A stretch of DNA of 64,000 nucleotides, taken from assembly GCA_021199295.1 (NCBI GenBank), contig JAJQII010000067.1:1-64000 (forward strand), read 5' to 3'. Origin of the DNA: Clostridia bacterium (lineage in GTDB: Bacteria; Bacillota; Clostridia; Christensenellales; Borkfalkiaceae). The translations under genes and the position numbers were made by a program. The stretch's first letter is position 1. Each line of letters starts with the position of its first letter. Positions 1-64,000 of this stretch are shown here, piece by piece. The notes beneath the pieces were generated by a model that ran no database searches, had not been told where the DNA came from, and saw only the letters and a list, made by a program, of their open reading frames with translations.

Positions 1-94
1 CGCAATTTGCTACCGCAAATATGCGATTATATTGCGGTCTGTTTCTCGTGAATTTCTTTTTGCATTGCTGTACAAAAAGTTCACCCCCTTAGTT

Positions 95-1348
95 TCACAC
101 TTCGGCGGATAACTTGCCTGCCACGGCAGAGGCGGCGGCAACGTACGGGGAGGCAAGGTAAACCTCGCTCGTAACGTGCCCCATTCTGCCCACAAAGTTG
201 CGGTTAGTGGTAGAAACGCACCTTTCGTTTTCGGCAAGTATGCCCATATGCCCGCCGAGGCAGGGGCCGCAGGTGGGGGTAGAAACTATCGCCCCCGCCT
301 TGATGAATATTTCAACAAGCCCTTCTTTTATAGCCTGCATATAAATATCGTTGGTCGCTGGAATAATTATGGCGCGTACGCCCTTGGCTACCTTTTTGCC
401 CTTTAAAACTTCCGCCGCAATTCTCAGGTCAGAAATTCTGCCGTTTGTGCAGCTGCCTATAACAACCTGGTCTATCTTTATGTCGCCCCACTGGTCGGGC
501 GTTCTGGTGTTTTCAGGCAGGTGGGGGAAGGCTACCGTGGGTTTAAGTTCGGAAAGGTCTATAACATACTCGGCGTCGTATTCGGCGTCGTCGTCCGCCA
601 TAAATATTTTAGGGCTGCGTTTAAACCGCCCGTTCATATATTCCAGGGCAGCCCCGTCCACGGGGAAAATGCCGTTTTTAGCGCCAGCCTCTATAGCCAT
701 GTTGCAAATGGTGAACCTGTCGTCCATGGTAAGGTTTTTCACGCCGCTGCCGAAAAATTCCATTGACTTGTACAAAGCGCCGTCCACGCCTATCATGCCT
801 ATTATATGAAGGATAAGATCTTTGCCGCTTACGTTTTTGGCAGGTTTGCCTTTAAGCACGAATTTGAGGGCGGAGGGTACTTTAAACCACGCCTTGCCGC
901 TCATCATGCCCGCCGCCATATCGGTAGAGCCCACGCCTGTGGAAAACGCGCCCAGAGCGCCGTAGGTACAGGTATGGCTGTCCGCCCCGATTACAAGGTC
1001 GCCAGCGCCTACAAGTCCCTTTTCGGGCACTAAAGCGTGTTCTATGCCCATAGCGCCCACGTCGTAAAAGTACTGTAAATTCTGTTCGGCGGCGAACTCG
1101 CGGCACATTTTGCACTGCAGGGCGCTCTTTATGTCTTTGTTGGGAGCAAAATGGTCCATTATAAGGGCGATATCACTCTTATCCGTAACCTTTGCAGCCC
1201 CTGCTTTTTTAAATTCCTTTATGGCAACCGGCCCTGTTATATCGTTAGCCATAACAAGGTCGAGCCTTGCTTCGATAAGCTGACCTGCCTTAACGCTGTC
1301 AAGCCCCGCGTGGTACGCAAGGATTTTCTGCGACATTGTCATTCCCAT
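95..1348 (-). CDS. leuC: 3-isopropylmalate dehydratase large subunit
   Basis: [50 protein letters not shown] aconitase-family Fe-S motifs; 417 aa, bacterial/archaeal short LeuC type. Confidence 0.95.
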
Positions 1349-1424
1349 TTTATGGCAGCCTCCTTAAGTGTATTGTGGTTGGTACGTATGCGTTAGTTTT
1401 GGCATAGTACGGGGTTAATTTGTT

Positions 1425-2183
1425 TTATGCGTTAATTTCTTCCTTCGTTTCGATAGGGGCTGGCCCTTTGGGCGAAGAGAAATCCACGACAACGCTGCCC
1501 GTCGAGCGGGCTCTGAACGATTTTCCGCTTTCGGATATGTTTTCTTTGCCGATAACCGAAGCGCCTTCAAGGGCTATGGTATAGTCCTTTTCGTTGCCTA
1601 CCATATTGGCGGTAACAGTGCCGCTGCCCGCGTCGAGTACGGTAAAGTCGCAGGTCGAGCAGCTTACGCCTATGTTGCCGTTCTTCATGCGGCATTCGGT
1701 CTTTTTGCAGAAAGAGTTTTCAATTTCCACCCTGCCGCCGTCGGCTAAGGCGTTTGCCAGGTTTTTCACCGTGATGTCGTTCGCGGATATGTCAAGGTCT
1801 TTTGCCTTTACGGCAAGGTTTTCAAACGTGCAGCCGCTTACCTGCGTTTTAATGTCGCCGCCGTTTATTTCAACGTCGCCAAAGATAGTGTCGGCAAGCG
1901 TTACGCTGCCGTTCTGCATCCTTAAAACGAGCGACGGAACGTTACATTCGGGTATAAGAAAGTTGATTTCGGGCGCGTGCAGTTTTAAAAACGGGCGTTT
2001 GAGCTGGCGCAGCGTTACCACTCCGTCGCCTTCGGCGAAGTGGGGCATCAGGTTTTTGCTGTATTCTATAACCAGCTGAGGCCTTGAGGTGGTCGTAAAG
2101 GTTATCTGCGCATCGTAAACGCTACAGTCAATTTTTATAACGTCTGCTTTGGCGCGATAGGTCTTAATTTTTTTATGTTTCAT
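1425..2183 (-). CDS. DUF4097-like putative beta-helical protein (start taken at MKHKKIKTYR)
   Basis: Repetitive beta pattern (NGSVTLADTIFGDVEINGGDIKTQVSGCTFENLAVKAKDLDISANDITVKNL) typical of DUF4097/DUF4098 adhesin-like proteins. Confidence 0.6.
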   Translation of the reverse strand: MKHKKIKTYRAKADVIKIDCSVYDAQITFTTTSRPQLVIEYSKNLMPHFAEGDGVVTLRQLKRPFLKLHAPEINFLIPECNVPSLVLRMQNGSVTLADTIFGDVEINGGDIKTQVSGCTFENLAVKAKDLDISANDITVKNLANALADGGRVEIENSFCKKTECRMKNGNIGVSCSTCDFTVLDAGSGTVTANMVGNEKDYTIALEGASVIGKENISESGKSFRARSTGSVVVDFSSPKGPAPIETKEEINA

Positions 2184-2310
2184 GAATAAACGAACTCCAG
2201 AATTAATTGGTTCGGCAATATGCCGCAATCATTTCCCCCTTAAAGTTCAGTATGTCTTAAAGCCGAGGGGTTTACCATATGTGTATTATATGCCCCTTAA
2301 AGGCGTTTTT

Positions 2311-3990
2311 TTACTTATTTTTCCAGACAGCCCCTTCAGATGCCGAAGTAACGCTCTGGCGGTAACGCGCAAGGTAGCCTGTAACGGGTTTTACAACGGG
2401 CGTAAAAGTTTGCCTGCGGCGCTCTATCTCCTTTTCGTCCACGCGCAGGTTAATAGAGCAGCCCTCTATGTCTATATCTATGATATCGCCGTCTTGCACA
2501 AGCCCTATAAGACCGCCTGCCGCCGCCTCGGGGCATACGTGCCCTATTGCAGCTCCGCGCGTAGCGCCTGAAAATCTGCCGTCGGTGATAAGGGCGCAGT
2601 CAGCGCCCAGTCCAGCGCCGACTATGGCAGAGGTAGGGGTAAGCATCTCGCGCATGCCCGGGCCGCCCACAGGACCTTCGTAGCGTATTACAACCACGTC
2701 GCCCTTTACTATCTTGCCCGAAGATATAGCCTGCATGGCTTCTTCTTCGCTGTCAAAGCACTTCGCAGGGCCGCTGTGGCGGTACATTTTGGGATCTACG
2801 GCGGATTTTTTTACTACCGAGCCTTCGGGTGCAAGGTTGCCTTTGAGTATGGCAAGCCCGCCCGTTTGGGAATAGGGATTGGATACGGGACGTATAATTT
2901 CGGCGTCTCGCACGCGTGCATCCTTTATTACCTCGTGCAAGGTTACGCCGCTTGCCGTCATAACGCTTCCGTCTAAAAGTCCAGCGTCTTCAAGTTCTTT
3001 CATTACGGCTGATATGCCGCCTGCCTCGTTGAGTTCCTCTATATAGTGGTCGCCTGCGGGGGCAAGCCTGCAAAGGTTGGGCGTGGAGGCTGATATGCCG
3101 TTCATTATATCTATAGAAACTTTATCTTTAAGCCCTGCCTCGTTTGCCACGGCAAGAAGGTGCAGTACCGAGTTTGTTGAAGCTCCTATTGCCATATCCA
3201 CCGTTTCGGCGTTTTTGAATGCCTTTGCCGTAAGAATGTCTGAAGGGCGTATGTTTTTCCTTAAAAGGTTCATAACGGCAGCGCCCGCCTCTTTAGCCAG
3301 GGCAAGCCTTGCCGAATATGCCATAGGTATCGTGCCGTTGCCGGGGAGAGCCATGCCCAATGCTTCGCACAGGCAGTTCATGCTGTTTGCCGTGAACATT
3401 CCCGAGCACGAGCCGCAGCTGGGGCAGGCGTTACATTCGAAGTCTTTAAGTTCCTCGCCGTCAATCTTTCCCGCGTTGTACGCGCCCACTTCCTCGAACA
3501 TGGTGGAAAGCGAGGTCTTTTTGCCGCGTACGTGCCCCGCGAGCATAGGGCCTCCCGAAACAAAGACAGAGGGGATATTAACCCTTGCCGCCGCCATAAG
3601 CATACCGGGGATTATCTTGTCGCAGTTGCCTATAAACACGGCTGCCTGAAGGGCGTGCGCCCTGATTAAAATTTCCGAACTGTCGGCTATAATCTCGCGC
3701 GAGGGCAGGGAGTACTTCATTCCCGAGTGCCCCATCGCGATGCCATCGCACACGCCTATGGCGGGCACTATTACGGGTTTGCCGCCTGCCGCGATAACTC
3801 CTTCCGAAGCCGCTCGCGCTATCATATCGAGGTGCATGTGCCCCGGGATTATTTCGCTCTGGGCGCATATAATGCCTACTATGGGCTTTTTCATTTCGCT
3901 GTCAGTCCATCCGAGAGCCCTTAAAAGGGAGCGCTGCGAACTCATATCTGTACTTTCAGAAAATATATTCTGTAAATTATCCTCTTTCAT
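2311..3990 (-). CDS. ilvD: dihydroxy-acid dehydratase
   Basis: IIPGHMHLDMIA, GNCDKIIPGMLMAAARVNIPSVFVSGGPM, CPSCGSCSGMFTANSMNCL, TDGRFSGATRGAAIGHVCPEA. Confidence 0.97.
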   Translation of the reverse strand: MKEDNLQNIFSESTDMSSQRSLLRALGWTDSEMKKPIVGIICAQSEIIPGHMHLDMIARAASEGVIAAGGKPVIVPAIGVCDGIAMGHSGMKYSLPSREIIADSSEILIRAHALQAAVFIGNCDKIIPGMLMAAARVNIPSVFVSGGPMLAGHVRGKKTSLSTMFEEVGAYNAGKIDGEELKDFECNACPSCGSCSGMFTANSMNCLCEALGMALPGNGTIPMAYSARLALAKEAGAAVMNLLRKNIRPSDILTAKAFKNAETVDMAIGASTNSVLHLLAVANEAGLKDKVSIDIMNGISASTPNLCRLAPAGDHYIEELNEAGGISAVMKELEDAGLLDGSVMTASGVTLHEVIKDARVRDAEIIRPVSNPYSQTGGLAILKGNLAPEGSVVKKSAVDPKMYRHSGPAKCFDSEEEAMQAISSGKIVKGDVVVIRYEGPVGGPGMREMLTPTSAIVGAGLGADCALITDGRFSGATRGAAIGHVCPEAAAGGLIGLVQDGDIIDIDIEGCSINLRVDEKEIERRRQTFTPVVKPVTGYLARYRQSVTSASEGAVWKNK

Positions 3991-4034
3991 AAAAAACTCC
4001 GTAAATTAACGATTGGCGGCACAATATGCCTTAA

Positions 4035-4574
4035 TTAAATATTGTCGCCGTAGCAGTCGCGGTCCTTTAACGTGTGCGTGCCGCGGGCAAGCACTGTGAC
4101 GCCCGTGCGCTGCATTTCCAGAACGCCGTAAGGCTCGATAACCTTTAAAAAGGCGTCTATTTTAGAGGGGATGCCCGTAAGCTCGAGTATCATTGTGTCT
4201 ACCGAAAGGTCTACGACTTTTGCCTTGTAAATTTCCTTTATCTCCACGATTTCCCGCCTTACGTCTGCCGTGGCAGGTACTTTTATAAGCAGAAGTTCCC
4301 TGTAAACGCAGTCAAGCTCGTCGGCACAGCCTATCTTTTTAACGTCGTCCAGCTTGTCCATCTGCTTAATCATCTGGTAAAGGGTGTATTCGTCGCCTAT
4401 AAGCACTATCGTCATACGCGATATTGCAGGGTCTTCGGTGGTGCACACGCTCAAAGATTCTATGTTGTAGCCCCTGCGCGCGAACAGCCCGCATATCCTT
4501 GTGAGTACGCCGCTTTTATTGGAAACCAGAGCGCCTATAGTCCATTTCTGTTTGTCTTTTACATATTCAGCCAT
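4035..4574 (-). CDS. ilvN: acetolactate synthase small subunit
   Basis: ACT domain start WTIGALVSNKSGVLTRICGLFARRGYNIESLSV; directly adjacent to ilvB. Confidence 0.95.
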   Translation of the reverse strand: MAEYVKDKQKWTIGALVSNKSGVLTRICGLFARRGYNIESLSVCTTEDPAISRMTIVLIGDEYTLYQMIKQMDKLDDVKKIGCADELDCVYRELLLIKVPATADVRREIVEIKEIYKAKVVDLSVDTMILELTGIPSKIDAFLKVIEPYGVLEMQRTGVTVLARGTHTLKDRDCYGDNI

Positions 4575-4575
4575 A

Positions 4576-6246
4576 TCAGTTATCCTCCATTTTGCGTATC
4601 TGCGTATCGTACGTCGCCCCGGGTTTAATCATGGGTAAAACGTTTTCGTCGCGGGATATGCGGCAGTCTACCAGTACAGGCAGGCACTTTTCAGTAGCCT
4701 GGGCGTAAGCCGCCTTAAGCACGGGTTCTATATCTTCGTCTTTGGCTATGGTCATGCCTATCGCGCCAAAACTTTCGGCAAATTTTACGTAGTCGGTCTT
4801 TTTGTCGAGAGTGGTCTGTGAAAATCTGTTATTGTAGAAAATCTTCTGCCACTGCCTTACCATGCCTAAAACGCCGTTGTTCATCAAAAGTATTATGATG
4901 GGAGTACCCTGCGTTACAGCCGTGGAAAGTTCGTTAAGGTTCATATTAAAGCATCCGTCGCCCGTAACGAGTACGGCGGGTTTGCCGCTGCCGAAGCATG
5001 CGCCTATCGCAGCGCCCATGCCGTAACCCATAGTGCCCAGGCCGCCCGACGAGCAGAAAAGGCGGGGTTTGTTTATTTTATAGTATTGCGCCGTCCACAT
5101 CTGGTGCTGGCCCACGTCGGTAACAAGGGGCATATCGTCGGGGAAAATTTCGCAAGCCTTGGCAAGTATGTTTACGGCAAGCTCGTCCGCTCCCTTCTTT
5201 AAGGGCTCTTGCACCTTGTTTTGCTGCATCTTTTCTATCCATTCGGCGTGGTCTACTTTGCCAGCCATAGGGATAAGGGTGGTAAGGGCGTTGTAAAGGT
5301 CGCCCATCACGTGTATGGTAGAAACTACGTTTTTGTCGAGTTCGGCGTTGTCTATGTCTATGTGTATTACCGTCTTGCCCTTTGCGAAGGCGTCACGGTT
5401 AAGCGCTACCCTGTCTGAAAAACGAGTGCCGAGGGCTATAAGCGTGTCTGCCTCCATACATGCTTTTGCCGCCGCAACCGAGCCGTGCATGCCTATCATA
5501 CCCAGGCACAGTTTGTCGCCGTCGGGTATGCAGCCCTTGCCCATAAGGGTGTAGGCTATGGGGCTCTGTATATTTTCGGCGAACAGCCTTAAAAGGTCAG
5601 AGGCGTTTGCCGAAATTATGCCGCCGCCCGCTATGATAAGGGGGCGCTTGCTCTCTTTAATGGCTTTTGCCGCACTCTCTAATTTGCTTTCGGGAACAGG
5701 AAGGGCGGTATACTTTACGGGCTCTTGCGGCTCGTAGTCGCACACCTGCGTCTGCACGTTTTTAAGTATATCTATAAGCACAGGGCCTTTTCTGCCGCTT
5801 GAGGCTATATAGAATGCCTGCCTTACCACGTCGGCAAGTTCGCTTACGTCTTTAACAATGTAGTTGTGTTTGGTAATGGGTATCGTGATGCCGCTTATGT
5901 CAATCTCCTGGAAGCTGTCCCTGCCTAAAAGGGAGAGCCCCACGTTGCCCGTTATTGCAACCATAGGGATAGAGTCCATATAGGCAGTGGCAATGCCCGT
6001 TACAAGGTTGGTTGCCCCGGGGCCGCTGGTAGCAAAACATACGCCCACTTTGCCCGTGGTACGCGCGTAACCGTCAGCCGCGTGTGCAGCGCCCTGTTCG
6101 TGGGCGGTAAGTATGTGGTTTATCTTCCCGTTGCGGTACAATGCGTCGTAAATGTCGAGCACCGTTCCGCCGGGGTAACCGAATATTGTGTCTACGCCTT
6201 GCTCTAAAAGGCAGTTTATCAGTATTTCCGCACCGGTCATTTTCAT
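4576..6246 (-). CDS. ilvB: acetolactate synthase large subunit
   Basis: ThDP enzyme: FGYPGGTVLDIYDALY, HEQGAAHAADGYARTTGKVGVCFATSGPGATNLVTG, GDGCFNMNLNELSTAV. Confidence 0.96.
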   Translation of the reverse strand: MKMTGAEILINCLLEQGVDTIFGYPGGTVLDIYDALYRNGKINHILTAHEQGAAHAADGYARTTGKVGVCFATSGPGATNLVTGIATAYMDSIPMVAITGNVGLSLLGRDSFQEIDISGITIPITKHNYIVKDVSELADVVRQAFYIASSGRKGPVLIDILKNVQTQVCDYEPQEPVKYTALPVPESKLESAAKAIKESKRPLIIAGGGIISANASDLLRLFAENIQSPIAYTLMGKGCIPDGDKLCLGMIGMHGSVAAAKACMEADTLIALGTRFSDRVALNRDAFAKGKTVIHIDIDNAELDKNVVSTIHVMGDLYNALTTLIPMAGKVDHAEWIEKMQQNKVQEPLKKGADELAVNILAKACEIFPDDMPLVTDVGQHQMWTAQYYKINKPRLFCSSGGLGTMGYGMGAAIGACFGSGKPAVLVTGDGCFNMNLNELSTAVTQGTPIIILLMNNGVLGMVRQWQKIFYNNRFSQTTLDKKTDYVKFAESFGAIGMTIAKDEDIEPVLKAAYAQATEKCLPVLVDCRISRDENVLPMIKPGATYDTQIRKMEDN

Positions 6247-6305
6247 AATTAAAACTCCTTAAACGCTTCGAAAGTATTCCAATATTAAATAATTATATTT
6301 TTACT

Positions 6306-6334
6306 ATTTTAAAATAACACGGGTACAATGTCAA
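6306..6334 (-). promoter_or_regulatory. sigma-70-type promoter candidate upstream of ilvB
   Basis: Minus strand TTGACA (6334-6329), 17-bp spacer, TAAAAT (6311-6306). Confidence 0.6.
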
Positions 6335-6383
6335 GAAAAATAGTGCCAAAGTGGCTTTTTTGTGCTATTATCCCCGAGATATG

Positions 6384-6725
6384 CTAAAAATTACCGCCGT
6401 TCCAGCCCCAGTCTTTAACGCCGCGGTAGGTAACGTAAACGTCGCCGCCGTCAGTCCCGAGTGTCTTTTTTAGTATTTCGCATACCTTAGCCGTCATTTT
6501 GTCGTAGCAGTCGGGCGAGGCGTCGCCGAATAAATTGACCGCCACATATGCCGCGTTGTCGCGTTTTTTGCCGCCGAAATAAAGGGTATAGCCGTCGTCT
6601 ATGCCCACCATAAGGTAGCTTTCGGTTTTGTGGATTAAAGATACGGCTTTGCCGAGTTCGGTTTTAATCTGGTCTTTTTGTTGTTCCGTAATATTTTTGC
6701 TTAATTTGCAATCGATGAATGGCAA
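6384..6725 (-). CDS. MIF/phenylpyruvate-tautomerase-like protein
   Basis: PFIDCKLSKNITEQQKDQIKTELGKAVSLIHKTESYLMVGIDDGYTLYFGG resembles MIF superfamily. Confidence 0.75.
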   Translation of the reverse strand: MPFIDCKLSKNITEQQKDQIKTELGKAVSLIHKTESYLMVGIDDGYTLYFGGKKRDNAAYVAVNLFGDASPDCYDKMTAKVCEILKKTLGTDGGDVYVTYRGVKDWGWNGGNF

Positions 6726-6757
6726 TTTTGCCTCCTTTTTTTGTTGATTTTAATGGT

Positions 6758-7428
6758 AGTTTCGGCTATCAAATTACCGTTTGTATTCCTTCCCTTTGAG
6801 GGAGGCAAGATAAGGTAAGAATGGTAGCCGAAAAGCGTTTTTTCCTGGCTTTCCGCGAGCCGCTATCGCTCTTAGCGTGCGAGCGATAGCGACACTCTAA
6901 GCACCTTATTGTAAAAGGTTTCAGATAATAAGGCGCAGATAACCTCACGTCACGCTACGAGTTCCTCAGGATGACGTAGTGTACGGTCGTCCCTCCTTAG
7001 GTGCGGCAGAAACGCATATGTCATTGCGAGGGGGTTCTACCCCGTGGCAATCTCGCGAGGACTCGCGACCAGCAAGCAGGGCGGCAGATAAGTTATTTAA
7101 AAATAATATGCTACTTTCTAACAACTCTCCGCCTTATAAAAAGGTGAGGATGATAGCTGAAAGGTAACCAGCTTAGATTGCCGCGCTGCGCTCGCAATGA
7201 CAAAGGATGTGTGCCGCTTGCAAGCGGTGGTAAGGCATTGCAACTTGCGTTGCACGACAGCCGAGCTCTTAAGGCAGGAGATCTTTCGGCTACACTACAC
7301 TTTGTTCCGTTCCGCTCAAGATGACAAGGGCGTTGTCCTTGTACAGCCCTGCGGGCTGTCATCTCGACCGAAGTGGAGAGATCTCCAACCGGTAGCAAAA
7401 TGCTTTTCAGCTATCATATTACCGCATT
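6758..7428. repeat. Composite intergenic repeat region (mosaic of dispersed repeat modules)
   Basis: Contains four copies of the motif GGTAnTATGATAGCYGAAAG (two in each orientation), hairpin CGCTATCGCTC/GAGCGATAGCG, and modules shared with 26.46-26.94 kb and 36.96-37.27 kb. Confidence 0.8.
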
Positions 7429-7439
7429 AAAGGTGTAGC

Positions 7440-8729
7440 CTACATTTTTCGGTAATCGGGGCATAGTACCGTGCCAATTTGTTTTGTGGCTGGCGTAATT
7501 TTTACTTTTTCAGAAATTTCCACCCCGCACACAATCAATATGTCGTTGCCGTCTGCCACAAGGGGAATGGTATCCCTGAGGCGGGCGGGTATTTTAACGT
7601 CGGTAAACCAGTCGTTAAGTTTTTTCGTGCCGCCGCCGAATTTGGTAAATAAGTCGCCCTCTTGCCGCGTGCGTATAACGGCGCTTTCGGGTATGCAATT
7701 TCTGTCGAATTGTAAAACTTTTTGGCTTTCCTTGTCATATTTTGCAACTTTGCAGCCTATATATAGCGTGCCGCTGCGGTACTCGCCTTGGGGGAAGGGA
7801 ACGCTTTGGCTGTCTTTGGCGGCGGCGGGGCAAAAGGATATACCGTTTTGCTCTTTGCGGCAGATTATTCCCAAAAGATTAAACTGCTTGCCGTTTTCGG
7901 CGCTCTGCATATCGTAAAGGCGGTCTATGTGCCCTCGCGTATAGTCCTTTAAACCAAAGCCTGTAAATACCTTTAACACAGCCCTTTCAAAAATAACTTT
8001 TTCAGGCGTGTTTTTTATTAATTGCCCCCCATATATGCCCGAAATAACGGCATTTTGCTCTATAATTTTATCAAAGTAAGCCTCCGTTTCGGCAGCTATG
8101 CGTGAAAATCTGTAAATTGCTTTTGCCGCCCCTGGTACGGAATTTTCAAGTTCGGGCAAAACGTTGTGCCTTATTTTGTTGCGCGTGTAGTCGTTGGTAA
8201 AATTGCTTTCGTCGGTGACGAAAGGTATTTTATTTTCTGCAATGTAGCCGTCAATTTCTTCGCGGGAAACGGTGATAAGGGGGTGCAAAAGGTACACGCC
8301 GCCCGCAATCCCGTCGGTAATGCCCTCAGCGCCCGCCAGCCCCGAGCCCCGCGCAAGGTTAAAAAGCACTGTCTCGGCGTTGTCGTTTAAATGGTGGGCG
8401 GTTGCCACGGCGTCGGCGTTAAAGTGCAGGGCTGCCTTTGCGTAGCACTCATGCCGCCATGCGCGTGCAGATTGCTCGGTAAGTTTTCCCTTTCCGTCGT
8501 ATTCAAAACTTATAAGCGGTACGCCGTTAGTCTGGCAATACTCGCGCACGAATGCACTGTCGGCGGCGCTTGCTTTGCCCCGTATTTTATGGTCGCAGTT
8601 AAGGGCGCAAAGGGTGATGCCGTGTTCGCCGCCGTGCTTTAATAGGTAGTGCAGCAGCGCCATGGAATCTTTGCCGCCAGAAACGGCAACGCATATTTTC
8701 AGATTTTCGGCGTCTAATTTTGGTTGCAT
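7440..8729 (-). CDS. tilS: tRNA(Ile)-lysidine synthase
   Basis: PP-loop VAVSGGKDSMALLHYL, ATAHHLNDNAETVLFNLARGSG; start taken at MQPKLDAENL. Confidence 0.93.
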   Translation of the reverse strand: MQPKLDAENLKICVAVSGGKDSMALLHYLLKHGGEHGITLCALNCDHKIRGKASAADSAFVREYCQTNGVPLISFEYDGKGKLTEQSARAWRHECYAKAALHFNADAVATAHHLNDNAETVLFNLARGSGLAGAEGITDGIAGGVYLLHPLITVSREEIDGYIAENKIPFVTDESNFTNDYTRNKIRHNVLPELENSVPGAAKAIYRFSRIAAETEAYFDKIIEQNAVISGIYGGQLIKNTPEKVIFERAVLKVFTGFGLKDYTRGHIDRLYDMQSAENGKQFNLLGIICRKEQNGISFCPAAAKDSQSVPFPQGEYRSGTLYIGCKVAKYDKESQKVLQFDRNCIPESAVIRTRQEGDLFTKFGGGTKKLNDWFTDVKIPARLRDTIPLVADGNDILIVCGVEISEKVKITPATKQIGTVLCPDYRKM

Positions 8730-9090
8730 ACCGCCATTATAACACGCTTTATTAAAATTTGCAACAAAGTATCTTTTGCCGCCGCGTAAAACCCGTTTTT
8801 TTTGTGTGTTTATACATTTTATGCGCATAAAATTCATTTTTTAAGGCGGTCGCCGCCAGCCGTAATTATAAGTTTTACTTATCCCCCGAAATTGACAATC
8901 CTGTCAAAATCAGCAGATTTAGCGGTATTACATCGGGTATATGCACAATATATGGCATAATATAGCGCCTGCACAGGTCGTTGTTTGGCTTGCATATTCG
9001 GGCAGAATGTGGTTATGTGAAATATAAGTGAAAATTATAGTAAATATTATTTTTATTATTACTTTCTTTTGAAAACCCTTTGCAAATAAG

Positions 9091-9119
9091 TTGAATTTTC
9101 CGTCACGATATTATATAAT
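9091..9119 (+). promoter_or_regulatory. Promoter candidate for the surface protease/peptide uptake locus
   Basis: TTGAAT-17 bp-TATAAT, ~110 bp upstream of the 9230 start. Confidence 0.6.
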
Positions 9120-9229
9120 ACTAAATGCGTAAAGTTTTGGGAATGGCGCATGCGTAGCCGTTCCCGTAACGTGTACGGCAGTACCGTTTGTTGTCTGCCT
9201 GAAAATTAATCCTGTAAGGGAGTTATAGA

Positions 9230-12200
9230 ATGAAGAAATATCTGATAATTTTGCTTTCGGTTATATGCGCTTGCTGCCTTATCGCCGCCTATGGTTGCAG
9301 TAAGGATGACGAGCATACCGAACATACGTGGGTTGCTACCGAAGAGACGGACGAAGACGGCAATGTCGTGTACGTCTGCTCTGAGTGCGGCGAAACGCAT
9401 ACGCATACCTTCAGCGAGACCGAGTATTCTTACGACGCCGAAGGGCACTGGCACACAGCCACCTGCACCGACGCGCATCCCGGTTACGAGCCTAAAAAGA
9501 GCTACCAGGCGCACAGCTACGAAGAAAACAGCACCGAATGCACCGTATGCGATTACGATTCTTCGGTAGACGCTACTTACAATATCGAATTTTCGTACTA
9601 CCAGTACGATTCTAACGGCGATATCGTATACGACAGCACGGGCAGCAGCTACGTAGAGGTAGGCGTGTTCTATACCGCGATAGAATCTTCCTCGGGGCTC
9701 ACGGTAGACGTGGATAACGGCGACACGGTTATGATAGGGGACGTTATCTCTTTCAGCGTTGCCAAGAGCGTTTACTGCTATTATACCGACGGCAACAGTT
9801 ACCCCGTTGCCAACGTCAACGACGAAGTGCTTACACCCGACGCTAACGGCGTTTATACGGTTACCATTGCAGAGGATATGCCTTCTGACGACGGCAACAT
9901 TATCATCTGGGTAAGCAACGTTGAAACGCGTGCCAGTGAAATAACGGGCACGGGCACGGAAAACGACCCTTACACCATCAACACGGTTACAGACTGGCTG
10001 TATTTTGCCAGCTTTATAAACAACAAAACTTACTACGGCGTAAGTTACAACATAGCTTACTGGGAGCTTACCTGCGACCTTGACTTCGAGGGCGAGGAAA
10101 TCTACGTAGTGGGCAACCTTTATTCCTCGTCTGTCGCGGCGTTTATGGGCAACTTCAACGGCAACGGGCACACGATATCTAACTTTGTGCTTACCAACGA
10201 AGTGTCGGGCTCTACGGGCGAGTACAGCACTTACTTAGGGCTTTTCGGCGCTGCGTCGGCTTATAACGGCGTTTCTGCCGTGATACAGGATTTACACCTT
10301 AAAGACTTTACAGTAAACGCAACCGTTTCCTCGTCGGGCACGACCAACGCGACCTCTACGACGGGCGGCGTGATAGCCGGCACTGTGGTAGGCTACGGCG
10401 TGGGCTTTAACCTTTTGAACTGCACTGCCGAAGGCGGCAAGATGACCGTTACGGGCAGCAGCGACTATTATTCTTACGTGGGCGGCCTTGTGGGCATTTT
10501 GCAGTCTTACGTAGACGAGGATAACAGCCTTGTATGCTATTCCTCGATGCAGTACTGTTCGGTAAGCAATACCGCCATAACAGGCTCGGGCGTAATTTAC
10601 GGGGCGGGCGGCCTTGTGGGCTACGCAATGCCTTACTCCGAGTCGGCATCGGTATATATCATAAACAGCTACGTAAGCGGTATTGACATTTTGTGCGGAA
10701 TGAACGCGGGCGGCATCGCGGGCGTTATAGGCAGGTATACCACCGTGCAGAACGCTTACGCAACTGGCAATATTATTGCGGCGGCGACGAGCAGCTATTA
10801 CGTGTCTGACTTCGAGGGCACTTCTCTCGATTCAAGGTATGCCAACGCGGGCGGCATAGTAGGCTATGCCGAAAACGACACGTTTATAGGCTATTGCTTC
10901 TTTGTGGGCGACACTGACGGCTCTTCTGCCACGGGTAATTACGTGCGTACGGGCAACATATACGGCAGTGCGGCGGCAGCTGGATTTGAAGAATACAGCG
11001 CCCTTGCGGTAACTACGATAAGCAATTTAAGCTCTTCAGAAGTTTCTGATTCCAAACTTAAAGAGATAGGCTGGTCAGAAGCCGACTGGGTATTCGGCAG
11101 CAGCACCTATCCCACAATAAACACCAACACGGTAAGCCGTGAATTTACTATAACTGTAAGCGTTGCGGGCGACAGCAGTGCGGGCGTAAGCGATACAACT
11201 AAAACCCTTACCGTAAACAGTGCAAGCACCTCTTACGTTTACATACCTATGTCTTACCGCTATCTGTTAAGCGATTTCTACACCTACGGTTACACTACAA
11301 CCGACAACGGCATAGAAATGTATATGCGTACGACAGACAGCTCAAATAATAACAACTGGCGCACATACGGCTACTATTTCGATTCATCTTACACGCAGCG
11401 CGTACCCTCGTGCTACATACCTATGGGCAATGTAACCATTTACGCTAAGTATGTGGATTGCTCGTCTATAATAAATAAGGAATATTACATAACAAGCAAC
11501 AACGTTACGGCAACGCTTACCCTTTCGGCAAACGGCTTGTACGAATACGAAGAAGGCGCTGTATACCTTACGGGCACTTACGAATACGACGGTACTACCA
11601 TAACGTTCTTAAGCTCACCGTTCTCAAGGCTGTCTTCCGACGCTACGGAAAACCAGGCTTCAAGCTACTACACGTTCTATGCCACGGTGGGATCTGACGG
11701 CAACCTTAACATATTCGACTGCACTTCGTCTACGTTTATCAACTCGTATGGCACTTCTTACGACTACCTTGCAAGGTTCTTCTCTTCGAGAGATCCGCTT
11801 ATAGCCGTAAGAGAGGATAACGCCCTTATTGCAGGCAAGTATTACCAGCGCAACGAAAACGGTACGGAAATATCAGACGGCTATGTAATTACGTTAGACA
11901 GAGACGGTACTGGTACATATACGCGCAGCGGCGGCACAAGCGGTAACGTTACATATACGATAAGCGGCAGCACTGTTACCGTAAAAATAGGTAATATTTC
12001 TTATACGACTACTACGGATACGCTTTCAGACGGAAAGATAACCTCGCTTACATACAACGGCACTACGCTTTACTTTACCGCTTACGACGACTTTGAAGGC
12101 ACGTGGGAGCAGGCAGGGCTTATCACCAAGACCTACACCTTCGACGGCAAGGGCGGCTGGACTTATACCTACGGCACGGAGGAGGCGAGCGGCACATATA

Positions 12201-13687
12201 CAGTTGATTCAACTACAGGCGTTGCAGAGTTTACCCGCAACGGCATAGACGTTGAAGTTACCATAAATTCCGACGGCACGCTCAGCGTGGTAGAAAACAG
12301 CGGGCTTTCAGTAGGGTACTACGCAGAGAACTCTTACGCGGGCGTATGGTATACCTATTCTTATAATGAAACGCGCTACACGCTCACCCTTAACGGCATC
12401 AACTCCAAGGGCTGGGGCGAGGCAGTTTACGAAGGAACTGACGGCTTCAGATACTACGCGTATTCTGCAGACACCATTTACGTATACTACGGCGACCTGC
12501 TGTACGCACAGCTTGCAATAGACAGCAAGGGCGTAATGACGGCGGTATTCTACAATTCGGATACCGAGGCATACGACATTGAATACACCTTCTACCAGTA
12601 CGACGCGTTCTACGGCAACTGGGTAGGCTCTACCGATACGTTAAAGTCGGTAAGCTTCAACGGCTTTGGTATGTACAACGTTGCAGAACCTGCCGATTCG
12701 AGCGAGAGGGCTGTTAAGGGCGTGGTTACCATAAACGGCAGCGATACCGCGGATTACACTGTAAATATGACAACGGGCGTTGCAACCTTTACCTATAACA
12801 GCGTTGAATACACCCTTACATACAACGAAAACACCAACGAAATAACCGTAACATATTCGGGCACAACGGCTACGCTTGCCGAACAGGATATGTATGCCGA
12901 CGTAACGTTCACCGACGATAACGGCAACACATACACGTTCGACGGCAGGGGCAACCTTGGCAACGGCGTTATTACCATAACCGCAAGCGACGGCTCAGAA
13001 ACCACTGCAAGCTATTCGGTAGATTCCGCAGGCGAAATTGCTATTACGTATTCAGATAGCTCTACCGCGACAATAAAATGCGGAAGCAGTGGCTACGTAT
13101 ATGTGGATGATAACAACAACGAAACCGCCCTTTATGTAGAAAACTCGTTCACGGGCGAATGGGCTATACAGGGCAAGTACACCGACCTTGTAATAGGCAA
13201 AATCAGGTATATAAGCGTCAGCGGCGACCCTGTTACAGTCAGCGGCACATATGGCGGCTCTAACGTAACTCTTTACTACAACGGCGAGATTATATATTTC
13301 TCTGTAAGTGAAGGCTCGGTAATCACTACCTATTATATAACGGCGCTTAAGAACGGGCTTGTGCTTTCTGAAACAGAAGACTACACCGACGAAGACAGCA
13401 ACAAGGCTTATATGACGGCGAAAGACTCCGTATACGGCACGTGGACCAATTCCGTATACGACACGCTTGTGTTCGACGGCGTTTCGGGCGGCAGATATAC
13501 CACCTACGGCAATGTAAAAGTTACCACAAACGGGGAAACTTCTACAGGCAAGTACTATATCAGCACGGAGACGGGCAAAGTAGTGGTATCGGTAGATTCA
13601 ACCACGTATTACTACACGCTCAGCACCACGTCTGCAGACGGGGCATATTCCGACGGCAACGGAAATTACCTTGTATTGGACGCTTAA
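9230..13687 (+). CDS. Large surface lipoprotein with GLUG-like region and tandem ~90-100-aa beta repeats
   Basis: Signal peptide and lipobox-like CCLIAAYGCSKDD; HTHTFSE..GHWHTATC His/Cys region; GGIVGYAEND; repeated F.G.W....Y.F.G.G blocks. Confidence 0.75.
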   Translation: MKKYLIILLSVICACCLIAAYGCSKDDEHTEHTWVATEETDEDGNVVYVCSECGETHTHTFSETEYSYDAEGHWHTATCTDAHPGYEPKKSYQAHSYEENSTECTVCDYDSSVDATYNIEFSYYQYDSNGDIVYDSTGSSYVEVGVFYTAIESSSGLTVDVDNGDTVMIGDVISFSVAKSVYCYYTDGNSYPVANVNDEVLTPDANGVYTVTIAEDMPSDDGNIIIWVSNVETRASEITGTGTENDPYTINTVTDWLYFASFINNKTYYGVSYNIAYWELTCDLDFEGEEIYVVGNLYSSSVAAFMGNFNGNGHTISNFVLTNEVSGSTGEYSTYLGLFGAASAYNGVSAVIQDLHLKDFTVNATVSSSGTTNATSTTGGVIAGTVVGYGVGFNLLNCTAEGGKMTVTGSSDYYSYVGGLVGILQSYVDEDNSLVCYSSMQYCSVSNTAITGSGVIYGAGGLVGYAMPYSESASVYIINSYVSGIDILCGMNAGGIAGVIGRYTTVQNAYATGNIIAAATSSYYVSDFEGTSLDSRYANAGGIVGYAENDTFIGYCFFVGDTDGSSATGNYVRTGNIYGSAAAAGFEEYSALAVTTISNLSSSEVSDSKLKEIGWSEADWVFGSSTYPTINTNTVSREFTITVSVAGDSSAGVSDTTKTLTVNSASTSYVYIPMSYRYLLSDFYTYGYTTTDNGIEMYMRTTDSSNNNNWRTYGYYFDSSYTQRVPSCYIPMGNVTIYAKYVDCSSIINKEYYITSNNVTATLTLSANGLYEYEEGAVYLTGTYEYDGTTITFLSSPFSRLSSDATENQASSYYTFYATVGSDGNLNIFDCTSSTFINSYGTSYDYLARFFSSRDPLIAVREDNALIAGKYYQRNENGTEISDGYVITLDRDGTGTYTRSGGTSGNVTYTISGSTVTVKIGNISYTTTTDTLSDGKITSLTYNGTTLYFTAYDDFEGTWEQAGLITKTYTFDGKGGWTYTYGTEEASGTYTVDSTTGVAEFTRNGIDVEVTINSDGTLSVVENSGLSVGYYAENSYAGVWYTYSYNETRYTLTLNGINSKGWGEAVYEGTDGFRYYAYSADTIYVYYGDLLYAQLAIDSKGVMTAVFYNSDTEAYDIEYTFYQYDAFYGNWVGSTDTLKSVSFNGFGMYNVAEPADSSERAVKGVVTINGSDTADYTVNMTTGVATFTYNSVEYTLTYNENTNEITVTYSGTTATLAEQDMYADVTFTDDNGNTYTFDGRGNLGNGVITITASDGSETTASYSVDSAGEIAITYSDSSTATIKCGSSGYVYVDDNNNETALYVENSFTGEWAIQGKYTDLVIGKIRYISVSGDPVTVSGTYGGSNVTLYYNGEIIYFSVSEGSVITTYYITALKNGLVLSETEDYTDEDSNKAYMTAKDSVYGTWTNSVYDTLVFDGVSGGRYTTYGNVKVTTNGETSTGKYYISTETGKVVVSVDSTTYYYTLSTTSADGAYSDGNGNYLVLDA

Positions 13688-13791
13688 ACTACTATAACAG
13701 TGCAGAAAGGGCTAAATTCGCCCTTTCTGCAATCGCTTTTAATAAATCAAGAAAAAATGTGCAGGTTTAAACCGTACAAAAGGGATGGCTT

Positions 13792-16700
13792 ATGAAATTC
13801 AGGTCAAGATTTTTTTGGGAAGAGATGAAAAAGTTTGCTTGTCTGTTCCTGGCAATTGTGCTTGTGTTGTCGCTTACCGTAGGCGACTACACGGGGTTGT
13901 CTTTAGGCGAGGCAGACGCTTCCGCAGAAACTACAAGCACCACCGTGTCTTATTCAGACGTTACGGGCAGTATGAATTTTTCCGACTTGCAGGTGTCTAA
14001 TTTCTCCTCTTCAGTACTCACGGGAACAAGTTCGTCAACTACTTCCACATACGAGACTATGACTGTATTGGTAAGTTTTTCGGATGATTCTATGCTCGAC
14101 GCCGCCGACGGTACAAGTATAGAAAAATACGAAACTACTACCGAAGGCAAAAAGACTGCTGAAAACATAGAAGAAGTGCAAAAGAAGTTTTACCAGTCGC
14201 TTTCAAGCGAGGGTATAGCTTACGAAAAGGTTTACAGTTATAAGAACATAGACAACGCTGTCGCTATAGAAATCGATACTTCTTACGTTTCTGACATAAA
14301 GGAAATGGAAGGGGTAGATAGCGTTGTAATATGCGAAACTTATTCCAAACCCGAAACAACCGAAACCACTTCTACCTCGTCAACCACAAACGCCACCAGC
14401 GTTTACGCTACGGGCGTTTACGATTCTTCTAAATATGTAGAAGACTACGGCGGCAAGGGCATGACGGTAGCTATTCTTGATACAGGTCTTGACTACACGC
14501 ACGAGGCTTTCCGTTTGACGGACGACACCAACGATTATTATTATGCATATTCGCAAGAGTTTAAAGCAAATGTGAAGTGGACAAAAGATGATATCTCTAA
14601 CATAATGGCGGATAGTGAAAATTACCACCTTCACGCAAGCGGCGACGTATATGTAAGCGAAAAAGTTCCCTTCGCGTTCGACTATTCTGATAACGATACC
14701 GACGTTTACCCTTCGTATTCTAATCACGGCACGCACGTTGCAGGTATTATTGCGGGCAGGTCTGCCTACTATACCAACAGCGACGGCGAGATAGTGTATA
14801 AAGACGGTTACAACGCCGACAATACTTATGAATACACAACCTCTGACGGTTACACACAGATATTCACCGATAGCAGCTGCAGTACGCTTGCGACTGAAGA
14901 ATTTATAGGCGTTGCGCCCTATGCGCAGCTTGTTATCTGCAAGGTGTTCACTGACGACCTTGACAGCACGGATATAGGCGGCGCTACTACCGAAGATATA
15001 CTTGCAGCCCTTGAAGACTGCGTAGAGCTTGGCGTAGACGTTATAAATATGTCCCTCGGTTCTACAAACGGCTTCTCTTCTACCAACGACGGCGACGACG
15101 AGGGCGCGTATATGGAGAAAGTCTATTCGTCGATAGGCGAGCATGGCATCAGCCTTGTTGTTGCCGCTTCTAACGACTATTCTTCGGGCTACGGCTCTAA
15201 CTTTGGTACAAACCTTGCCTCTAACCCCGACTCGGGCACGGTAGGCTCGCCCTCTACATATTCAAGCGCTATATCAGTTGCAAGTATCAGCGGTAAAAAG
15301 AGCCAGTACCTTGTGGCAAACGCCGGCACAGATAACGAAACTTCCGTTTACTTCCGCCAGTCTGCCGACGAAAACAGCGTAGACTACGATTTTGTTGAAC
15401 AGATGCTGGAGCTGGGGGCGAATAATAACTATTACACTACCTACTACGACTCAGAGTCAGGAACGCAAGTTCAGACCCTGCTTATAAAATATGTGGTAAT
15501 CCCCGGCGTGGGACAAACCACAAGCTATACACAAACTATTAAAAACATCATTTCGCAGGCGCATGCCGACGGCTATCTTATAGTCGCCCTTGTAAAGCGT
15601 GGCACTAATACCTTCCAGGATAAGGTAGAAAACGCTATGAACGCGGGCGTGGACGGCGTTTTGGTATATAACAACGTCGCGGGCGAAATTAAAATGACAA
15701 TAGGCGATATCGAAGATCCTATTCCCGCGATATCCACCACACAGGTTACAGGTCAGGCGCTTGTAGACGGCGCTACCAATTACGAAGGTTACCTTACCAT
15801 ATCCACAGCTTACGAGGCAGGCCCGTTTATGAGCGACTTCTCGAGCTGGGGCGTAACTTCTGACCTTAAGTTAAAGCCCGAAATTACCGCGCACGGCGGC
15901 GAGATAACTTCTTCCGTCCCCGGCGGCTATACCGAAATGAGCGGTACTTCTATGGCAACGCCCAACGTTTCGGGATTGATGGCTAACATATTAAGCTACA
16001 TAAAACAAAATTACGACACGACTTTTGCATCGGTATTTACAGATAGCGCTACGAAAGAAATAACCTACAGCCAGAAGACGGCGACTGAGCTTGCCTACCA
16101 GCTTATGATGAGCACGGCAACCATAGTGTACGATTCGGACGGGCTGCCATACTCGCCCAGAAAGCAGGGCGCGGGGCTTGCCAGCCTGGATAATCTGGTT
16201 TCCACAAACGCGTACCTTTACACCAAAGATGAGACGGTAAAAAGCGCCCACGGCGATTACATCGTGGATACGGGAGGCCGCCCCAAGATAGAGCTTGGCG
16301 AAGACGAAAACAAGGTGGGCGAGTACACGCTTAAATTCTACTTTAAAAATGTAAGCGGCGGAGATATGAGCTTTACGTTGAACACAATGTTCTTTACCGA
16401 AAGCCTCTCCTTAGACGGGCTTGCCGTTGCCGAACAGGCTTACACACTTGAAGGGCAGAGCAGCGCCGTATGGACTATAAACGGGCAGACCTATTCTAAC
16501 GGCGATACCGTAACATTTGCGTCGGGCGATACGGAAATTTATGTAACGCTTACGCTTACCGCCGCAGACAAGGCATACCTTGACGCAAGCTTTGTAAACG
16601 GTATGTTTGTAGAAGGCTTTTTACAGCTTGAATCTACAACCGACAGTCAGTGCGACCTTTCTATACCCTTTATGGGCTTCTACGGCGACTGGGAATCAGC

Positions 16701-19700
16701 ACCCATGCTCGATTACGACGCCTACGAAATTGCCGAGATAGAGGCAGATACTTCTATAGACGACGAGGAAAAGGCTTCTGAAACGGTATGGGCAACGCAG
16801 GCTTACACAATGTATTGGAACGAAAGCTACGTTCTGCCCATGGGCAGCTTCCTGTACTCGCAGGACGAAGACGCCACCCAGATTTACGCCAGCGAGGAAT
16901 ATTGCGCCGTATCCTGCTATAACGACGAGACGGCAGACAGCAGTAATTCTTCGAGCTATATGACCTCTTACGCCATAAAGGGACTGTACGCAGGACTTTT
17001 AAGGAACGCAAAATACGTAACCGTAACCATGACCGACGCCACCACGGGCGAGGAAATTTACACCAAGGTTGTTTACCGTGTGGGCAAGGCGGTTGCAGGC
17101 GGCGGCTCGGCTTCCCCCGCGTACGTAAAGTTAGAGCTTACCCCTGAAGAACTGGGGCTTGTGGAAAACGGCACGTACAGGCTGGAATTTAACTTCTTCT
17201 TCCAGTCTATGGACGAGGAGATTACCGAAGATAACACCTTCTCGTTCAGCTTTACGGTAGACTATACCGCTCCCGTGTTAGAGGACGTGCGTATACGATA
17301 CGAAGATTACAACGATACAAACGGCAACGCGCAGCAACACGTTTACCTTGACCTTGACGTATACGACAACCATTACGCCATGGCGGTACTGCTGTGCTAT
17401 TACGATAAAAAAGTAACTACCAACGACGAGGGCGACACCGTAACTGAAAACCAGCTTGTGCTTGCCACCGACTACGTAACCCCCGTATATAACGCGGTAA
17501 AGAACGGCACTACAACGGTCACTATACAAATAGACGACCTTATGGATCTTATAAAAGAAGGGCGCGAGTTTTATGTGGAAATAGACGACTACGCTCTTAA
17601 CCACTCTATATATAAGCTCAGCATAAACACGGCAACGTCTTCGGTACTGCCCGATACGTTCTCGGTAAGCGGAGCTACGGCAGATTCCAAAACTTCTACC
17701 GTTACAACGTCGTTCAACGACAGCGGCGAGCTTTGCGTAACGCTCGGCAGGCTGGATACCTGCACCGTTTCGCTTGACTACGACACCGAAACTTATTCTT
17801 CTGCAAACCTTTCCAACTTCACCTGGAGCGTAATTTCAGGTAAAGGTTATGTGGATGTCCAGAACGGGCAGATAGTCGGTCTTAAAGCGGGCAGCGGCGT
17901 AATTACCGTCGCGGGCGCTGGCGGCGAGGCTTACAAAATAAACGTGACCGTAACCGAAAGCACCAAAACTTTGAGCATTACGGGTATGTCGTTCGGGACT
18001 ATATTCAACGCATCAGACGTGCCTGTGCAGGCAAGCGGCGTTGTAGAGGTAAATATAGACCAGGATATCACTCTCGAAGTGCAGTACGATCCCTGGTATT
18101 ACACATCGGTAAACGAGGTAAGCCTTGAATGGTCTTCTTCAGATACCAGCGTTGCCACTGTAGACAGCAACGGCAACGTAACTTTAAAGAAGAAGGGCTC
18201 GGCTATAATTACGGCAACGGCAGACGGCAAGGCGGCGTACACCACGTCGGTAACCTTAAGCGTGCAAGAGCCGTTCACCGTCTCGAGCATGTCGCTCACC
18301 GATTACACGGGCGCGGGCGGGGTGGTTTATATCCCCACCGATATGAACATAACATCTATCGGCGAAGAGGCGTTTAAAGATAACACCGATATCACGGCGG
18401 TTATTATACCTAAATCGGTAACCTCTATCGGCAAAAAGGCGTTCTACGGCTGCACCAACCTTAAATACGTGTTCTTTGTAGACGTAACCACGCAAGACGT
18501 AGCCGACGCCGAACTTACCCTTATAAATGCCGAGGCATTCGAAGGCTGTACTTCGCTCGAATACGTAGACTTCAGCAACTGCAAAACGTTTACCGTTGCC
18601 AAATACGCGTTCTCTGGCTGTACCAACCTTAAAGTTATAAAGGGCATAGAAAATATGGGTACGGCGTACGACGGCGTGTTCGAGGGCTGCACAAGCCTTG
18701 TGGGTTCGCTCTCGGCGGATAGCAGTGTAAACCTTGTAAATTCCATAACCTATTACGACGGCTCAACGCTGTACGAAGATATAGACGGGCTTACAACGCT
18801 TGTCAAGAGTACCTCTGCAGGCAGCATGTCCGACGTGACTTTGAACTTAAGCGAAAGCGCTACGTCAAGCACCACTTCAGCAACCTGTGTAATCAATATC
18901 AATTCTATGGATTACATGGCAAACGGTACTAATAATACCCTGGATATAACGGGCTTGCACGTAAGCGGCAGCGGCGTGTTCAGCGATTGCGATTCGGTAA
19001 CAAACATATCGATGGGTGAGTTTACCTCGCTCGGCTATGCAATGTTCTGCGGCTGCGAGGGCATAACGGATGTGACTATCAAGACGGCTGACGTGGGCGC
19101 GTACGCGTTCTACGACTGCGTAAATTTAGGGACGGTAACGTTCTCAGGCGTAAAAAACGGCACTATAGGCAGGTATGCCTTTGCCGCCAGCGACGAGTTC
19201 GGTCTGACTACGGTTACGTTTAATGATGACGTTACAATAAGCTCAATAGGCGACTACGCGTTCAGCTATAGCTGGATATCAGAATTCTCATTGCCTTCAG
19301 GGCTCACCAGCCTGGGCGAAGATCTGTTCTACGGCGGCAAGCTCAATGAACTTGTAATTACTACGGATATATCCGACGTAACGTTCACGGGCACTACGTT
19401 TGCCAGCGTAAACAATATTACTTTAGGTGACGTTAGTTTATATGAAGCTGTTGAAGCCCTTGTAGTAGAAAACAATATATTATATAACAAAGACAAAACC
19501 AAGGTTATACTTGCACTGAATAAGCAGTCAAGCTACGAGATAGCGGCGGACGTTACCGAAATCGGCAACTACGCGTTCAGCGGCAACACCTCGCTTACAA
19601 GCGTAACTATACCCGATAAAGTTAAAACCATAGGCGAAAGCGCGTTCTATAATTGCACCTCGCTTGCAAACGTGACCATACCTGATAGCGTAAAAACAAT

Positions 19701-22026
19701 AGGCAGCTTTGCGTTCAGCGGAACAGCCCTTACCACGGTAGAAATTCCCGCAAATGTTGAAACAATAGGCGACGGAGCGTTCTATAATTGCGGCAGCCTT
19801 GCCACGGTAACGTTTAACGGCACTGCTTTAAAAACCGTGGGCGACTACGCGTTTATGAATACGGCATTAACGGCGGTAACCCTGCCTGCTTCGGTGACGA
19901 GCGTGGGCAGCTACGCGTTCTGTTCAGCGCCGCTTACGTCGTTCAGCTTTACGCCTTCGGCAAATGCAACCATAGGCGACTATGCGTTCGCGGATACCGA
20001 CCTTACAAGCATAGACCTCGACAGCAATATATCTTATATCGGCGAAGGGGCGTTCTATAACTGTACGGCGCTTACCACAGCTACGTTAAACGGCGTTACA
20101 AGCATGGGCGACTACGCGTTCTACGGGGCGGAAAATTTAAGCACCGTAACCTTTACAAGCGGCTGCGGAACGGTGGGCGACTACACGTTCTACTACTGCG
20201 ATAACCTTACCACGGTATCGCTCGCAAGCAGCATTAAAGAGATTGGCACAGGGGCGTTTGCCGAATGTACGTCGCTTACTACCATAGATTTAAGCAATAT
20301 CCAGACGGTAAACAGCTACGCGTTCTACGAATGCACAAGCCTTGCGGATATCAATCTTTCAAACGCTAAAACTATAGGCGACTTCGCGTTCTACGGCAAC
20401 GCCGCCACAACTATAACCATACCCGCAACGTTAGGCTCTACAACCACGAGCACGGTTTCCCAGCTTTCAGGCGGCGCGGTATACGGCATAGATATTTATT
20501 ACGATTACGAATACACGTATTCCTCGCTAGGCGCAGGCGCGTTCGCGGGCGCTGCAAACCTTACTAAGTTTGTAGTGGCAGACGGCAACAACGACTACTT
20601 TACCGATGCTAGCGGCGTACTGTACCGCGTGCTTTCTGACGGAAGTTACGAGCTTGCCGCTTACCCGTCGGCGGCTACGGCGACAAGCTACACCGTGTTA
20701 GACGACACGTCCCGCATAGAGGCTTACGCGTTCGCCGACCTTACGGCAGGCAAACTTACCTCGGTAACGCTCCCCTACGAAACCACTTCGATAGGCATAG
20801 GCGCGTTCTATAACAGCGGTGTAACCAATTACGTGTTCACAAGCTACATAGCTCCCACGCTTGAAGCAGAGGTAAGCTATAACACAATGTCGAGCGACGA
20901 AAATGTATACGGCTATTACGAGTATTACATGACCTACCTCGACGGCGAGGGCGGCGGCATCTACCGCGGTTTGTATAACACCAACTTTGCCGACAGCCTG
21001 ATAAATTACATACCCGACCTTATGTACTGCATAAAGAACAGCACATACCCCAACGGGACAAGCGCTTCTACAACAACGTCTACGCTTACGGTAAGCTATC
21101 CTACAAACGGTACGGGCTACAGTAACTACGTATACAGCAACTACTTCGGCACAAAGACTTTAACCGAGGCGGTGCTCAACACCAATTCGTACAACGTTTA
21201 TATCAACCTTACAAGGAACTGGTACGATTTAACCACAATCAACGCATGGGCTACCGATAACGAAAAGTACAGCACAGAAAATGCCGAAGTAGTGGCTATG
21301 GTACAAGCTTTCTGCGAACTTGTAAAACAGACGCACGCTTACTACAATAATATGAAGAACGACGCCGAGCAGATGGAACTTCTTACTGCGGCGCTTGCCG
21401 AATACGGCATAAGTATAGACCTTCTTACCCAGACAGAAGATGCTCTGTCGGCGGTAAAGGAAAAATTCGGCATAACCGTTACCATAAGCGCGATAGAGGC
21501 AGATACTTCAAGCTACAAGTCTGAATACGTAGCGGGCGAATACTTCGATATGACGGGTTTGATAGTGGTAGTTACCTACGACGACTATTCCGAAGTTTAC
21601 TATACCTACGAAGACGGCGACCTTGAACTTGATCCCGAATACGCTGTGGCGCTCACCTCTACAATGAACGTTGTCAAGGTAAACATAACAGCACTTTCAA
21701 GGACTGTCCGCCTTTCTATCTCGGTTACAGAGGGTGACGGCACGGCGGCAGCCGACGGCAGCGGGCTCTCCACAGGCGCTATAATAGGCATAGTGGTAGG
21801 CTGCGTTGTGGTTGTCGCGGCGGCAGCTGCGGCAGTGGTAGTAGTGCTTATCTTACGCAAAAAGAAGGGTGCTGCGGCGGTTGCTAAGACGGAAGAAACT
21901 TCTGAAGTAACCGAAGAATCTGAAGAAACCGAGGCAGAAGTATCTGAAACGGAAGTTACCGATACTGAAGAAAATAAAACTGACAACTCTGGCAGCAAGC
22001 CGGGTGATTCAGGAGAAGTTGATTAA
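13792..22026 (+). CDS. Giant cell-surface S8 subtilisin-like serine protease with Big2-like domain, BspA-type LRR array and C-terminal TM anchor
   Basis: Triad motifs VAILDTGLDYTHEAF (Asp), SNHGTHVAGIIAG (His), MSGTSMATPNVSGLMA (Ser); I9-like propeptide; SSDTSVATVDSNGNVTLKKKGSAIITATADG; many IGxxAFxxCTxLTxVxIPxSVxxI repeats; GAIIGIVVGCVVVVAAAAAAVVVVLILRKKKG. Confidence 0.93.
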   Translation: MKFRSRFFWEEMKKFACLFLAIVLVLSLTVGDYTGLSLGEADASAETTSTTVSYSDVTGSMNFSDLQVSNFSSSVLTGTSSSTTSTYETMTVLVSFSDDSMLDAADGTSIEKYETTTEGKKTAENIEEVQKKFYQSLSSEGIAYEKVYSYKNIDNAVAIEIDTSYVSDIKEMEGVDSVVICETYSKPETTETTSTSSTTNATSVYATGVYDSSKYVEDYGGKGMTVAILDTGLDYTHEAFRLTDDTNDYYYAYSQEFKANVKWTKDDISNIMADSENYHLHASGDVYVSEKVPFAFDYSDNDTDVYPSYSNHGTHVAGIIAGRSAYYTNSDGEIVYKDGYNADNTYEYTTSDGYTQIFTDSSCSTLATEEFIGVAPYAQLVICKVFTDDLDSTDIGGATTEDILAALEDCVELGVDVINMSLGSTNGFSSTNDGDDEGAYMEKVYSSIGEHGISLVVAASNDYSSGYGSNFGTNLASNPDSGTVGSPSTYSSAISVASISGKKSQYLVANAGTDNETSVYFRQSADENSVDYDFVEQMLELGANNNYYTTYYDSESGTQVQTLLIKYVVIPGVGQTTSYTQTIKNIISQAHADGYLIVALVKRGTNTFQDKVENAMNAGVDGVLVYNNVAGEIKMTIGDIEDPIPAISTTQVTGQALVDGATNYEGYLTISTAYEAGPFMSDFSSWGVTSDLKLKPEITAHGGEITSSVPGGYTEMSGTSMATPNVSGLMANILSYIKQNYDTTFASVFTDSATKEITYSQKTATELAYQLMMSTATIVYDSDGLPYSPRKQGAGLASLDNLVSTNAYLYTKDETVKSAHGDYIVDTGGRPKIELGEDENKVGEYTLKFYFKNVSGGDMSFTLNTMFFTESLSLDGLAVAEQAYTLEGQSSAVWTINGQTYSNGDTVTFASGDTEIYVTLTLTAADKAYLDASFVNGMFVEGFLQLESTTDSQCDLSIPFMGFYGDWESAPMLDYDAYEIAEIEADTSIDDEEKASETVWATQAYTMYWNESYVLPMGSFLYSQDEDATQIYASEEYCAVSCYNDETADSSNSSSYMTSYAIKGLYAGLLRNAKYVTVTMTDATTGEEIYTKVVYRVGKAVAGGGSASPAYVKLELTPEELGLVENGTYRLEFNFFFQSMDEEITEDNTFSFSFTVDYTAPVLEDVRIRYEDYNDTNGNAQQHVYLDLDVYDNHYAMAVLLCYYDKKVTTNDEGDTVTENQLVLATDYVTPVYNAVKNGTTTVTIQIDDLMDLIKEGREFYVEIDDYALNHSIYKLSINTATSSVLPDTFSVSGATADSKTSTVTTSFNDSGELCVTLGRLDTCTVSLDYDTETYSSANLSNFTWSVISGKGYVDVQNGQIVGLKAGSGVITVAGAGGEAYKINVTVTESTKTLSITGMSFGTIFNASDVPVQASGVVEVNIDQDITLEVQYDPWYYTSVNEVSLEWSSSDTSVATVDSNGNVTLKKKGSAIITATADGKAAYTTSVTLSVQEPFTVSSMSLTDYTGAGGVVYIPTDMNITSIGEEAFKDNTDITAVIIPKSVTSIGKKAFYGCTNLKYVFFVDVTTQDVADAELTLINAEAFEGCTSLEYVDFSNCKTFTVAKYAFSGCTNLKVIKGIENMGTAYDGVFEGCTSLVGSLSADSSVNLVNSITYYDGSTLYEDIDGLTTLVKSTSAGSMSDVTLNLSESATSSTTSATCVININSMDYMANGTNNTLDITGLHVSGSGVFSDCDSVTNISMGEFTSLGYAMFCGCEGITDVTIKTADVGAYAFYDCVNLGTVTFSGVKNGTIGRYAFAASDEFGLTTVTFNDDVTISSIGDYAFSYSWISEFSLPSGLTSLGEDLFYGGKLNELVITTDISDVTFTGTTFASVNNITLGDVSLYEAVEALVVENNILYNKDKTKVILALNKQSSYEIAADVTEIGNYAFSGNTSLTSVTIPDKVKTIGESAFYNCTSLANVTIPDSVKTIGSFAFSGTALTTVEIPANVETIGDGAFYNCGSLATVTFNGTALKTVGDYAFMNTALTAVTLPASVTSVGSYAFCSAPLTSFSFTPSANATIGDYAFADTDLTSIDLDSNISYIGEGAFYNCTALTTATLNGVTSMGDYAFYGAENLSTVTFTSGCGTVGDYTFYYCDNLTTVSLASSIKEIGTGAFAECTSLTTIDLSNIQTVNSYAFYECTSLADINLSNAKTIGDFAFYGNAATTITIPATLGSTTTSTVSQLSGGAVYGIDIYYDYEYTYSSLGAGAFAGAANLTKFVVADGNNDYFTDASGVLYRVLSDGSYELAAYPSAATATSYTVLDDTSRIEAYAFADLTAGKLTSVTLPYETTSIGIGAFYNSGVTNYVFTSYIAPTLEAEVSYNTMSSDENVYGYYEYYMTYLDGEGGGIYRGLYNTNFADSLINYIPDLMYCIKNSTYPNGTSASTTTSTLTVSYPTNGTGYSNYVYSNYFGTKTLTEAVLNTNSYNVYINLTRNWYDLTTINAWATDNEKYSTENAEVVAMVQAFCELVKQTHAYYNNMKNDAEQMELLTAALAEYGISIDLLTQTEDALSAVKEKFGITVTISAIEADTSSYKSEYVAGEYFDMTGLIVVVTYDDYSEVYYTYEDGDLELDPEYAVALTSTMNVVKVNITALSRTVRLSISVTEGDGTAAADGSGLSTGAIIGIVVGCVVVVAAAAAAVVVVLILRKKKGAAAVAKTEETSEVTEESEETEAEVSETEVTDTEENKTDNSGSKPGDSGEVD

Positions 22027-22027
22027 T

Positions 22028-23716
22028 ATGAGTAAAACAAGGATCAGATTAATATTAATCCTTGCCGTGTGCATGGTTGCCTGCCTGTTTACAGGCTGTT
22101 CGATAGGCTTCGACACTTACGAAGAAGTGCTTGAAAACTACAACATAGCGGCGCAGGTAACCTACTACTCTAACGGCGGATATTTTAATCAGAACACGTC
22201 GATTTTAAGCAGGGAGATAGAGTTTACCACAGGCAGTAAATTCTATAACATCAAAGAAGGCACTGGCGTTTCTGAAGTAAACCGCACCAACTACGATTTA
22301 GTGGGCTGGTATTACGTTAAACAGGTTTACCTTACCGAAACCAACGAAGACGGCGAACAGGAAGAAGTTTTGTACTTTGTACTCGATATCGACGACGACG
22401 TGGTAAAGGCTTTCCCCAGCACAACCGACGCGAACGGCAACACCGTTTACTACTTTTCGTACACGTCCCAGTACAGTACGGGTGAAGAAGCTGAAGACGA
22501 GGACGATGAATCCGAGGAACTTGACGAAGACGCTGAAATAGACTTGAGCGACCTTACCACGGTAATGTACTACGTGCCGTATAACGGCGGCTGGATAATG
22601 AGCCAGGAAGACTACGACTATTATATCCGCCTTAAAAAGCAGAACACAAGCGATACCTCTATCAACGTGCCCAACCTTGAACTCGGCGACGCCGTGGATA
22701 CAAGTATAACGTTAGAAGACGGCTCTCACCTGTACGTTGTTGCCGACTGGACAAAGTCGGTAAGCATAAACTACGTTCTTGTTATGAAGGAAGGGGAGAC
22801 TGCTACCAGCTTAAAAGTAACCTCCGGCGGGGAGACTGCTACGGTAAGCGAAGGTGGAACGCTGTTCAGCGAATACTTCGGCACAAACAGCTCCCTTACC
22901 CGCAGCGATACCGAGGCATTGCCCGTAACGTTAGAAGACGGCACGCTAATAGGCTACTATTACGATAAGGATTGTAACAAGGCAGTAAACGGCGCAAGCA
23001 TAGCCAAACCCACAGAAGAAGACGAAGAGGGCAACCTTACCGACGTAACCATTTACGCGCAGTGCATTTCCGGCGTGTGGAATATACTCCGTTCGGCAGC
23101 CGACGTGCAGACTATGTTCGGGGGCGGCAGCAGTAATTATTACCTGCTTAAAGATATAGATTGTTATGAAATTACCGTATCGCCTATGGCGGCATTCAGC
23201 GGCATTATACAGGGCAACGGCTATACATTAAGTAACCTTAAAGTAAGCTCGTCGAGCTTAAGTAACAACACAAGGACAATGCTTTTCGGCATTATAGCAA
23301 AGGGTGCTAAAATAAGCGGGCTTACGATAGACGGCGTTACCATAACTTATTCAACGGACAGCAGGGCGCAGTCGTTAAATATCTACCTTATAGGCATGGC
23401 GGCGCAGAACACTGAAAAAGGCGACTTTGATATATCGGGGCTTACCCTTAAAAATGTGGATATGACGGTAACGCTTGCCACTTACAGCAACAACGAAACC
23501 GGCTATACTATGATAAGGAATATCCAGTATATAAACGGCGTTTACGAAGATGACAACTGGCTGTACGGCAGTATGACTGACTACGTAAACAACAGTAACG
23601 GCGTAGACTATCTTGACAGCGACTTTACAACCACCTACGGCGGGGCGACTATACAAGGTTACACCCTTAAGATAGTAACGGGCGGCACAACCACGGTTGT
23701 TGCGTCTTCAAACTGA
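22028..23716 (+). CDS. Surface lipoprotein with GLUG-like C-terminal region
   Basis: Lipobox LAVCMVACLFTGCSIG; start MSKTRIRL just after the protease stop; FSGIIQGNGYTLSNLKVSSSS resembles a segment of the 9230 lipoprotein. Confidence 0.7.
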   Translation: MSKTRIRLILILAVCMVACLFTGCSIGFDTYEEVLENYNIAAQVTYYSNGGYFNQNTSILSREIEFTTGSKFYNIKEGTGVSEVNRTNYDLVGWYYVKQVYLTETNEDGEQEEVLYFVLDIDDDVVKAFPSTTDANGNTVYYFSYTSQYSTGEEAEDEDDESEELDEDAEIDLSDLTTVMYYVPYNGGWIMSQEDYDYYIRLKKQNTSDTSINVPNLELGDAVDTSITLEDGSHLYVVADWTKSVSINYVLVMKEGETATSLKVTSGGETATVSEGGTLFSEYFGTNSSLTRSDTEALPVTLEDGTLIGYYYDKDCNKAVNGASIAKPTEEDEEGNLTDVTIYAQCISGVWNILRSAADVQTMFGGGSSNYYLLKDIDCYEITVSPMAAFSGIIQGNGYTLSNLKVSSSSLSNNTRTMLFGIIAKGAKISGLTIDGVTITYSTDSRAQSLNIYLIGMAAQNTEKGDFDISGLTLKNVDMTVTLATYSNNETGYTMIRNIQYINGVYEDDNWLYGSMTDYVNNSNGVDYLDSDFTTTYGGATIQGYTLKIVTGGTTTVVASSN

Positions 23717-23770
23717 TATTTGCGGGCGCAAGCCTGCCTTAATATAAACAAAAACGGAGGACTATTATCT

Positions 23771-26404
23771 ATGAAGAAAATAGTAAAAAGCGGTATAATA
23801 GCTGCATTGTGCGCTATGCTTGTGCTGCCTACGGTGGCATGCAGCGGCAGCGCTTACGACAACGAAACCCGCAAATTTTCTATGGCTATAGGCGCGATAG
23901 ACGGCAACTTTAACCCGTTCTTTTACACGGCTGCCAACGACGGCACTGTAGCTTCTATGACGCAGGCAGCGATGCTTACCACCGATAACGATGGCAATAT
24001 CGCCTGCGGCGAGGATTACCCCACGGTAGTAAAAGACTACACAATCAAGTATTACGATACTAACAACAACGAAATAGGCAGCGATTCGGCAACGAGTGCC
24101 ACAACCGACCACACCACCTATTCGTTCCTTATCAAAAACGGTATGAAGTTCAGCGACGGCGAAGACCTTACCGTTATGGACGTTCTGTTCAGCCTGTACG
24201 TAAATATCGATAAGGCTTACACAGGTTCGGCTACGCTGTATTCCAACGATATCCAGGGGCTTAAAGCCTACCGCGAACAGGAGAATATCAGTGATGACGC
24301 TAACCTTTCCAGCGATACCAGCTTCAACACCCAGGCACAGCAGCGTATAACAAACATTATAAACTACTGCACCAACACCAACGCAAGTGTTTCTAACGTT
24401 ACGCAGGTTCAGAATGATATCGAAACGGTAAAGAAGTTATTCCTTGAAGAGCTTACCTCTGACTGGACCACGGCAGAAGAAACTTTCGGCAGCAGGGACG
24501 AGGACACCTTTGAATATACCTTTACCGAAACATGGCAGTATTACTATCTGCAGGAAGGCGTTATCTCCGTTCTTACCGAAAAGAACTCTAACAACGCCAC
24601 GGTAGAAAAGAAGGATGCTAACGGCAAGTACCTTACCACGCTCGACGAAGAGACGATGTACGCCACCGAAGTGGAAAACGCCAAGAAAGACGCTTCAGCA
24701 ATAAAAGCGTATACCGATAAGGGCTACGACGAGGAAACGGCTGTAGAGTACGTCGTGCGCGACTTCTGCATCAACTACATCTGGGAGAGCATGACGGGCG
24801 GCTACGGCGCAGAAAACACCGTTAAATCGGGCATAGCCACCATATGCCAGTACTGGGGCACGGCAAGCACCGCCCTCGAAGAAATCGCTGGCGAAATAAG
24901 GACGGCGTATTATTCAGCCCTTAAGGAGTCTAACGGCGGCAATCTTGTTATTCCCACAATTTCAGGCGTAACCGTTAGCAGGGTAACCAACTTCAACGGC
25001 GAAAACCTTGGCGACGCATACGACGTGCTCACCATAACCATAAACGATGTAGACCCTAAAGCTATATGGAACTTCGCATTCTCGGTATGCCCGCTGCATT
25101 ACTATTCGGGCACGTTCGAAGGCAAGAACTATGTTAAGGCAGCCCAGGATGACTACGCGGCATATCTTGCGGCTTACGAAAAGGGCGACAGCTACACTTT
25201 AACCGAATTCGGCGTTGAATGCGGCAACAGCGACTTCTTCAACGACGTTCTTCAGGATACAGCTAAAAACGGTCTTCCCGTGGGCGCAGGTGCTTACGCG
25301 GCTTCCAATTCTTCGGGCACGAAGGGCGACTCCGATTCATTCTATACAAACAAGTACGTTTACTATATGCGCAACGAATACTTCTATACTATGGGCGAAG
25401 GCATAGAAAACGCCAAAATCAAGTATATAGTATACAGCGAAATGAGCGACAACAGCATCCTCAACGCCCTTATAGAGCAAGAGGTTGACTACGGCACGCC
25501 TTCGGCGACGACTAAAAACCAGACGCAGCTGTCTGCGGCAAGCAGTTATCTTGACTCGGGCACGCTGTACGATACAAACGGCTACGGCTATGTGGGCATA
25601 AACCCCAAATACGTGCCCGATGTGAAAATCAGGCAGGCTATCATGAAGGCGATGAACACCGCCACCATATTAAACTACTATTCAACTGAATACGCTTCTA
25701 CAATTTACCGCCCGATGAGCAAGACCTCCTGGGCATATCCCGAAAACTGCACCGAGTATTACTCTATTGCCCATACCGAAAGTGTTACGGAAATTAAAAA
25801 ACTTGTAGAGAGCGCGGGTTATTACCCCAACAGCGACGGTATCTATACCAACGGCACAACAACGTGTAAGTTCACGTTTACTATAGCGGGCGATTCCACC
25901 GACCACCCCGCATACGATATGTTCTGCGACGCTAAGGAACTGCTTGAACAGTGCGGCTTTGAAATCACTGTAAAAACCGACTCCACGGCACTCAACAAAT
26001 TAGCTACAGGTAACCTGGAAGTATGGGCGGCTGCATGGTCTTCTGCCATCGACCCCGATCTTTACCAGGTTTACCATAAAGACAGCACGGCGAGCAGCGT
26101 TAAGAACTGGAACTATTCAGAAATTCTTTCAGATTCCAATAAATGGGGCTACGAATATGCCATTATCCAGGAACTCAGCGACGTTATAGACGACGCCAGG
26201 GAAACCAACAACCAGACAACCCGTAAGTCGCTCTATTCTACGGCGTTAGACCTTATTATGGATCTTGCCGTGGAACTGCCCACTTACCAGCGTAAGGATA
26301 ACGAGGTTTACAACAAGTCTGTAATAGACTCAAGCTCTTTAAACCAGAATCCTTCCACATACGCGTCCCTGATAGACAGAATCTGGGAAGTAGAATATAA
26401 TTAA
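23771..26404 (+). CDS. Oligopeptide ABC transporter substrate-binding lipoprotein (SBP_bac_5)
   Basis: Lipobox LVLPTVACSGSAYD; FLIKNGMKFSDGEDLTVMDVLFSLYV; VPDVKIRQAIMKAMNTATIL; followed by OppBCDF. Confidence 0.9.
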   Translation: MKKIVKSGIIAALCAMLVLPTVACSGSAYDNETRKFSMAIGAIDGNFNPFFYTAANDGTVASMTQAAMLTTDNDGNIACGEDYPTVVKDYTIKYYDTNNNEIGSDSATSATTDHTTYSFLIKNGMKFSDGEDLTVMDVLFSLYVNIDKAYTGSATLYSNDIQGLKAYREQENISDDANLSSDTSFNTQAQQRITNIINYCTNTNASVSNVTQVQNDIETVKKLFLEELTSDWTTAEETFGSRDEDTFEYTFTETWQYYYLQEGVISVLTEKNSNNATVEKKDANGKYLTTLDEETMYATEVENAKKDASAIKAYTDKGYDEETAVEYVVRDFCINYIWESMTGGYGAENTVKSGIATICQYWGTASTALEEIAGEIRTAYYSALKESNGGNLVIPTISGVTVSRVTNFNGENLGDAYDVLTITINDVDPKAIWNFAFSVCPLHYYSGTFEGKNYVKAAQDDYAAYLAAYEKGDSYTLTEFGVECGNSDFFNDVLQDTAKNGLPVGAGAYAASNSSGTKGDSDSFYTNKYVYYMRNEYFYTMGEGIENAKIKYIVYSEMSDNSILNALIEQEVDYGTPSATTKNQTQLSAASSYLDSGTLYDTNGYGYVGINPKYVPDVKIRQAIMKAMNTATILNYYSTEYASTIYRPMSKTSWAYPENCTEYYSIAHTESVTEIKKLVESAGYYPNSDGIYTNGTTTCKFTFTIAGDSTDHPAYDMFCDAKELLEQCGFEITVKTDSTALNKLATGNLEVWAAAWSSAIDPDLYQVYHKDSTASSVKNWNYSEILSDSNKWGYEYAIIQELSDVIDDARETNNQTTRKSLYSTALDLIMDLAVELPTYQRKDNEVYNKSVIDSSSLNQNPSTYASLIDRIWEVEYN

Positions 26405-26459
26405 TAGATAATTCTTGCCTTTCCCTTTATGGGCGGCGTAAGGGCGGTGTTATTGCACC

Positions 26460-26940
26460 ATTTGATAATGAGCGGCACACACCTACCTGTCATTGCGTGC
26501 GAGCGTTAGCGACACTCTAAGCACCTTATTGTAAAAGGTTTCAGATAATAAGGCTTAGATGGGTCTCTACCCCGTGGCAATCTCGCGAGGATTCGCGACC
26601 AGCAGGCAGGACGGCAGATTAGTCGTTTAAGAATAATACGTTTATTCTAATTCGCCACCATATTATCTGAAAACCCCTTCGCCACAAGTGGCTCTCTGTC
26701 TCAACGGTGGTAAGGAATTTTCCCACCGTCTCGGTCACCACAAACGCTTTACTTATGCGTTTGTTCATCTCGCCAATCCAAACGGTGTACTACACCGTTT
26801 GGGGAATGTTGGCTCGTCCTTACAGGGGACGCAAGAATAAGGTGTTTTATAAGTGTCGCTATCGCTCGCACGCTAAGAGCGATAGCGAACGCGCAGAAAG
26901 CCAGGCAAAAACGCTTTTCAGCTATCAAACCACCTTTTCA
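26460..26940. repeat. Composite intergenic repeat region inside the opp gene cluster
   Basis: 26497-26554 matches 6878-6934 with about one mismatch; 26566-26621 matches 7038-7093; 26853-26935 is an inverted copy of 6816-6893. Confidence 0.8.
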
Positions 26941-26994
26941 GGCGGAGAATTATCAGAATACAAAACTTCTTTTTTACAGGAGTATTAACTACCA

Positions 26995-27999
26995 ATGGTA
27001 AAATATGTTATCAAAAGGCTTCTGCTTGCGGTGTTCATCTTATTGGGCGTTTCAGTAATACTGTATGCCCTTATAAGGTGCATGCCTATAGATATTATCC
27101 AGACCAAGTTCAACGGGCTTGTGCAAAGCGGCGCAATGACCGAAGACGAACTTTACCGTATGTACGAGCTGTACGGGCTCGAACCTGACGGCGCAACATT
27201 CTGGGGCGTTATATCGGGCTACTTCGGCTGGCTGGGTAATCTTTTGCAGGGCGATCTCGGCGTAAGCTGGACTTCGGGGCGCGACGTAGGCGATATGATA
27301 TTCCAGAACATGGGCGTATCTTTCGGTATTTCCTTTGTTTCGCTTATCATAGAACTTATAATAGCCATTCCCCTTGGCATAAAGTGCGCTTGCAACCAGT
27401 ACGGCAAGCTGGACTATACCGTAACCGTTCTGGTTATGATAGGTATTTCCTTCCCGTCGTTCTTCCTCGGCAACCTGCTTATAAAGTGGTTTGCCCTCGA
27501 TCTGGGCTGGTTCGAAACAGGCAAGCTGTATTCGGCTAACCTCGCTTCTGACGCAAGCTGGATAGAGACGTTCGGCAATATGCTGTGGCATCTTGTGCTG
27601 CCTATGATAGTGTTAGTCGTTTTAAACGTTGGCTCTACCATAAGGTATATGCGTACCAACACGTTAGAGGTGCTCACGGCAGACTACATACGTACCGCCC
27701 GCGCAAAGGGCCTTTCAGAAGGAAAGGTAGTGTACAAGCACGTTTTCCGCAACACGGCAATTCCCCTCGTTACAATGCTTGCGGGCACTCTGCCAGGTCT
27801 TTTCGGCGGCGCGATGATTACCGAAACGGTATTCAACTTGCCGGGCATTGGTAACACCGCGTATCAGGCGCTTGTAGCCGGTGATATACCCTTTATAATG
27901 GGCTACAATATGTTTATAGCCGTTCTTACGGTAATAGGCATACTGCTTTCAGATATAGCGTACGCGCTTGTAGACCCGAGGGTAAAACTGACGAAGTAA
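26995..27999 (+). CDS. oppB: Oligopeptide ABC transporter permease
   Basis: RYMRTNTLEVLTADYIRTARAKGLSEGKVVYKHVFRNTAIPLVTMLAG EAA loop. Confidence 0.95.
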   Translation: MVKYVIKRLLLAVFILLGVSVILYALIRCMPIDIIQTKFNGLVQSGAMTEDELYRMYELYGLEPDGATFWGVISGYFGWLGNLLQGDLGVSWTSGRDVGDMIFQNMGVSFGISFVSLIIELIIAIPLGIKCACNQYGKLDYTVTVLVMIGISFPSFFLGNLLIKWFALDLGWFETGKLYSANLASDASWIETFGNMLWHLVLPMIVLVVLNVGSTIRYMRTNTLEVLTADYIRTARAKGLSEGKVVYKHVFRNTAIPLVTMLAGTLPGLFGGAMITETVFNLPGIGNTAYQALVAGDIPFIMGYNMFIAVLTVIGILLSDIAYALVDPRVKLTK

Positions 28000-28008
28000 A
28001 GGTGACAT

Positions 28009-29088
28009 ATGGAAGAAAAAGTATTAAATTCCCCCATTCAGCAGCCTGAAGAAAGTACTGACGGCTCGGGCAACTTTAACGACAATCTGCACGGCGAAAA
28101 CCTGCGCGACAGGGTAAAAGTGCTTTCCCCGGGGCGTACTGTAGCAAAACGGTTTTTCCGCTCCAAGCTGTCTGTAATCGGGCTGGTTATATTGATAGCG
28201 CTCTTTTTATTCAGCTTTGTAGGCCCGCTTCTCTCCCCCTGGGGCGAAAAAGAGGTAGACACTAACCCCGACAACATAGAACCCGAAGTTACCATTACGG
28301 CTGTAAATTACGAGGGCGAAGACGGCGAAACGTACACGGCTTACGTCGTTTCGCTGTTCTATCCCACGGTAAACGCCAACGGCGGCATAAGCTGGCAGCA
28401 CTGGATGGGCACGGACTCCCACGGTTACGATATATTCACCCGCCTTATGTACGGCGGCAGGGTGTCGCTTACCATAGGCTTTGTAGTCGTCTTGATAGAG
28501 GCGGCGATAGGCATAGTTATGGGCGGCCTCGCGGGATTCTTCGGCGGCTGGGTAGATAACCTTATAATGCGTATTGTCGACGTGCTGGCTTGTATACCGT
28601 CGCTGCCTATACTGCTTATACTGTCGGTTATATTTAACGATATAAACTCAATAAGTAAACTATATTACATGATGCTAATCCTCTCTTTTATGAGCTGGGG
28701 AGGCGTCGCCAGACTGGTCCGAGGGCAGATCCTGTCGCTGCGCGAGCAAGACTTTATGCTTGCGGCAAAATGCTCGGGTCTGTCCACAGGTTCAAAAATC
28801 TTCAAGCATCTTATGCCTAACGTAGTGCCCCAGCTTATCGTTTCGATGACTCTGGGACTGGGCAGCGCAATTCTTATGGAGGCGACTTTGGGTTACCTCA
28901 ACTTAGGTGCGCCGCTCGGCACGGCTACGTGGGGCACGATGATCCAGTCGGCTTCTGACCTTACGTACCTGCAGTACTATCCCAACTTCTGGCTGGGTGC
29001 AGGCGTATGTATAACGCTGGCGGTTCTCGCGTTTAACTTTGTCGGCGACGGTTTAAGAGACGCCTTCGATCCCAAAATGAAGAGGTAA
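28009..29088 (+). CDS. oppC: Oligopeptide ABC transporter permease
   Basis: ARLVRGQILSLREQDFMLAAKCSGLSTGSKIFKHLMPNVVPQLIV; GTDSHGYDIFTRLMYGGRVSL. Confidence 0.95.
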   Translation: MEEKVLNSPIQQPEESTDGSGNFNDNLHGENLRDRVKVLSPGRTVAKRFFRSKLSVIGLVILIALFLFSFVGPLLSPWGEKEVDTNPDNIEPEVTITAVNYEGEDGETYTAYVVSLFYPTVNANGGISWQHWMGTDSHGYDIFTRLMYGGRVSLTIGFVVVLIEAAIGIVMGGLAGFFGGWVDNLIMRIVDVLACIPSLPILLILSVIFNDINSISKLYYMMLILSFMSWGGVARLVRGQILSLREQDFMLAAKCSGLSTGSKIFKHLMPNVVPQLIVSMTLGLGSAILMEATLGYLNLGAPLGTATWGTMIQSASDLTYLQYYPNFWLGAGVCITLAVLAFNFVGDGLRDAFDPKMKR

Positions 29089-29091
29089 AAT

Positions 29092-30414
29092 ATGGCTGAT
29101 AATCTGAAACAGGAAAATAAACAGCACTATATATCGGGCAAGGAATCAAGGAATATCGCCAAAGAAAATTCCAGGCAGATGCGCAAGTTTGAAAAGTACA
29201 AAAAGCGCAAGGCACACGAAAGCGAATACGTCACCGAAATGAAGGACGAAAACAACATCGTGGAGTTTGAAGATCTGCATACATATTTCTTTACCGATAC
29301 GGGTACTGTAAAGGCGGTAAACGGCGTTACCTTTAATATCCCCGCAGGCTCTACCGTGGGCGTCGTGGGCGAAAGCGGTTGCGGCAAAAGCGTTACTTCC
29401 CTTTCGCTTATGCAGCTTGTGCAAGCGCCCAGCGGGCAGATTGTAAGCGGCAGCATACGTTTCCGTTCGAATATGTTCAAAAGGGACAGCCACGGCAATA
29501 AAATACCCGTCTACGAAACGGAAGTGGTAGACGGCGTGGAAAAGCCTAAACTTAACGAAAAGGGCAAGCCCATTATTAAGAAAAACGAGCTCGGCGGCAA
29601 CCTTTACGAGATGGAAACAAAGGTAGTGGATATCGCCAAGATGCCCACCGAAATAATGCGTTCTATCCGCGGCAGGGAAATTTCTATGATTTTCCAAGAG
29701 CCTATGACCTCTTTAAACCCCGTGTTTACCATTGGCAACCAGCTCGACGAGGTAGGCAGGCTGCATATAGAGGGCATCTCCAAGCAAAGGGTAAAGGAAC
29801 GCAGCATAGAGATGCTTAACCTTGTAGGCATAGCCGACCCCGAGGGTGTGTACAAAAAATACCCCCACGAGCTTTCTGGCGGTATGCGCCAGAGGGTTAT
29901 GATAGCCATGGCGCTTTTATGCAACCCCAAACTTATCGTGGCGGACGAGCCGACTACCGCGCTCGACGTTACCATACAGGCGCAGATACTCGACCTGTTA
30001 AGGGAGATAAAGGGCAAGATTAACGGCAGCATAATGCTGATTACCCACGATCTGGGCGTTGTCGCCGAGATGGCAGACTACGTGGTAGTTATGTACGCGG
30101 GTAAAATTATAGAGATGGGCACTGCGGAAGATATTTACGACCGCCCGCTTCACCCCTATACCATAGGCCTGCAAAAGAGCAAACCCACCGTAAACGACGA
30201 GGTGGACAAGCTGTACTGCATACCCGGCTTTGTGCCCAACCCCATAGACATGCCCAACTATTGCTACTTCCGCGACAGATGCGAAATGTGCAAAGAGGAA
30301 TGTGCGGGCGAATATCCCGAACTTATAAAAGTAAGCGACACGCACAGTGTTTCGTGCTATCTTTATAAAGAGATGGCGCAAAAGTACAGCGCTAAGGAGA
30401 AAGACAATGGCTGA
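29092..30414 (+). CDS. oppD: Oligopeptide ABC transporter ATP-binding protein
   Basis: Walker A GESGCGKSVTSLS, LSGGMRQRVMIAMAL, DEPTTALDVTIQAQIL. Confidence 0.95.
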   Translation: MADNLKQENKQHYISGKESRNIAKENSRQMRKFEKYKKRKAHESEYVTEMKDENNIVEFEDLHTYFFTDTGTVKAVNGVTFNIPAGSTVGVVGESGCGKSVTSLSLMQLVQAPSGQIVSGSIRFRSNMFKRDSHGNKIPVYETEVVDGVEKPKLNEKGKPIIKKNELGGNLYEMETKVVDIAKMPTEIMRSIRGREISMIFQEPMTSLNPVFTIGNQLDEVGRLHIEGISKQRVKERSIEMLNLVGIADPEGVYKKYPHELSGGMRQRVMIAMALLCNPKLIVADEPTTALDVTIQAQILDLLREIKGKINGSIMLITHDLGVVAEMADYVVVMYAGKIIEMGTAEDIYDRPLHPYTIGLQKSKPTVNDEVDKLYCIPGFVPNPIDMPNYCYFRDRCEMCKEECAGEYPELIKVSDTHSVSCYLYKEMAQKYSAKEKDNG

Positions 30415-31645
30415 ATCTCCCGAAAAAACCAGCGGGCTTATGCCCGAAGACAACACGGCGGTATCAGAAACGGAAGAAACGGTAGTTAATGAAGGCGCTG
30501 CAAAGGGTAAAATTATACATACCCTGAGGGGACAGACGTTCGAAACCCGCCCCTATAACCCCGATACCGACCCCTTGTTAGAGGTTGTAAATCTTAAAAA
30601 ATATTTCGTCACCGATAAAACCCTGCTCGGCAAGCCTACCTCTTTTTTAAAGGCGGTAGACGGCGTTTCGTTCAAGATACAAAAGGGCAAAACGCTTGGC
30701 ATAGTAGGCGAAAGCGGATGCGGCAAAACTACAATGGGCAGGACTATAATCCGCCTGTACGACGTTACCGGCGGCGACGTGTGGTTCAAGGGGCAAAAGA
30801 TTTCTGCCCTGAGTGACGGGGAATTCAACAAGCTCCGCCCCAATATGCAGATGATTTTCCAGGACCCTTACGCCAGCCTTTCGCCCAGGCTTACCGTGGG
30901 CGCTATAATAGGCGAGGCGGCGCTGCACCACAAACTATGCACCAAGGAAAATTACCAGGATTACGTTTTAGAAATAATGAAGATGTGCGGGCTGCAGTCG
31001 CATTACTTCAGCAGATATCCCCACGAGTTCTCGGGCGGGCAAAGGCAGCGTATATGTATTGCGCGCGCACTGGCGTTAAAGCCCGAACTGGTTATCTGCG
31101 ACGAGCCCGTTTCGGCGCTGGACGTATCTATCCAGGCGCAGATAATAAATATGCTTAAAGACCTGCAGACCGAGTTAGGGCTTACCTATGTGTTCATTTC
31201 GCACGATCTGTCGGTAGTAAAACATATCTCTGACGATGTGGGCGTAATGTACCTCGGCAGTATGGTAGAATACGGCTCTAAAGAGAGAATTTTCGAAAAT
31301 ACGCTGCATCCTTACACCAAGGCTCTGTTCTCTGCCGTTCCCGTGCCCAACCCGCACGTAAAGATGAACAGAATTATCTTAAAGGGCGATATCCCTTCGC
31401 CCGTAAATCCCCCCAAGGGCTGCAAGTTCCATACAAGGTGCGAAAGCTGTATGGAAGTATGCTCGCGGTTCGCCCCCGAATATAGAGAGGTAGAGGAAGG
31501 GCACTTCTGCGCCTGCCACCTTTATAATACCGAGGCAGAAAACGCGGCTTACGCAGAGAAGGCGAGGGAAGAGGACGAGCTTGCCGCCGCGGCGCAGGCT
31601 GCCGCCCAGGCAAAAAAGGAAGCTAAGCATGCGCAACAAGCGTAA
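30407..31645 (+). CDS. oppF: Oligopeptide ABC transporter ATP-binding protein
   Basis: GESGCGKTTMGRTI, FSGGQRQRICIARAL, DEPVSALDVSIQAQI; start taken at MAESPEKT (8-bp overlap with oppD). Confidence 0.95.
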   Translation: MAESPEKTSGLMPEDNTAVSETEETVVNEGAAKGKIIHTLRGQTFETRPYNPDTDPLLEVVNLKKYFVTDKTLLGKPTSFLKAVDGVSFKIQKGKTLGIVGESGCGKTTMGRTIIRLYDVTGGDVWFKGQKISALSDGEFNKLRPNMQMIFQDPYASLSPRLTVGAIIGEAALHHKLCTKENYQDYVLEIMKMCGLQSHYFSRYPHEFSGGQRQRICIARALALKPELVICDEPVSALDVSIQAQIINMLKDLQTELGLTYVFISHDLSVVKHISDDVGVMYLGSMVEYGSKERIFENTLHPYTKALFSAVPVPNPHVKMNRIILKGDIPSPVNPPKGCKFHTRCESCMEVCSRFAPEYREVEEGHFCACHLYNTEAENAAYAEKAREEDELAAAAQAAAQAKKEAKHAQQA

Positions 31646-31868
31646 AGACGATCTGGATACCGAAACCTCGTTCGCCGATATGAACGTAGACGGTATGCGC
31701 GGGTATAACCCAAATAAAAAGAAGGGCAAGGATACAGGTCCGAAAGTAAGCAAAAGAGAACAGCGCAAAATGATACGCGCGGCATTCGCGGCGTTTGCCC
31801 CCATGTTTTGTATAATAATAATCGTGGGACTTTTGATGATGCTTCTGGCGTATTTATGGTTAGGTTAA
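31629..31868 (+). CDS. Small basic protein with one C-terminal TM helix
   Basis: MRNKRKDDLDTET...PMFCIIIIVGLLMMLLAYLWLG; overlaps the oppF end by 17 bp, before the terminator. Confidence 0.6.
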   Translation: MRNKRKDDLDTETSFADMNVDGMRGYNPNKKKGKDTGPKVSKREQRKMIRAAFAAFAPMFCIIIIVGLLMMLLAYLWLG

Positions 31869-31871
31869 ATA

Positions 31872-31905
31872 AACAGCTCTGCTTGGTTTAAGCAGAGCTG
31901 TTTTT
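31872..31905 (+). terminator. Intrinsic terminator of the opp locus
   Basis: AACAGCTCTGCTT-ggttt-AAGCAGAGCTGTT followed by TTT. Confidence 0.92.
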
Positions 31906-31910
31906 GTGCG

Positions 31911-33173
31911 TCATATATTTTTTATCATTATTTTAATTATTTCTTCGTCTGTCTCGCGCATGCCCACTCGGGCAAGGTCGCCCACGTTGTGTATGGTATT
32001 TTCCACACCCTTTTCAAGTATGCCGTCGCCCCCGTAGAACTGGCTGCCGCTGCGGTACATTTCAAAACCGAGCAATCCCGCCTCCACGGCAGAGGCTATC
32101 TTTGCCGCGCAGCTCGATTTAGCGCCGTCGCATATTACGCCCGAATCTATGGCGAGGGCGTTTACAAGGGTATGGGCTATCTCGTCGTATCTGCCGCCGT
32201 GCAGGTAGCATATGCCTGCCGCCGCCCCGCACCCAGCGCTCACCGCCCCGCAGTAAGCCGAAAGGCTGCCTATATCCGATTTTAAATGTACCGTAACAAG
32301 GTCAGATACAGCTAAAGCCCTTAAAAGCTGTTCGCGTGAGCTTTTAAGGTGTTCGGCGTACACTATGACGGGCATAGACGCCGTTATCCCCTGGTTACCG
32401 CTCCCCGATACTATAACAACGGGCAGGGAACAGCCGTTCATTCTCGCGTCGCTCCCCGCCGCCGCAGCAGCTTTGGCTCTTGTCTGCACGCTGTCGCCGA
32501 AACTCGCGGTGAGTATTTTGCCCACCCTCGCGCCGTAGTCATTTTTAAGCCCTTCGGCGGATATTGCCGAATTGTACTCTATCTGGCGGGTTAAAACGTC
32601 CTCTATTTCAGAAAGCTCCACGTTGTCGGCGTAATCTATAATTTCCCGTACCGACATTTCCTGTTTTTTTTCGTCGCCGTCTTTGGCGTTTTTATCCACG
32701 GCAACCTTGCCGTCTTTTTCCACGTGAACGACGTTTGTGTGGCGCTCGGCTATCCGCACGTAGGCGCTGTGACCGTCTGCGTAAACGGTTATGCCTATGT
32801 CGAATATACAGCCCGAACGGGATTTTTCCACGGAGAAAGCCGTGTTTTCTATGTAGTCTTCAATCTTAGCGAACTGATCTTCTTTTACTGAAGAGAGCAC
32901 CTGCAGCCGCTTTGTCTCGTCGCCAGCCACAATGCCTGCCGCCGCTGCGCAGACCACGCCGCGCATGCCGCCCGTATTGGGCACTATAACGCTCTTTACG
33001 TTCTTTAAAATATTACCGCTTACGCATACCGTAACCTTTTGCGGGACAGCGCCCAGCGTTGCCCTTGCCAGTGCCGCCGCATATGCTACGGCGATAGGTT
33101 CTGTACAGCCCATAGCAGGCACAAGCTCAGCCTTCAGTATATCGGTATACTTTTTGTAAACGGATTTTTCCAT
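31911..33173 (-). CDS. L-cysteine desulfidase / L-serine dehydratase alpha-like (UPF0597) protein
   Basis: MGCTEPIAVAYAAALA, GSGNQGITASMPV, YCGAVSAGCGAAAGICYL, ICDGAKSSCAAKIASAVEAG. Confidence 0.9.
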   Translation of the reverse strand: MEKSVYKKYTDILKAELVPAMGCTEPIAVAYAAALARATLGAVPQKVTVCVSGNILKNVKSVIVPNTGGMRGVVCAAAAGIVAGDETKRLQVLSSVKEDQFAKIEDYIENTAFSVEKSRSGCIFDIGITVYADGHSAYVRIAERHTNVVHVEKDGKVAVDKNAKDGDEKKQEMSVREIIDYADNVELSEIEDVLTRQIEYNSAISAEGLKNDYGARVGKILTASFGDSVQTRAKAAAAAGSDARMNGCSLPVVIVSGSGNQGITASMPVIVYAEHLKSSREQLLRALAVSDLVTVHLKSDIGSLSAYCGAVSAGCGAAAGICYLHGGRYDEIAHTLVNALAIDSGVICDGAKSSCAAKIASAVEAGLLGFEMYRSGSQFYGGDGILEKGVENTIHNVGDLARVGMRETDEEIIKIMIKNI

Positions 33174-33203
33174 ATCTTTAGTACCTTTAACGTTCTTGTA
33201 TAC

Positions 33204-33232
33204 ATAATAAAGTTTTTATAAAAAAAGGTCAA
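33204..33232 (-). promoter_or_regulatory. Promoter candidate for the UPF0597 gene
   Basis: Minus strand TTGACC-17 bp-TATTAT. Confidence 0.55.
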
Positions 33233-33303
33233 GCAAAATAGGGCTCAGCTTGCCAGCCCGTTACTTAATAAACCCGTTATATAAACCAGCTATAATAAAA
33301 TTC

Positions 33304-33332
33304 TTGACTATTCGGGCGGCTGTTGATATAAT
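33304..33332 (+). promoter_or_regulatory. Promoter candidate for the 33368 gene
   Basis: TTGACT-17 bp-TATAAT. Confidence 0.65.
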
Positions 33333-33367
33333 AATTTTATTACAGATTTTTATTCGGAGGGTGACAT

Positions 33368-34177
33368 ATGGCTGAAAAAACAGGGCGGATAATACGCCTT
33401 ATTTACAACATAATATTCAGTCTTTTGACGATTTTTGTTGCCGCCCTTTTTATTTACGAGGTGTGCGATATTTACTTCGGCAGCGGCGGGGGTACATTTA
33501 CCCGTGCCGTAGTCGGCGAGCACCTTAGCGAAATTGCCATTCCCGTGTGGGTATGGATAGCCATGGTTTTGATAGGCCTTGTGCTTTGGGAGGTGTTCCC
33601 CCCCAAGGGTAAAAAGAAGTACGGGCAGGACGTAAGGTATTCGCTTTACCGCCTTAAAAAGAAGATGCCCGTAAAAGCCGAAGGCGACCTTTTGGAAGAC
33701 GCCGCCGCGGTGGCAAAGTACGAACGTTTTATAAAGATAGTATGGTGCGTTGCCGCAGTCGGCTGCCTGGTTTTTGCCGCCGTGGGGCTTGCGTATATGC
33801 TCGATTTCAGCCACTTCAGGGGTGATAACGTAACGCAGGACGTAAAGACGGCCATAATACGCATCTGCCCCTTTGTGGTATGCTCTTTCGCGCTGTGCAT
33901 AGGCGCTGTTATATATCAGGGCTGGGGCGCTAAAAAAGAGCTCCCGCATGTAAAAAAACTGGTTGCCCTCGGCAAAAAGCAGGAAAGCAAGGGCATAAGA
34001 AAGCTTTATTACACGGCGGTTGCCGCCGTGCAGAGCGATACTTATATATGGATGGCGCGTACGGTGCTGTTTATTGCAGGCGTGCTGCTTGTAATGCTCG
34101 GCATAATGAACGACGGCGCAGGCGACGTGCTTTTAAAGGCCGTGAATATATGCACTGAATGTATAGGGCTGGGTTGA
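33368..34177 (+). CDS. Multi-TM membrane protein paired with the downstream 4Fe-4S protein
   Basis: Several hydrophobic segments; 1-bp gap to the next gene. Confidence 0.65.
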   Translation: MAEKTGRIIRLIYNIIFSLLTIFVAALFIYEVCDIYFGSGGGTFTRAVVGEHLSEIAIPVWVWIAMVLIGLVLWEVFPPKGKKKYGQDVRYSLYRLKKKMPVKAEGDLLEDAAAVAKYERFIKIVWCVAAVGCLVFAAVGLAYMLDFSHFRGDNVTQDVKTAIIRICPFVVCSFALCIGAVIYQGWGAKKELPHVKKLVALGKKQESKGIRKLYYTAVAAVQSDTYIWMARTVLFIAGVLLVMLGIMNDGAGDVLLKAVNICTECIGLG

Positions 34178-34178
34178 T

Positions 34179-36287
34179 ATGAAAGTGTTTTTCGGAAAGG
34201 TAAAAGATTGGTTCATAAGGCACAAGCCCACTAAAAGAAGACTCATACAGGTTTATGCAGCCCTGCTGTACAACGCCAATATAAAGGGGTTTGTCTCGGG
34301 TTCTATATACACGGGCAAATCAAAGTATATGTGCGTGCCCGGGCTCAACTGTTATTCCTGCCCCGGGGCGGTGGGCGCTTGCCCCCTTGGCGCGTTGCAG
34401 AATGCCCTTGCCGCCTCTAACACAAAAGCCCCGTATTATGTGTTCGGCATACTGATATTGTTCGGGCTGTTGCTCGGCAGAACTATCTGCGGCTTTCTGT
34501 GCCCCATAGGGCTTTTGCAGGATTTACTGTATAAAATTAAATCTCCCAAGCTGAAAAAGAGCAAGGTAACGCGGGTACTGTCCTATTTTAAATACGTGGT
34601 GCTTGCCGTAATGGTAATACTTATACCCCTCGCATACGCGGGGATTAACAGCGCGATACCCGCTTTCTGCAAATATATTTGCCCGTCGGGAACGCTCCTC
34701 GGCTCGGTATCCCTGCTTGCAAATTCCAAAAACGGCGAAGATTTCTTCTCCATGTTAGGCCCGTTGTTTACGTGGAAGTTCTGCGTGCTGGTGCTTATTG
34801 TCGTGGGCAGTATATTTATTTACAGAATGTTCTGCCGCTTTCTGTGCCCCCTCGGTGCGATATACAGCTTTTTCTGCCGCGTGGCGATGCTGGGCATAAA
34901 GTTAGATAAGCAGAAGTGCGTGGACTGCGGACTGTGCATACAGACGTGTAAAATGGATATAAGGCACGTGGGCGACCACGAGTGCATAAATTGCGGCGAC
35001 TGCTTGAACGTATGCCCCACGAAAGCTATTTCGTGGAAGGGCAGCAAGATATTTCTTCACCCCAACGCCATAGAAGAAGGCGGCGAGAGCGCCGCGGGCG
35101 AAAAGGTGGCTTTAAGCGCCATTCTCGCGAGCGGAACGGGCAACGGCGGCACTATCGGCATAAATGCCCAGGGGTATGCCGCTGCAGGCGCAGGCAGCAC
35201 CGTACAGGCAGACGTGCAGGAACAGACGAAGACAACTGAGGAGATAAAGGAAGAACCTTCTTCCGTTCCTGAAAGCCTTGACTGCTATAAAATATATTAC
35301 ATATTCCGTAAAAGGAAGGGCTGGCTGGTAAAACAGGCAGGCGGCGAAACTAAACTGTTTAACAGACGGGAAAACGCCCTTAAATATGTGGAGTACAGTT
35401 CAGGCGCAAACCCCGCGTTGATTTATATACAGCGCTTCGGCGGTTCGTTTGCCCTTAAAATACGAAAGGTTGTACGCGGGCAAGAGCCTGCAGAAAACCC
35501 TGAACCCGTAGTTTGCGAAAGCGGAGAGGACGGCAACGTTCAGCTTTCCCTGTTCGACGGCGAGATTGCCCAGCCCGAAGAGGAGCAGGAAAAGACGGTG
35601 GAAGTACCCATCGGCGAGGGCGTAAAACAGCCCTCAAAGGGCGAAATGCGTGCGGCGAGAAAGGCTTACCATGGCACGCTTGCCTACCAGAAAAAGCGCA
35701 ACAAGGTGCTTGAAATATGCGCCTGGGCGCTTGCCCTTCTAATTCTTGCGGCAGCCCTTATTTACTACAACGTTATCGCCGAAGAGGCGGTGGCAGAGGT
35801 AAGTTACGAGGTGGGCGACACCGTCTCCAGCTTTACATTGAAAAAGTACTTCGGCGAGGAGGACGAAACCTACACGCTGCAAGACGATCTGGATGACGGA
35901 AAGATAGTAATTCTAAACTTCTGGTACATAGGCTGCCAGCCATGCCAGGAAGAACTTCCCGAGTTCGGCGAGGTGGCGGAGGAGTATTCCGACGAGGTTT
36001 CGCTTGTGGTTATTCACTCGAGCACCGTATCTACAGGCTCGGTAGACCTGCTGGAAACGTACGTGGCAGACGAAAAATATATGGGCTGGGATTTCTGGGC
36101 GTACGACAACGTAAGTTTCACGCTGGATAACAGCGGCGAGCAATCTGTCTACACCGCTATGCAGGGCACAAACGCTTACCCTATGACGGTAATTTTAAAC
36201 AGCGACGGCGTTATAACGGCACGCTATGCAAGCAAGATAGATAAAGCAACGCTTGAGTCCGAAATAAAATCAATCTTGAACGGCTGA
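34179..36287 (+). CDS. NapH-like polyferredoxin membrane protein fused to a DUF2188-like segment and a TlpA-type thioredoxin domain
   Basis: CGFLCPIGLLQDLLYK, CRFLCPLGAIYSFFCR, CVDCGLCIQTCKMDI, CINCGDCLNVCPTKAI; C-terminal VILNFWYIGCQPCQEELPEF. Confidence 0.85.
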   Translation: MKVFFGKVKDWFIRHKPTKRRLIQVYAALLYNANIKGFVSGSIYTGKSKYMCVPGLNCYSCPGAVGACPLGALQNALAASNTKAPYYVFGILILFGLLLGRTICGFLCPIGLLQDLLYKIKSPKLKKSKVTRVLSYFKYVVLAVMVILIPLAYAGINSAIPAFCKYICPSGTLLGSVSLLANSKNGEDFFSMLGPLFTWKFCVLVLIVVGSIFIYRMFCRFLCPLGAIYSFFCRVAMLGIKLDKQKCVDCGLCIQTCKMDIRHVGDHECINCGDCLNVCPTKAISWKGSKIFLHPNAIEEGGESAAGEKVALSAILASGTGNGGTIGINAQGYAAAGAGSTVQADVQEQTKTTEEIKEEPSSVPESLDCYKIYYIFRKRKGWLVKQAGGETKLFNRRENALKYVEYSSGANPALIYIQRFGGSFALKIRKVVRGQEPAENPEPVVCESGEDGNVQLSLFDGEIAQPEEEQEKTVEVPIGEGVKQPSKGEMRAARKAYHGTLAYQKKRNKVLEICAWALALLILAAALIYYNVIAEEAVAEVSYEVGDTVSSFTLKKYFGEEDETYTLQDDLDDGKIVILNFWYIGCQPCQEELPEFGEVAEEYSDEVSLVVIHSSTVSTGSVDLLETYVADEKYMGWDFWAYDNVSFTLDNSGEQSVYTAMQGTNAYPMTVILNSDGVITARYASKIDKATLESEIKSILNG

Positions 36288-36303
36288 TACCAAGGCAAAC
36301 AAA

Positions 36304-36327
36304 ACCCCCGATAATACTGTCGGGGGT
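36304..36327. terminator. Bidirectional terminator candidate between convergent genes
   Basis: ACCCCCGA-8 nt-TCGGGGGT, A-rich on one side, T-rich on the other. Confidence 0.75.
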
Positions 36328-36345
36328 AAATTTTGTTAATTTCAG

Positions 36346-36801
36346 TTATGCGGCTACAAACGTAAGGGTGGTAACCTTTTGCGTCAAATACCATACGTGG
36401 TCGTAGCCTGCGTATGCAGAGCTGCCTGCGGGGAGGGTATAGCCGTCAGGGCCGCTGTAGGGTGTTGCGTCGATGCCTACTATAACATCGGGGAAGTGCA
36501 TATATACCGTTTCGCCCTGCTGGGAAGAGGGGAAAGTAATGCTTGCCCTGCCGTCTTCGTTGGTTTCGCCGTTAATGCAGTTAGTGCCGCTGCAAATCTG
36601 TACGTCTACGTCAGCCACGGGCGAGCCGTCGGGGTAGAGAAGGTATACAACGTAAGTTGTGTAATCCCAGTTTGTATCGTCGTCTTCGGCGGCATATTTA
36701 GAGGTATTGTCGTCTCCGCCGCAAGCCGCAAGTGCCGCAACAGCGGTAAACAGACAGAACGCCGCAAGCAGGGGAACAAATATCTTAGCTATTTTTTTCA
36801 T
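36346..36801 (-). CDS. Small lipoprotein with a Cna-B-like fold
   Basis: AVAALAACGGDDN lipobox; DGSPVADVDVQICSGTNCINGETNEDGRASITFP. Confidence 0.65.
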   Translation of the reverse strand: MKKIAKIFVPLLAAFCLFTAVAALAACGGDDNTSKYAAEDDDTNWDYTTYVVYLLYPDGSPVADVDVQICSGTNCINGETNEDGRASITFPSSQQGETVYMHFPDVIVGIDATPYSGPDGYTLPAGSSAYAGYDHVWYLTQKVTTLTFVAA

Positions 36802-36965
36802 AAAACGCTCCTGTCTATAAGGCAATTTTTGCCTTAAAAGTAAATATTACAAATATTATACAACAAGCGGCGGGAATAATCAAGCGTATAAACTGTTGTT
36901 TCGTTTATATATTTTGCTTATATCTTTGTAAAACTGCGGTTATATCCTTTGAATGGAAAGTTATT

Positions 36966-37270
36966 AAAGCGGTGGTACGATAGCTGAAAGTTATTTAGCT
37001 TAGATTGCCACGCAAACTATGTTTGCTCGCAATGACAGCCCTTGCGTCCCCTGAGAGGGGAAGAGGGCCACGAAGTGGCGAAGGGGTTTACATGGGCACA
37101 GCCCATGTCATCTTGCGTGAGCGAAGCGAAACTTTGCGCACCTTATTGAAAAAAATTTCAGATAAATGGGCGCAAAACGGAACGGAACAACGTGTAGTGT
37201 AGCCGAAAGATCTCCTACCTTAAGAGCTCGGCTGTCGTACAACGTTTGTTGCAATGCCTTACCATCGTAA
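36966..37270. repeat. Composite intergenic repeat region
   Basis: GCGGTGGTACGATAGCTGAAAG; TTAGATTGCCACGC...GCTCGCAATGACA; inverted relative of 7226-7330. Confidence 0.75.
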
Positions 37271-37323
37271 TTATGTCAAAACGTAATTATACATTCCTGT
37301 GACACCCTGTTTACACAAAACTT

Positions 37324-37352
37324 TTGACTTGACGTAAATTTTTATGTATAAT
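37324..37352 (+). promoter_or_regulatory. Promoter candidate for the HAD gene
   Basis: TTGACT-17 bp-TATAAT. Confidence 0.6.
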
Positions 37353-37401
37353 AATAGTTGACTATGTTCAGATGTGACTTGTCAGGAGTAAAAAAGCAAC
37401 T

Positions 37402-38103
37402 ATGAAGACGGTATTGTTTGACCTGGACGGGACGCTTCTCCCCATGGACCAGGATAAATTCACAAAGGAATATTTCGGCAGGCTCGCCGCGTATTTCGTT
37501 CCCTACGGCTACGACCCAAAGCAACTGGTAAACGCCGTGATGGGCGGTACTATGGCGATGATAAATAACGACGGCTCTCGCACCAACGAGCAGGCGTTCT
37601 GGCAGACTTTTGCCCAGACCTTCGGCGAAAAGGTTTACAACGAGATAGGTTTTTTCGAGGAGTTTTACCTCACCGATTTCAATAATTTAAAGTCTTGCTG
37701 CGGATATACCCCGCAGGCAAACAGTCTTGTAAAGGGGCTTAAGGCCCAGGGATGCAAGGTTATACTTGCCTCTAACCCCGTGTTTCCGCTTGCCGCCCAC
37801 CGTGCCCGTATGGGCTGGGCGGGGCTGGACGTAAGCGACTTTGATTACATAACCTCTTACGAAAATTCCCGTTACTGCAAGCCCAACCCCGACTATTACC
37901 GCGAGATTATGGCGTCGGCAGGGTGCAACCCGCAGGACTGCATTATGGCAGGCAACGACGTTACCGAAGATATGGTAGCCCGCACGCTCGGCTTGAAAGT
38001 GTATCTTGTAACCGACTGCATTATAAACAGAAAGAACGAGGATATTTCGGCATATCCCCACGGCAATTTTGCCGAAATGAGCGATTACCTGCTTAAAATA
38101 TAA
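37402..38103 (+). CDS. HAD-superfamily hydrolase
   Basis: VLFDLDGTLLPMDQ; VILASNPVFPL; YCKPNPDYY; MAGNDVTEDMVA. Confidence 0.85.
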   Translation: MKTVLFDLDGTLLPMDQDKFTKEYFGRLAAYFVPYGYDPKQLVNAVMGGTMAMINNDGSRTNEQAFWQTFAQTFGEKVYNEIGFFEEFYLTDFNNLKSCCGYTPQANSLVKGLKAQGCKVILASNPVFPLAAHRARMGWAGLDVSDFDYITSYENSRYCKPNPDYYREIMASAGCNPQDCIMAGNDVTEDMVARTLGLKVYLVTDCIINRKNEDISAYPHGNFAEMSDYLLKI

Positions 38104-38117
38104 ATAAAATACTATTT

Positions 38118-38155
38118 AAGCCTACGCGCAGATTTTGTTGCACGCAGGCTTTTTC
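38118..38155 (+). terminator. Intrinsic terminator after the HAD gene
   Basis: AAGCCTACGCGCA/TGCACGCAGGCTT followed by TTTTCTTTTT. Confidence 0.8.
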
Positions 38156-38180
38156 TTTTTGCCAAATTATTAAAATTCTG

Positions 38181-38209
38181 TTGACATATCTCCTTATAAC
38201 AGTTATAAT
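38181..38209 (+). promoter_or_regulatory. Consensus sigma-70 promoter
   Basis: TTGACA-17 bp-TATAAT, 37 bp upstream of the 38247 start. Confidence 0.75.
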
Positions 38210-38246
38210 ATAGTAAATCTATTAAAATAGTAGGTTTTAAAAGATT

Positions 38247-38453
38247 ATGAAAAGTATATTGATTAAAGATACCACTAAAGAGGAGCGGGAAGAGATAATC
38301 CGCCGTTCCCTTGACTGTGGCGGCGGATGCGAAAACTGTTCTGCATGCGCGTTAGGCGGAGGCAGTGTTTTTGATATGTATCAGGACTACATCGACGGCA
38401 AGCGCGAGATATCAGAGGTCAATGCCGAGTACCGCGCAAGGTATTTAAAGTGA
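38247..38453 (+). CDS. Small Cys-rich protein
   Basis: 68 aa with CGGGCENCSACALGGGS; strong upstream promoter; 4-bp overlap with the next gene. Confidence 0.6.
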   Translation: MKSILIKDTTKEEREEIIRRSLDCGGGCENCSACALGGGSVFDMYQDYIDGKREISEVNAEYRARYLK

Positions 38454-38716
38454 CGTTGCAACAGATGGCTTATGCCGTTAAGATAGCTGAAACTAAGTCT
38501 ATAAACAAGGCGGCTGCCGAGCTTTACATTTCACAGCCGGCGTTGTCGGGTGCAATACGCGACCTGGAGCGGGAAATTTGCACCGAGATATTTATACGGA
38601 CTAATAAAGGCATAAGAATTACGCCCGACGGCGAGGAGTTCTTAACTTACGCCCGAAAGATATGCGAACTGCAAAACGCTATATTCCAGAGATTTAAAGG
38701 CAATAAAGAGCTTTAA
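38450..38716 (+). CDS. LysR-type HTH-only protein (no effector domain)
   Basis: AYAVKIAETKSINKAAAELYISQPALSGAIRDLEREICTEIFIRTNKGIRITPDGEEFL; ends at 88 aa. Confidence 0.75.
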   Translation: MTLQQMAYAVKIAETKSINKAAAELYISQPALSGAIRDLEREICTEIFIRTNKGIRITPDGEEFLTYARKICELQNAIFQRFKGNKEL

Positions 38717-39144
38717 ATGCAGTAGTTGTCGGCGGAATTGCCCCCGGATATTATATCCTGCAAAGTTATGCCCGAAAGGTAGTCGTTTACAACTTTGTAA
38801 AGCCCCGTGTATACGGGCAGGGTAAGGCATTCCGCGCATCGCGGACATTCGTTGGGCTCGTTCTCCATACAGCTTACGGGCGCAAGGCTGCCTTCGGCGC
38901 TCTCTATAACCTCTTTCACGGTTATATCCTTGGGCTCTCTGGCAAGTTTATAGCCGCCCATATGCCCGCGGTTTGTTATTAAAAGCCCGCTACGGTTCAA
39001 AAAGGGGATAATCTGTTCAAGATATTTTTTAGAGATATTCTGCCTTGCCGAAATATCTTTCAACGCTATATATCCCTCGCTGTAATGCTGTGCAAGGTCT
39101 GCCATCATGCGCAGGGAATAGCGGCCACGGGTGGAAATTTTCAT
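38713..39144 (-). CDS. Rrf2-family (IscR/CymR-like) transcriptional regulator
   Basis: MKISTRGRYSLRMMADLAQHYSEGYIALKDISARQNISKKYLEQIIPFLNRSGLLITNRGHMGGYKLA; C-x11-C-x2-C-x2-C pattern. Confidence 0.9.
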   Translation of the reverse strand: MKISTRGRYSLRMMADLAQHYSEGYIALKDISARQNISKKYLEQIIPFLNRSGLLITNRGHMGGYKLAREPKDITVKEVIESAEGSLAPVSCMENEPNECPRCAECLTLPVYTGLYKVVNDYLSGITLQDIISGGNSADNYCI

Positions 39145-39241
39145 TTTTTTACCGCCAAAACTTATTAAACCTATAATAACACAGTAAATTAAAAAAATCA
39201 ACCTTTATTTTATGGCGACAGCTCAGCCAGGGGAGGAAAAA

Positions 39242-40390
39242 ATGCAATTTTCTACAAAATGTATCCACGGAAACGGAAAAAGATTTTCAGGCGACAACAC
39301 GGGAGCGGTGAGCATGCCCATTTACCAGACGGCAACTTTTGCCCACCCAGAGGCAGGCAAAAGCACGGGTTACGACTATTCCCGCCTGCAAAACCCCACG
39401 CGCGAACAGCTTGAAAGCGTGGTTGCCTGCCTTGAAGGCGGCTTGGATGCGCTTGCCTTTTCAAGCGGAATGGCGGCTATAACGGCGTTGATGGAGCTCT
39501 TTTCCCCCGGTGACAACATTATAACCGACTGCGACCTTTATGGTGGAAGCGTAAGGCTGTTCGATAATATAACTGTCAAAAACGGCGTAACGATTACGCG
39601 GGCGGACTGTTCGTCGCAGGATATTGCCGCGTTAATTGCCCCGAATACCAAAGCCGTTTACATAGAGACGCCCACAAACCCCATGATGAACGTAATAGAC
39701 ATAGCCGCCCTCGCAAAAATTACCAAGCCGCGCGGTATTCTGCTTATAGTGGATAACACCTTTCTGTCGCCGTATTTCCAGAATCCTCTTTCGCTGGGGG
39801 CAGACGTGGTGGTACACAGCGGCACTAAGTTTTTGGGCGGGCACAACGACGCGCTGGCAGGCTTTCTGGTGGTAAACAACGCGGAGCTTTCTGAAAAACT
39901 CCGCTTTATTATCAAAACGGTGGGTTCGGGGCTTGCCCCGTTCGACAGCTGGCTGATATTAAGGGGCATAAAAACCCTGCCCGTACGTATGGAAAAATCG
40001 CAGAAAAACGCCATTGCCATAGTGCAATTTTTGCAGAGCTGCGAAAGAGTGGTAAAGGTATACTATTGCGGCATAGAGGGCAGCAGGGGCTACGAAATTA
40101 CCAAAAGGCAGGCACGCGGCTTTGGCGCTATGATAACCTTTGAAGTTGAGAGTAAGGCGCTTGCCCTTCACATATTAAAATCGGTGAAAGTTATACGCTT
40201 TGCCGAGAGCCTTGGCGGGGTAGAGACGCTTTTAACCTACCCGTTCACGCAGACGCACGCCGACGTGCCCGAAGAATTGCGCATAAAGAACGGCATAACC
40301 GACAGGGTGCTGCGCCTTTCGGCAGGGATAGAGGAAGCCGAGGATTTAATAGCCGATTTAAAACAGGCGATAGACAGCTATAATTATTAA
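39242..40390 (+). CDS. Cys/Met metabolism PLP enzyme (cystathionine gamma-synthase/lyase or O-acetylhomoserine sulfhydrylase type)
   Basis: TKCIHG, SRLQNPTREQLE, SSGMAAITAL, VVHSGTKFLGGHNDALAG PLP-Lys motif. Confidence 0.9.
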   Translation: MQFSTKCIHGNGKRFSGDNTGAVSMPIYQTATFAHPEAGKSTGYDYSRLQNPTREQLESVVACLEGGLDALAFSSGMAAITALMELFSPGDNIITDCDLYGGSVRLFDNITVKNGVTITRADCSSQDIAALIAPNTKAVYIETPTNPMMNVIDIAALAKITKPRGILLIVDNTFLSPYFQNPLSLGADVVVHSGTKFLGGHNDALAGFLVVNNAELSEKLRFIIKTVGSGLAPFDSWLILRGIKTLPVRMEKSQKNAIAIVQFLQSCERVVKVYYCGIEGSRGYEITKRQARGFGAMITFEVESKALALHILKSVKVIRFAESLGGVETLLTYPFTQTHADVPEELRIKNGITDRVLRLSAGIEEAEDLIADLKQAIDSYNY

Positions 40391-40399
40391 GGGTTTATT

Positions 40400-41581
40400 A
40401 TGGAAGAGAGAAATCTTGACTTTGACAGGGTGGTCGAAAGGCGGGGTACTTGCAGCCTTAAATACGACTGCGCTAAAAGGCGGGGATATCCTGAAAATAT
40501 ATTGCCGCTGTGGGTTGCCGATATGGACTTTGCTACCTCGAGCTGCATTTTAGACGCAGTAGAAGAACGGGTGAGGCACGGTATATTCGGCTATACCGAA
40601 CCAGGCGAAAGTTACTTTGATGCCGTGGCAGGCTGGCTGTATACGCGGCACGGGTGGCAGGCAGAAGAAAACTGGCTTGTAAAAACCCCCGGCGTGGTGT
40701 TTGCCCTTGCCGCCGCCGTGCGAGCCTTTACCAACAGGGGCGACAGCGTGCTTATACAACAGCCCGTGTATTACCCCTTTAAAGAGGTGATAGAAGATAA
40801 CGGCAGAAAGGCAGTCTCCAGCGACCTTGTAAAAGGGGAGGGCGGCTACATAATAGATTTTGATGACTTTGAAAAAAAGATAACCGAAAACAATGTTAAA
40901 TTGTTTCTGCTTTGCAGCCCGCACAATCCCGTGGGCAGGGTATGGACGGCGGAAGAACTTAAAAAAGCAGGGCAGATATGCCTGAACCACGGAGTTATCG
41001 TGGTGAGCGACGAAATACATTCCGACTTCGTCTTTCAGGGCAGGCATTGCGTTTTTGCCGCTCTGGACGAAAGGTTTAAAGATATCACAGTAACGTGTAC
41101 TTCGCCCGCGAAGACCTTTAACCTCGCGGGGCTGCAGGTTTCAAATATCTTTATAGCAGATAAAAGGCTGCGCACGGCGTTTAAAAGGGCGGTGGCGGCA
41201 ACGGGGTACAGCCAGCTTAATACGCTCGGTCTTACCGCGTGCGAGGCGGCTTACCGTTACGGCGGTGACTGGTATACGGCAATGCTGGAATACGTTCGCG
41301 GCAATATAAATTTTACTGCCGCTTTTATTAAAAGCGAACTGCCACAGATCGGCTTCACACCCCCTCAGGGCACATACCTATTGTGGCTGGACTTTAATCC
41401 CCTCGGGCTCGGGGAAAGCCGCCTTAACGATTTAATAGTAAACAGGGCGGGGCTGTGGCTGGACAGCGGCGCTATATTCGGCAAGGCGGGTGAAGGGTAC
41501 GAACGTATAAACGTTGCCTGCCCCAGAAGAGTGCTGGAATTGGCTTTAAACAAATTAAAAAGGGCTGTAGACAGTCTGTAA
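40400..41581 (+). CDS. MalY/PatB-type cystathionine beta-lyase/aminotransferase
   Basis: LPLWVADMDFATSSCI, CSPHNPVGRVWTAEEL, VVSDEIHSDFVF, CTSPAKTFNLAGLQ. Confidence 0.9.
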   Translation: MEERNLDFDRVVERRGTCSLKYDCAKRRGYPENILPLWVADMDFATSSCILDAVEERVRHGIFGYTEPGESYFDAVAGWLYTRHGWQAEENWLVKTPGVVFALAAAVRAFTNRGDSVLIQQPVYYPFKEVIEDNGRKAVSSDLVKGEGGYIIDFDDFEKKITENNVKLFLLCSPHNPVGRVWTAEELKKAGQICLNHGVIVVSDEIHSDFVFQGRHCVFAALDERFKDITVTCTSPAKTFNLAGLQVSNIFIADKRLRTAFKRAVAATGYSQLNTLGLTACEAAYRYGGDWYTAMLEYVRGNINFTAAFIKSELPQIGFTPPQGTYLLWLDFNPLGLGESRLNDLIVNRAGLWLDSGAIFGKAGEGYERINVACPRRVLELALNKLKRAVDSL

Positions 41582-41617
41582 TTTAAGGCGGCAAAAAATT
41601 TTTGCCGCCTTAAATTT
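41580..41617. terminator. Intrinsic terminator
   Basis: AATTTAAGGCGGCAAAAA/TTTTTGCCGCCTTAAATT. Confidence 0.85.
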
Positions 41618-41640
41618 ACAAAAAAATGAAAATTCAGGTA

Positions 41641-41669
41641 TTGACATATATAATTTGACCATATATAAT
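41641..41669 (+). promoter_or_regulatory. Consensus sigma-70 promoter upstream of lemA-like gene
   Basis: TTGACA-17 bp-TATAAT. Confidence 0.75.
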
Positions 41670-41700
41670 AAAAAGAGAAATAAAATCGGAGGAAAAATTA

Positions 41701-42276
41701 ATGACAACGGGCGTTATAATCGGCATAGTTGTTGCTGTTATAGTTGTTGTTCTTGTGCTTATACTTGCCGTATGGTACGTATCGCTTTACAACAAATTAC
41801 AGCGGCTTAAAAACCTGGTGGAAGAAGGATGGTCTACCATAGACGTACAGCTTAAAAAGCGTTACGACCTTGTACCCAACCTTGTAGAGACGGTAAAGGG
41901 CTACGCAAAGCACGAGAGCGGCACGTTAGAGGCGGTTATCGCGGCGCGTAACGCGGCGGTCACGGCAACGGGAGAAGACAAGATTGCCGCAGAAAACGCC
42001 TTGAGCGGAACGCTTAAATCGCTCTTTGCCTTAAAAGAGGCATACCCCGAATTAAAGGCAAACACTAATTTTATAGATTTGCAAAACCAGCTTAAGGCAA
42101 TCGAAAACGAGATAGCTTCCGCCCGCCGTTATTATAACGGAACGGTCAAGGAGCTTAACACAAAGATAGACGTTTTCCCTTCTAACATAGTCGCAAAGAG
42201 AATAGGGCTGGAAAAACGCAGTTACTTCGAGCTTGACAGTTCGGAAGAACGTGCAAATCCCCAGGTTAAATTCTGA
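41701..42276 (+). CDS. lemA: LemA family protein
   Basis: N-terminal TM; YNKLQRLKNLVEEGWSTIDVQLKKRYDLVPNLVETVKGYAKHE; ARRYYNGTVKELNTKIDVFPSNIVA. Confidence 0.95.
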   Translation: MTTGVIIGIVVAVIVVVLVLILAVWYVSLYNKLQRLKNLVEEGWSTIDVQLKKRYDLVPNLVETVKGYAKHESGTLEAVIAARNAAVTATGEDKIAAENALSGTLKSLFALKEAYPELKANTNFIDLQNQLKAIENEIASARRYYNGTVKELNTKIDVFPSNIVAKRIGLEKRSYFELDSSEERANPQVKF

Positions 42277-42280
42277 TATA

Positions 42281-42319
42281 AAAATACCCGCTGCCTGCAA
42301 AGTGTGCAGCGGGTATTTT
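42281..42319 (+). terminator. Hairpin terminator/attenuator between lemA and the DUF2207 gene
   Basis: AAAATACCCGCTGC/GCAGCGGGTATTTT. Confidence 0.75.
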
Positions 42320-42333
42320 AAAAGGTAGAGGAT

Positions 42334-44214
42334 ATGGCTTTAAAAAAGAGAACAAAATATTTATTGGCTGTTGTCGCAATCCTTGTAATCGCTCTTTTCG
42401 TGTTGCCGTGTTTTACAAATTCTTCAGCGCGGGCAGAAAGTTCTGCATACTCTTACGAGGTAAAAAGTTACAACGTGGATATGACCGTGGCAGAGGACCG
42501 CACTATCGCTGTTTCAGAGGTTATCACCGTTTACTTTACGGGCTATTCTTCCCACGGCATTATACGGGACTTCCCGCTTGAAAGCGGAATAAGATACTAC
42601 GATATACAGGCGTACTGCGACAGCGACGACTTTTCGCCCTACACGCAGGACGATGATATATTGTACCTGTCGCTATACCTTCGCGGGGCTGGCAACGTGC
42701 AGCACCAGACAAGGACTTACACGATAAATTATACCATGGCAGTGCCCGCCCTGTCAGAAGAAGGCTATCTGCCGTTAGACGTTATAGGTTACGGCTGGTC
42801 TTCCGATATGGAAAACGTAAAGGTTACTGTAACGCTCCCCGACGGTTTGCAGGGCTACAACGTCTATTCGGGTGCAAGCGGCACAACGCTCAACAGCTAC
42901 GCCGCAGCATCGTTGCAGGGCAATACCATAACCGTTACTGCGGATACGTTGCCCGCTTATTCGGGCATAACGCTTGATTTAAGTTTTGCCGAAGGGGTAC
43001 TTTCCACGTCCTTTGACCTGAGTATATTGTATATTCTTTTGATAGGCATTGCCCTTATTGTGCTCGCCGTGATAGTAAAACTTCTTATGTTCCGCGAGCC
43101 GATAATGACGGTTACGGTAAACCTTGAAGCGCCAGAAGAGACAGATCCCCTTATGATGGGCAAACTTATAGATAACAAGGTGGACGACGAGGATTTAGGT
43201 TCGGCGATTTTCTACCTTGCCGACAAGGGCTTTCTTACCATAGATTTATCGGACGAAAAAGACCCCGTCCTTTACCAGACGAACAAGAATATTCACGGCA
43301 AACTGCCTGCCCATATAATGACAATCTACATCGGGTTGTTCGGGGACGGCAGGAACGCGGTAAGCGTGTCTTCGCTTAATAACAGGTTCTATAAAACGGC
43401 AGAGACCGCCAGGCAGCAGGTAAACGAACAGACAAAGGGTACTTTCTATAACGGTAAAAGTAAAATTTTTGTAGCTGTTTTTGCCATACTTGCCGCCCTT
43501 TTACTTGGCGGGTTTATCTTTTTGTACCCCGGTCTTACCGTTTACAGCGGGTATAATTACCCGCTTATGCTGTTTGTGTGCGCCATATGCTACGTGCTTT
43601 CGTCGGCGGCTGGCTGTGTGGTAAGGCAAAGATGGTACAAATGGAAAATGTCCTCTAAAATAGCCCTTATAGCTGTTGCCGTGCTGGCAGGTATCGCAAT
43701 CACGGCGGTAAGTATGTTTATTCCCTGCGCGGCATTCGGCAAAGTTACCGTATTTCTGGCAGGCGCTATTGCCTCGGCACTGGGCGTCTTGTGTTCAACG
43801 TTCCTTGTCCGCAAAGAGGAATACAGCAAAAAACTCGGGCATATCCTCGGCTTCAAGCAGTTTATACTGTTTACCGAAAGGGACAGGATAGAGTTTATGT
43901 TAAAGGAAGATCCCGAGCTTTACTACCATATATTGCCTTACGCGCAGGTGCTGGGCGTAACCGACGCGTGGACGGAAAAATTCAGCGGGCTCAACTTGCA
44001 GCCGCCTTCTTACGCAAGGTACAGTTCGCTTGACTTCGCCTTTGACTGCTTTGTATGGCATACCATGTTCAGGTCGCTAAATACAGGGCTTGCCCGCAAT
44101 ATGGTATCCCGTCCAAGCAGCTCGCCCTCGGGCAGAGGAGGCGGCTTCGGCGGCGGTTTTGGCGGAGGCTTCGGTGGAGGCGGCTTCGGCGGCGGTGGCG
44201 GCAGAGGCTGCTGA
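42334..44214 (+). CDS. DUF2207 membrane protein with Gly-rich C terminus
   Basis: YEVKSYNVDMTVAEDRTIAVSEVITVYFTGYSSHGIIRDFPL; ends GGGFGGGFGGGFGGGGFGGGGGRGC; follows lemA. Confidence 0.88.
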   Translation: MALKKRTKYLLAVVAILVIALFVLPCFTNSSARAESSAYSYEVKSYNVDMTVAEDRTIAVSEVITVYFTGYSSHGIIRDFPLESGIRYYDIQAYCDSDDFSPYTQDDDILYLSLYLRGAGNVQHQTRTYTINYTMAVPALSEEGYLPLDVIGYGWSSDMENVKVTVTLPDGLQGYNVYSGASGTTLNSYAAASLQGNTITVTADTLPAYSGITLDLSFAEGVLSTSFDLSILYILLIGIALIVLAVIVKLLMFREPIMTVTVNLEAPEETDPLMMGKLIDNKVDDEDLGSAIFYLADKGFLTIDLSDEKDPVLYQTNKNIHGKLPAHIMTIYIGLFGDGRNAVSVSSLNNRFYKTAETARQQVNEQTKGTFYNGKSKIFVAVFAILAALLLGGFIFLYPGLTVYSGYNYPLMLFVCAICYVLSSAAGCVVRQRWYKWKMSSKIALIAVAVLAGIAITAVSMFIPCAAFGKVTVFLAGAIASALGVLCSTFLVRKEEYSKKLGHILGFKQFILFTERDRIEFMLKEDPELYYHILPYAQVLGVTDAWTEKFSGLNLQPPSYARYSSLDFAFDCFVWHTMFRSLNTGLARNMVSRPSSSPSGRGGGFGGGFGGGFGGGGFGGGGGRGC

Positions 44215-44239
44215 CAGAGCAGCAAGTGGGAAAGCTATT

Positions 44240-44262
44240 AAAGCGGTAGTATGATAGCTGAA
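44240..44262 (+). repeat. Solo copy of the ~22-bp repeat motif
   Basis: AAAGCGGTAGTATGATAGCTGAA. Confidence 0.6.
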
Positions 44263-44346
44263 TGTTTAAAATTTATTCAAAAACGTAACGGACGGCTTTG
44301 TTTTTCGTAAAATCAAGTGTAATTTGCATATTGCAGGAGGTTTATT

Positions 44347-45915
44347 ATGCCCGGAGAAGAAGTACTTACAGAAAATCCCAAATTCACAGATGCCGTATAT
44401 AGGATAGCTTACGACGCTTTAGCGATTATGCGTGAGCGCGGTATAAATTTAAACAGCAGCGTGGAACGGTCGTTTATGGATAATTTCCCTAACCATATTA
44501 TAAGCGCTTTAAGGGGAATAAAATACGATCAAAAAGTTCAGAATACCCTTTACAGGGAAGACGTGTTAGACGATATGGATAACTTCCTTGCGGGGAGCAA
44601 CAAATTGCCTTACTTTTTCGATAAGGAAATGATTGCCCACGCGATGACCACCGTTGTCTTCGACTACCGCCGCGAGGGCTTAACGAGTGCGGAAAACGAC
44701 CTTCGCGCGATGCTCGCCGATGTGCAGCACGGGCTGGATGTAAAGTATGACGACAGAAGACCTGAACTTCTTACGACGGAGAACCCTGTTTATCTGAGTA
44801 AAAAGAGCGGCGGGGCAAAGTCTGAACCCTATGTGTTCGGTATTTTTGGCCAGTCCGCCCAGGCAGATTTATGGGGTATGTCCGCCCCTAACGACTATCT
44901 GCCGAATGGTGCGCCTGCCAAAGTGGCAGACTCTTTCGATGCCTTTATAGCGAGCAAGATGCCCTATAAAAACACTATAAACAACCCCGAAGTCAACGCA
45001 GAATATAAGGAATATATTAATCTTTTCAGTATAAACGGCAAACCGATGAATTACCATAAGACGGGTGACAAGCAACGTGACGCCGATTCTCTGGATAAGG
45101 CGAAGATTGCCATACTTACCGCGATAAAGGACGGTAAAAACGTAGAGTTCACTAATTTTACTCTGGACGGAAAAGTTTGCAAGGCAGAGCAGATTCCTAT
45201 CTCCCACATAAGCAACGCGAGAAATATTAAACCGCATGTGGCGGGGAATCAGGATATACGTGCGAAAAAGGCTGCCGAAAAAATCACCAAAAACATAAAA
45301 AAGAACGAAGAGAAGGCGCATAAGGCTTTCCAGGAAACTTTAAAGAAGGAAGAAGCTGCCCGCAGAAAAAACATAGTAGACGGCTATAAAAGCAGGATAA
45401 ATGCCGCGAGAGACAGGCAGACAAAGAACGTCCTCAAGGCTGAACTTAAACAGGAAGAAAGGCGTTTCAAGCGCATAGACGCCGAACAGAAAAACCGCCA
45501 TAAGGCTGCCGAAAGGGCTCGCAAGGATGCTGAAAAGAGGGCTGCCCGCGAACTTAAAGAAAGGCTCAACAGGGAGAAGGCAGAACAGAAGGCGCGTGAA
45601 AGACGGGAAAGAGAAGAGGCTAAACGCATTGAAAGGGAACTTAAAAATGCCCGTAAACGCGGTGATATGGCTACGGTAAACCTTATCGAACAGCAAATTA
45701 CGGAAAAGCAAATGCGTGAACAGCCGCCCCAGGCTGCCAACCCTAACCGCCAGAAGTTGTCTGAAGATAAGAAATCTTTCTTAAGGGAGCAGACCAGCAC
45801 AAAGGGAGGCGTAAAGAAGCCTGAAGATGCAAGTAAAGGCCAGGAGGCTAAAAAGGAAGAAGATATGACCAAACAGGAAAGAAAAGAAGAAGAGATGAGA
45901 AGGCTCTTATTCTGA
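44347..45915 (+). CDS. Hypothetical protein with long charged coiled-coil C-terminal half
   Basis: Continuous 522-aa ORF; RKNIVDGYKSRINAARDRQTKNVLKAELKQEERRFKR...RERREREEAKRIERELKNARKR. Confidence 0.75.
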   Translation: MPGEEVLTENPKFTDAVYRIAYDALAIMRERGINLNSSVERSFMDNFPNHIISALRGIKYDQKVQNTLYREDVLDDMDNFLAGSNKLPYFFDKEMIAHAMTTVVFDYRREGLTSAENDLRAMLADVQHGLDVKYDDRRPELLTTENPVYLSKKSGGAKSEPYVFGIFGQSAQADLWGMSAPNDYLPNGAPAKVADSFDAFIASKMPYKNTINNPEVNAEYKEYINLFSINGKPMNYHKTGDKQRDADSLDKAKIAILTAIKDGKNVEFTNFTLDGKVCKAEQIPISHISNARNIKPHVAGNQDIRAKKAAEKITKNIKKNEEKAHKAFQETLKKEEAARRKNIVDGYKSRINAARDRQTKNVLKAELKQEERRFKRIDAEQKNRHKAAERARKDAEKRAARELKERLNREKAEQKARERREREEAKRIERELKNARKRGDMATVNLIEQQITEKQMREQPPQAANPNRQKLSEDKKSFLREQTSTKGGVKKPEDASKGQEAKKEEDMTKQERKEEEMRRLLF

Positions 45916-45957
45916 TAGCCTAAGTAATATCTGCCGAATAACCAATAAATTTAATGT

Positions 45958-45989
45958 AAGCCCACACCGCTTTCCGCAGTGTGGGCTTT
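45958..45989 (+). terminator. Intrinsic terminator
   Basis: AAGCCCACAC-11 nt-GTGTGGGCTT. Confidence 0.8.
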
Positions 45990-45995
45990 GTGCTT

Positions 45996-46070
45996 AAATA
46001 GGTAGTATGGTAGCTGAAAGGTATTGGACTTAGATTGCCACGCAAACTACGTTTGCTCGCAATGACAGGG
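45996..46070 (+). repeat. Dispersed repeat copy
   Basis: GGTAGTATGGTAGCTGAAAG followed by TTAGATTGCCACGCAAACTACGTTTGCTCGCAATGACA. Confidence 0.7.
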
Positions 46071-46159
46071 GAGATACTGGCGGCAACACAATGACATAGA
46101 GTAAAATTAATGCCTTCCCCGAGAGGGGAAGGCAAGTTTTCTTTATATAATTGTTTTCA

Positions 46160-47017
46160 TTATTTATTTCTTCTTGAAGCTACAAGCTGGGTAAACCACT
46201 CTACCGTGGCGGGGTTCTGGTGGGAGAAGAAGGAGCTTTCGTTTTTATCAAGGCTTGCCATTGTAAGCATATCCTCTTCGCTGAGGGTAAAGTCAAACAC
46301 GTTGAAATTTTCCCTCATCCGCTCTATATGCGTTGATTTTGGTATAACTACAATGCCCCGCTGCAATTCCCAGCGGAGAATTGTCTGTGCAACCGTCTTG
46401 TTGTACTTTTTGCCTATGGCGGCTATGACGGGGTTTGTAAACATATCGCCCCGCCCCTCGCCGAAGGGCGACCACGCCTCTATCTGCACGCCGTACTTTT
46501 TCATCCACTTTTGCGCCTCTTGCTGCTGGTTAAAGGGGTGGGTTTCTACCTGGTTTACCATAGGCTTTACGCGCGTAAAGCTGCATATATCCACAACCCT
46601 GTCGGGGTAAAAGTTAGAAATGCCTATCGCCTTTAATTTGCCCTCGCCGTAAAGATCTTCTAACGCTCTCCATGCCCCGTAGATATCAGAAAACGGCTGG
46701 TGCAAAAGCATAAGGTCTATATAGTCTGTTTGCAGCTTTTCCAAAGACGCGTAAACGGATTTTTTTGTGTTTTCGTAGCCGTAATTGTCTATCCACACCT
46801 TAGAGGTAATAAAAAGCTCTTTCCTGGGTATGCCTGATTTTGCAACGGCGTTGCCTACTTCTTCCTCGTTATAATATGCCTGCGCCGTGTCTATGTGGCG
46901 GTAGCCTACGTTAAGGGCGTCGGTTACGCACCTTTCGCAATCCTCTTTGCCTATCTGGTAAACGCCGTAGCCCAGCTGTGGCATCTTTACCCCGTTGTAT
47001 AGTGTTACGTAGTCCAT
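46160..47017 (-). CDS. Aldo/keto reductase
   Basis: GYRHIDTAQAYYNEEEVG, ELFITSKVWIDNYGY, IDLMLLHQPFSD, AIGISNFYPDRV, VIPKSTHIERMREN. Confidence 0.95.
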   Translation of the reverse strand: MDYVTLYNGVKMPQLGYGVYQIGKEDCERCVTDALNVGYRHIDTAQAYYNEEEVGNAVAKSGIPRKELFITSKVWIDNYGYENTKKSVYASLEKLQTDYIDLMLLHQPFSDIYGAWRALEDLYGEGKLKAIGISNFYPDRVVDICSFTRVKPMVNQVETHPFNQQQEAQKWMKKYGVQIEAWSPFGEGRGDMFTNPVIAAIGKKYNKTVAQTILRWELQRGIVVIPKSTHIERMRENFNVFDFTLSEEDMLTMASLDKNESSFFSHQNPATVEWFTQLVASRRNK

Positions 47018-47042
47018 AAAAACCCTCCTGACTGTTTTTTAT

Positions 47043-47073
47043 ATTATAATAGTTAAAGTTCACTTTAAGTCAA
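47043..47073 (-). promoter_or_regulatory. MerR-type promoter/operator candidate upstream of the AKR gene
   Basis: Minus strand TTGACT-19 bp-TATAAT with dyad TTAAAGT-TC-ACTTTAA (47053-47068) within the spacer. Confidence 0.65.
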
Positions 47074-47116
47074 GGGGTTTTCACTAAAAATTTACGGCGG
47101 CGACAAAATTTTTTTA

Positions 47117-47145
47117 TTGCATTTTGCTGTATGCGGGTTTATAAT
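47117..47145 (+). promoter_or_regulatory. Promoter candidate for the GH4 gene
   Basis: TTGCAT-17 bp-TATAAT. Confidence 0.5.
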
Positions 47146-47168
47146 AATAATCGGATACGGAGGTTTAA

Positions 47169-48566
47169 ATGAAAAGAATAAAAATAGCCTATATAGGCGG
47201 CGGAAGTAAAATGTGGGCAAGGGTGTTTATGTCTGACCTTGCCGTGGCGCAGGGGCTTTCGGGCGAGATTGCCCTGTACGATATAGACGTTCCCGCAGCA
47301 GAGCGCAACGCTAAGATAGGCGCATACATCAACGCCGACCCCAAGACCAACAGCAAATTTGATTACAAGGTTTATACCGATATAGAACACGCCTTGGAGG
47401 GGGCGGACTGGGTGGTAATATCCATTCTCCCCGCCACGTTTAAAGAGATGCGTTCTGACGTCCACGCCCCCGAGGAATACGGCATTTACCAGTCTGTGGG
47501 CGACACGGCAGGCCCGGGCGGCGTGCTCAGGGCAATGCGCACCGTTCCCCTTTACGAAGGTTTTGCGCAAAAGATAAAGGAGATTTGCCCCGACGCGTGG
47601 GTTATAAACTTTACCAACCCGATGAGCATATGCGTAAAAACCCTTTACGACGTGTTCCCCGAAATCAAGGCTTTCGGCTGTTGCCACGAGGTATTCCACG
47701 CGCAGGAATTTTTGTGCTGCGTGTTAAAGGAAATAAAGGGCATAGACGTGCACCGCAGCAAGATTTACACCGATGCTTGCGGCGTAAACCACTTTACGTG
47801 GATAACTAAAGCCAACTACGGCGATATAGATCTGCTTGCGCTAATACCCGAATTCGAGCAAAAATTCTTTGAACAGGGCTACTGCGAGCAGGAAGGTCAC
47901 GGGCAGTTCGACTTTCTTACCGATCCGTTCTGCTATGGCAACAACGTAAAGATGGATTTATTTAACCGCTACGGCGCACTGGCGGCGGCAGGCGACAGGC
48001 ATCTTGCCGAATTTATGCCCCGCGGCTGGTATTTAAAAGACCCTGAAACGGTTAAAGCCTGGAAGTTTAACCTTACCACGGTAGACTACCGCGAAAAACA
48101 GCAGGCTGAGCGGGTGGCTGAAACTATAGAGATGGCAGAGGGCCGCAAGCCCTTCCCCGTTGTAAAATCCGCCGAGGAGGCGGTTGAGCTTATGAAGGCG
48201 GTAATGGGGTTCGAAACGGTGGTATCCAACGTGAATATGCCCAATATGGGGCAGATGCCCCAGTTGCCTTTGGGCAGCATTGTAGAGACGAACTGCGTGT
48301 TCTCTAACGGGCAGGTAAAGCCTGTGGCTGCCAATCCCCTGCCTAAAGCCGTTATAAATATGGTTTACCGCGCTAACGGCAACATAGAAACCTGTTACGA
48401 GGGTATAAAGGAGAGAAATCTGGATAAGATTTATCTTTCGTTTGCCAACCAGGCGCTCTGCGACGGGCTTTCGCGCAAGGACAGCGGCGAGTTGTTTAAA
48501 AAGATGTGCTATAACACAAAGGAATACCTTGAACCGTATTTCCATTTAAACAGTTTTAAAGGTTAA
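47169..48566 (+). CDS. Glycoside hydrolase family 4 (alpha-galactosidase/alpha-glucosidase type)
   Basis: IAYIGGGSKMWARVFMSDLA, NFTNPMSICVKTLYD, GCCHEVFHAQEFL, GVNHFTWITKA. Confidence 0.9.
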   Translation: MKRIKIAYIGGGSKMWARVFMSDLAVAQGLSGEIALYDIDVPAAERNAKIGAYINADPKTNSKFDYKVYTDIEHALEGADWVVISILPATFKEMRSDVHAPEEYGIYQSVGDTAGPGGVLRAMRTVPLYEGFAQKIKEICPDAWVINFTNPMSICVKTLYDVFPEIKAFGCCHEVFHAQEFLCCVLKEIKGIDVHRSKIYTDACGVNHFTWITKANYGDIDLLALIPEFEQKFFEQGYCEQEGHGQFDFLTDPFCYGNNVKMDLFNRYGALAAAGDRHLAEFMPRGWYLKDPETVKAWKFNLTTVDYREKQQAERVAETIEMAEGRKPFPVVKSAEEAVELMKAVMGFETVVSNVNMPNMGQMPQLPLGSIVETNCVFSNGQVKPVAANPLPKAVINMVYRANGNIETCYEGIKERNLDKIYLSFANQALCDGLSRKDSGELFKKMCYNTKEYLEPYFHLNSFKG

Positions 48567-48579
48567 TAAAGCAAAACAT

Positions 48580-48608
48580 AAACGCCCGACTTAAAAAGTC
48601 GGGCGTTT
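48580..48608. terminator. Hairpin between convergent genes
   Basis: AAACGCCCGACTT-aaa-AAGTCGGGCGTTT. Confidence 0.7.
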
Positions 48609-48662
48609 ACCAAAAGGAGAAATTTTTAGAGCAAATTTGCACAATTTGCGTTAATGTGTAAT

Positions 48663-49273
48663 TTAAAAACTTATCGACCAGTATACGGGAGCACTGCCAG
48701 TTACAAACACTATAATTACCATTAAAATAAAGTCCGCCACTATGGCAACGCCCAGCGTGCAGTCTACTATTGTTGCCGCCTTGCGCCCCATCTTTTGTAT
48801 AAGCCTCATCATGGGCTTAAAGGCGAAAGCCATAATAAGGTAAACGCCGCCGCCGTACAGCAGCCCGGATATAACGCTTGTGTACTTAGTGATATGAAGG
48901 GGCACGTCAGAATAGTCCCATAAAACCACGCCCGTGCATACCTCGTAAAATTCGCCGACAGCTATTTCGCCTACAAGTATAAAGGCGAAAAGTGTTGCAA
49001 AGTATGTAACGTGCGACAGTATTTTATACTTAAGCCCCTCTTTGGTAAATATGCGCTTGCTGAATATGCGCATTTCGCCCGGTGTGCCCAAAAGTATGTG
49101 AATGGCTAATAGCGCGATGCCATAGGCAAACAAAAAGGGCAAAAGCTGGTGGCGGCAGTCAAATATATGCTTTGTTACCATTCTTGCTATATTTTCGCCT
49201 ATAAACCCGAAGAAGGAAAAGGCTATCATAGCCACGCCGAAGTACGGCAACTCGTACCCGAACAGCGTTACGG
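48663..49273 (-). pseudogene. Multi-TM membrane protein gene, apparently cut off at its 5' end by the glpK junction
   Basis: TM-rich protein up to VTLFGYELPYFGVAMIAFSFFGFIGENIARM; the rest of the 311-aa ORF (to 49598) is antisense to glpK. Confidence 0.55.
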
Positions 49274-50317
49274 GCGGGCGCTCGCGAAGGGCTGGAAAAG
49301 GGAGAACTGCTCTTCGGTACGGTGGATACCTATCTATTATGGAAGCTGTCGGGCGGAAAGATATACGCCACCGATTACACAAACGCCTCGCGCACGATGC
49401 TGTTCGATATACATAACTTGTGCTGGGATAAGCAGCTTTTGTCAGTTTTCGGCATACCGCAGGGCATAACCCTGCCGAAAGTATTGCCGAGCGGCGCTGT
49501 GTACGGAAATGTGTCGGCGGAATTTTTCGGCTGTGAAATACCTGTATGCGGCGTCGCGGGCGACCAGCAGGCGGCGCTATTCGGCCAGCTCTGTACACAG
49601 AAGGGCGACGTCAAAAACACATACGGCACGGGCTGCTTTCTGCTTATGAACGCAGGCGATAAGCCGTCGGCATGCGGCAACGGGCTGATTACCACGCTTT
49701 GCGCCTCAACGGACGCTAAACCGAGCTACGCGCTGGAAGGTTCGGTGTTTATAGGCGGGGCTGTGGTGCAGTGGCTAAGGGACGGGCTCGGCTTTATACA
49801 GACTGCCGCCGAGAGCGAGGCTCTCGCTTTAACGGTAAAGGATAGCGGCGGCGTGTACGTAGTCCCCGCGTTTACGGGGCTGGGTGCGCCTTACTGGGAC
49901 GCCGAGGCAAGGGGAACGGTAACGGGCATTACTCGCGGCACAACTCGTGCGCACATAGTAAGGGCGGCGCTGGAAGGCATAGCTTACCAGGTAAACGACG
50001 TTCTGCACGCTATGGAGGCGGCTGCGGGCGTAAAGGTTGCCCGCCTTGCGGTGGACGGCGGCGCGAGCGCCAATAATTTTCTTATGCAGTTCCAGTCAGA
50101 TATATCCTGCTGCGAGGTGGTCCGCCCCAGGGTAGCCGAGAGTACCGCGCAGGGAGCGGCATTCCTTGCGGGCATAACATGCGGCTATTGGGATATGCGG
50201 GACGTTGAAAATATTATTGCTTCAGATAAAACATTTTCGCCCTTAATGGCAGAAGGCGAACGCAGCCGCTTAACCGAAGGCTGGCGGCAGGCGGTACGCC
50301 GTACAATGGCGCGTTAG
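49274..50317 (+). pseudogene. glpK: Glycerol kinase, N-terminal part missing
   Basis: In-frame AGAREGLEKGELLFGTVDTYLLWKLSGGKIYATDYTNASRTMLFDIH and GVAGDQQAALFGQLC, GLGAPYWDAEARG; the N-terminal ATP-binding half expected before this is absent. Confidence 0.85.
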
Positions 50318-50336
50318 CGGCAGATATGGGGTAATT

Positions 50337-50777
50337 ATGCAAAAATATAAACTTAATTTCGAGCTTGTGCCCGACGGATGCTGGTACAGCAATCTGCGCA
50401 GTATCTTGCCGCCCAAAGGCTGGGATATAGTGCGCAGAGACGCTTACGCACGCGCGGGCGGCAAATGCAGCATTTGCGGCGCTCCGTCCAAAAGGCTTGA
50501 GGCGCACGAGCAGTGGAGCTACGACGAAAGCGCCTGCACGCAGAAACTGGAAAACGTTATAGCCGTATGCCCCGACTGCCATGCCGTAATACACATCGGC
50601 AGAACAAGTTTAAAGGGAAACGAACGCGCGGCAAGCGAACATTTTATGAAGGTGAACGGGTGCAGCTATGCAGACTACCGCGCGGCTCTGGGCAAAGCCA
50701 ACGAAGACCACCGCCGCAGGAACAAAGTTTCCGAATGGAAGTTAGACCTTTCGTGGCTCAACCGCTTTACGCAATAA
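50337..50777 (+). CDS. HNH-endonuclease-like protein
   Basis: CSICGAPSKRLEAHEQWSYDE...NVIAVCPDCHAVIH zinc/HNH pattern. Confidence 0.75.
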   Translation: MQKYKLNFELVPDGCWYSNLRSILPPKGWDIVRRDAYARAGGKCSICGAPSKRLEAHEQWSYDESACTQKLENVIAVCPDCHAVIHIGRTSLKGNERAASEHFMKVNGCSYADYRAALGKANEDHRRRNKVSEWKLDLSWLNRFTQ

Positions 50778-50793
50778 CTATATAAAAAAGGAC

Positions 50794-50828
50794 AGCGCTT
50801 TCCGCTTAAACGGAAAGTGTTATTTTTA
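50794..50828 (+). terminator. Intrinsic terminator
   Basis: AGCGCTTTCCG/CGGAAAGTGTT (two G-U pairs) followed by ATTTTTAT. Confidence 0.7.
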
Positions 50829-50917
50829 TAGTTAAAAATTAACAACTTACGGGCTATCTGCAAAAAAATAACAGTTTACAAGGCGTTTGGGCGGGAGTAA
50901 AAATGAAAGAAAAAAAC

Positions 50918-50970
50918 ATACAACATATTGTGGTCGAGCGCTTGACTTTGCACAAGATACATTTTATACT
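50918..50970 (+). promoter_or_regulatory. Upstream NrdR-box-like pair with promoter (module 1)
   Basis: ATACAACATATTGTGG (50918-50933) and GCACAAGATACATTTT (50950-50965), 32 bp start to start; TTGACT (50942)-17-TATACT (50965). Confidence 0.55.
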
Positions 50971-51061
50971 TTAAGGCGTTACAAAAAAATTTGTCCAGGA
51001 TATTTTCCGTTTATATAAAACGGGTTATTTTCGGCAGAAGTTCCATTTATTATAATTTTTT

Positions 51062-51114
51062 ATACAAGATATTGTGTTTTAACCATTGACAAACCACAAT
51101 ATATATTATATAAT
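51062..51114 (+). promoter_or_regulatory. NrdR-box pair with consensus promoter of nrdD (module 2)
   Basis: ATACAAGATATTGTGT (51062-51077) and CCACAATATATATTAT (51094-51109), 32 bp start to start; TTGACA (51086)-17-TATAAT (51109). Confidence 0.75.
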
Positions 51115-51202
51115 ATAAGCGTTCACCTGATTTTACGGGGCTTTTTGCGCCTTAAGATATTTCAAAGGATAAATTTTGAACGGGGAGATAATAAATAATA
51201 TT

Positions 51203-53329
51203 ATGAAAGTAATTAAAAGAGACGGCTCTACAACAGATTTTGACAGGAGCAAGATTGCTGTAGCTATCCGTAAAGCAAATGATTCGGTAGACTTTGAAGA
51301 CAGAGTCACTGAAGACCAGATTACCGCCATAGTTGACGATATAGCTTCGCGCCACCGTGCCCGCCTTCTTGTAGAAGACATACAGGATATGGTGGAAGAA
51401 AAGCTGATGGAAATGCAGAAGTACCAGCTTATGAAGTCTTACATTCTGTACCGCTACGAAAGGGCGCTCATTCGTAAGGCTAACACTACCGACGAAAGCA
51501 TTCTGTCGCTTATAAAAAATTCCAATAAAGACGTAATGGAAGAAAATTCCAATAAAAACGCCCGTACGGCATCTACCCAGCGCGACCTTATAGCAGGCGA
51601 GGTATCAAAAGACCTTACCCGCCGTATCCTTCTGCCCGAATATATTTCCAAGGCACACGACGAGGGCGCTATACACTTCCACGATGCGGACTACTTTTTG
51701 CAGCCCATCTTTAACTGCTGCCTTATAAATATTGAGGATATGCTTGAAAACGGCACTGTAATGAACGGCAAGATGATAGAGAGTCCCAAATCGTTCCAGA
51801 CAGCATGTACCGTAACAACGCAGATTATAGCTTCGGTTGCGTCTTCGCAGTACGGCGGCCAGTCGGTAAATATGGCGCACCTTGGCAAGTACCTGCGCCG
51901 CACAAGGGACAAGTACAGGGAGCAGTGCGACGAACAGTTCGGCGACAGTATATCCGAAGAGCAGAAAAAACAGGTTGTAGATATGCGCGTAAAAGACGCG
52001 TTAAAGGCGGGCGTGCAGACCATACAATACCAGATCAACACGCTTATGACAACCAACGGCCAGTCGCCTTTCGTAACCCTTTTTCTGTACCTTGAAGAAG
52101 GCGACGAGTATATCGAAGAAAACGCGATGATAATAGAGGAAATCCTCCGCCAGCGTTACCAGGGCATCAAGAACGAGGTAGGCGTTTACGTTACTCCCGC
52201 GTTCCCCAAACTTATATACGTGCTGGACGAAAACAACTGCCTTAAGGGCGGCAAGTATGACTATCTTACCCGCCTTGCCGTTAAATGCTCGTCTAAAAGG
52301 CTCTATCCCGACTATATCTCGGCTAAAAAGATGCGCGAAAATTACGAAGGCAATGTGTTCTCGCCCATGGGATGCCGCTCCTTCCTTTCCCCCTGGAAAG
52401 ACGAAAACGGCAATTACAAGTTCGAAGGCCGCTTCAACCAGGGTGTAGTATCGGTAAACCTGCCCCAGATAGGTATACTTGCAAGGGGCGACGAAAATAA
52501 GTTCTGGGAAATTTTCGAAGAAAGAATGCAACTGTGCTTTGACGCCATTATGTGCCGCCACAACGCGCTTATGGGCGTAACCAGCGACGTTTCGCCCGTG
52601 CATTGGCAGTACGGCGCTATAGCAAGGCTCGGCAAGGGCGAAAAGATAGATAAATATCTCTTCGGCGGTTATTCCTCGATATCTTTGGGTTATATAGGGC
52701 TGTACGAGGTTACAAAACTTGTAAAGGGTTGCTCGCATACCGCACCCGAAGGGCAGGAATTTGCCCTTAAGGTAATGCAGTCTATGCGTGACCACTGCGA
52801 GAAGTGGAAGCAGGAGACGAATATCGGGTTTGCCCTTTACGGAACGCCCGCAGAATCGCTTTGCTACCGCTTTGCAAGGATAGATAAAGAGCGCTTCGGC
52901 ACTATAAAAGACGTTACCGACAAGGGGTATTATACAAACAGCTACCACGTAGACGTCCGCGAGAAGATAGACGCTTTCTCTAAATTCAAGTTCGAAAGCC
53001 AGTTCCAGCAGATATCCTCGGGCGGCGCGATATCGTATATCGAAATCCCCAACATGAGGCACAACCTTACCGCCATGGAAGATGTTGTAAGGTTTATCTA
53101 CGACAATATCCAGTACGCGGAATTCAATACCAAGTCTGACTACTGCCATGTATGCGGCTTCGACGGCGAGATTATCATAAACGACGACAACGAATGGGAA
53201 TGCCCCGTATGCCACAATAAAGACCAGCGCAAAATGAATGTTACCCGCCGTACATGCGGATACCTCGGCGAAAATTTCTGGAATGTAGGCAAGACCAAAG
53301 AAATTAAAGCAAGGGTGCTTCACCTTTAA
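51203..53329 (+). CDS. nrdD: Anaerobic ribonucleoside-triphosphate reductase
   Basis: ATP-cone KVIKRDGSTTDFDRSKIAVAIRKA; CHVCGFDGEI...CPVCHNKD zinc site; RRTCGYLGE glycyl radical motif. Confidence 0.96.
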   Translation: MKVIKRDGSTTDFDRSKIAVAIRKANDSVDFEDRVTEDQITAIVDDIASRHRARLLVEDIQDMVEEKLMEMQKYQLMKSYILYRYERALIRKANTTDESILSLIKNSNKDVMEENSNKNARTASTQRDLIAGEVSKDLTRRILLPEYISKAHDEGAIHFHDADYFLQPIFNCCLINIEDMLENGTVMNGKMIESPKSFQTACTVTTQIIASVASSQYGGQSVNMAHLGKYLRRTRDKYREQCDEQFGDSISEEQKKQVVDMRVKDALKAGVQTIQYQINTLMTTNGQSPFVTLFLYLEEGDEYIEENAMIIEEILRQRYQGIKNEVGVYVTPAFPKLIYVLDENNCLKGGKYDYLTRLAVKCSSKRLYPDYISAKKMRENYEGNVFSPMGCRSFLSPWKDENGNYKFEGRFNQGVVSVNLPQIGILARGDENKFWEIFEERMQLCFDAIMCRHNALMGVTSDVSPVHWQYGAIARLGKGEKIDKYLFGGYSSISLGYIGLYEVTKLVKGCSHTAPEGQEFALKVMQSMRDHCEKWKQETNIGFALYGTPAESLCYRFARIDKERFGTIKDVTDKGYYTNSYHVDVREKIDAFSKFKFESQFQQISSGGAISYIEIPNMRHNLTAMEDVVRFIYDNIQYAEFNTKSDYCHVCGFDGEIIINDDNEWECPVCHNKDQRKMNVTRRTCGYLGENFWNVGKTKEIKARVLHL

Positions 53330-53349
53330 TAAAATATAACCTTTTTATA

Positions 53350-53388
53350 GCCGCGCGGATGTCGGCGCAAGTCGTACGTCCGCGCGGC
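53350..53388 (+). promoter_or_regulatory. GC-rich hairpin between nrdD and nrdG
   Basis: GCCGCGCGGATGT/ACGTCCGCGCGGC 13-bp stem. Confidence 0.6.
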
Positions 53389-53438
53389 GTATTTTAAAAT
53401 TTGCCCGCGGGATATGCGCGGATTATCAAGGTAATTAT

Positions 53439-53969
53439 ATGAACTATGCAACAATAAAATGGTACGATATAGCCAACGGCCCGGGGGTAAGGGTATCGCT
53501 GTTCGTAAGCGGATGCCGCAACCATTGCAAAAACTGCTTCAATCCCGAAACGTGGGATTTTAATTACGGCGAACTTTTTACCCAAGAGGTAAAGGATAAA
53601 ATTATAGAGGGGCTTGCCCCTAGCCATATAAAGGGGTTTTCCCTTTTAGGCGGAGAGCCCTTCGAGCCTGAAAACCAGCCCGAACTTGCCGATTTTTTGG
53701 AGAGGGTAAAAAGAACTTACCCCGAAAAGACGGTGTGGTGCTATACGGGCTACGACTTCGAAAAGGATTTGCTTACAGGCAAAAAAGGCAATATAAATAC
53801 CGTGATGCGCATGCTCGCCTGCATAGACGTGCTGGTGGACGGAAGGTTTGTAGAAGAACTTAAAAACCCTGACCTGTACTTCAGGGGGTCTTCTAACCAG
53901 AGGGTAATACTCGTCCAGCCAACGCTCGAAAAGGACGAGATTGTGCTGTGGGACGAGCCTGTCTATTAA
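53439..53969 (+). CDS. nrdG: Anaerobic RNR activating protein (radical SAM)
   Basis: GPGVRVSLFVSGCRNHCKNCFNPETWDF, FSLLGGEPFEPEN, VWCYTGYDFE. Confidence 0.95.
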   Translation: MNYATIKWYDIANGPGVRVSLFVSGCRNHCKNCFNPETWDFNYGELFTQEVKDKIIEGLAPSHIKGFSLLGGEPFEPENQPELADFLERVKRTYPEKTVWCYTGYDFEKDLLTGKKGNINTVMRMLACIDVLVDGRFVEELKNPDLYFRGSSNQRVILVQPTLEKDEIVLWDEPVY

Positions 53970-53986
53970 ACGGTTTAAGGTGGTTT

Positions 53987-54424
53987 ATGAAAATCGGAAT
54001 AAAAAAACTTGACGAAAACGCGGTAATTCCCGCATATGGCAGCGAATACGCGGCGGGGGCAGACCTTTACGCCTGCATAAAGCAACAGGTTACCATTCCT
54101 GCGGGGGAAACTGTTGTTATACCTACGGGGATTGCGCTTGAACTGCCTGTGGGCTACGCGGGGCTTATTTATGCCCGCAGCGGGCTTGCCACAAAAAAGG
54201 GGCTTGCGCCTGCGAATAAGGTGGGGGTAGTCGACTGCGATTATCGGGGCGAGGTTAAAGTAGCCCTGCACAACCATTCGGGCAAAGATCAGACGGTGGA
54301 TATCGGCGAAAGGGTGGCGCAGCTGGTTATCACGCCATATATCACGGCGGTATTCGAAGAAAAAGCCGAACTTTCCGACACCGCCCGCGGCGCTGGCGGG
54401 TTCGGCTCTACGGGAACAAAATAA
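53987..54424 (+). CDS. dut: dUTP diphosphatase
   Basis: YAAGADLYACI, YARSGLATKKGL, GVVDCDYRGEVKVAL, RVAQLVITPY, RGAGGFGSTGTK. Confidence 0.95.
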   Translation: MKIGIKKLDENAVIPAYGSEYAAGADLYACIKQQVTIPAGETVVIPTGIALELPVGYAGLIYARSGLATKKGLAPANKVGVVDCDYRGEVKVALHNHSGKDQTVDIGERVAQLVITPYITAVFEEKAELSDTARGAGGFGSTGTK

Positions 54425-54426
54425 TA

Positions 54427-54460
54427 AAAAATGAAGCCGATTAAAATCGGCTTCATTTTT
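54427..54460. terminator. Intrinsic terminator
   Basis: AAAATGAAGCCGATT-aa-AATCGGCTTCATTTTT. Confidence 0.88.
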
Positions 54461-54499
54461 TATGCCTTACGGTGCTGTTTTGCTCAAGGAGACTCTTAT

Positions 54500-54522
54500 T
54501 GCGGTGGTATGGTAGCTGAAAG
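54500..54522 (+). repeat. Solo copy of the ~22-bp repeat motif
   Basis: TGCGGTGGTATGGTAGCTGAAAG. Confidence 0.6.
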
Positions 54523-54609
54523 ACTGCGTTTTGCCACGTTTTATGTTTGATGCAGGTGGTAAAAATTGTATTGTTTGTCACAAATACTGTGAGGTTTTTT
54601 CAAAACTAC

Positions 54610-54638
54610 TTGACATTGTTGCTCTGTGATAGTAAAAT
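54610..54638 (+). promoter_or_regulatory. Promoter candidate for the ROK-rex-birA group
   Basis: TTGACA-17 bp-TAAAAT. Confidence 0.6.
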
Positions 54639-54692
54639 TATTAAGTAAACGATTACTTATAAACGGCTGAAATATGCCGTATACGGAGAAAT

Positions 54693-55649
54693 ATGTCTGA
54701 AAATATAAAATATTATTTAGGTATAGATATCGGCGGCATGAGCGTAAAGGGCATCGTGCTCGGCAGTGATGGTTCTCCCGTAATGGAAGACAGCGTGGAT
54801 ACCCGCCCCGAGCTTGGCGGCGAACAGCTTTGCGCAGGTATAGCGGGAATGGTAAACGGCATGCTTGCCCGCCTCTGCGCGGATAAATCGCTGGTAAAGG
54901 CAGGCGTGGGCTGCCCCGGGATTATAGACAGCGAAAACGGCATACTGGTTTTTTCGGGCAACCTTAATTTAAAAAACTTTCCTCTCGCCGCGGAACTTAA
55001 AAAGCGTACAGGGCTGGACGTAAGCCTTACCAACGACGCCAACGCCGCCGCTTTGGGCGAAGCCAGGTTCGGCGCTGGCAGGGATTATACCGACAGTATA
55101 CTCGTAACCCTCGGCACGGGGATAGGCGGCGGTATAATAATCGGCGGCAAACTTTTTGAAGGTTACAAGTCGGCGGGCGCTGAGATAGGACATATGGTTA
55201 TAGAGCGATACGGCAACGTATGCACTTGCGGAAGGCGGGGCTGCTTTGAAACGTACTGTTCGGCTACCGCCCTTATAAAGCGCACGCGCTACCAGATGGA
55301 AGAAAATCCAGGCTCTGCTATGTGGTCTAAGTACACTTCGGAAACGGCTACGGGCAAGACGGCGTTCGAGTTCGCGGATACCGACAGGGATGCTAAGGAA
55401 GTGGTGGACTGGTACATAAAATACTTAAGCTGCGGTCTTGCCAATCTTGCAAACATATTCCGCCCCCAGGTTATAATGCTTGGCGGCGGCGTAAGCGGGG
55501 AAGGCGAGCGCCTTACAGCGCCTTTGCAGGAACTTGTGAACAGAGAGATATTCGGCGGTACTGAGTACGCGCCTGTAAAAATAGTTACCGCCTCGCTTGG
55601 CTCTAAAGCAGGCGCGTATGGCGCGGCAGCTCTTGCCATGGAGAAATGA
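54693..55649 (+). CDS. ROK family sugar kinase (glucokinase type)
   Basis: YLGIDIGGMSVKGIVL, LTNDANAAALGEARFGAG, LGTGIGGGIIIGGKL, CTCGRRGCFETYCS. Confidence 0.92.
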   Translation: MSENIKYYLGIDIGGMSVKGIVLGSDGSPVMEDSVDTRPELGGEQLCAGIAGMVNGMLARLCADKSLVKAGVGCPGIIDSENGILVFSGNLNLKNFPLAAELKKRTGLDVSLTNDANAAALGEARFGAGRDYTDSILVTLGTGIGGGIIIGGKLFEGYKSAGAEIGHMVIERYGNVCTCGRRGCFETYCSATALIKRTRYQMEENPGSAMWSKYTSETATGKTAFEFADTDRDAKEVVDWYIKYLSCGLANLANIFRPQVIMLGGGVSGEGERLTAPLQELVNREIFGGTEYAPVKIVTASLGSKAGAYGAAALAMEK

Positions 55650-55651
55650 TT

Positions 55652-56266
55652 ATGAACAAAGATATACCTGAAATTTCCCTTCAAAGGCTTCCCGTTTACC
55701 TGAATTATCTGCGCTCGCTTACCGACGAAGACGGCAAATACATATCGTCGGGCGCTATAGCGTCGGCTTTAAAATTGGGTGAAGTATTGGTTCGCAAAGA
55801 CCTTGCCTATACAAGCAGCGCAGGCCGCCCCAAGGTGGGTTACGTGCGTACGGAGCTTATTGCGGCTCTGGAAGAATATCTTGGCTGTAACGACGTTAAA
55901 AACGCCATACTCGTAGGTGCAGGCGGCTTGGGCAGAGCGCTTTTATCTTACGGCGGCTTCGGTAAATACGGTATAGAAGTGGTTGAAGCGTACGACAGCG
56001 ATCCTGCCAAAGTTGGTACGAATGTGGGCGGCAAACTTGTTTTAGGCATAGACAATATGGCTGAAGGCATCAAAAAATACAATGCCAGGCTGGCAATAGT
56101 CGCCGTGCCCGCCTCGGCCGCTCAGGGCGTGTGCGAATTGCTTTTTAAAGAGGGCATAAACGGTATACTCAACTTCGCCCCCGTGCTTATCTCCGCCCCC
56201 GATAACGTTGTTGTACGCAATATAGATGTGGCGGCAAACCTTGCTATACTTGCGAGCATGGTTTAA
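55652..56266 (+). CDS. rex: Redox-sensing transcriptional repressor Rex
   Basis: SLQRLPVYLNYLRSL, ISSGAIASALKLGEVLVRKDLAY, AILVGAGGLGRALLSYGGF. Confidence 0.94.
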   Translation: MNKDIPEISLQRLPVYLNYLRSLTDEDGKYISSGAIASALKLGEVLVRKDLAYTSSAGRPKVGYVRTELIAALEEYLGCNDVKNAILVGAGGLGRALLSYGGFGKYGIEVVEAYDSDPAKVGTNVGGKLVLGIDNMAEGIKKYNARLAIVAVPASAAQGVCELLFKEGINGILNFAPVLISAPDNVVVRNIDVAANLAILASMV

Positions 56267-56269
56267 TAG

Positions 56270-56989
56270 ATGGATATAAAAGAAAAGGTGCTGCTTGCCC
56301 TTGAAAATAAAAAGGGCGAATACCTTTCAGGCGAGGCTCTGTCGGTTGAACTTGGCGTAAGCAGGCAGTATATCAGCAAAATTATAAAGGCTCTCTCTGC
56401 CGAAGGCTACGATATACGTTCTTCCACAAACAGGGGATACCTTTTAAGCCAGAGCTGCGACCTGCTGTCTGCCGCCGTGATTAAGAGCGAAGCGGGCGTA
56501 AAAGTGTACTGCTTTGCCAGTGTGGATTCCACAAACAGGGCGGCTAAAGAAATTTTTGGCAGAGAGGGGGAATGCCTTGTAGTATGTGAACGGCAGACTG
56601 ACGGCGTAAAAAAGGACGGCTCGTATTTCCCTTCCCCACAGTCGGCGGGGCTGTATATGACGGCGGCGATAGCCATTGATATGCCTGCGGACAGGTTGAA
56701 AAATTACAGGGAGCAGTGTGCCTTTGCCGTAAAACTTGCCGTAGAGCAGGCTTGCGGCTGCGTTGCAGAGGTTAAAAATACCGACGATATTTACGTCGGC
56801 GGGGAAAAGGTCTGCGGGATATTTACCGAATGTATGCTTAACGCCGCGACGATGCGCACTGAATGTGCGTTTATCGGGGTGGGAATATACACGGGCAAAG
56901 CCGAAGGCGTAACCGCTTACGTAAGCGGTGCGGAATCACGCAACCGCCTTGCCGCAGATATATTTTTAAAACTTAAAGAAATAAAATAA
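56270..56989 (+). CDS. BirA-like HTH/biotin-protein-ligase-domain protein with degenerate catalytic motif
   Basis: HTH SVELGVSRQYISKIIKAL; FASVDSTNRAAKE; GLYMTAAIAID; VCGIFTE; but TDGVKKDGSYFPSP replaces GRGRRGR-type loop. Confidence 0.75.
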   Translation: MDIKEKVLLALENKKGEYLSGEALSVELGVSRQYISKIIKALSAEGYDIRSSTNRGYLLSQSCDLLSAAVIKSEAGVKVYCFASVDSTNRAAKEIFGREGECLVVCERQTDGVKKDGSYFPSPQSAGLYMTAAIAIDMPADRLKNYREQCAFAVKLAVEQACGCVAEVKNTDDIYVGGEKVCGIFTECMLNAATMRTECAFIGVGIYTGKAEGVTAYVSGAESRNRLAADIFLKLKEIK

Positions 56990-56990
56990 A

Positions 56991-57019
56991 AAAGGCAGTA
57001 TCTATCTGATATTGCCTTT
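56991..57019. terminator. Bidirectional terminator candidate between convergent genes
   Basis: AAAGGCAGTATC-5 nt-GATATTGCCTTT. Confidence 0.8.
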
Positions 57020-57031
57020 ATAAAATCTCTT

Positions 57032-57946
57032 TCAGTTAAAATTTCTGCAAAACTGTCTGTAATTGTAATCTTTATCGGGGCGGCATAATACGGCGAAGTC
57101 CACGCTTTCGAAGGTGCAGGGTAATTCTTTAAAAGCCCTGTCAAATAAATCGGATACTATAGCGGCGTCGTTGCCGTATATCCCGCAACCAAACGCTCCT
57201 AAAATCAGATGGCGGTAGCCCTGCGAAGCCGCCACAACCAATATACCTTGTATGCGCTTATACAGCATATTTTCGTATTGTTCTTGCGGCATACCTTCCA
57301 AGCCGAGCCGAACCATTGGCGCGGCACAGCTTATAACCGATATGGGGAACGGCTGTAACAGTATTTTTGCCGAGTTATCCTTTATGACCTCAACGTAAGG
57401 GGAGAGTAAAACCCCGTCCGAGCCCATACGTGTTTTAAGCGAGTTGTTATAGTTGTAGTAACTTTTCGCCTGTTCACTTTCCAGCGACAGTAAAAGCGAC
57501 GTCCTGCGGCAAAGTTCTTCTTCCTGGGCGTCAGCGCCTTCCCGCGTATGTCCGCCTGGCGTTGTCGCGCTTGCCATATTTAAGACAAGGATTTTCGGCT
57601 CAACGTATTCGCGTTTTAAACTGTCGTATTTGCGCTGCGCAAGCACAAGTGTATCTATATTTTCACAGCTATATTTGCAGCTTGTGACCTTGTTACCGTC
57701 TGGCAATTCAGCTTTTAATTTGGCGATATCATCGGGTAAAAATACTTTAGCTTCACGCATTAACCCCGCGTTATAGCTGTCCGAACAAATATCTATTGTG
57801 CTGTTGAGTATGTGGATATTTCTTTCGCGGCGCTCCTGCTTTTGCCTTTCGCGCTGCCGTATTTCTTCTTCAGTCAGACCTTTATATTCCGTCTCGCGCA
57901 TCTTTGCCGCAAGGCTTTGCAGCTGCTCTTCAGATAAATCAGCCAT
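57032..57946 (-). CDS. TIGR02452/DUF2263 family protein, bacterial-type PARG-like
   Basis: VLNMASATTPGGHTREGADAQEEELCRRTSLL (GG-x-QEE signature), GVLLSPYVEVIKD, HLILGAFGCGIYGNDA. Confidence 0.88.
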   Translation of the reverse strand: MADLSEEQLQSLAAKMRETEYKGLTEEEIRQRERQKQERRERNIHILNSTIDICSDSYNAGLMREAKVFLPDDIAKLKAELPDGNKVTSCKYSCENIDTLVLAQRKYDSLKREYVEPKILVLNMASATTPGGHTREGADAQEEELCRRTSLLLSLESEQAKSYYNYNNSLKTRMGSDGVLLSPYVEVIKDNSAKILLQPFPISVISCAAPMVRLGLEGMPQEQYENMLYKRIQGILVVAASQGYRHLILGAFGCGIYGNDAAIVSDLFDRAFKELPCTFESVDFAVLCRPDKDYNYRQFCRNFN

Positions 57947-58655
57947 TTTTGCCTCTCAATTCGTCCAGTTTCTTAAATACGCTGTCACATTCTTCGCGGA
58001 TATTCAGCACTGCAACGCTGTCAAAGTAGGTACGCCCGGGGTTAATCTGTATCACGACGGCGTTTCTGTTGCGGCAGCCCCAATACACATCGCCGTAGTT
58101 GCCGCGCGTGCCTATGGCAAGAATCAGATCGGCTTGTGCAATCCATTTTCTTGCTTTTGCCGCGCCCTCGTTCCATATGCCTATATGGCTGTAGAGCGGC
58201 CACGGCAAAATCTCGCCGCCGCAATTTTTACAGCGGGGAAGTTCGTCCTTTTGCCATATTTCGTAGCCGTTATAGTGCGCACTGCAGTTCGCGCAACAGT
58301 TTACTTGAAGACTGCCCTGTATCTCGGCAACGTTTTTAGAACCCGCGATGGTGTGCATGCAGTCCACGTTTGTTGTAATAATGCCAAGCATTTTGCCATT
58401 GTCTTCAAGTTTTTTTAAAGCGTAGTGGCTGTAACTCGGCTTGTACGAAAACATTGTTTCAAGGAAATTGGGTAAAAAAGAACTGTAGCCTTCGCCTCTG
58501 CCCATACCGCGGCTTGAAAAGCGCATCTGCCCGTAAGTTACGCCGCCTCCGCCCACCGAAATTCCCGCGCCCGTGGTGGCTACAATGCGGTGGCTCTGGT
58601 CAATATATTCGGCTAACTTCTGGATAGGATCTTGGTTACTTTTGAATATACTCAT
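57939..58655 (-). CDS. Sir2-family protein with Gln in place of the catalytic His
   Basis: VATTGAGIS, GIITTNVDCMHTIAGSKNVAEIQGSL, CCANC...CKNC, LILAIGTRGNYGDVYW; Q113 codon at 58317-58319. Confidence 0.85.
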   Translation of the reverse strand: MSIFKSNQDPIQKLAEYIDQSHRIVATTGAGISVGGGGVTYGQMRFSSRGMGRGEGYSSFLPNFLETMFSYKPSYSHYALKKLEDNGKMLGIITTNVDCMHTIAGSKNVAEIQGSLQVNCCANCSAHYNGYEIWQKDELPRCKNCGGEILPWPLYSHIGIWNEGAAKARKWIAQADLILAIGTRGNYGDVYWGCRNRNAVVIQINPGRTYFDSVAVLNIREECDSVFKKLDELRGKNG

Positions 58656-58664
58656 ATAACACCT

Positions 58665-59372
58665 TTAACAATTAAAAACTGCATCAAACACTTCGGCGGC
58701 GTCCGCTTTAATATTTAAATCGGCAATGGTATCAAACTGTGTTGTGCCGAGATTTATCTGTACAATTTTTGTGCCCTTTTTCATTTTGCTTAAATATTCT
58801 TCACTGCGGAAGCCCGTCGTGCCTATAATAATTACCAAATCCGCCTCGGCTATCATATCAATAGCCCTTGCCATTGCTTCGCCCGTATTGCCGCCTGCAA
58901 AACTTGAGGGTATTACAGGCGAGCCGCATTTTTCGCAACGGGGCATATGCCCCTTATTCCAGATATTGTAATCATAGTAGCGGGTTTTACAGCCTATACA
59001 CATATTGTCGCCGAAACTGCCCTGAAACTCAGCTACGTTTTTCGAGCCTGCTATAGTATGCAGGCAGTCCATATTCTGCGTTACAATGCCGTAAAGTTTG
59101 CCTTGTCTTTCAAGTTCGGCAAGTTGTCTGTGTACTTTGCTTGGCCCTTTAATAAAGGTGGCGTCTAAAAAAGCATCCCGCATAATCCCATAAAATTTTT
59201 CGGGGTTTTTATTTACGTAATCGGCAGAAAATACCCGCCTCGCGTTCATCATGCCCACGCTTTGTTTTAGCCTGCGCATGCCGTAAAGGTAGGATATGCC
59301 TGCACCTGTAACGGCGACAGTTTTATTGCTGCCGTCAATATATTCTTTTAAAAGTTTATATTCATTTTTCAT
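58665..59372 (-). CDS. Second Sir2-family protein with Gln in place of the catalytic His (start at MKNEYKLL)
   Basis: AVTGAGIS, GIVTQNMDCLHTIAGSKNVAEFQGSF, CIGCK...CEKCG, LVIIIGTTGF; Q codon at 59022-59024. Confidence 0.85.
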   Translation of the reverse strand: MKNEYKLLKEYIDGSNKTVAVTGAGISYLYGMRRLKQSVGMMNARRVFSADYVNKNPEKFYGIMRDAFLDATFIKGPSKVHRQLAELERQGKLYGIVTQNMDCLHTIAGSKNVAEFQGSFGDNMCIGCKTRYYDYNIWNKGHMPRCEKCGSPVIPSSFAGGNTGEAMARAIDMIAEADLVIIIGTTGFRSEEYLSKMKKGTKIVQINLGTTQFDTIADLNIKADAAEVFDAVFNC

Positions 59373-59682
59373 CTTGCACCTCAATTTCTTTTCCGTACCT
59401 GAAAATCTGTACGTAAGGGCAGTCTTTGGGAAGGGTAGGGTTGTACAGTGCGGTAAATAAATTTACTTTACCGCAGTGGTTGCATTTTTTAAATCTGTCT
59501 TGGTAAACACTGCATAAATGCGTCTTTGTGTCAAGGTTTTCGCACGGGCGGTTATAGTAAATTATAACCGATCCGTCTCTGCCAACAGAGCGGCTGTAAC
59601 AGCATTTGCCGCAACAGTTGCATATGCTTTCCCAGTCTTTATGATATTTTCGCCATAGTTTTAGGGCACGGAAAAACCGCAT
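59362..59682 (-). CDS. Cys-rich YkgJ/UPF0153-like metal-binding protein
   Basis: CNCCGKCCYSRS...CENLDTKTHLCSVYQDRFKKCNHCG...CPYVQIF; 11-bp overlap with the following Sir2 start. Confidence 0.75.
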   Translation of the reverse strand: MRFFRALKLWRKYHKDWESICNCCGKCCYSRSVGRDGSVIIYYNRPCENLDTKTHLCSVYQDRFKKCNHCGKVNLFTALYNPTLPKDCPYVQIFRYGKEIEVQDEK

Positions 59683-59698
59683 AAACCAACCTATAGTA

Positions 59699-59729
59699 AA
59701 AATACAGATATTTTTACTGCCTGTATTTT
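59699..59729. promoter_or_regulatory. Inverted repeat upstream of the CxxC/Sir2/Sir2/PARG genes
   Basis: AAAATACAG-13 nt-CTGTATTTT. Confidence 0.5.
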
Positions 59730-59739
59730 AGTAGTATTC

Positions 59740-60417
59740 TTATTTTATCCAGTTAAAATTTTCTTTGCCTGCGGCAACTTCAAAGTGGTACATTGCAATG
59801 CCCGTGTTTAAATCGCCGCACATGCCGCCCGTTGTCTGTGCACGCACGCCGCATTTACCTTCCGCATCGACAAGAGTAAATTTGAAGTTCTGCATATTCA
59901 TACCCGTGGGGGCAAGCAGTGCCGCCTTAACGCCGCGTACAAACCAGTCGGGCGGGTTTTCGCTTTCAGAAACCTCTTTAATATCCTTGCATTTGTGCGG
60001 TTTGCCCGTTTCTGCGCCATATCCTATGGCTATGCCGCAAGCAGCTTTTTCGCCGTCGCCTAAGGTAAAGGCATTTTTAACTTTTTTAAAAGCTCCTGCC
60101 GCCCAGCAAGTATTCAAGCCCATCATCTGTGCTTCGAGTACAATTTTCTCGCCGTAATAGCCGAGTTTTTGCGCCGTCTCAACGTCGTCCTTCCCGACCA
60201 CGGCTATGTAATTTTTAACGCCGCCGAAGCCGCATATTTTTGACATTACGCCGCCGAAAGCCTTCTTTTCACCCGTTACAAGCTGAAGGTTTAAGCCGCC
60301 TTCTTTATTGCATTCCGTTATAAGCGCGTTCAGCGCTACAAGTTTGCCTTTTTCGATAGGCTTGTCTTCGTACTTGCGCACGGAATGCCTTTGCTCCATT
60401 GCTTCCATTATATCCAT
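59740..60417 (-). CDS. Nitroreductase-family protein (TM1586-like)
   Basis: EAMEQRHSVRKYEDKPIEKGKL; GLNTCWAAGAFKKVK; AALLAPTGMNMQNFKF. Confidence 0.85.
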   Translation of the reverse strand: MDIMEAMEQRHSVRKYEDKPIEKGKLVALNALITECNKEGGLNLQLVTGEKKAFGGVMSKICGFGGVKNYIAVVGKDDVETAQKLGYYGEKIVLEAQMMGLNTCWAAGAFKKVKNAFTLGDGEKAACGIAIGYGAETGKPHKCKDIKEVSESENPPDWFVRGVKAALLAPTGMNMQNFKFTLVDAEGKCGVRAQTTGGMCGDLNTGIAMYHFEVAAGKENFNWIK

Positions 60418-60464
60418 GATTTTTACCTCTTTTTAAAGTATTTGCCGCATATGTGGGGGTTAAC

Positions 60465-61013
60465 TTAAATGTAGTAAACCCTGTTAGGCTTAACTTCCGT
60501 CTTTTCTTTTTCTTCTGCAGCGTGGCCTAAAATACAAAAACCTATGCCTTCAACTTCTTCCGTAATGCCAAGGTTTGCAAGTATCTCTTTGCCTTCGGCT
60601 GTCTCAAAAACTTCTTTACAGCGGTGTATCCAGCGGCTGTCGATGCCCATACTCCAGGCGGCGTTTAAAAGATTGCCCATGGCAAGACTGCCATCGTATA
60701 CGCTCGTCATAGCCTTTTTTGCGACTACGGCTATAACGTCTTTTGCACCATAGAAGGGATCAAGTTTCATATTTGCTGCGGCGGGGTTGGTTTTTGCGAG
60801 CATAGCTTTCATAAAGTTTGCGTTAAGCTCTGAAAGTTTTGCTACCGTTTCATCGTCCTGCACGACGATAAAAATCGCGTCCTGCGCGTTCATGCCCGAA
60901 GGTGCGTTAAGCCCTGCGGCTACAATCTGGTCAATCTCTTCACGGGAAATGTGTTCGGGCTTAAAACTTTTCGCACTCTTGCGGGTGGTTAAGGTCTTTA
61001 TTGTTTCATTCAT
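60465..61013 (-). CDS. Nitroreductase-family protein
   Basis: TLTTRKSAKSFKPEHISREEIDQIVAAGLNAPSGMNAQDAIFIVVQD; GIDSRWIHRCKEVFE. Confidence 0.88.
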   Translation of the reverse strand: MNETIKTLTTRKSAKSFKPEHISREEIDQIVAAGLNAPSGMNAQDAIFIVVQDDETVAKLSELNANFMKAMLAKTNPAAANMKLDPFYGAKDVIAVVAKKAMTSVYDGSLAMGNLLNAAWSMGIDSRWIHRCKEVFETAEGKEILANLGITEEVEGIGFCILGHAAEEKEKTEVKPNRVYYI

Positions 61014-61041
61014 AAGTATATCTCCTTATATGTTTTAATAT

Positions 61042-62187
61042 TTACAGCGGTAAATCCTTTTTGGTAAAGCGTATCGCGCCGCCCACGTACGCGGCAACGG
61101 CTATTACGAAAAGTACCACAAGTTTCCATACAAAGGCGTAACTTACGGCATCCGTGCCTATTGTGGCTATAGAGTCTATATCAAAAAGCCCTATAAGCGT
61201 GAGGTTGTTGAATACCCCTAAAATTTCCACGCCCATGCCCATCTGTACAAGGTTATCCGAACCGAACATTCCTAAAAGGGATGCAAGGAAGAACCATACC
61301 GTGAGCCCGCCGCCGAACGCCATAGATTTTCCGCTTCGGTTAAACAGGCAGCTGCCTAAATAGCAGAGCCCCGCCATAGCCTCTATCAATATATACATAC
61401 CGAAGTAGAGCATTATTGTGACGGCGGCATCGGGATCGCCCGAAAGTCCCGCCGACATGGCGATTTTTACGCAGCAGGTTATAGCTATCATTAAAAAGGG
61501 CACGACTATCATATATATCGCCTGCGTTATGACAACCGCCGAACGCTTTGTGGGGGTGGAGAGCACGTATGCCATAGAGCCCCTGTCTACCTGGCTTGCA
61601 ATCAGCGAGTTGCCTACAACCACAATGTATACAAGAAGGGGCAATATGTCCATAATAGTGTAGTACATCTGGTTGAGCATAGAAGACATATCTATGTCCT
61701 CCATATTTTCGAGAAGGTCAGAAGACATTCCCATGCTCTCCATCATAAGTCCCATAAACTCGTTAATATCCAGGGCTTCACCCGTGAATATGCCCGTTTC
61801 ATTCATAAGCGCCCAGTTGTATTCAAAGGTAGAAAGATAAGTTTCGTATGTGCCTGCATCCATCAGAGCCGATGCCGCCTCTTTAAACTGTTCAAGGGAA
61901 TAACCGTCGCCGAGAAGGGCGAATACCGTTGAATAAGCTGTGTCGTACGTGCCTGCCATAAGCCCCTCGTAATCGTATTTCAGCCCGCTCGAGGCTATTA
62001 CGTAAAGGTAGGTCATAAAAGTTGTGGAGGTAGTTGAATCGGTAGTCCCCGACATCATCATATTCCTTGCGATGGATATGACAACGCACATAAGGATCAT
62101 TACTATCATTATAGCTACCGTAAGCACCCTGTTAGAGCGGATAGTCTGCTTCATTAAGGGCCAGGAAAAATATTTTGCCGTCTTCAT
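61042..62187 (-). CDS. ABC transporter permease (ABC-2 type)
   Basis: Six or so TM segments; WPLMKQTIRSNR; SQVDRGSMAYVLSTPTKRSAVVITQAIYM. Confidence 0.85.
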   Translation of the reverse strand: MKTAKYFSWPLMKQTIRSNRVLTVAIMIVMILMCVVISIARNMMMSGTTDSTTSTTFMTYLYVIASSGLKYDYEGLMAGTYDTAYSTVFALLGDGYSLEQFKEAASALMDAGTYETYLSTFEYNWALMNETGIFTGEALDINEFMGLMMESMGMSSDLLENMEDIDMSSMLNQMYYTIMDILPLLVYIVVVGNSLIASQVDRGSMAYVLSTPTKRSAVVITQAIYMIVVPFLMIAITCCVKIAMSAGLSGDPDAAVTIMLYFGMYILIEAMAGLCYLGSCLFNRSGKSMAFGGGLTVWFFLASLLGMFGSDNLVQMGMGVEILGVFNNLTLIGLFDIDSIATIGTDAVSYAFVWKLVVLFVIAVAAYVGGAIRFTKKDLPL

Positions 62188-62206
62188 TAATTTTTAAACT
62201 CCTATT

Positions 62207-63085
62207 TTAAATGTTATAATCCTTCATAAACACTTCTTCGAGAGTGGTGTGTTTTTCATGTATCTGTATTACGTTGAACCCGCTTAACGCTTTAAACAGC
62301 TGATCCGCGCGTTCTGCGGGTATAGAGGTGAAAGCCGAATTGCCCCGCACATATGCCCCATCGAACGTGTTTTTAAAGGCGTTTGCCGATTTTTCGTTTT
62401 CAAATACTATCTCAAAAATTCTGTCGGAATAATGGCGCAGGGCGTACATATCTATAACGTCTATAATTTTGCCGTCTTTAAGCATTGCCACGCGGTCGCA
62501 CACTTCCTCGAGTTCCTCAAAAATATGCCCCGACAAAAATACCGTTCTGCCCTTTTTCTTTTCCTCGTTTATGAGCTCTATAAACACGTCGCGCATAAGG
62601 GGATCGAGCCCCGTTGTCGGCTCGTCTAAAATCATAATATCCCTTTCGGACATAAAGGCGGCAACGATGGCGGTCTTCTGTTTCATGCCCTTGCTCATGC
62701 GCTTTAAGTCGGCGGTGGTGTCCAGCCCCAGTTTGTCGGCTATATAATTCATACGGGTAAAGTCGGTAATTCCGTAATATTCCGCCTGCAATTTTAAAAA
62801 GTCAGCCCCCGATTTAAGGTTGGGGAAGGCAATTTCCCCCGGGATATAGCTTACCTTGTTCATAAGCTCGGCAGAGTGGGTAACGGGATCTGTCCCGTCT
62901 ATTTCTATTTTGCCGCTGTCGGGGTATACAAAGCCGAGCATATTGCGTATGGTAGTTGTCTTGCCCGAGCCGTTCGTGCCTACGTAGCCGAAAATTTCGC
63001 CCTGCTTAACTTCAAGATTTATATCGAATATGCCCCTGCCGTTGCCGTAGTCTTTGGTAAGGTTTTCAATTTTAATTATACTCAA
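62207..63085 (-). CDS. ABC transporter ATP-binding protein
   Basis: GYVGTNGSGKTTTIRNMLGF, MSKGMKQKTAIVAAF, ILDEPTTGLDPLM. Confidence 0.95.
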   Translation of the reverse strand: MSIIKIENLTKDYGNGRGIFDINLEVKQGEIFGYVGTNGSGKTTTIRNMLGFVYPDSGKIEIDGTDPVTHSAELMNKVSYIPGEIAFPNLKSGADFLKLQAEYYGITDFTRMNYIADKLGLDTTADLKRMSKGMKQKTAIVAAFMSERDIMILDEPTTGLDPLMRDVFIELINEEKKKGRTVFLSGHIFEELEEVCDRVAMLKDGKIIDVIDMYALRHYSDRIFEIVFENEKSANAFKNTFDGAYVRGNSAFTSIPAERADQLFKALSGFNVIQIHEKHTTLEEVFMKDYNI

Positions 63086-63990
63086 GCCTTCACCTCCGCA
63101 AAATGGTGGTCCTGCTCGTAAAAACTCATAAAATAATCTTCTAAGGTGTAAGGTATTTCCACAAAGTCAGCCACGTTGAGCTGCGATAAAATTGATACAA
63201 GCCCGTTTATTTTGTCGTTTGTAAGTTTTACCCTCGCACGCATTTTGCCGTTGTTTTTAGAGGTAAAATTGTAGGGCAGTGCTGTGAATTTTTCGTAAGA
63301 CGCCCTGTCTTTAAAAGTAACGCGGAATATCTTTTCCTTGGTTTTCTTCAGCTCTTCCGCCGAAAATACCGAGACTATCTTTCCGTCTTTTATTATGGCT
63401 ATGCGGTCGCAGCAGGCGTCTACCTCGTGGAATATGTGCGAGGATAAAAAGATTGTCTTGCCGCGAGCCTTTTCTTCTTTTACAAATTCGATAAACTTGT
63501 TCTGCATTATTGGGTCGAGGCCTGAAGTGGGTTCGTCTAAAATGAGTATATCGGGGTCGTGCAGAAATGCCGCTACAACGGCGAGTTTGCGCTTTACGCC
63601 CAGGCTCATCCGCTTTGTCTCCATAGAGGGGTCAAGCTCAAACTTTTCCAGCAGTACTTTTGTGTAGCTGTCGTCTTTGGTCTTGCGCATTTTATTCAGC
63701 ATTGCAAGGAACATTGTGCCCGTAATGCCTTCGGGCAGGGCAATTTCGCCAGGCAGATATCCTATTTCCGTCTGCAGCTCTGCGGCATTGCGGTAGCAGT
63801 CCTTGCCGTCAATTTGCGCCGTGCCGCTCTGCGGGCGCGAAAAGCCCATAAGGTGGCGTATAACGGTTGTTTTCCCCGCCCCGTTAGGGCCTAAAAAGCC
63901 GAAACACTCGCCTTTGGGCACGCTCAGCGTAATATCGAACGCGCCCCTGCCGTGCCCGTAGTCTTTGGTAAGGTTTTCTGTATCTATCAC
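63082..63990 (-). CDS. ABC transporter ATP-binding protein (paralog of preceding)
   Basis: GFLGPNGAGKTTVIRHLMGF, MSLGVKRKLAVVAAFL, ILDEPTSGLDPIM; 4-bp overlap with neighbour. Confidence 0.95.
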   Translation of the reverse strand: MIDTENLTKDYGHGRGAFDITLSVPKGECFGFLGPNGAGKTTVIRHLMGFSRPQSGTAQIDGKDCYRNAAELQTEIGYLPGEIALPEGITGTMFLAMLNKMRKTKDDSYTKVLLEKFELDPSMETKRMSLGVKRKLAVVAAFLHDPDILILDEPTSGLDPIMQNKFIEFVKEEKARGKTIFLSSHIFHEVDACCDRIAIIKDGKIVSVFSAEELKKTKEKIFRVTFKDRASYEKFTALPYNFTSKNNGKMRARVKLTNDKINGLVSILSQLNVADFVEIPYTLEDYFMSFYEQDHHFAEVKA

Positions 63991-64000
63991 TTTTTCACCT

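Follow-up and report, generated by a model that had tools for sequence, protein, structure and literature searches.

The SirTM sirtuins provide a precedent for a sirtuin that works with Gln instead of His: Gln137 is needed, and changing it to His abolishes ADP-ribosyl transfer (PMC4518038). GcvH-L is the sole SirTM target known so far (PMC11490716). On the side of removal, microbial poly(ADP-ribose) glycohydrolases (PARGs) have been characterized as acting on poly-ADP-ribose strictly as exo-hydrolases (PMC7050489). TcPARG and Fjo-mPARG also remove ADP-ribose from mono-ADP-ribosyl-tyrosine, and this activity raised the question of whether the mark exists in bacteria (PMC11541775).

The locus compared here lies in a stretch of 64,000 nucleotides of a Clostridia bacterium (contig JAJQII010000067.1; referred to as the window). 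An initial annotation placed four minus-strand genes at 57032-59682, and our analysis agreed with it to the base, including the 11-bp overlap between the YcgN-like and Sir2-A genes, the 9-bp gap between Sir2-A and Sir2-B, and the 8-bp overlap between Sir2-B and PARG. The same-strand run is larger than that annotation gave, reaching upstream to 63990 with small gaps and adding two ABC ATPases, a permease, and two nitroreductases to the four-gene core (Table 1). These nine co-directional genes are probably carried on one transcript; a promoter and terminator scan found sites no more numerous than in shuffles. In profile searches, Sir2-A (2.1e-26, 93.4 bits) and Sir2-B (5.2e-19, 69.3 bits) matched PF02146, for which the gathering cut-off is 24, and PARG matched PF10021 (3.7e-23) and TIGR02452 (148 bits; cut-off, 50). 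The SIR2_2 family, also considered for the cassette sirtuins, gave no match. For the Cys-rich protein, YcgN/UPF0260 models were the sole matches in Pfam and NCBIfam, with scores below their cut-offs; nine Cys residues are conserved in an alignment of the cassette-linked YcgN-like copies.

Table 1. Genes of the co-directional run and the regulator beside it, in window positions
Gene product	Coordinates	Strand	Remark
PARG-type ADP-ribosyl hydrolase, TIGR02452/PF10021	57032..57946	-	Predicted eraser
Sir2-B, type B1, Gln-type sirtuin (EIQG)	57939..58655	-	Predicted NAD-dependent ADP-ribosyl writer
Sir2-A, type A, Gln-type sirtuin (EFQG)	58665..59372	-	Predicted writer or Sir2-B partner; ATG at 59372, stop at 58665
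YcgN/UPF0260-like Cys-cluster protein	59362..59682	-	Optional cassette component
NR225, TM1586-type nitroreductase	59740..60417	-	Often neighbours Gln-sirtuins of types A, B, and D
NR182, nitroreductase family protein	60465..61013	-	Commonest neighbour after PARG
ABC transporter permease	61042..62187	-	Similar permeases in cassettes L086, L090, L119, and L128
ABC transporter ATPase	62207..63085	-	Co-directional with cassette
Second ABC transporter ATPase	63082..63990	-	First gene of co-directional run
TetR-type regulator	64097-64684 (window-equivalent; L203 598-1185)		Divergent, just outside window

The cassette sirtuins have in common with TmSir2/CobB-type deacylases the fold, the GAGIS and NxD motifs, the HxxAGSxxVxE stretch, and the zinc ribbon, but they differ in the change of His to Gln and in the loss of the GIPDFR, FGE, and GSSLxVxPA segments. 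Alignment of the window's own pair to TmSir2 confirmed what had first been read from the sequence: ELHG has become EFQG in Sir2-A and EIQG in Sir2-B, and GIPDFR is replaced by GMRRLK and GGVTYG, respectively. No His aligns with the catalytic position in either protein, so that both lack the catalytic His of the HG motif, a hallmark of deacylases. The FGE and GSSLxVxPA segments are likewise lost in both, and GAGIS, T(Q/T)NxD, the four zinc Cys residues, and IN(L/P)GxTxFD are kept. The AlphaFold model of Sir2-A is confident (pLDDT 92), and that of Sir2-B is fair overall (pLDDT 85) and weak at residues 1 to 10 and 31 to 60. For both models, the best Foldseek matches were TmSir2 and AfSir2 with NAD or ADP-ribose bound, and SirTM was absent from the top 50 matches. 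Such proteins might conceivably have retained deacylation, PARG or a Macro protein then clearing the by-product O-acyl-ADP-ribose, since the fold is closest to deacetylases in Foldseek and macrodomains hydrolyse O-acetyl-ADP-ribose (PMC9503650). However, neither protein keeps the catalytic His, the FGE acyl-lysine loop, or GIPDFR, and the genome encodes a separate, intact His-type sirtuin (L205); we therefore regard retained deacylation as very unlikely.

The comparison with SirTM drawn in the initial annotation held as an analogy of function and not as close kinship. The window sirtuins form a separate grouping and lack SirTM motifs, and the genome has a SirTM of its own. Asp-to-Gln spacing is 15 in cassette sirtuins versus 17 in SirTM. 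At the beta6-alpha14 motif they have IGTTGFRSEEY and IGTRGNYGDVY, not GVGx[NT]TP, which appears as GVGGNTP in the genome's true SirTM. Arg192, the partner of SirTM Gln137, has no invariant counterpart in the cassette sirtuins. In an unrooted tree, they are closer to TmSir2/CobB than to class M; the SirTM branch lies 3.67 changes per column away, and the Gln types group together with moderate support (94/77). Filing these sirtuins under SirTM is thus ruled out by motif, spacing, and tree position, although the cassette Gln group and SirTM may be sisters at a deeper level, an arrangement with which the unrooted tree is compatible. The cassette sirtuins plausibly work like SirTM, by analogy, without being members of that class.

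The genuine SirTM/Zn-macrodomain operon of this genome (G000:C107; L204 2184-5639) includes Rrf2-like, NAD(P)-binding, and PNPOx-ferredoxin genes, and its sirtuin matches S. pyogenes SirTM 5a3a at 1.1e-71. The initial annotation had seen no gcvH-L or lplA in the window, and this extends to the whole genome: models for GcvH and lipoate ligase match nothing, although they ring in controls. The target of the genome's SirTM is therefore probably not GcvH-L. GcvH-L/LplA2 was rejected as the substrate system of the cassette as well, since neither was found in the whole genome.

A DNA pattern for the Gln motif, run over GTDB species genomes, returned at least 110 stretches, nearly all from gut Clostridia MAGs; the cassette is real and widespread in these genomes. 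The 114 Gln-sirtuin loci discussed below come from the pattern matches listed, several sharing one contig and many being cut by contig ends. Their sirtuins fall into types A, B1, B2, C, and D, which form their own group in the tree; the types beyond the window's pair had gone unnoticed in the initial annotation. Among the matches listed, a pattern-biased set, Gln occurs in 71/71 type-A reads and in 125/128 B-like reads. One cassette sirtuin (L078 191-946) has Glu at the catalytic position (EIEG) instead of Gln.

Because the DNA pattern selects for Gln, we made two unbiased tests. A family profile that does not require Gln, searched against 391 class genomes, gave eight matches of 320 to 385 bits in four genomes, followed by a gap, with the next match at 182 bits or less. 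Gln was present in all eight strong matches and His in all 26 of the next-best matches read in these genomes. A search that started from PARG found sirtuins adjoining the PARGs closest to that of the window, with Gln in all of those with a readable motif. Across the Gln-sirtuin types, alignments show the Asn and Asp of NxD to be invariant and the Gln nearly so, a pattern of conservation for which binding alone would give no obvious reason. This argues against a reading in which one or both window sirtuins are pseudoenzymes that serve as NAD+ or ADP-ribose sensors and control the cassette enzymes, with PARG acting on adducts made elsewhere, for example by SirTM. In other sirtuins, GIPDFR supplies residues that contact NAD, and its loss here could leave one or both proteins inactive; Sir2-A in particular has lost several catalytic-loop residues (GMRRLK) and kept the nucleotide site, and a SirTM operon is available in the same genome. 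That locus, however, already has its own Zn-macrodomain eraser, and we consider a purely regulatory role rather improbable.

The four-gene order is conserved in same-genus genomes, and the cassette recurs in dozens of other gut bacteria. Among the matches listed, 66 of the 114 loci contain two to four sirtuins, all 61 PARGs found across the 114 loci lie on the strand of the nearest sirtuin, and 31 loci have the same 8-bp sirtuin-PARG overlap as the window. The linked eraser among these listed matches is PARG in 60/114 loci and a Macro protein in 3, and none is a SirTM-type Zn-macrodomain. A PARG lies within 1.5 kb of the sirtuin in 24/41 fully flanked Gln-sirtuin loci versus 0/51 canonical sirtuin loci (Fisher P about 2e-11; given the relatedness of the loci, the duplicate reading of at least two canonical ones, and the truncation of some flanks, this value is indicative only). 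Sequence distances correlate between type A and PARG (r = 0.89), A and B1 (0.80), and A and NR182 (0.49), as would be expected if PARG moves with the sirtuins and the reductase is less closely tied to them. NR225 is a frequent companion of type-D sirtuins, and in three type-D loci (L049, L067, and L141) a Macro-domain gene replaces PARG. Type D accompanied by a nitroreductase also occurs in isolates (Butyrivibrio sp. CB08, L109). The strongest argument from the genomes for a writer-eraser reading is that the predicted writer clade stays in place while the ADP-ribosyl hydrolase beside it can be exchanged. The gene order in those three loci (L049 4295-7660, L067, and L141) is MarR, aldo-keto reductase, nitroreductase, type-D Gln-sirtuin, and Macro. 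Gln-sirtuins with no PARG nearby occur in L095, L057, L110, and L051.

The remaining neighbours, counted over the 114 loci among the matches listed, are chiefly NR182 (42 loci), NR225 (30), ABC ATPase (27), Rrf2 (21), and TetR (16). The CxxC protein, put forward initially as a candidate partner or target, did not prove general: a YcgN-like gene is present in 20/114 loci among the matches listed, nitroreductases are commoner, and this Cys-cluster protein is unlikely to be a universal target. A flavodoxin gene between two cassette sirtuins (L005 991-1446) provides another flavin link. Genes for an AMP-binding enzyme, a GNAT acetyltransferase, and an esterase form a conserved trio downstream of PARG in L059, L103, L113, and L136, and no small carrier protein was seen between the AMP-binding and GNAT genes in L103 and L136. 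Together with the ABC transporter and nitroreductases, such neighbours could indicate that the cassette tailors or detoxifies a metabolite, with ADP-ribose going to a small molecule or nucleic acid and not to a protein. We find this quite unlikely, as AMP-binding, esterase, and GNAT genes occur in 18, 17, and 14 of the 114 loci, respectively, among the matches listed, and none is in the window's run.

The cassette PARG resembles microbial PARGs (D. radiodurans 5zdf and T. curvata 3sig) in its PF10021/TIGR02452 family and QEE motif, which is invariant and kept in the window as Q141-E142-E143. It differs from them in its sirtuin neighbours, in the altered GGG loop of most copies, and in an N-terminal helical extension common to sirtuin-linked PARGs. 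In alignment, the window PARG and most relatives have another residue in place of the third Gly of GGGx{6,8}QEE (PGGHTREGADAQEE), the loop reading GGH in the window PARG. Outside the cassette, the closest PARGs carry a fused ADP-ribosylglycohydrolase domain, as in the single-protein PARG-ARH fusions at L155 599-2647 and L156 868-2349, the latter frame stopping early. A search of the genome for PARPs gave zero matches, but control genomes also gave zero, so this result is uninformative. Many bacterial PARGs have no known writer serving them.

The cassette is patchily distributed, being present in 5/61 same-genus genomes, including the window's own, and in 1/396 genomes of an order-wide sample, namely, the window's genome. 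The window's Sir2-B shares 79% identity with its counterpart from a Ruminococcus-labelled MAG (L083) and 67% with the copy in L077, which has the same gene layout as a same-genus contig (G025:C182); the closer match to the Ruminococcus-labelled MAG points to horizontal transfer. One viral contig (L202 8548-9911; IMGVR_UViG_3300013830_000222) carries a nitroreductase and a type-D Gln-sirtuin, with a tail-like frame adjacent by eye. Patchiness and a viral copy would suit a conflict or toxin-antitoxin module, comparable to the phage sirtuin-Macro type II TA-like systems, in which the sirtuins are NADases or toxins and PARG is an antitoxin or scavenger; sirtuin-Macro TA-like systems and NADase defence sirtuins have both been described (PMC9503650). 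Yet PADLOC families gave one insignificant match and nothing else, the IMG/VR contig is single, the operon is long and includes reductases and an exporter, some loci have no adjacent eraser, and others have multiple sirtuins per eraser, all of which makes a toxin unlikely. A phage-defence module was rejected on the same PADLOC result and the one viral contig, and a plasmid-borne system was rejected because the best plasmid tblastn matches were partial and below 40% identity.

On the evidence of sequence, we think it fairly probable that the operon is a reversible ADP-ribosylation module in a redox or stress context, with Gln-sirtuins as writers and PARG as eraser. Points that weigh against this reading are the GIPDFR loss, the lack of an invariant Arg192 counterpart, the loci with Gln-sirtuins but no nearby PARG, the strict exo-hydrolase activity ascribed to microbial PARGs, and the altered GGG loop. 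Judging from motif conservation and fold, Sir2-A and Sir2-B may bind NAD+ in the normal sirtuin pocket. By analogy with SirTM, they would transfer ADP-ribose to an acceptor instead of deacylating lysine, because Gln now occupies the position of the general-base His and the loop that binds acyl-lysine is missing; the three lost elements (His, FGE acyl-lysine loop, and GIPDFR) suggest that deacylation would not occur. The PARG, translated from an overlapping reading frame, is predicted to remove the ADP-ribose, given its intact QEE motif and the cleavage of mono-ADP-ribosyl-tyrosine by microbial PARGs. Candidate acceptors are the Cys-cluster protein or the nitroreductases, GcvH not having been found in the genome. 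Genes for flavin reductases and an exporter accompany the module, and TetR- or Rrf2-type regulators lie close by; our guess from these neighbours is that the module may act in a redox or electrophile (xenobiotic) stress response. The core idea of the initial annotation, namely, Gln-sirtuin writers, a PARG eraser, and a substrate other than GcvH-L, survives the refutation tests that were run and is partly supported. More tentatively, the cassette sirtuins could be a second, separately evolved class of Gln-sirtuin ADP-ribosyltransferases, usually paired, with a PARG that removes O-linked mono-ADP-ribose (e.g., from tyrosine). If true, this possibility would supply a writer for bacterial PARGs in the absence of PARP, with a substrate unrelated to lipoylation.

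In the open-access papers searched, we found no description of a sirtuin-PARG operon. Provisionally, the cassette seems to represent an undescribed route for adding ADP-ribose and taking it off again. Because candidate writers and an eraser are encoded together in a single compact operon, and GcvH and lipoate ligase were not found in the genome, the targets of SirTM-type sirtuins and the writers for PARGs both become directly testable questions. The cassette also offers a second Gln-for-His sirtuin group to set against SirTM in asking how sirtuins switch from deacylation to transfer. With SirTM of S. aureus and S. pyogenes (PMC4518038, PMC11490716), it has in common Gln for the catalytic His, an adjacent hydrolase gene, a link to flavin oxidoreductases, and an Rrf2 regulator near some loci, a feature also of this genome's own SirTM locus. 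It differs in often having two to four sirtuins per locus with CobB/TmSir2-like sequences, in having a PARG or Macro protein as eraser and not the Zn-macrodomain of NF003163, and in having no GcvH-L or LplA. Sirtuin-Macro type II TA-like systems (reviewed in PMC9503650) likewise place a sirtuin writer beside an ADP-ribosyl hydrolase, whereas the cassette has paired Gln-sirtuins, a PARG eraser, and a long operon with reductases and an ABC transporter. Overall, the cassette is best filed among the systems that combine a sirtuin with an ADP-ribosyl hydrolase.
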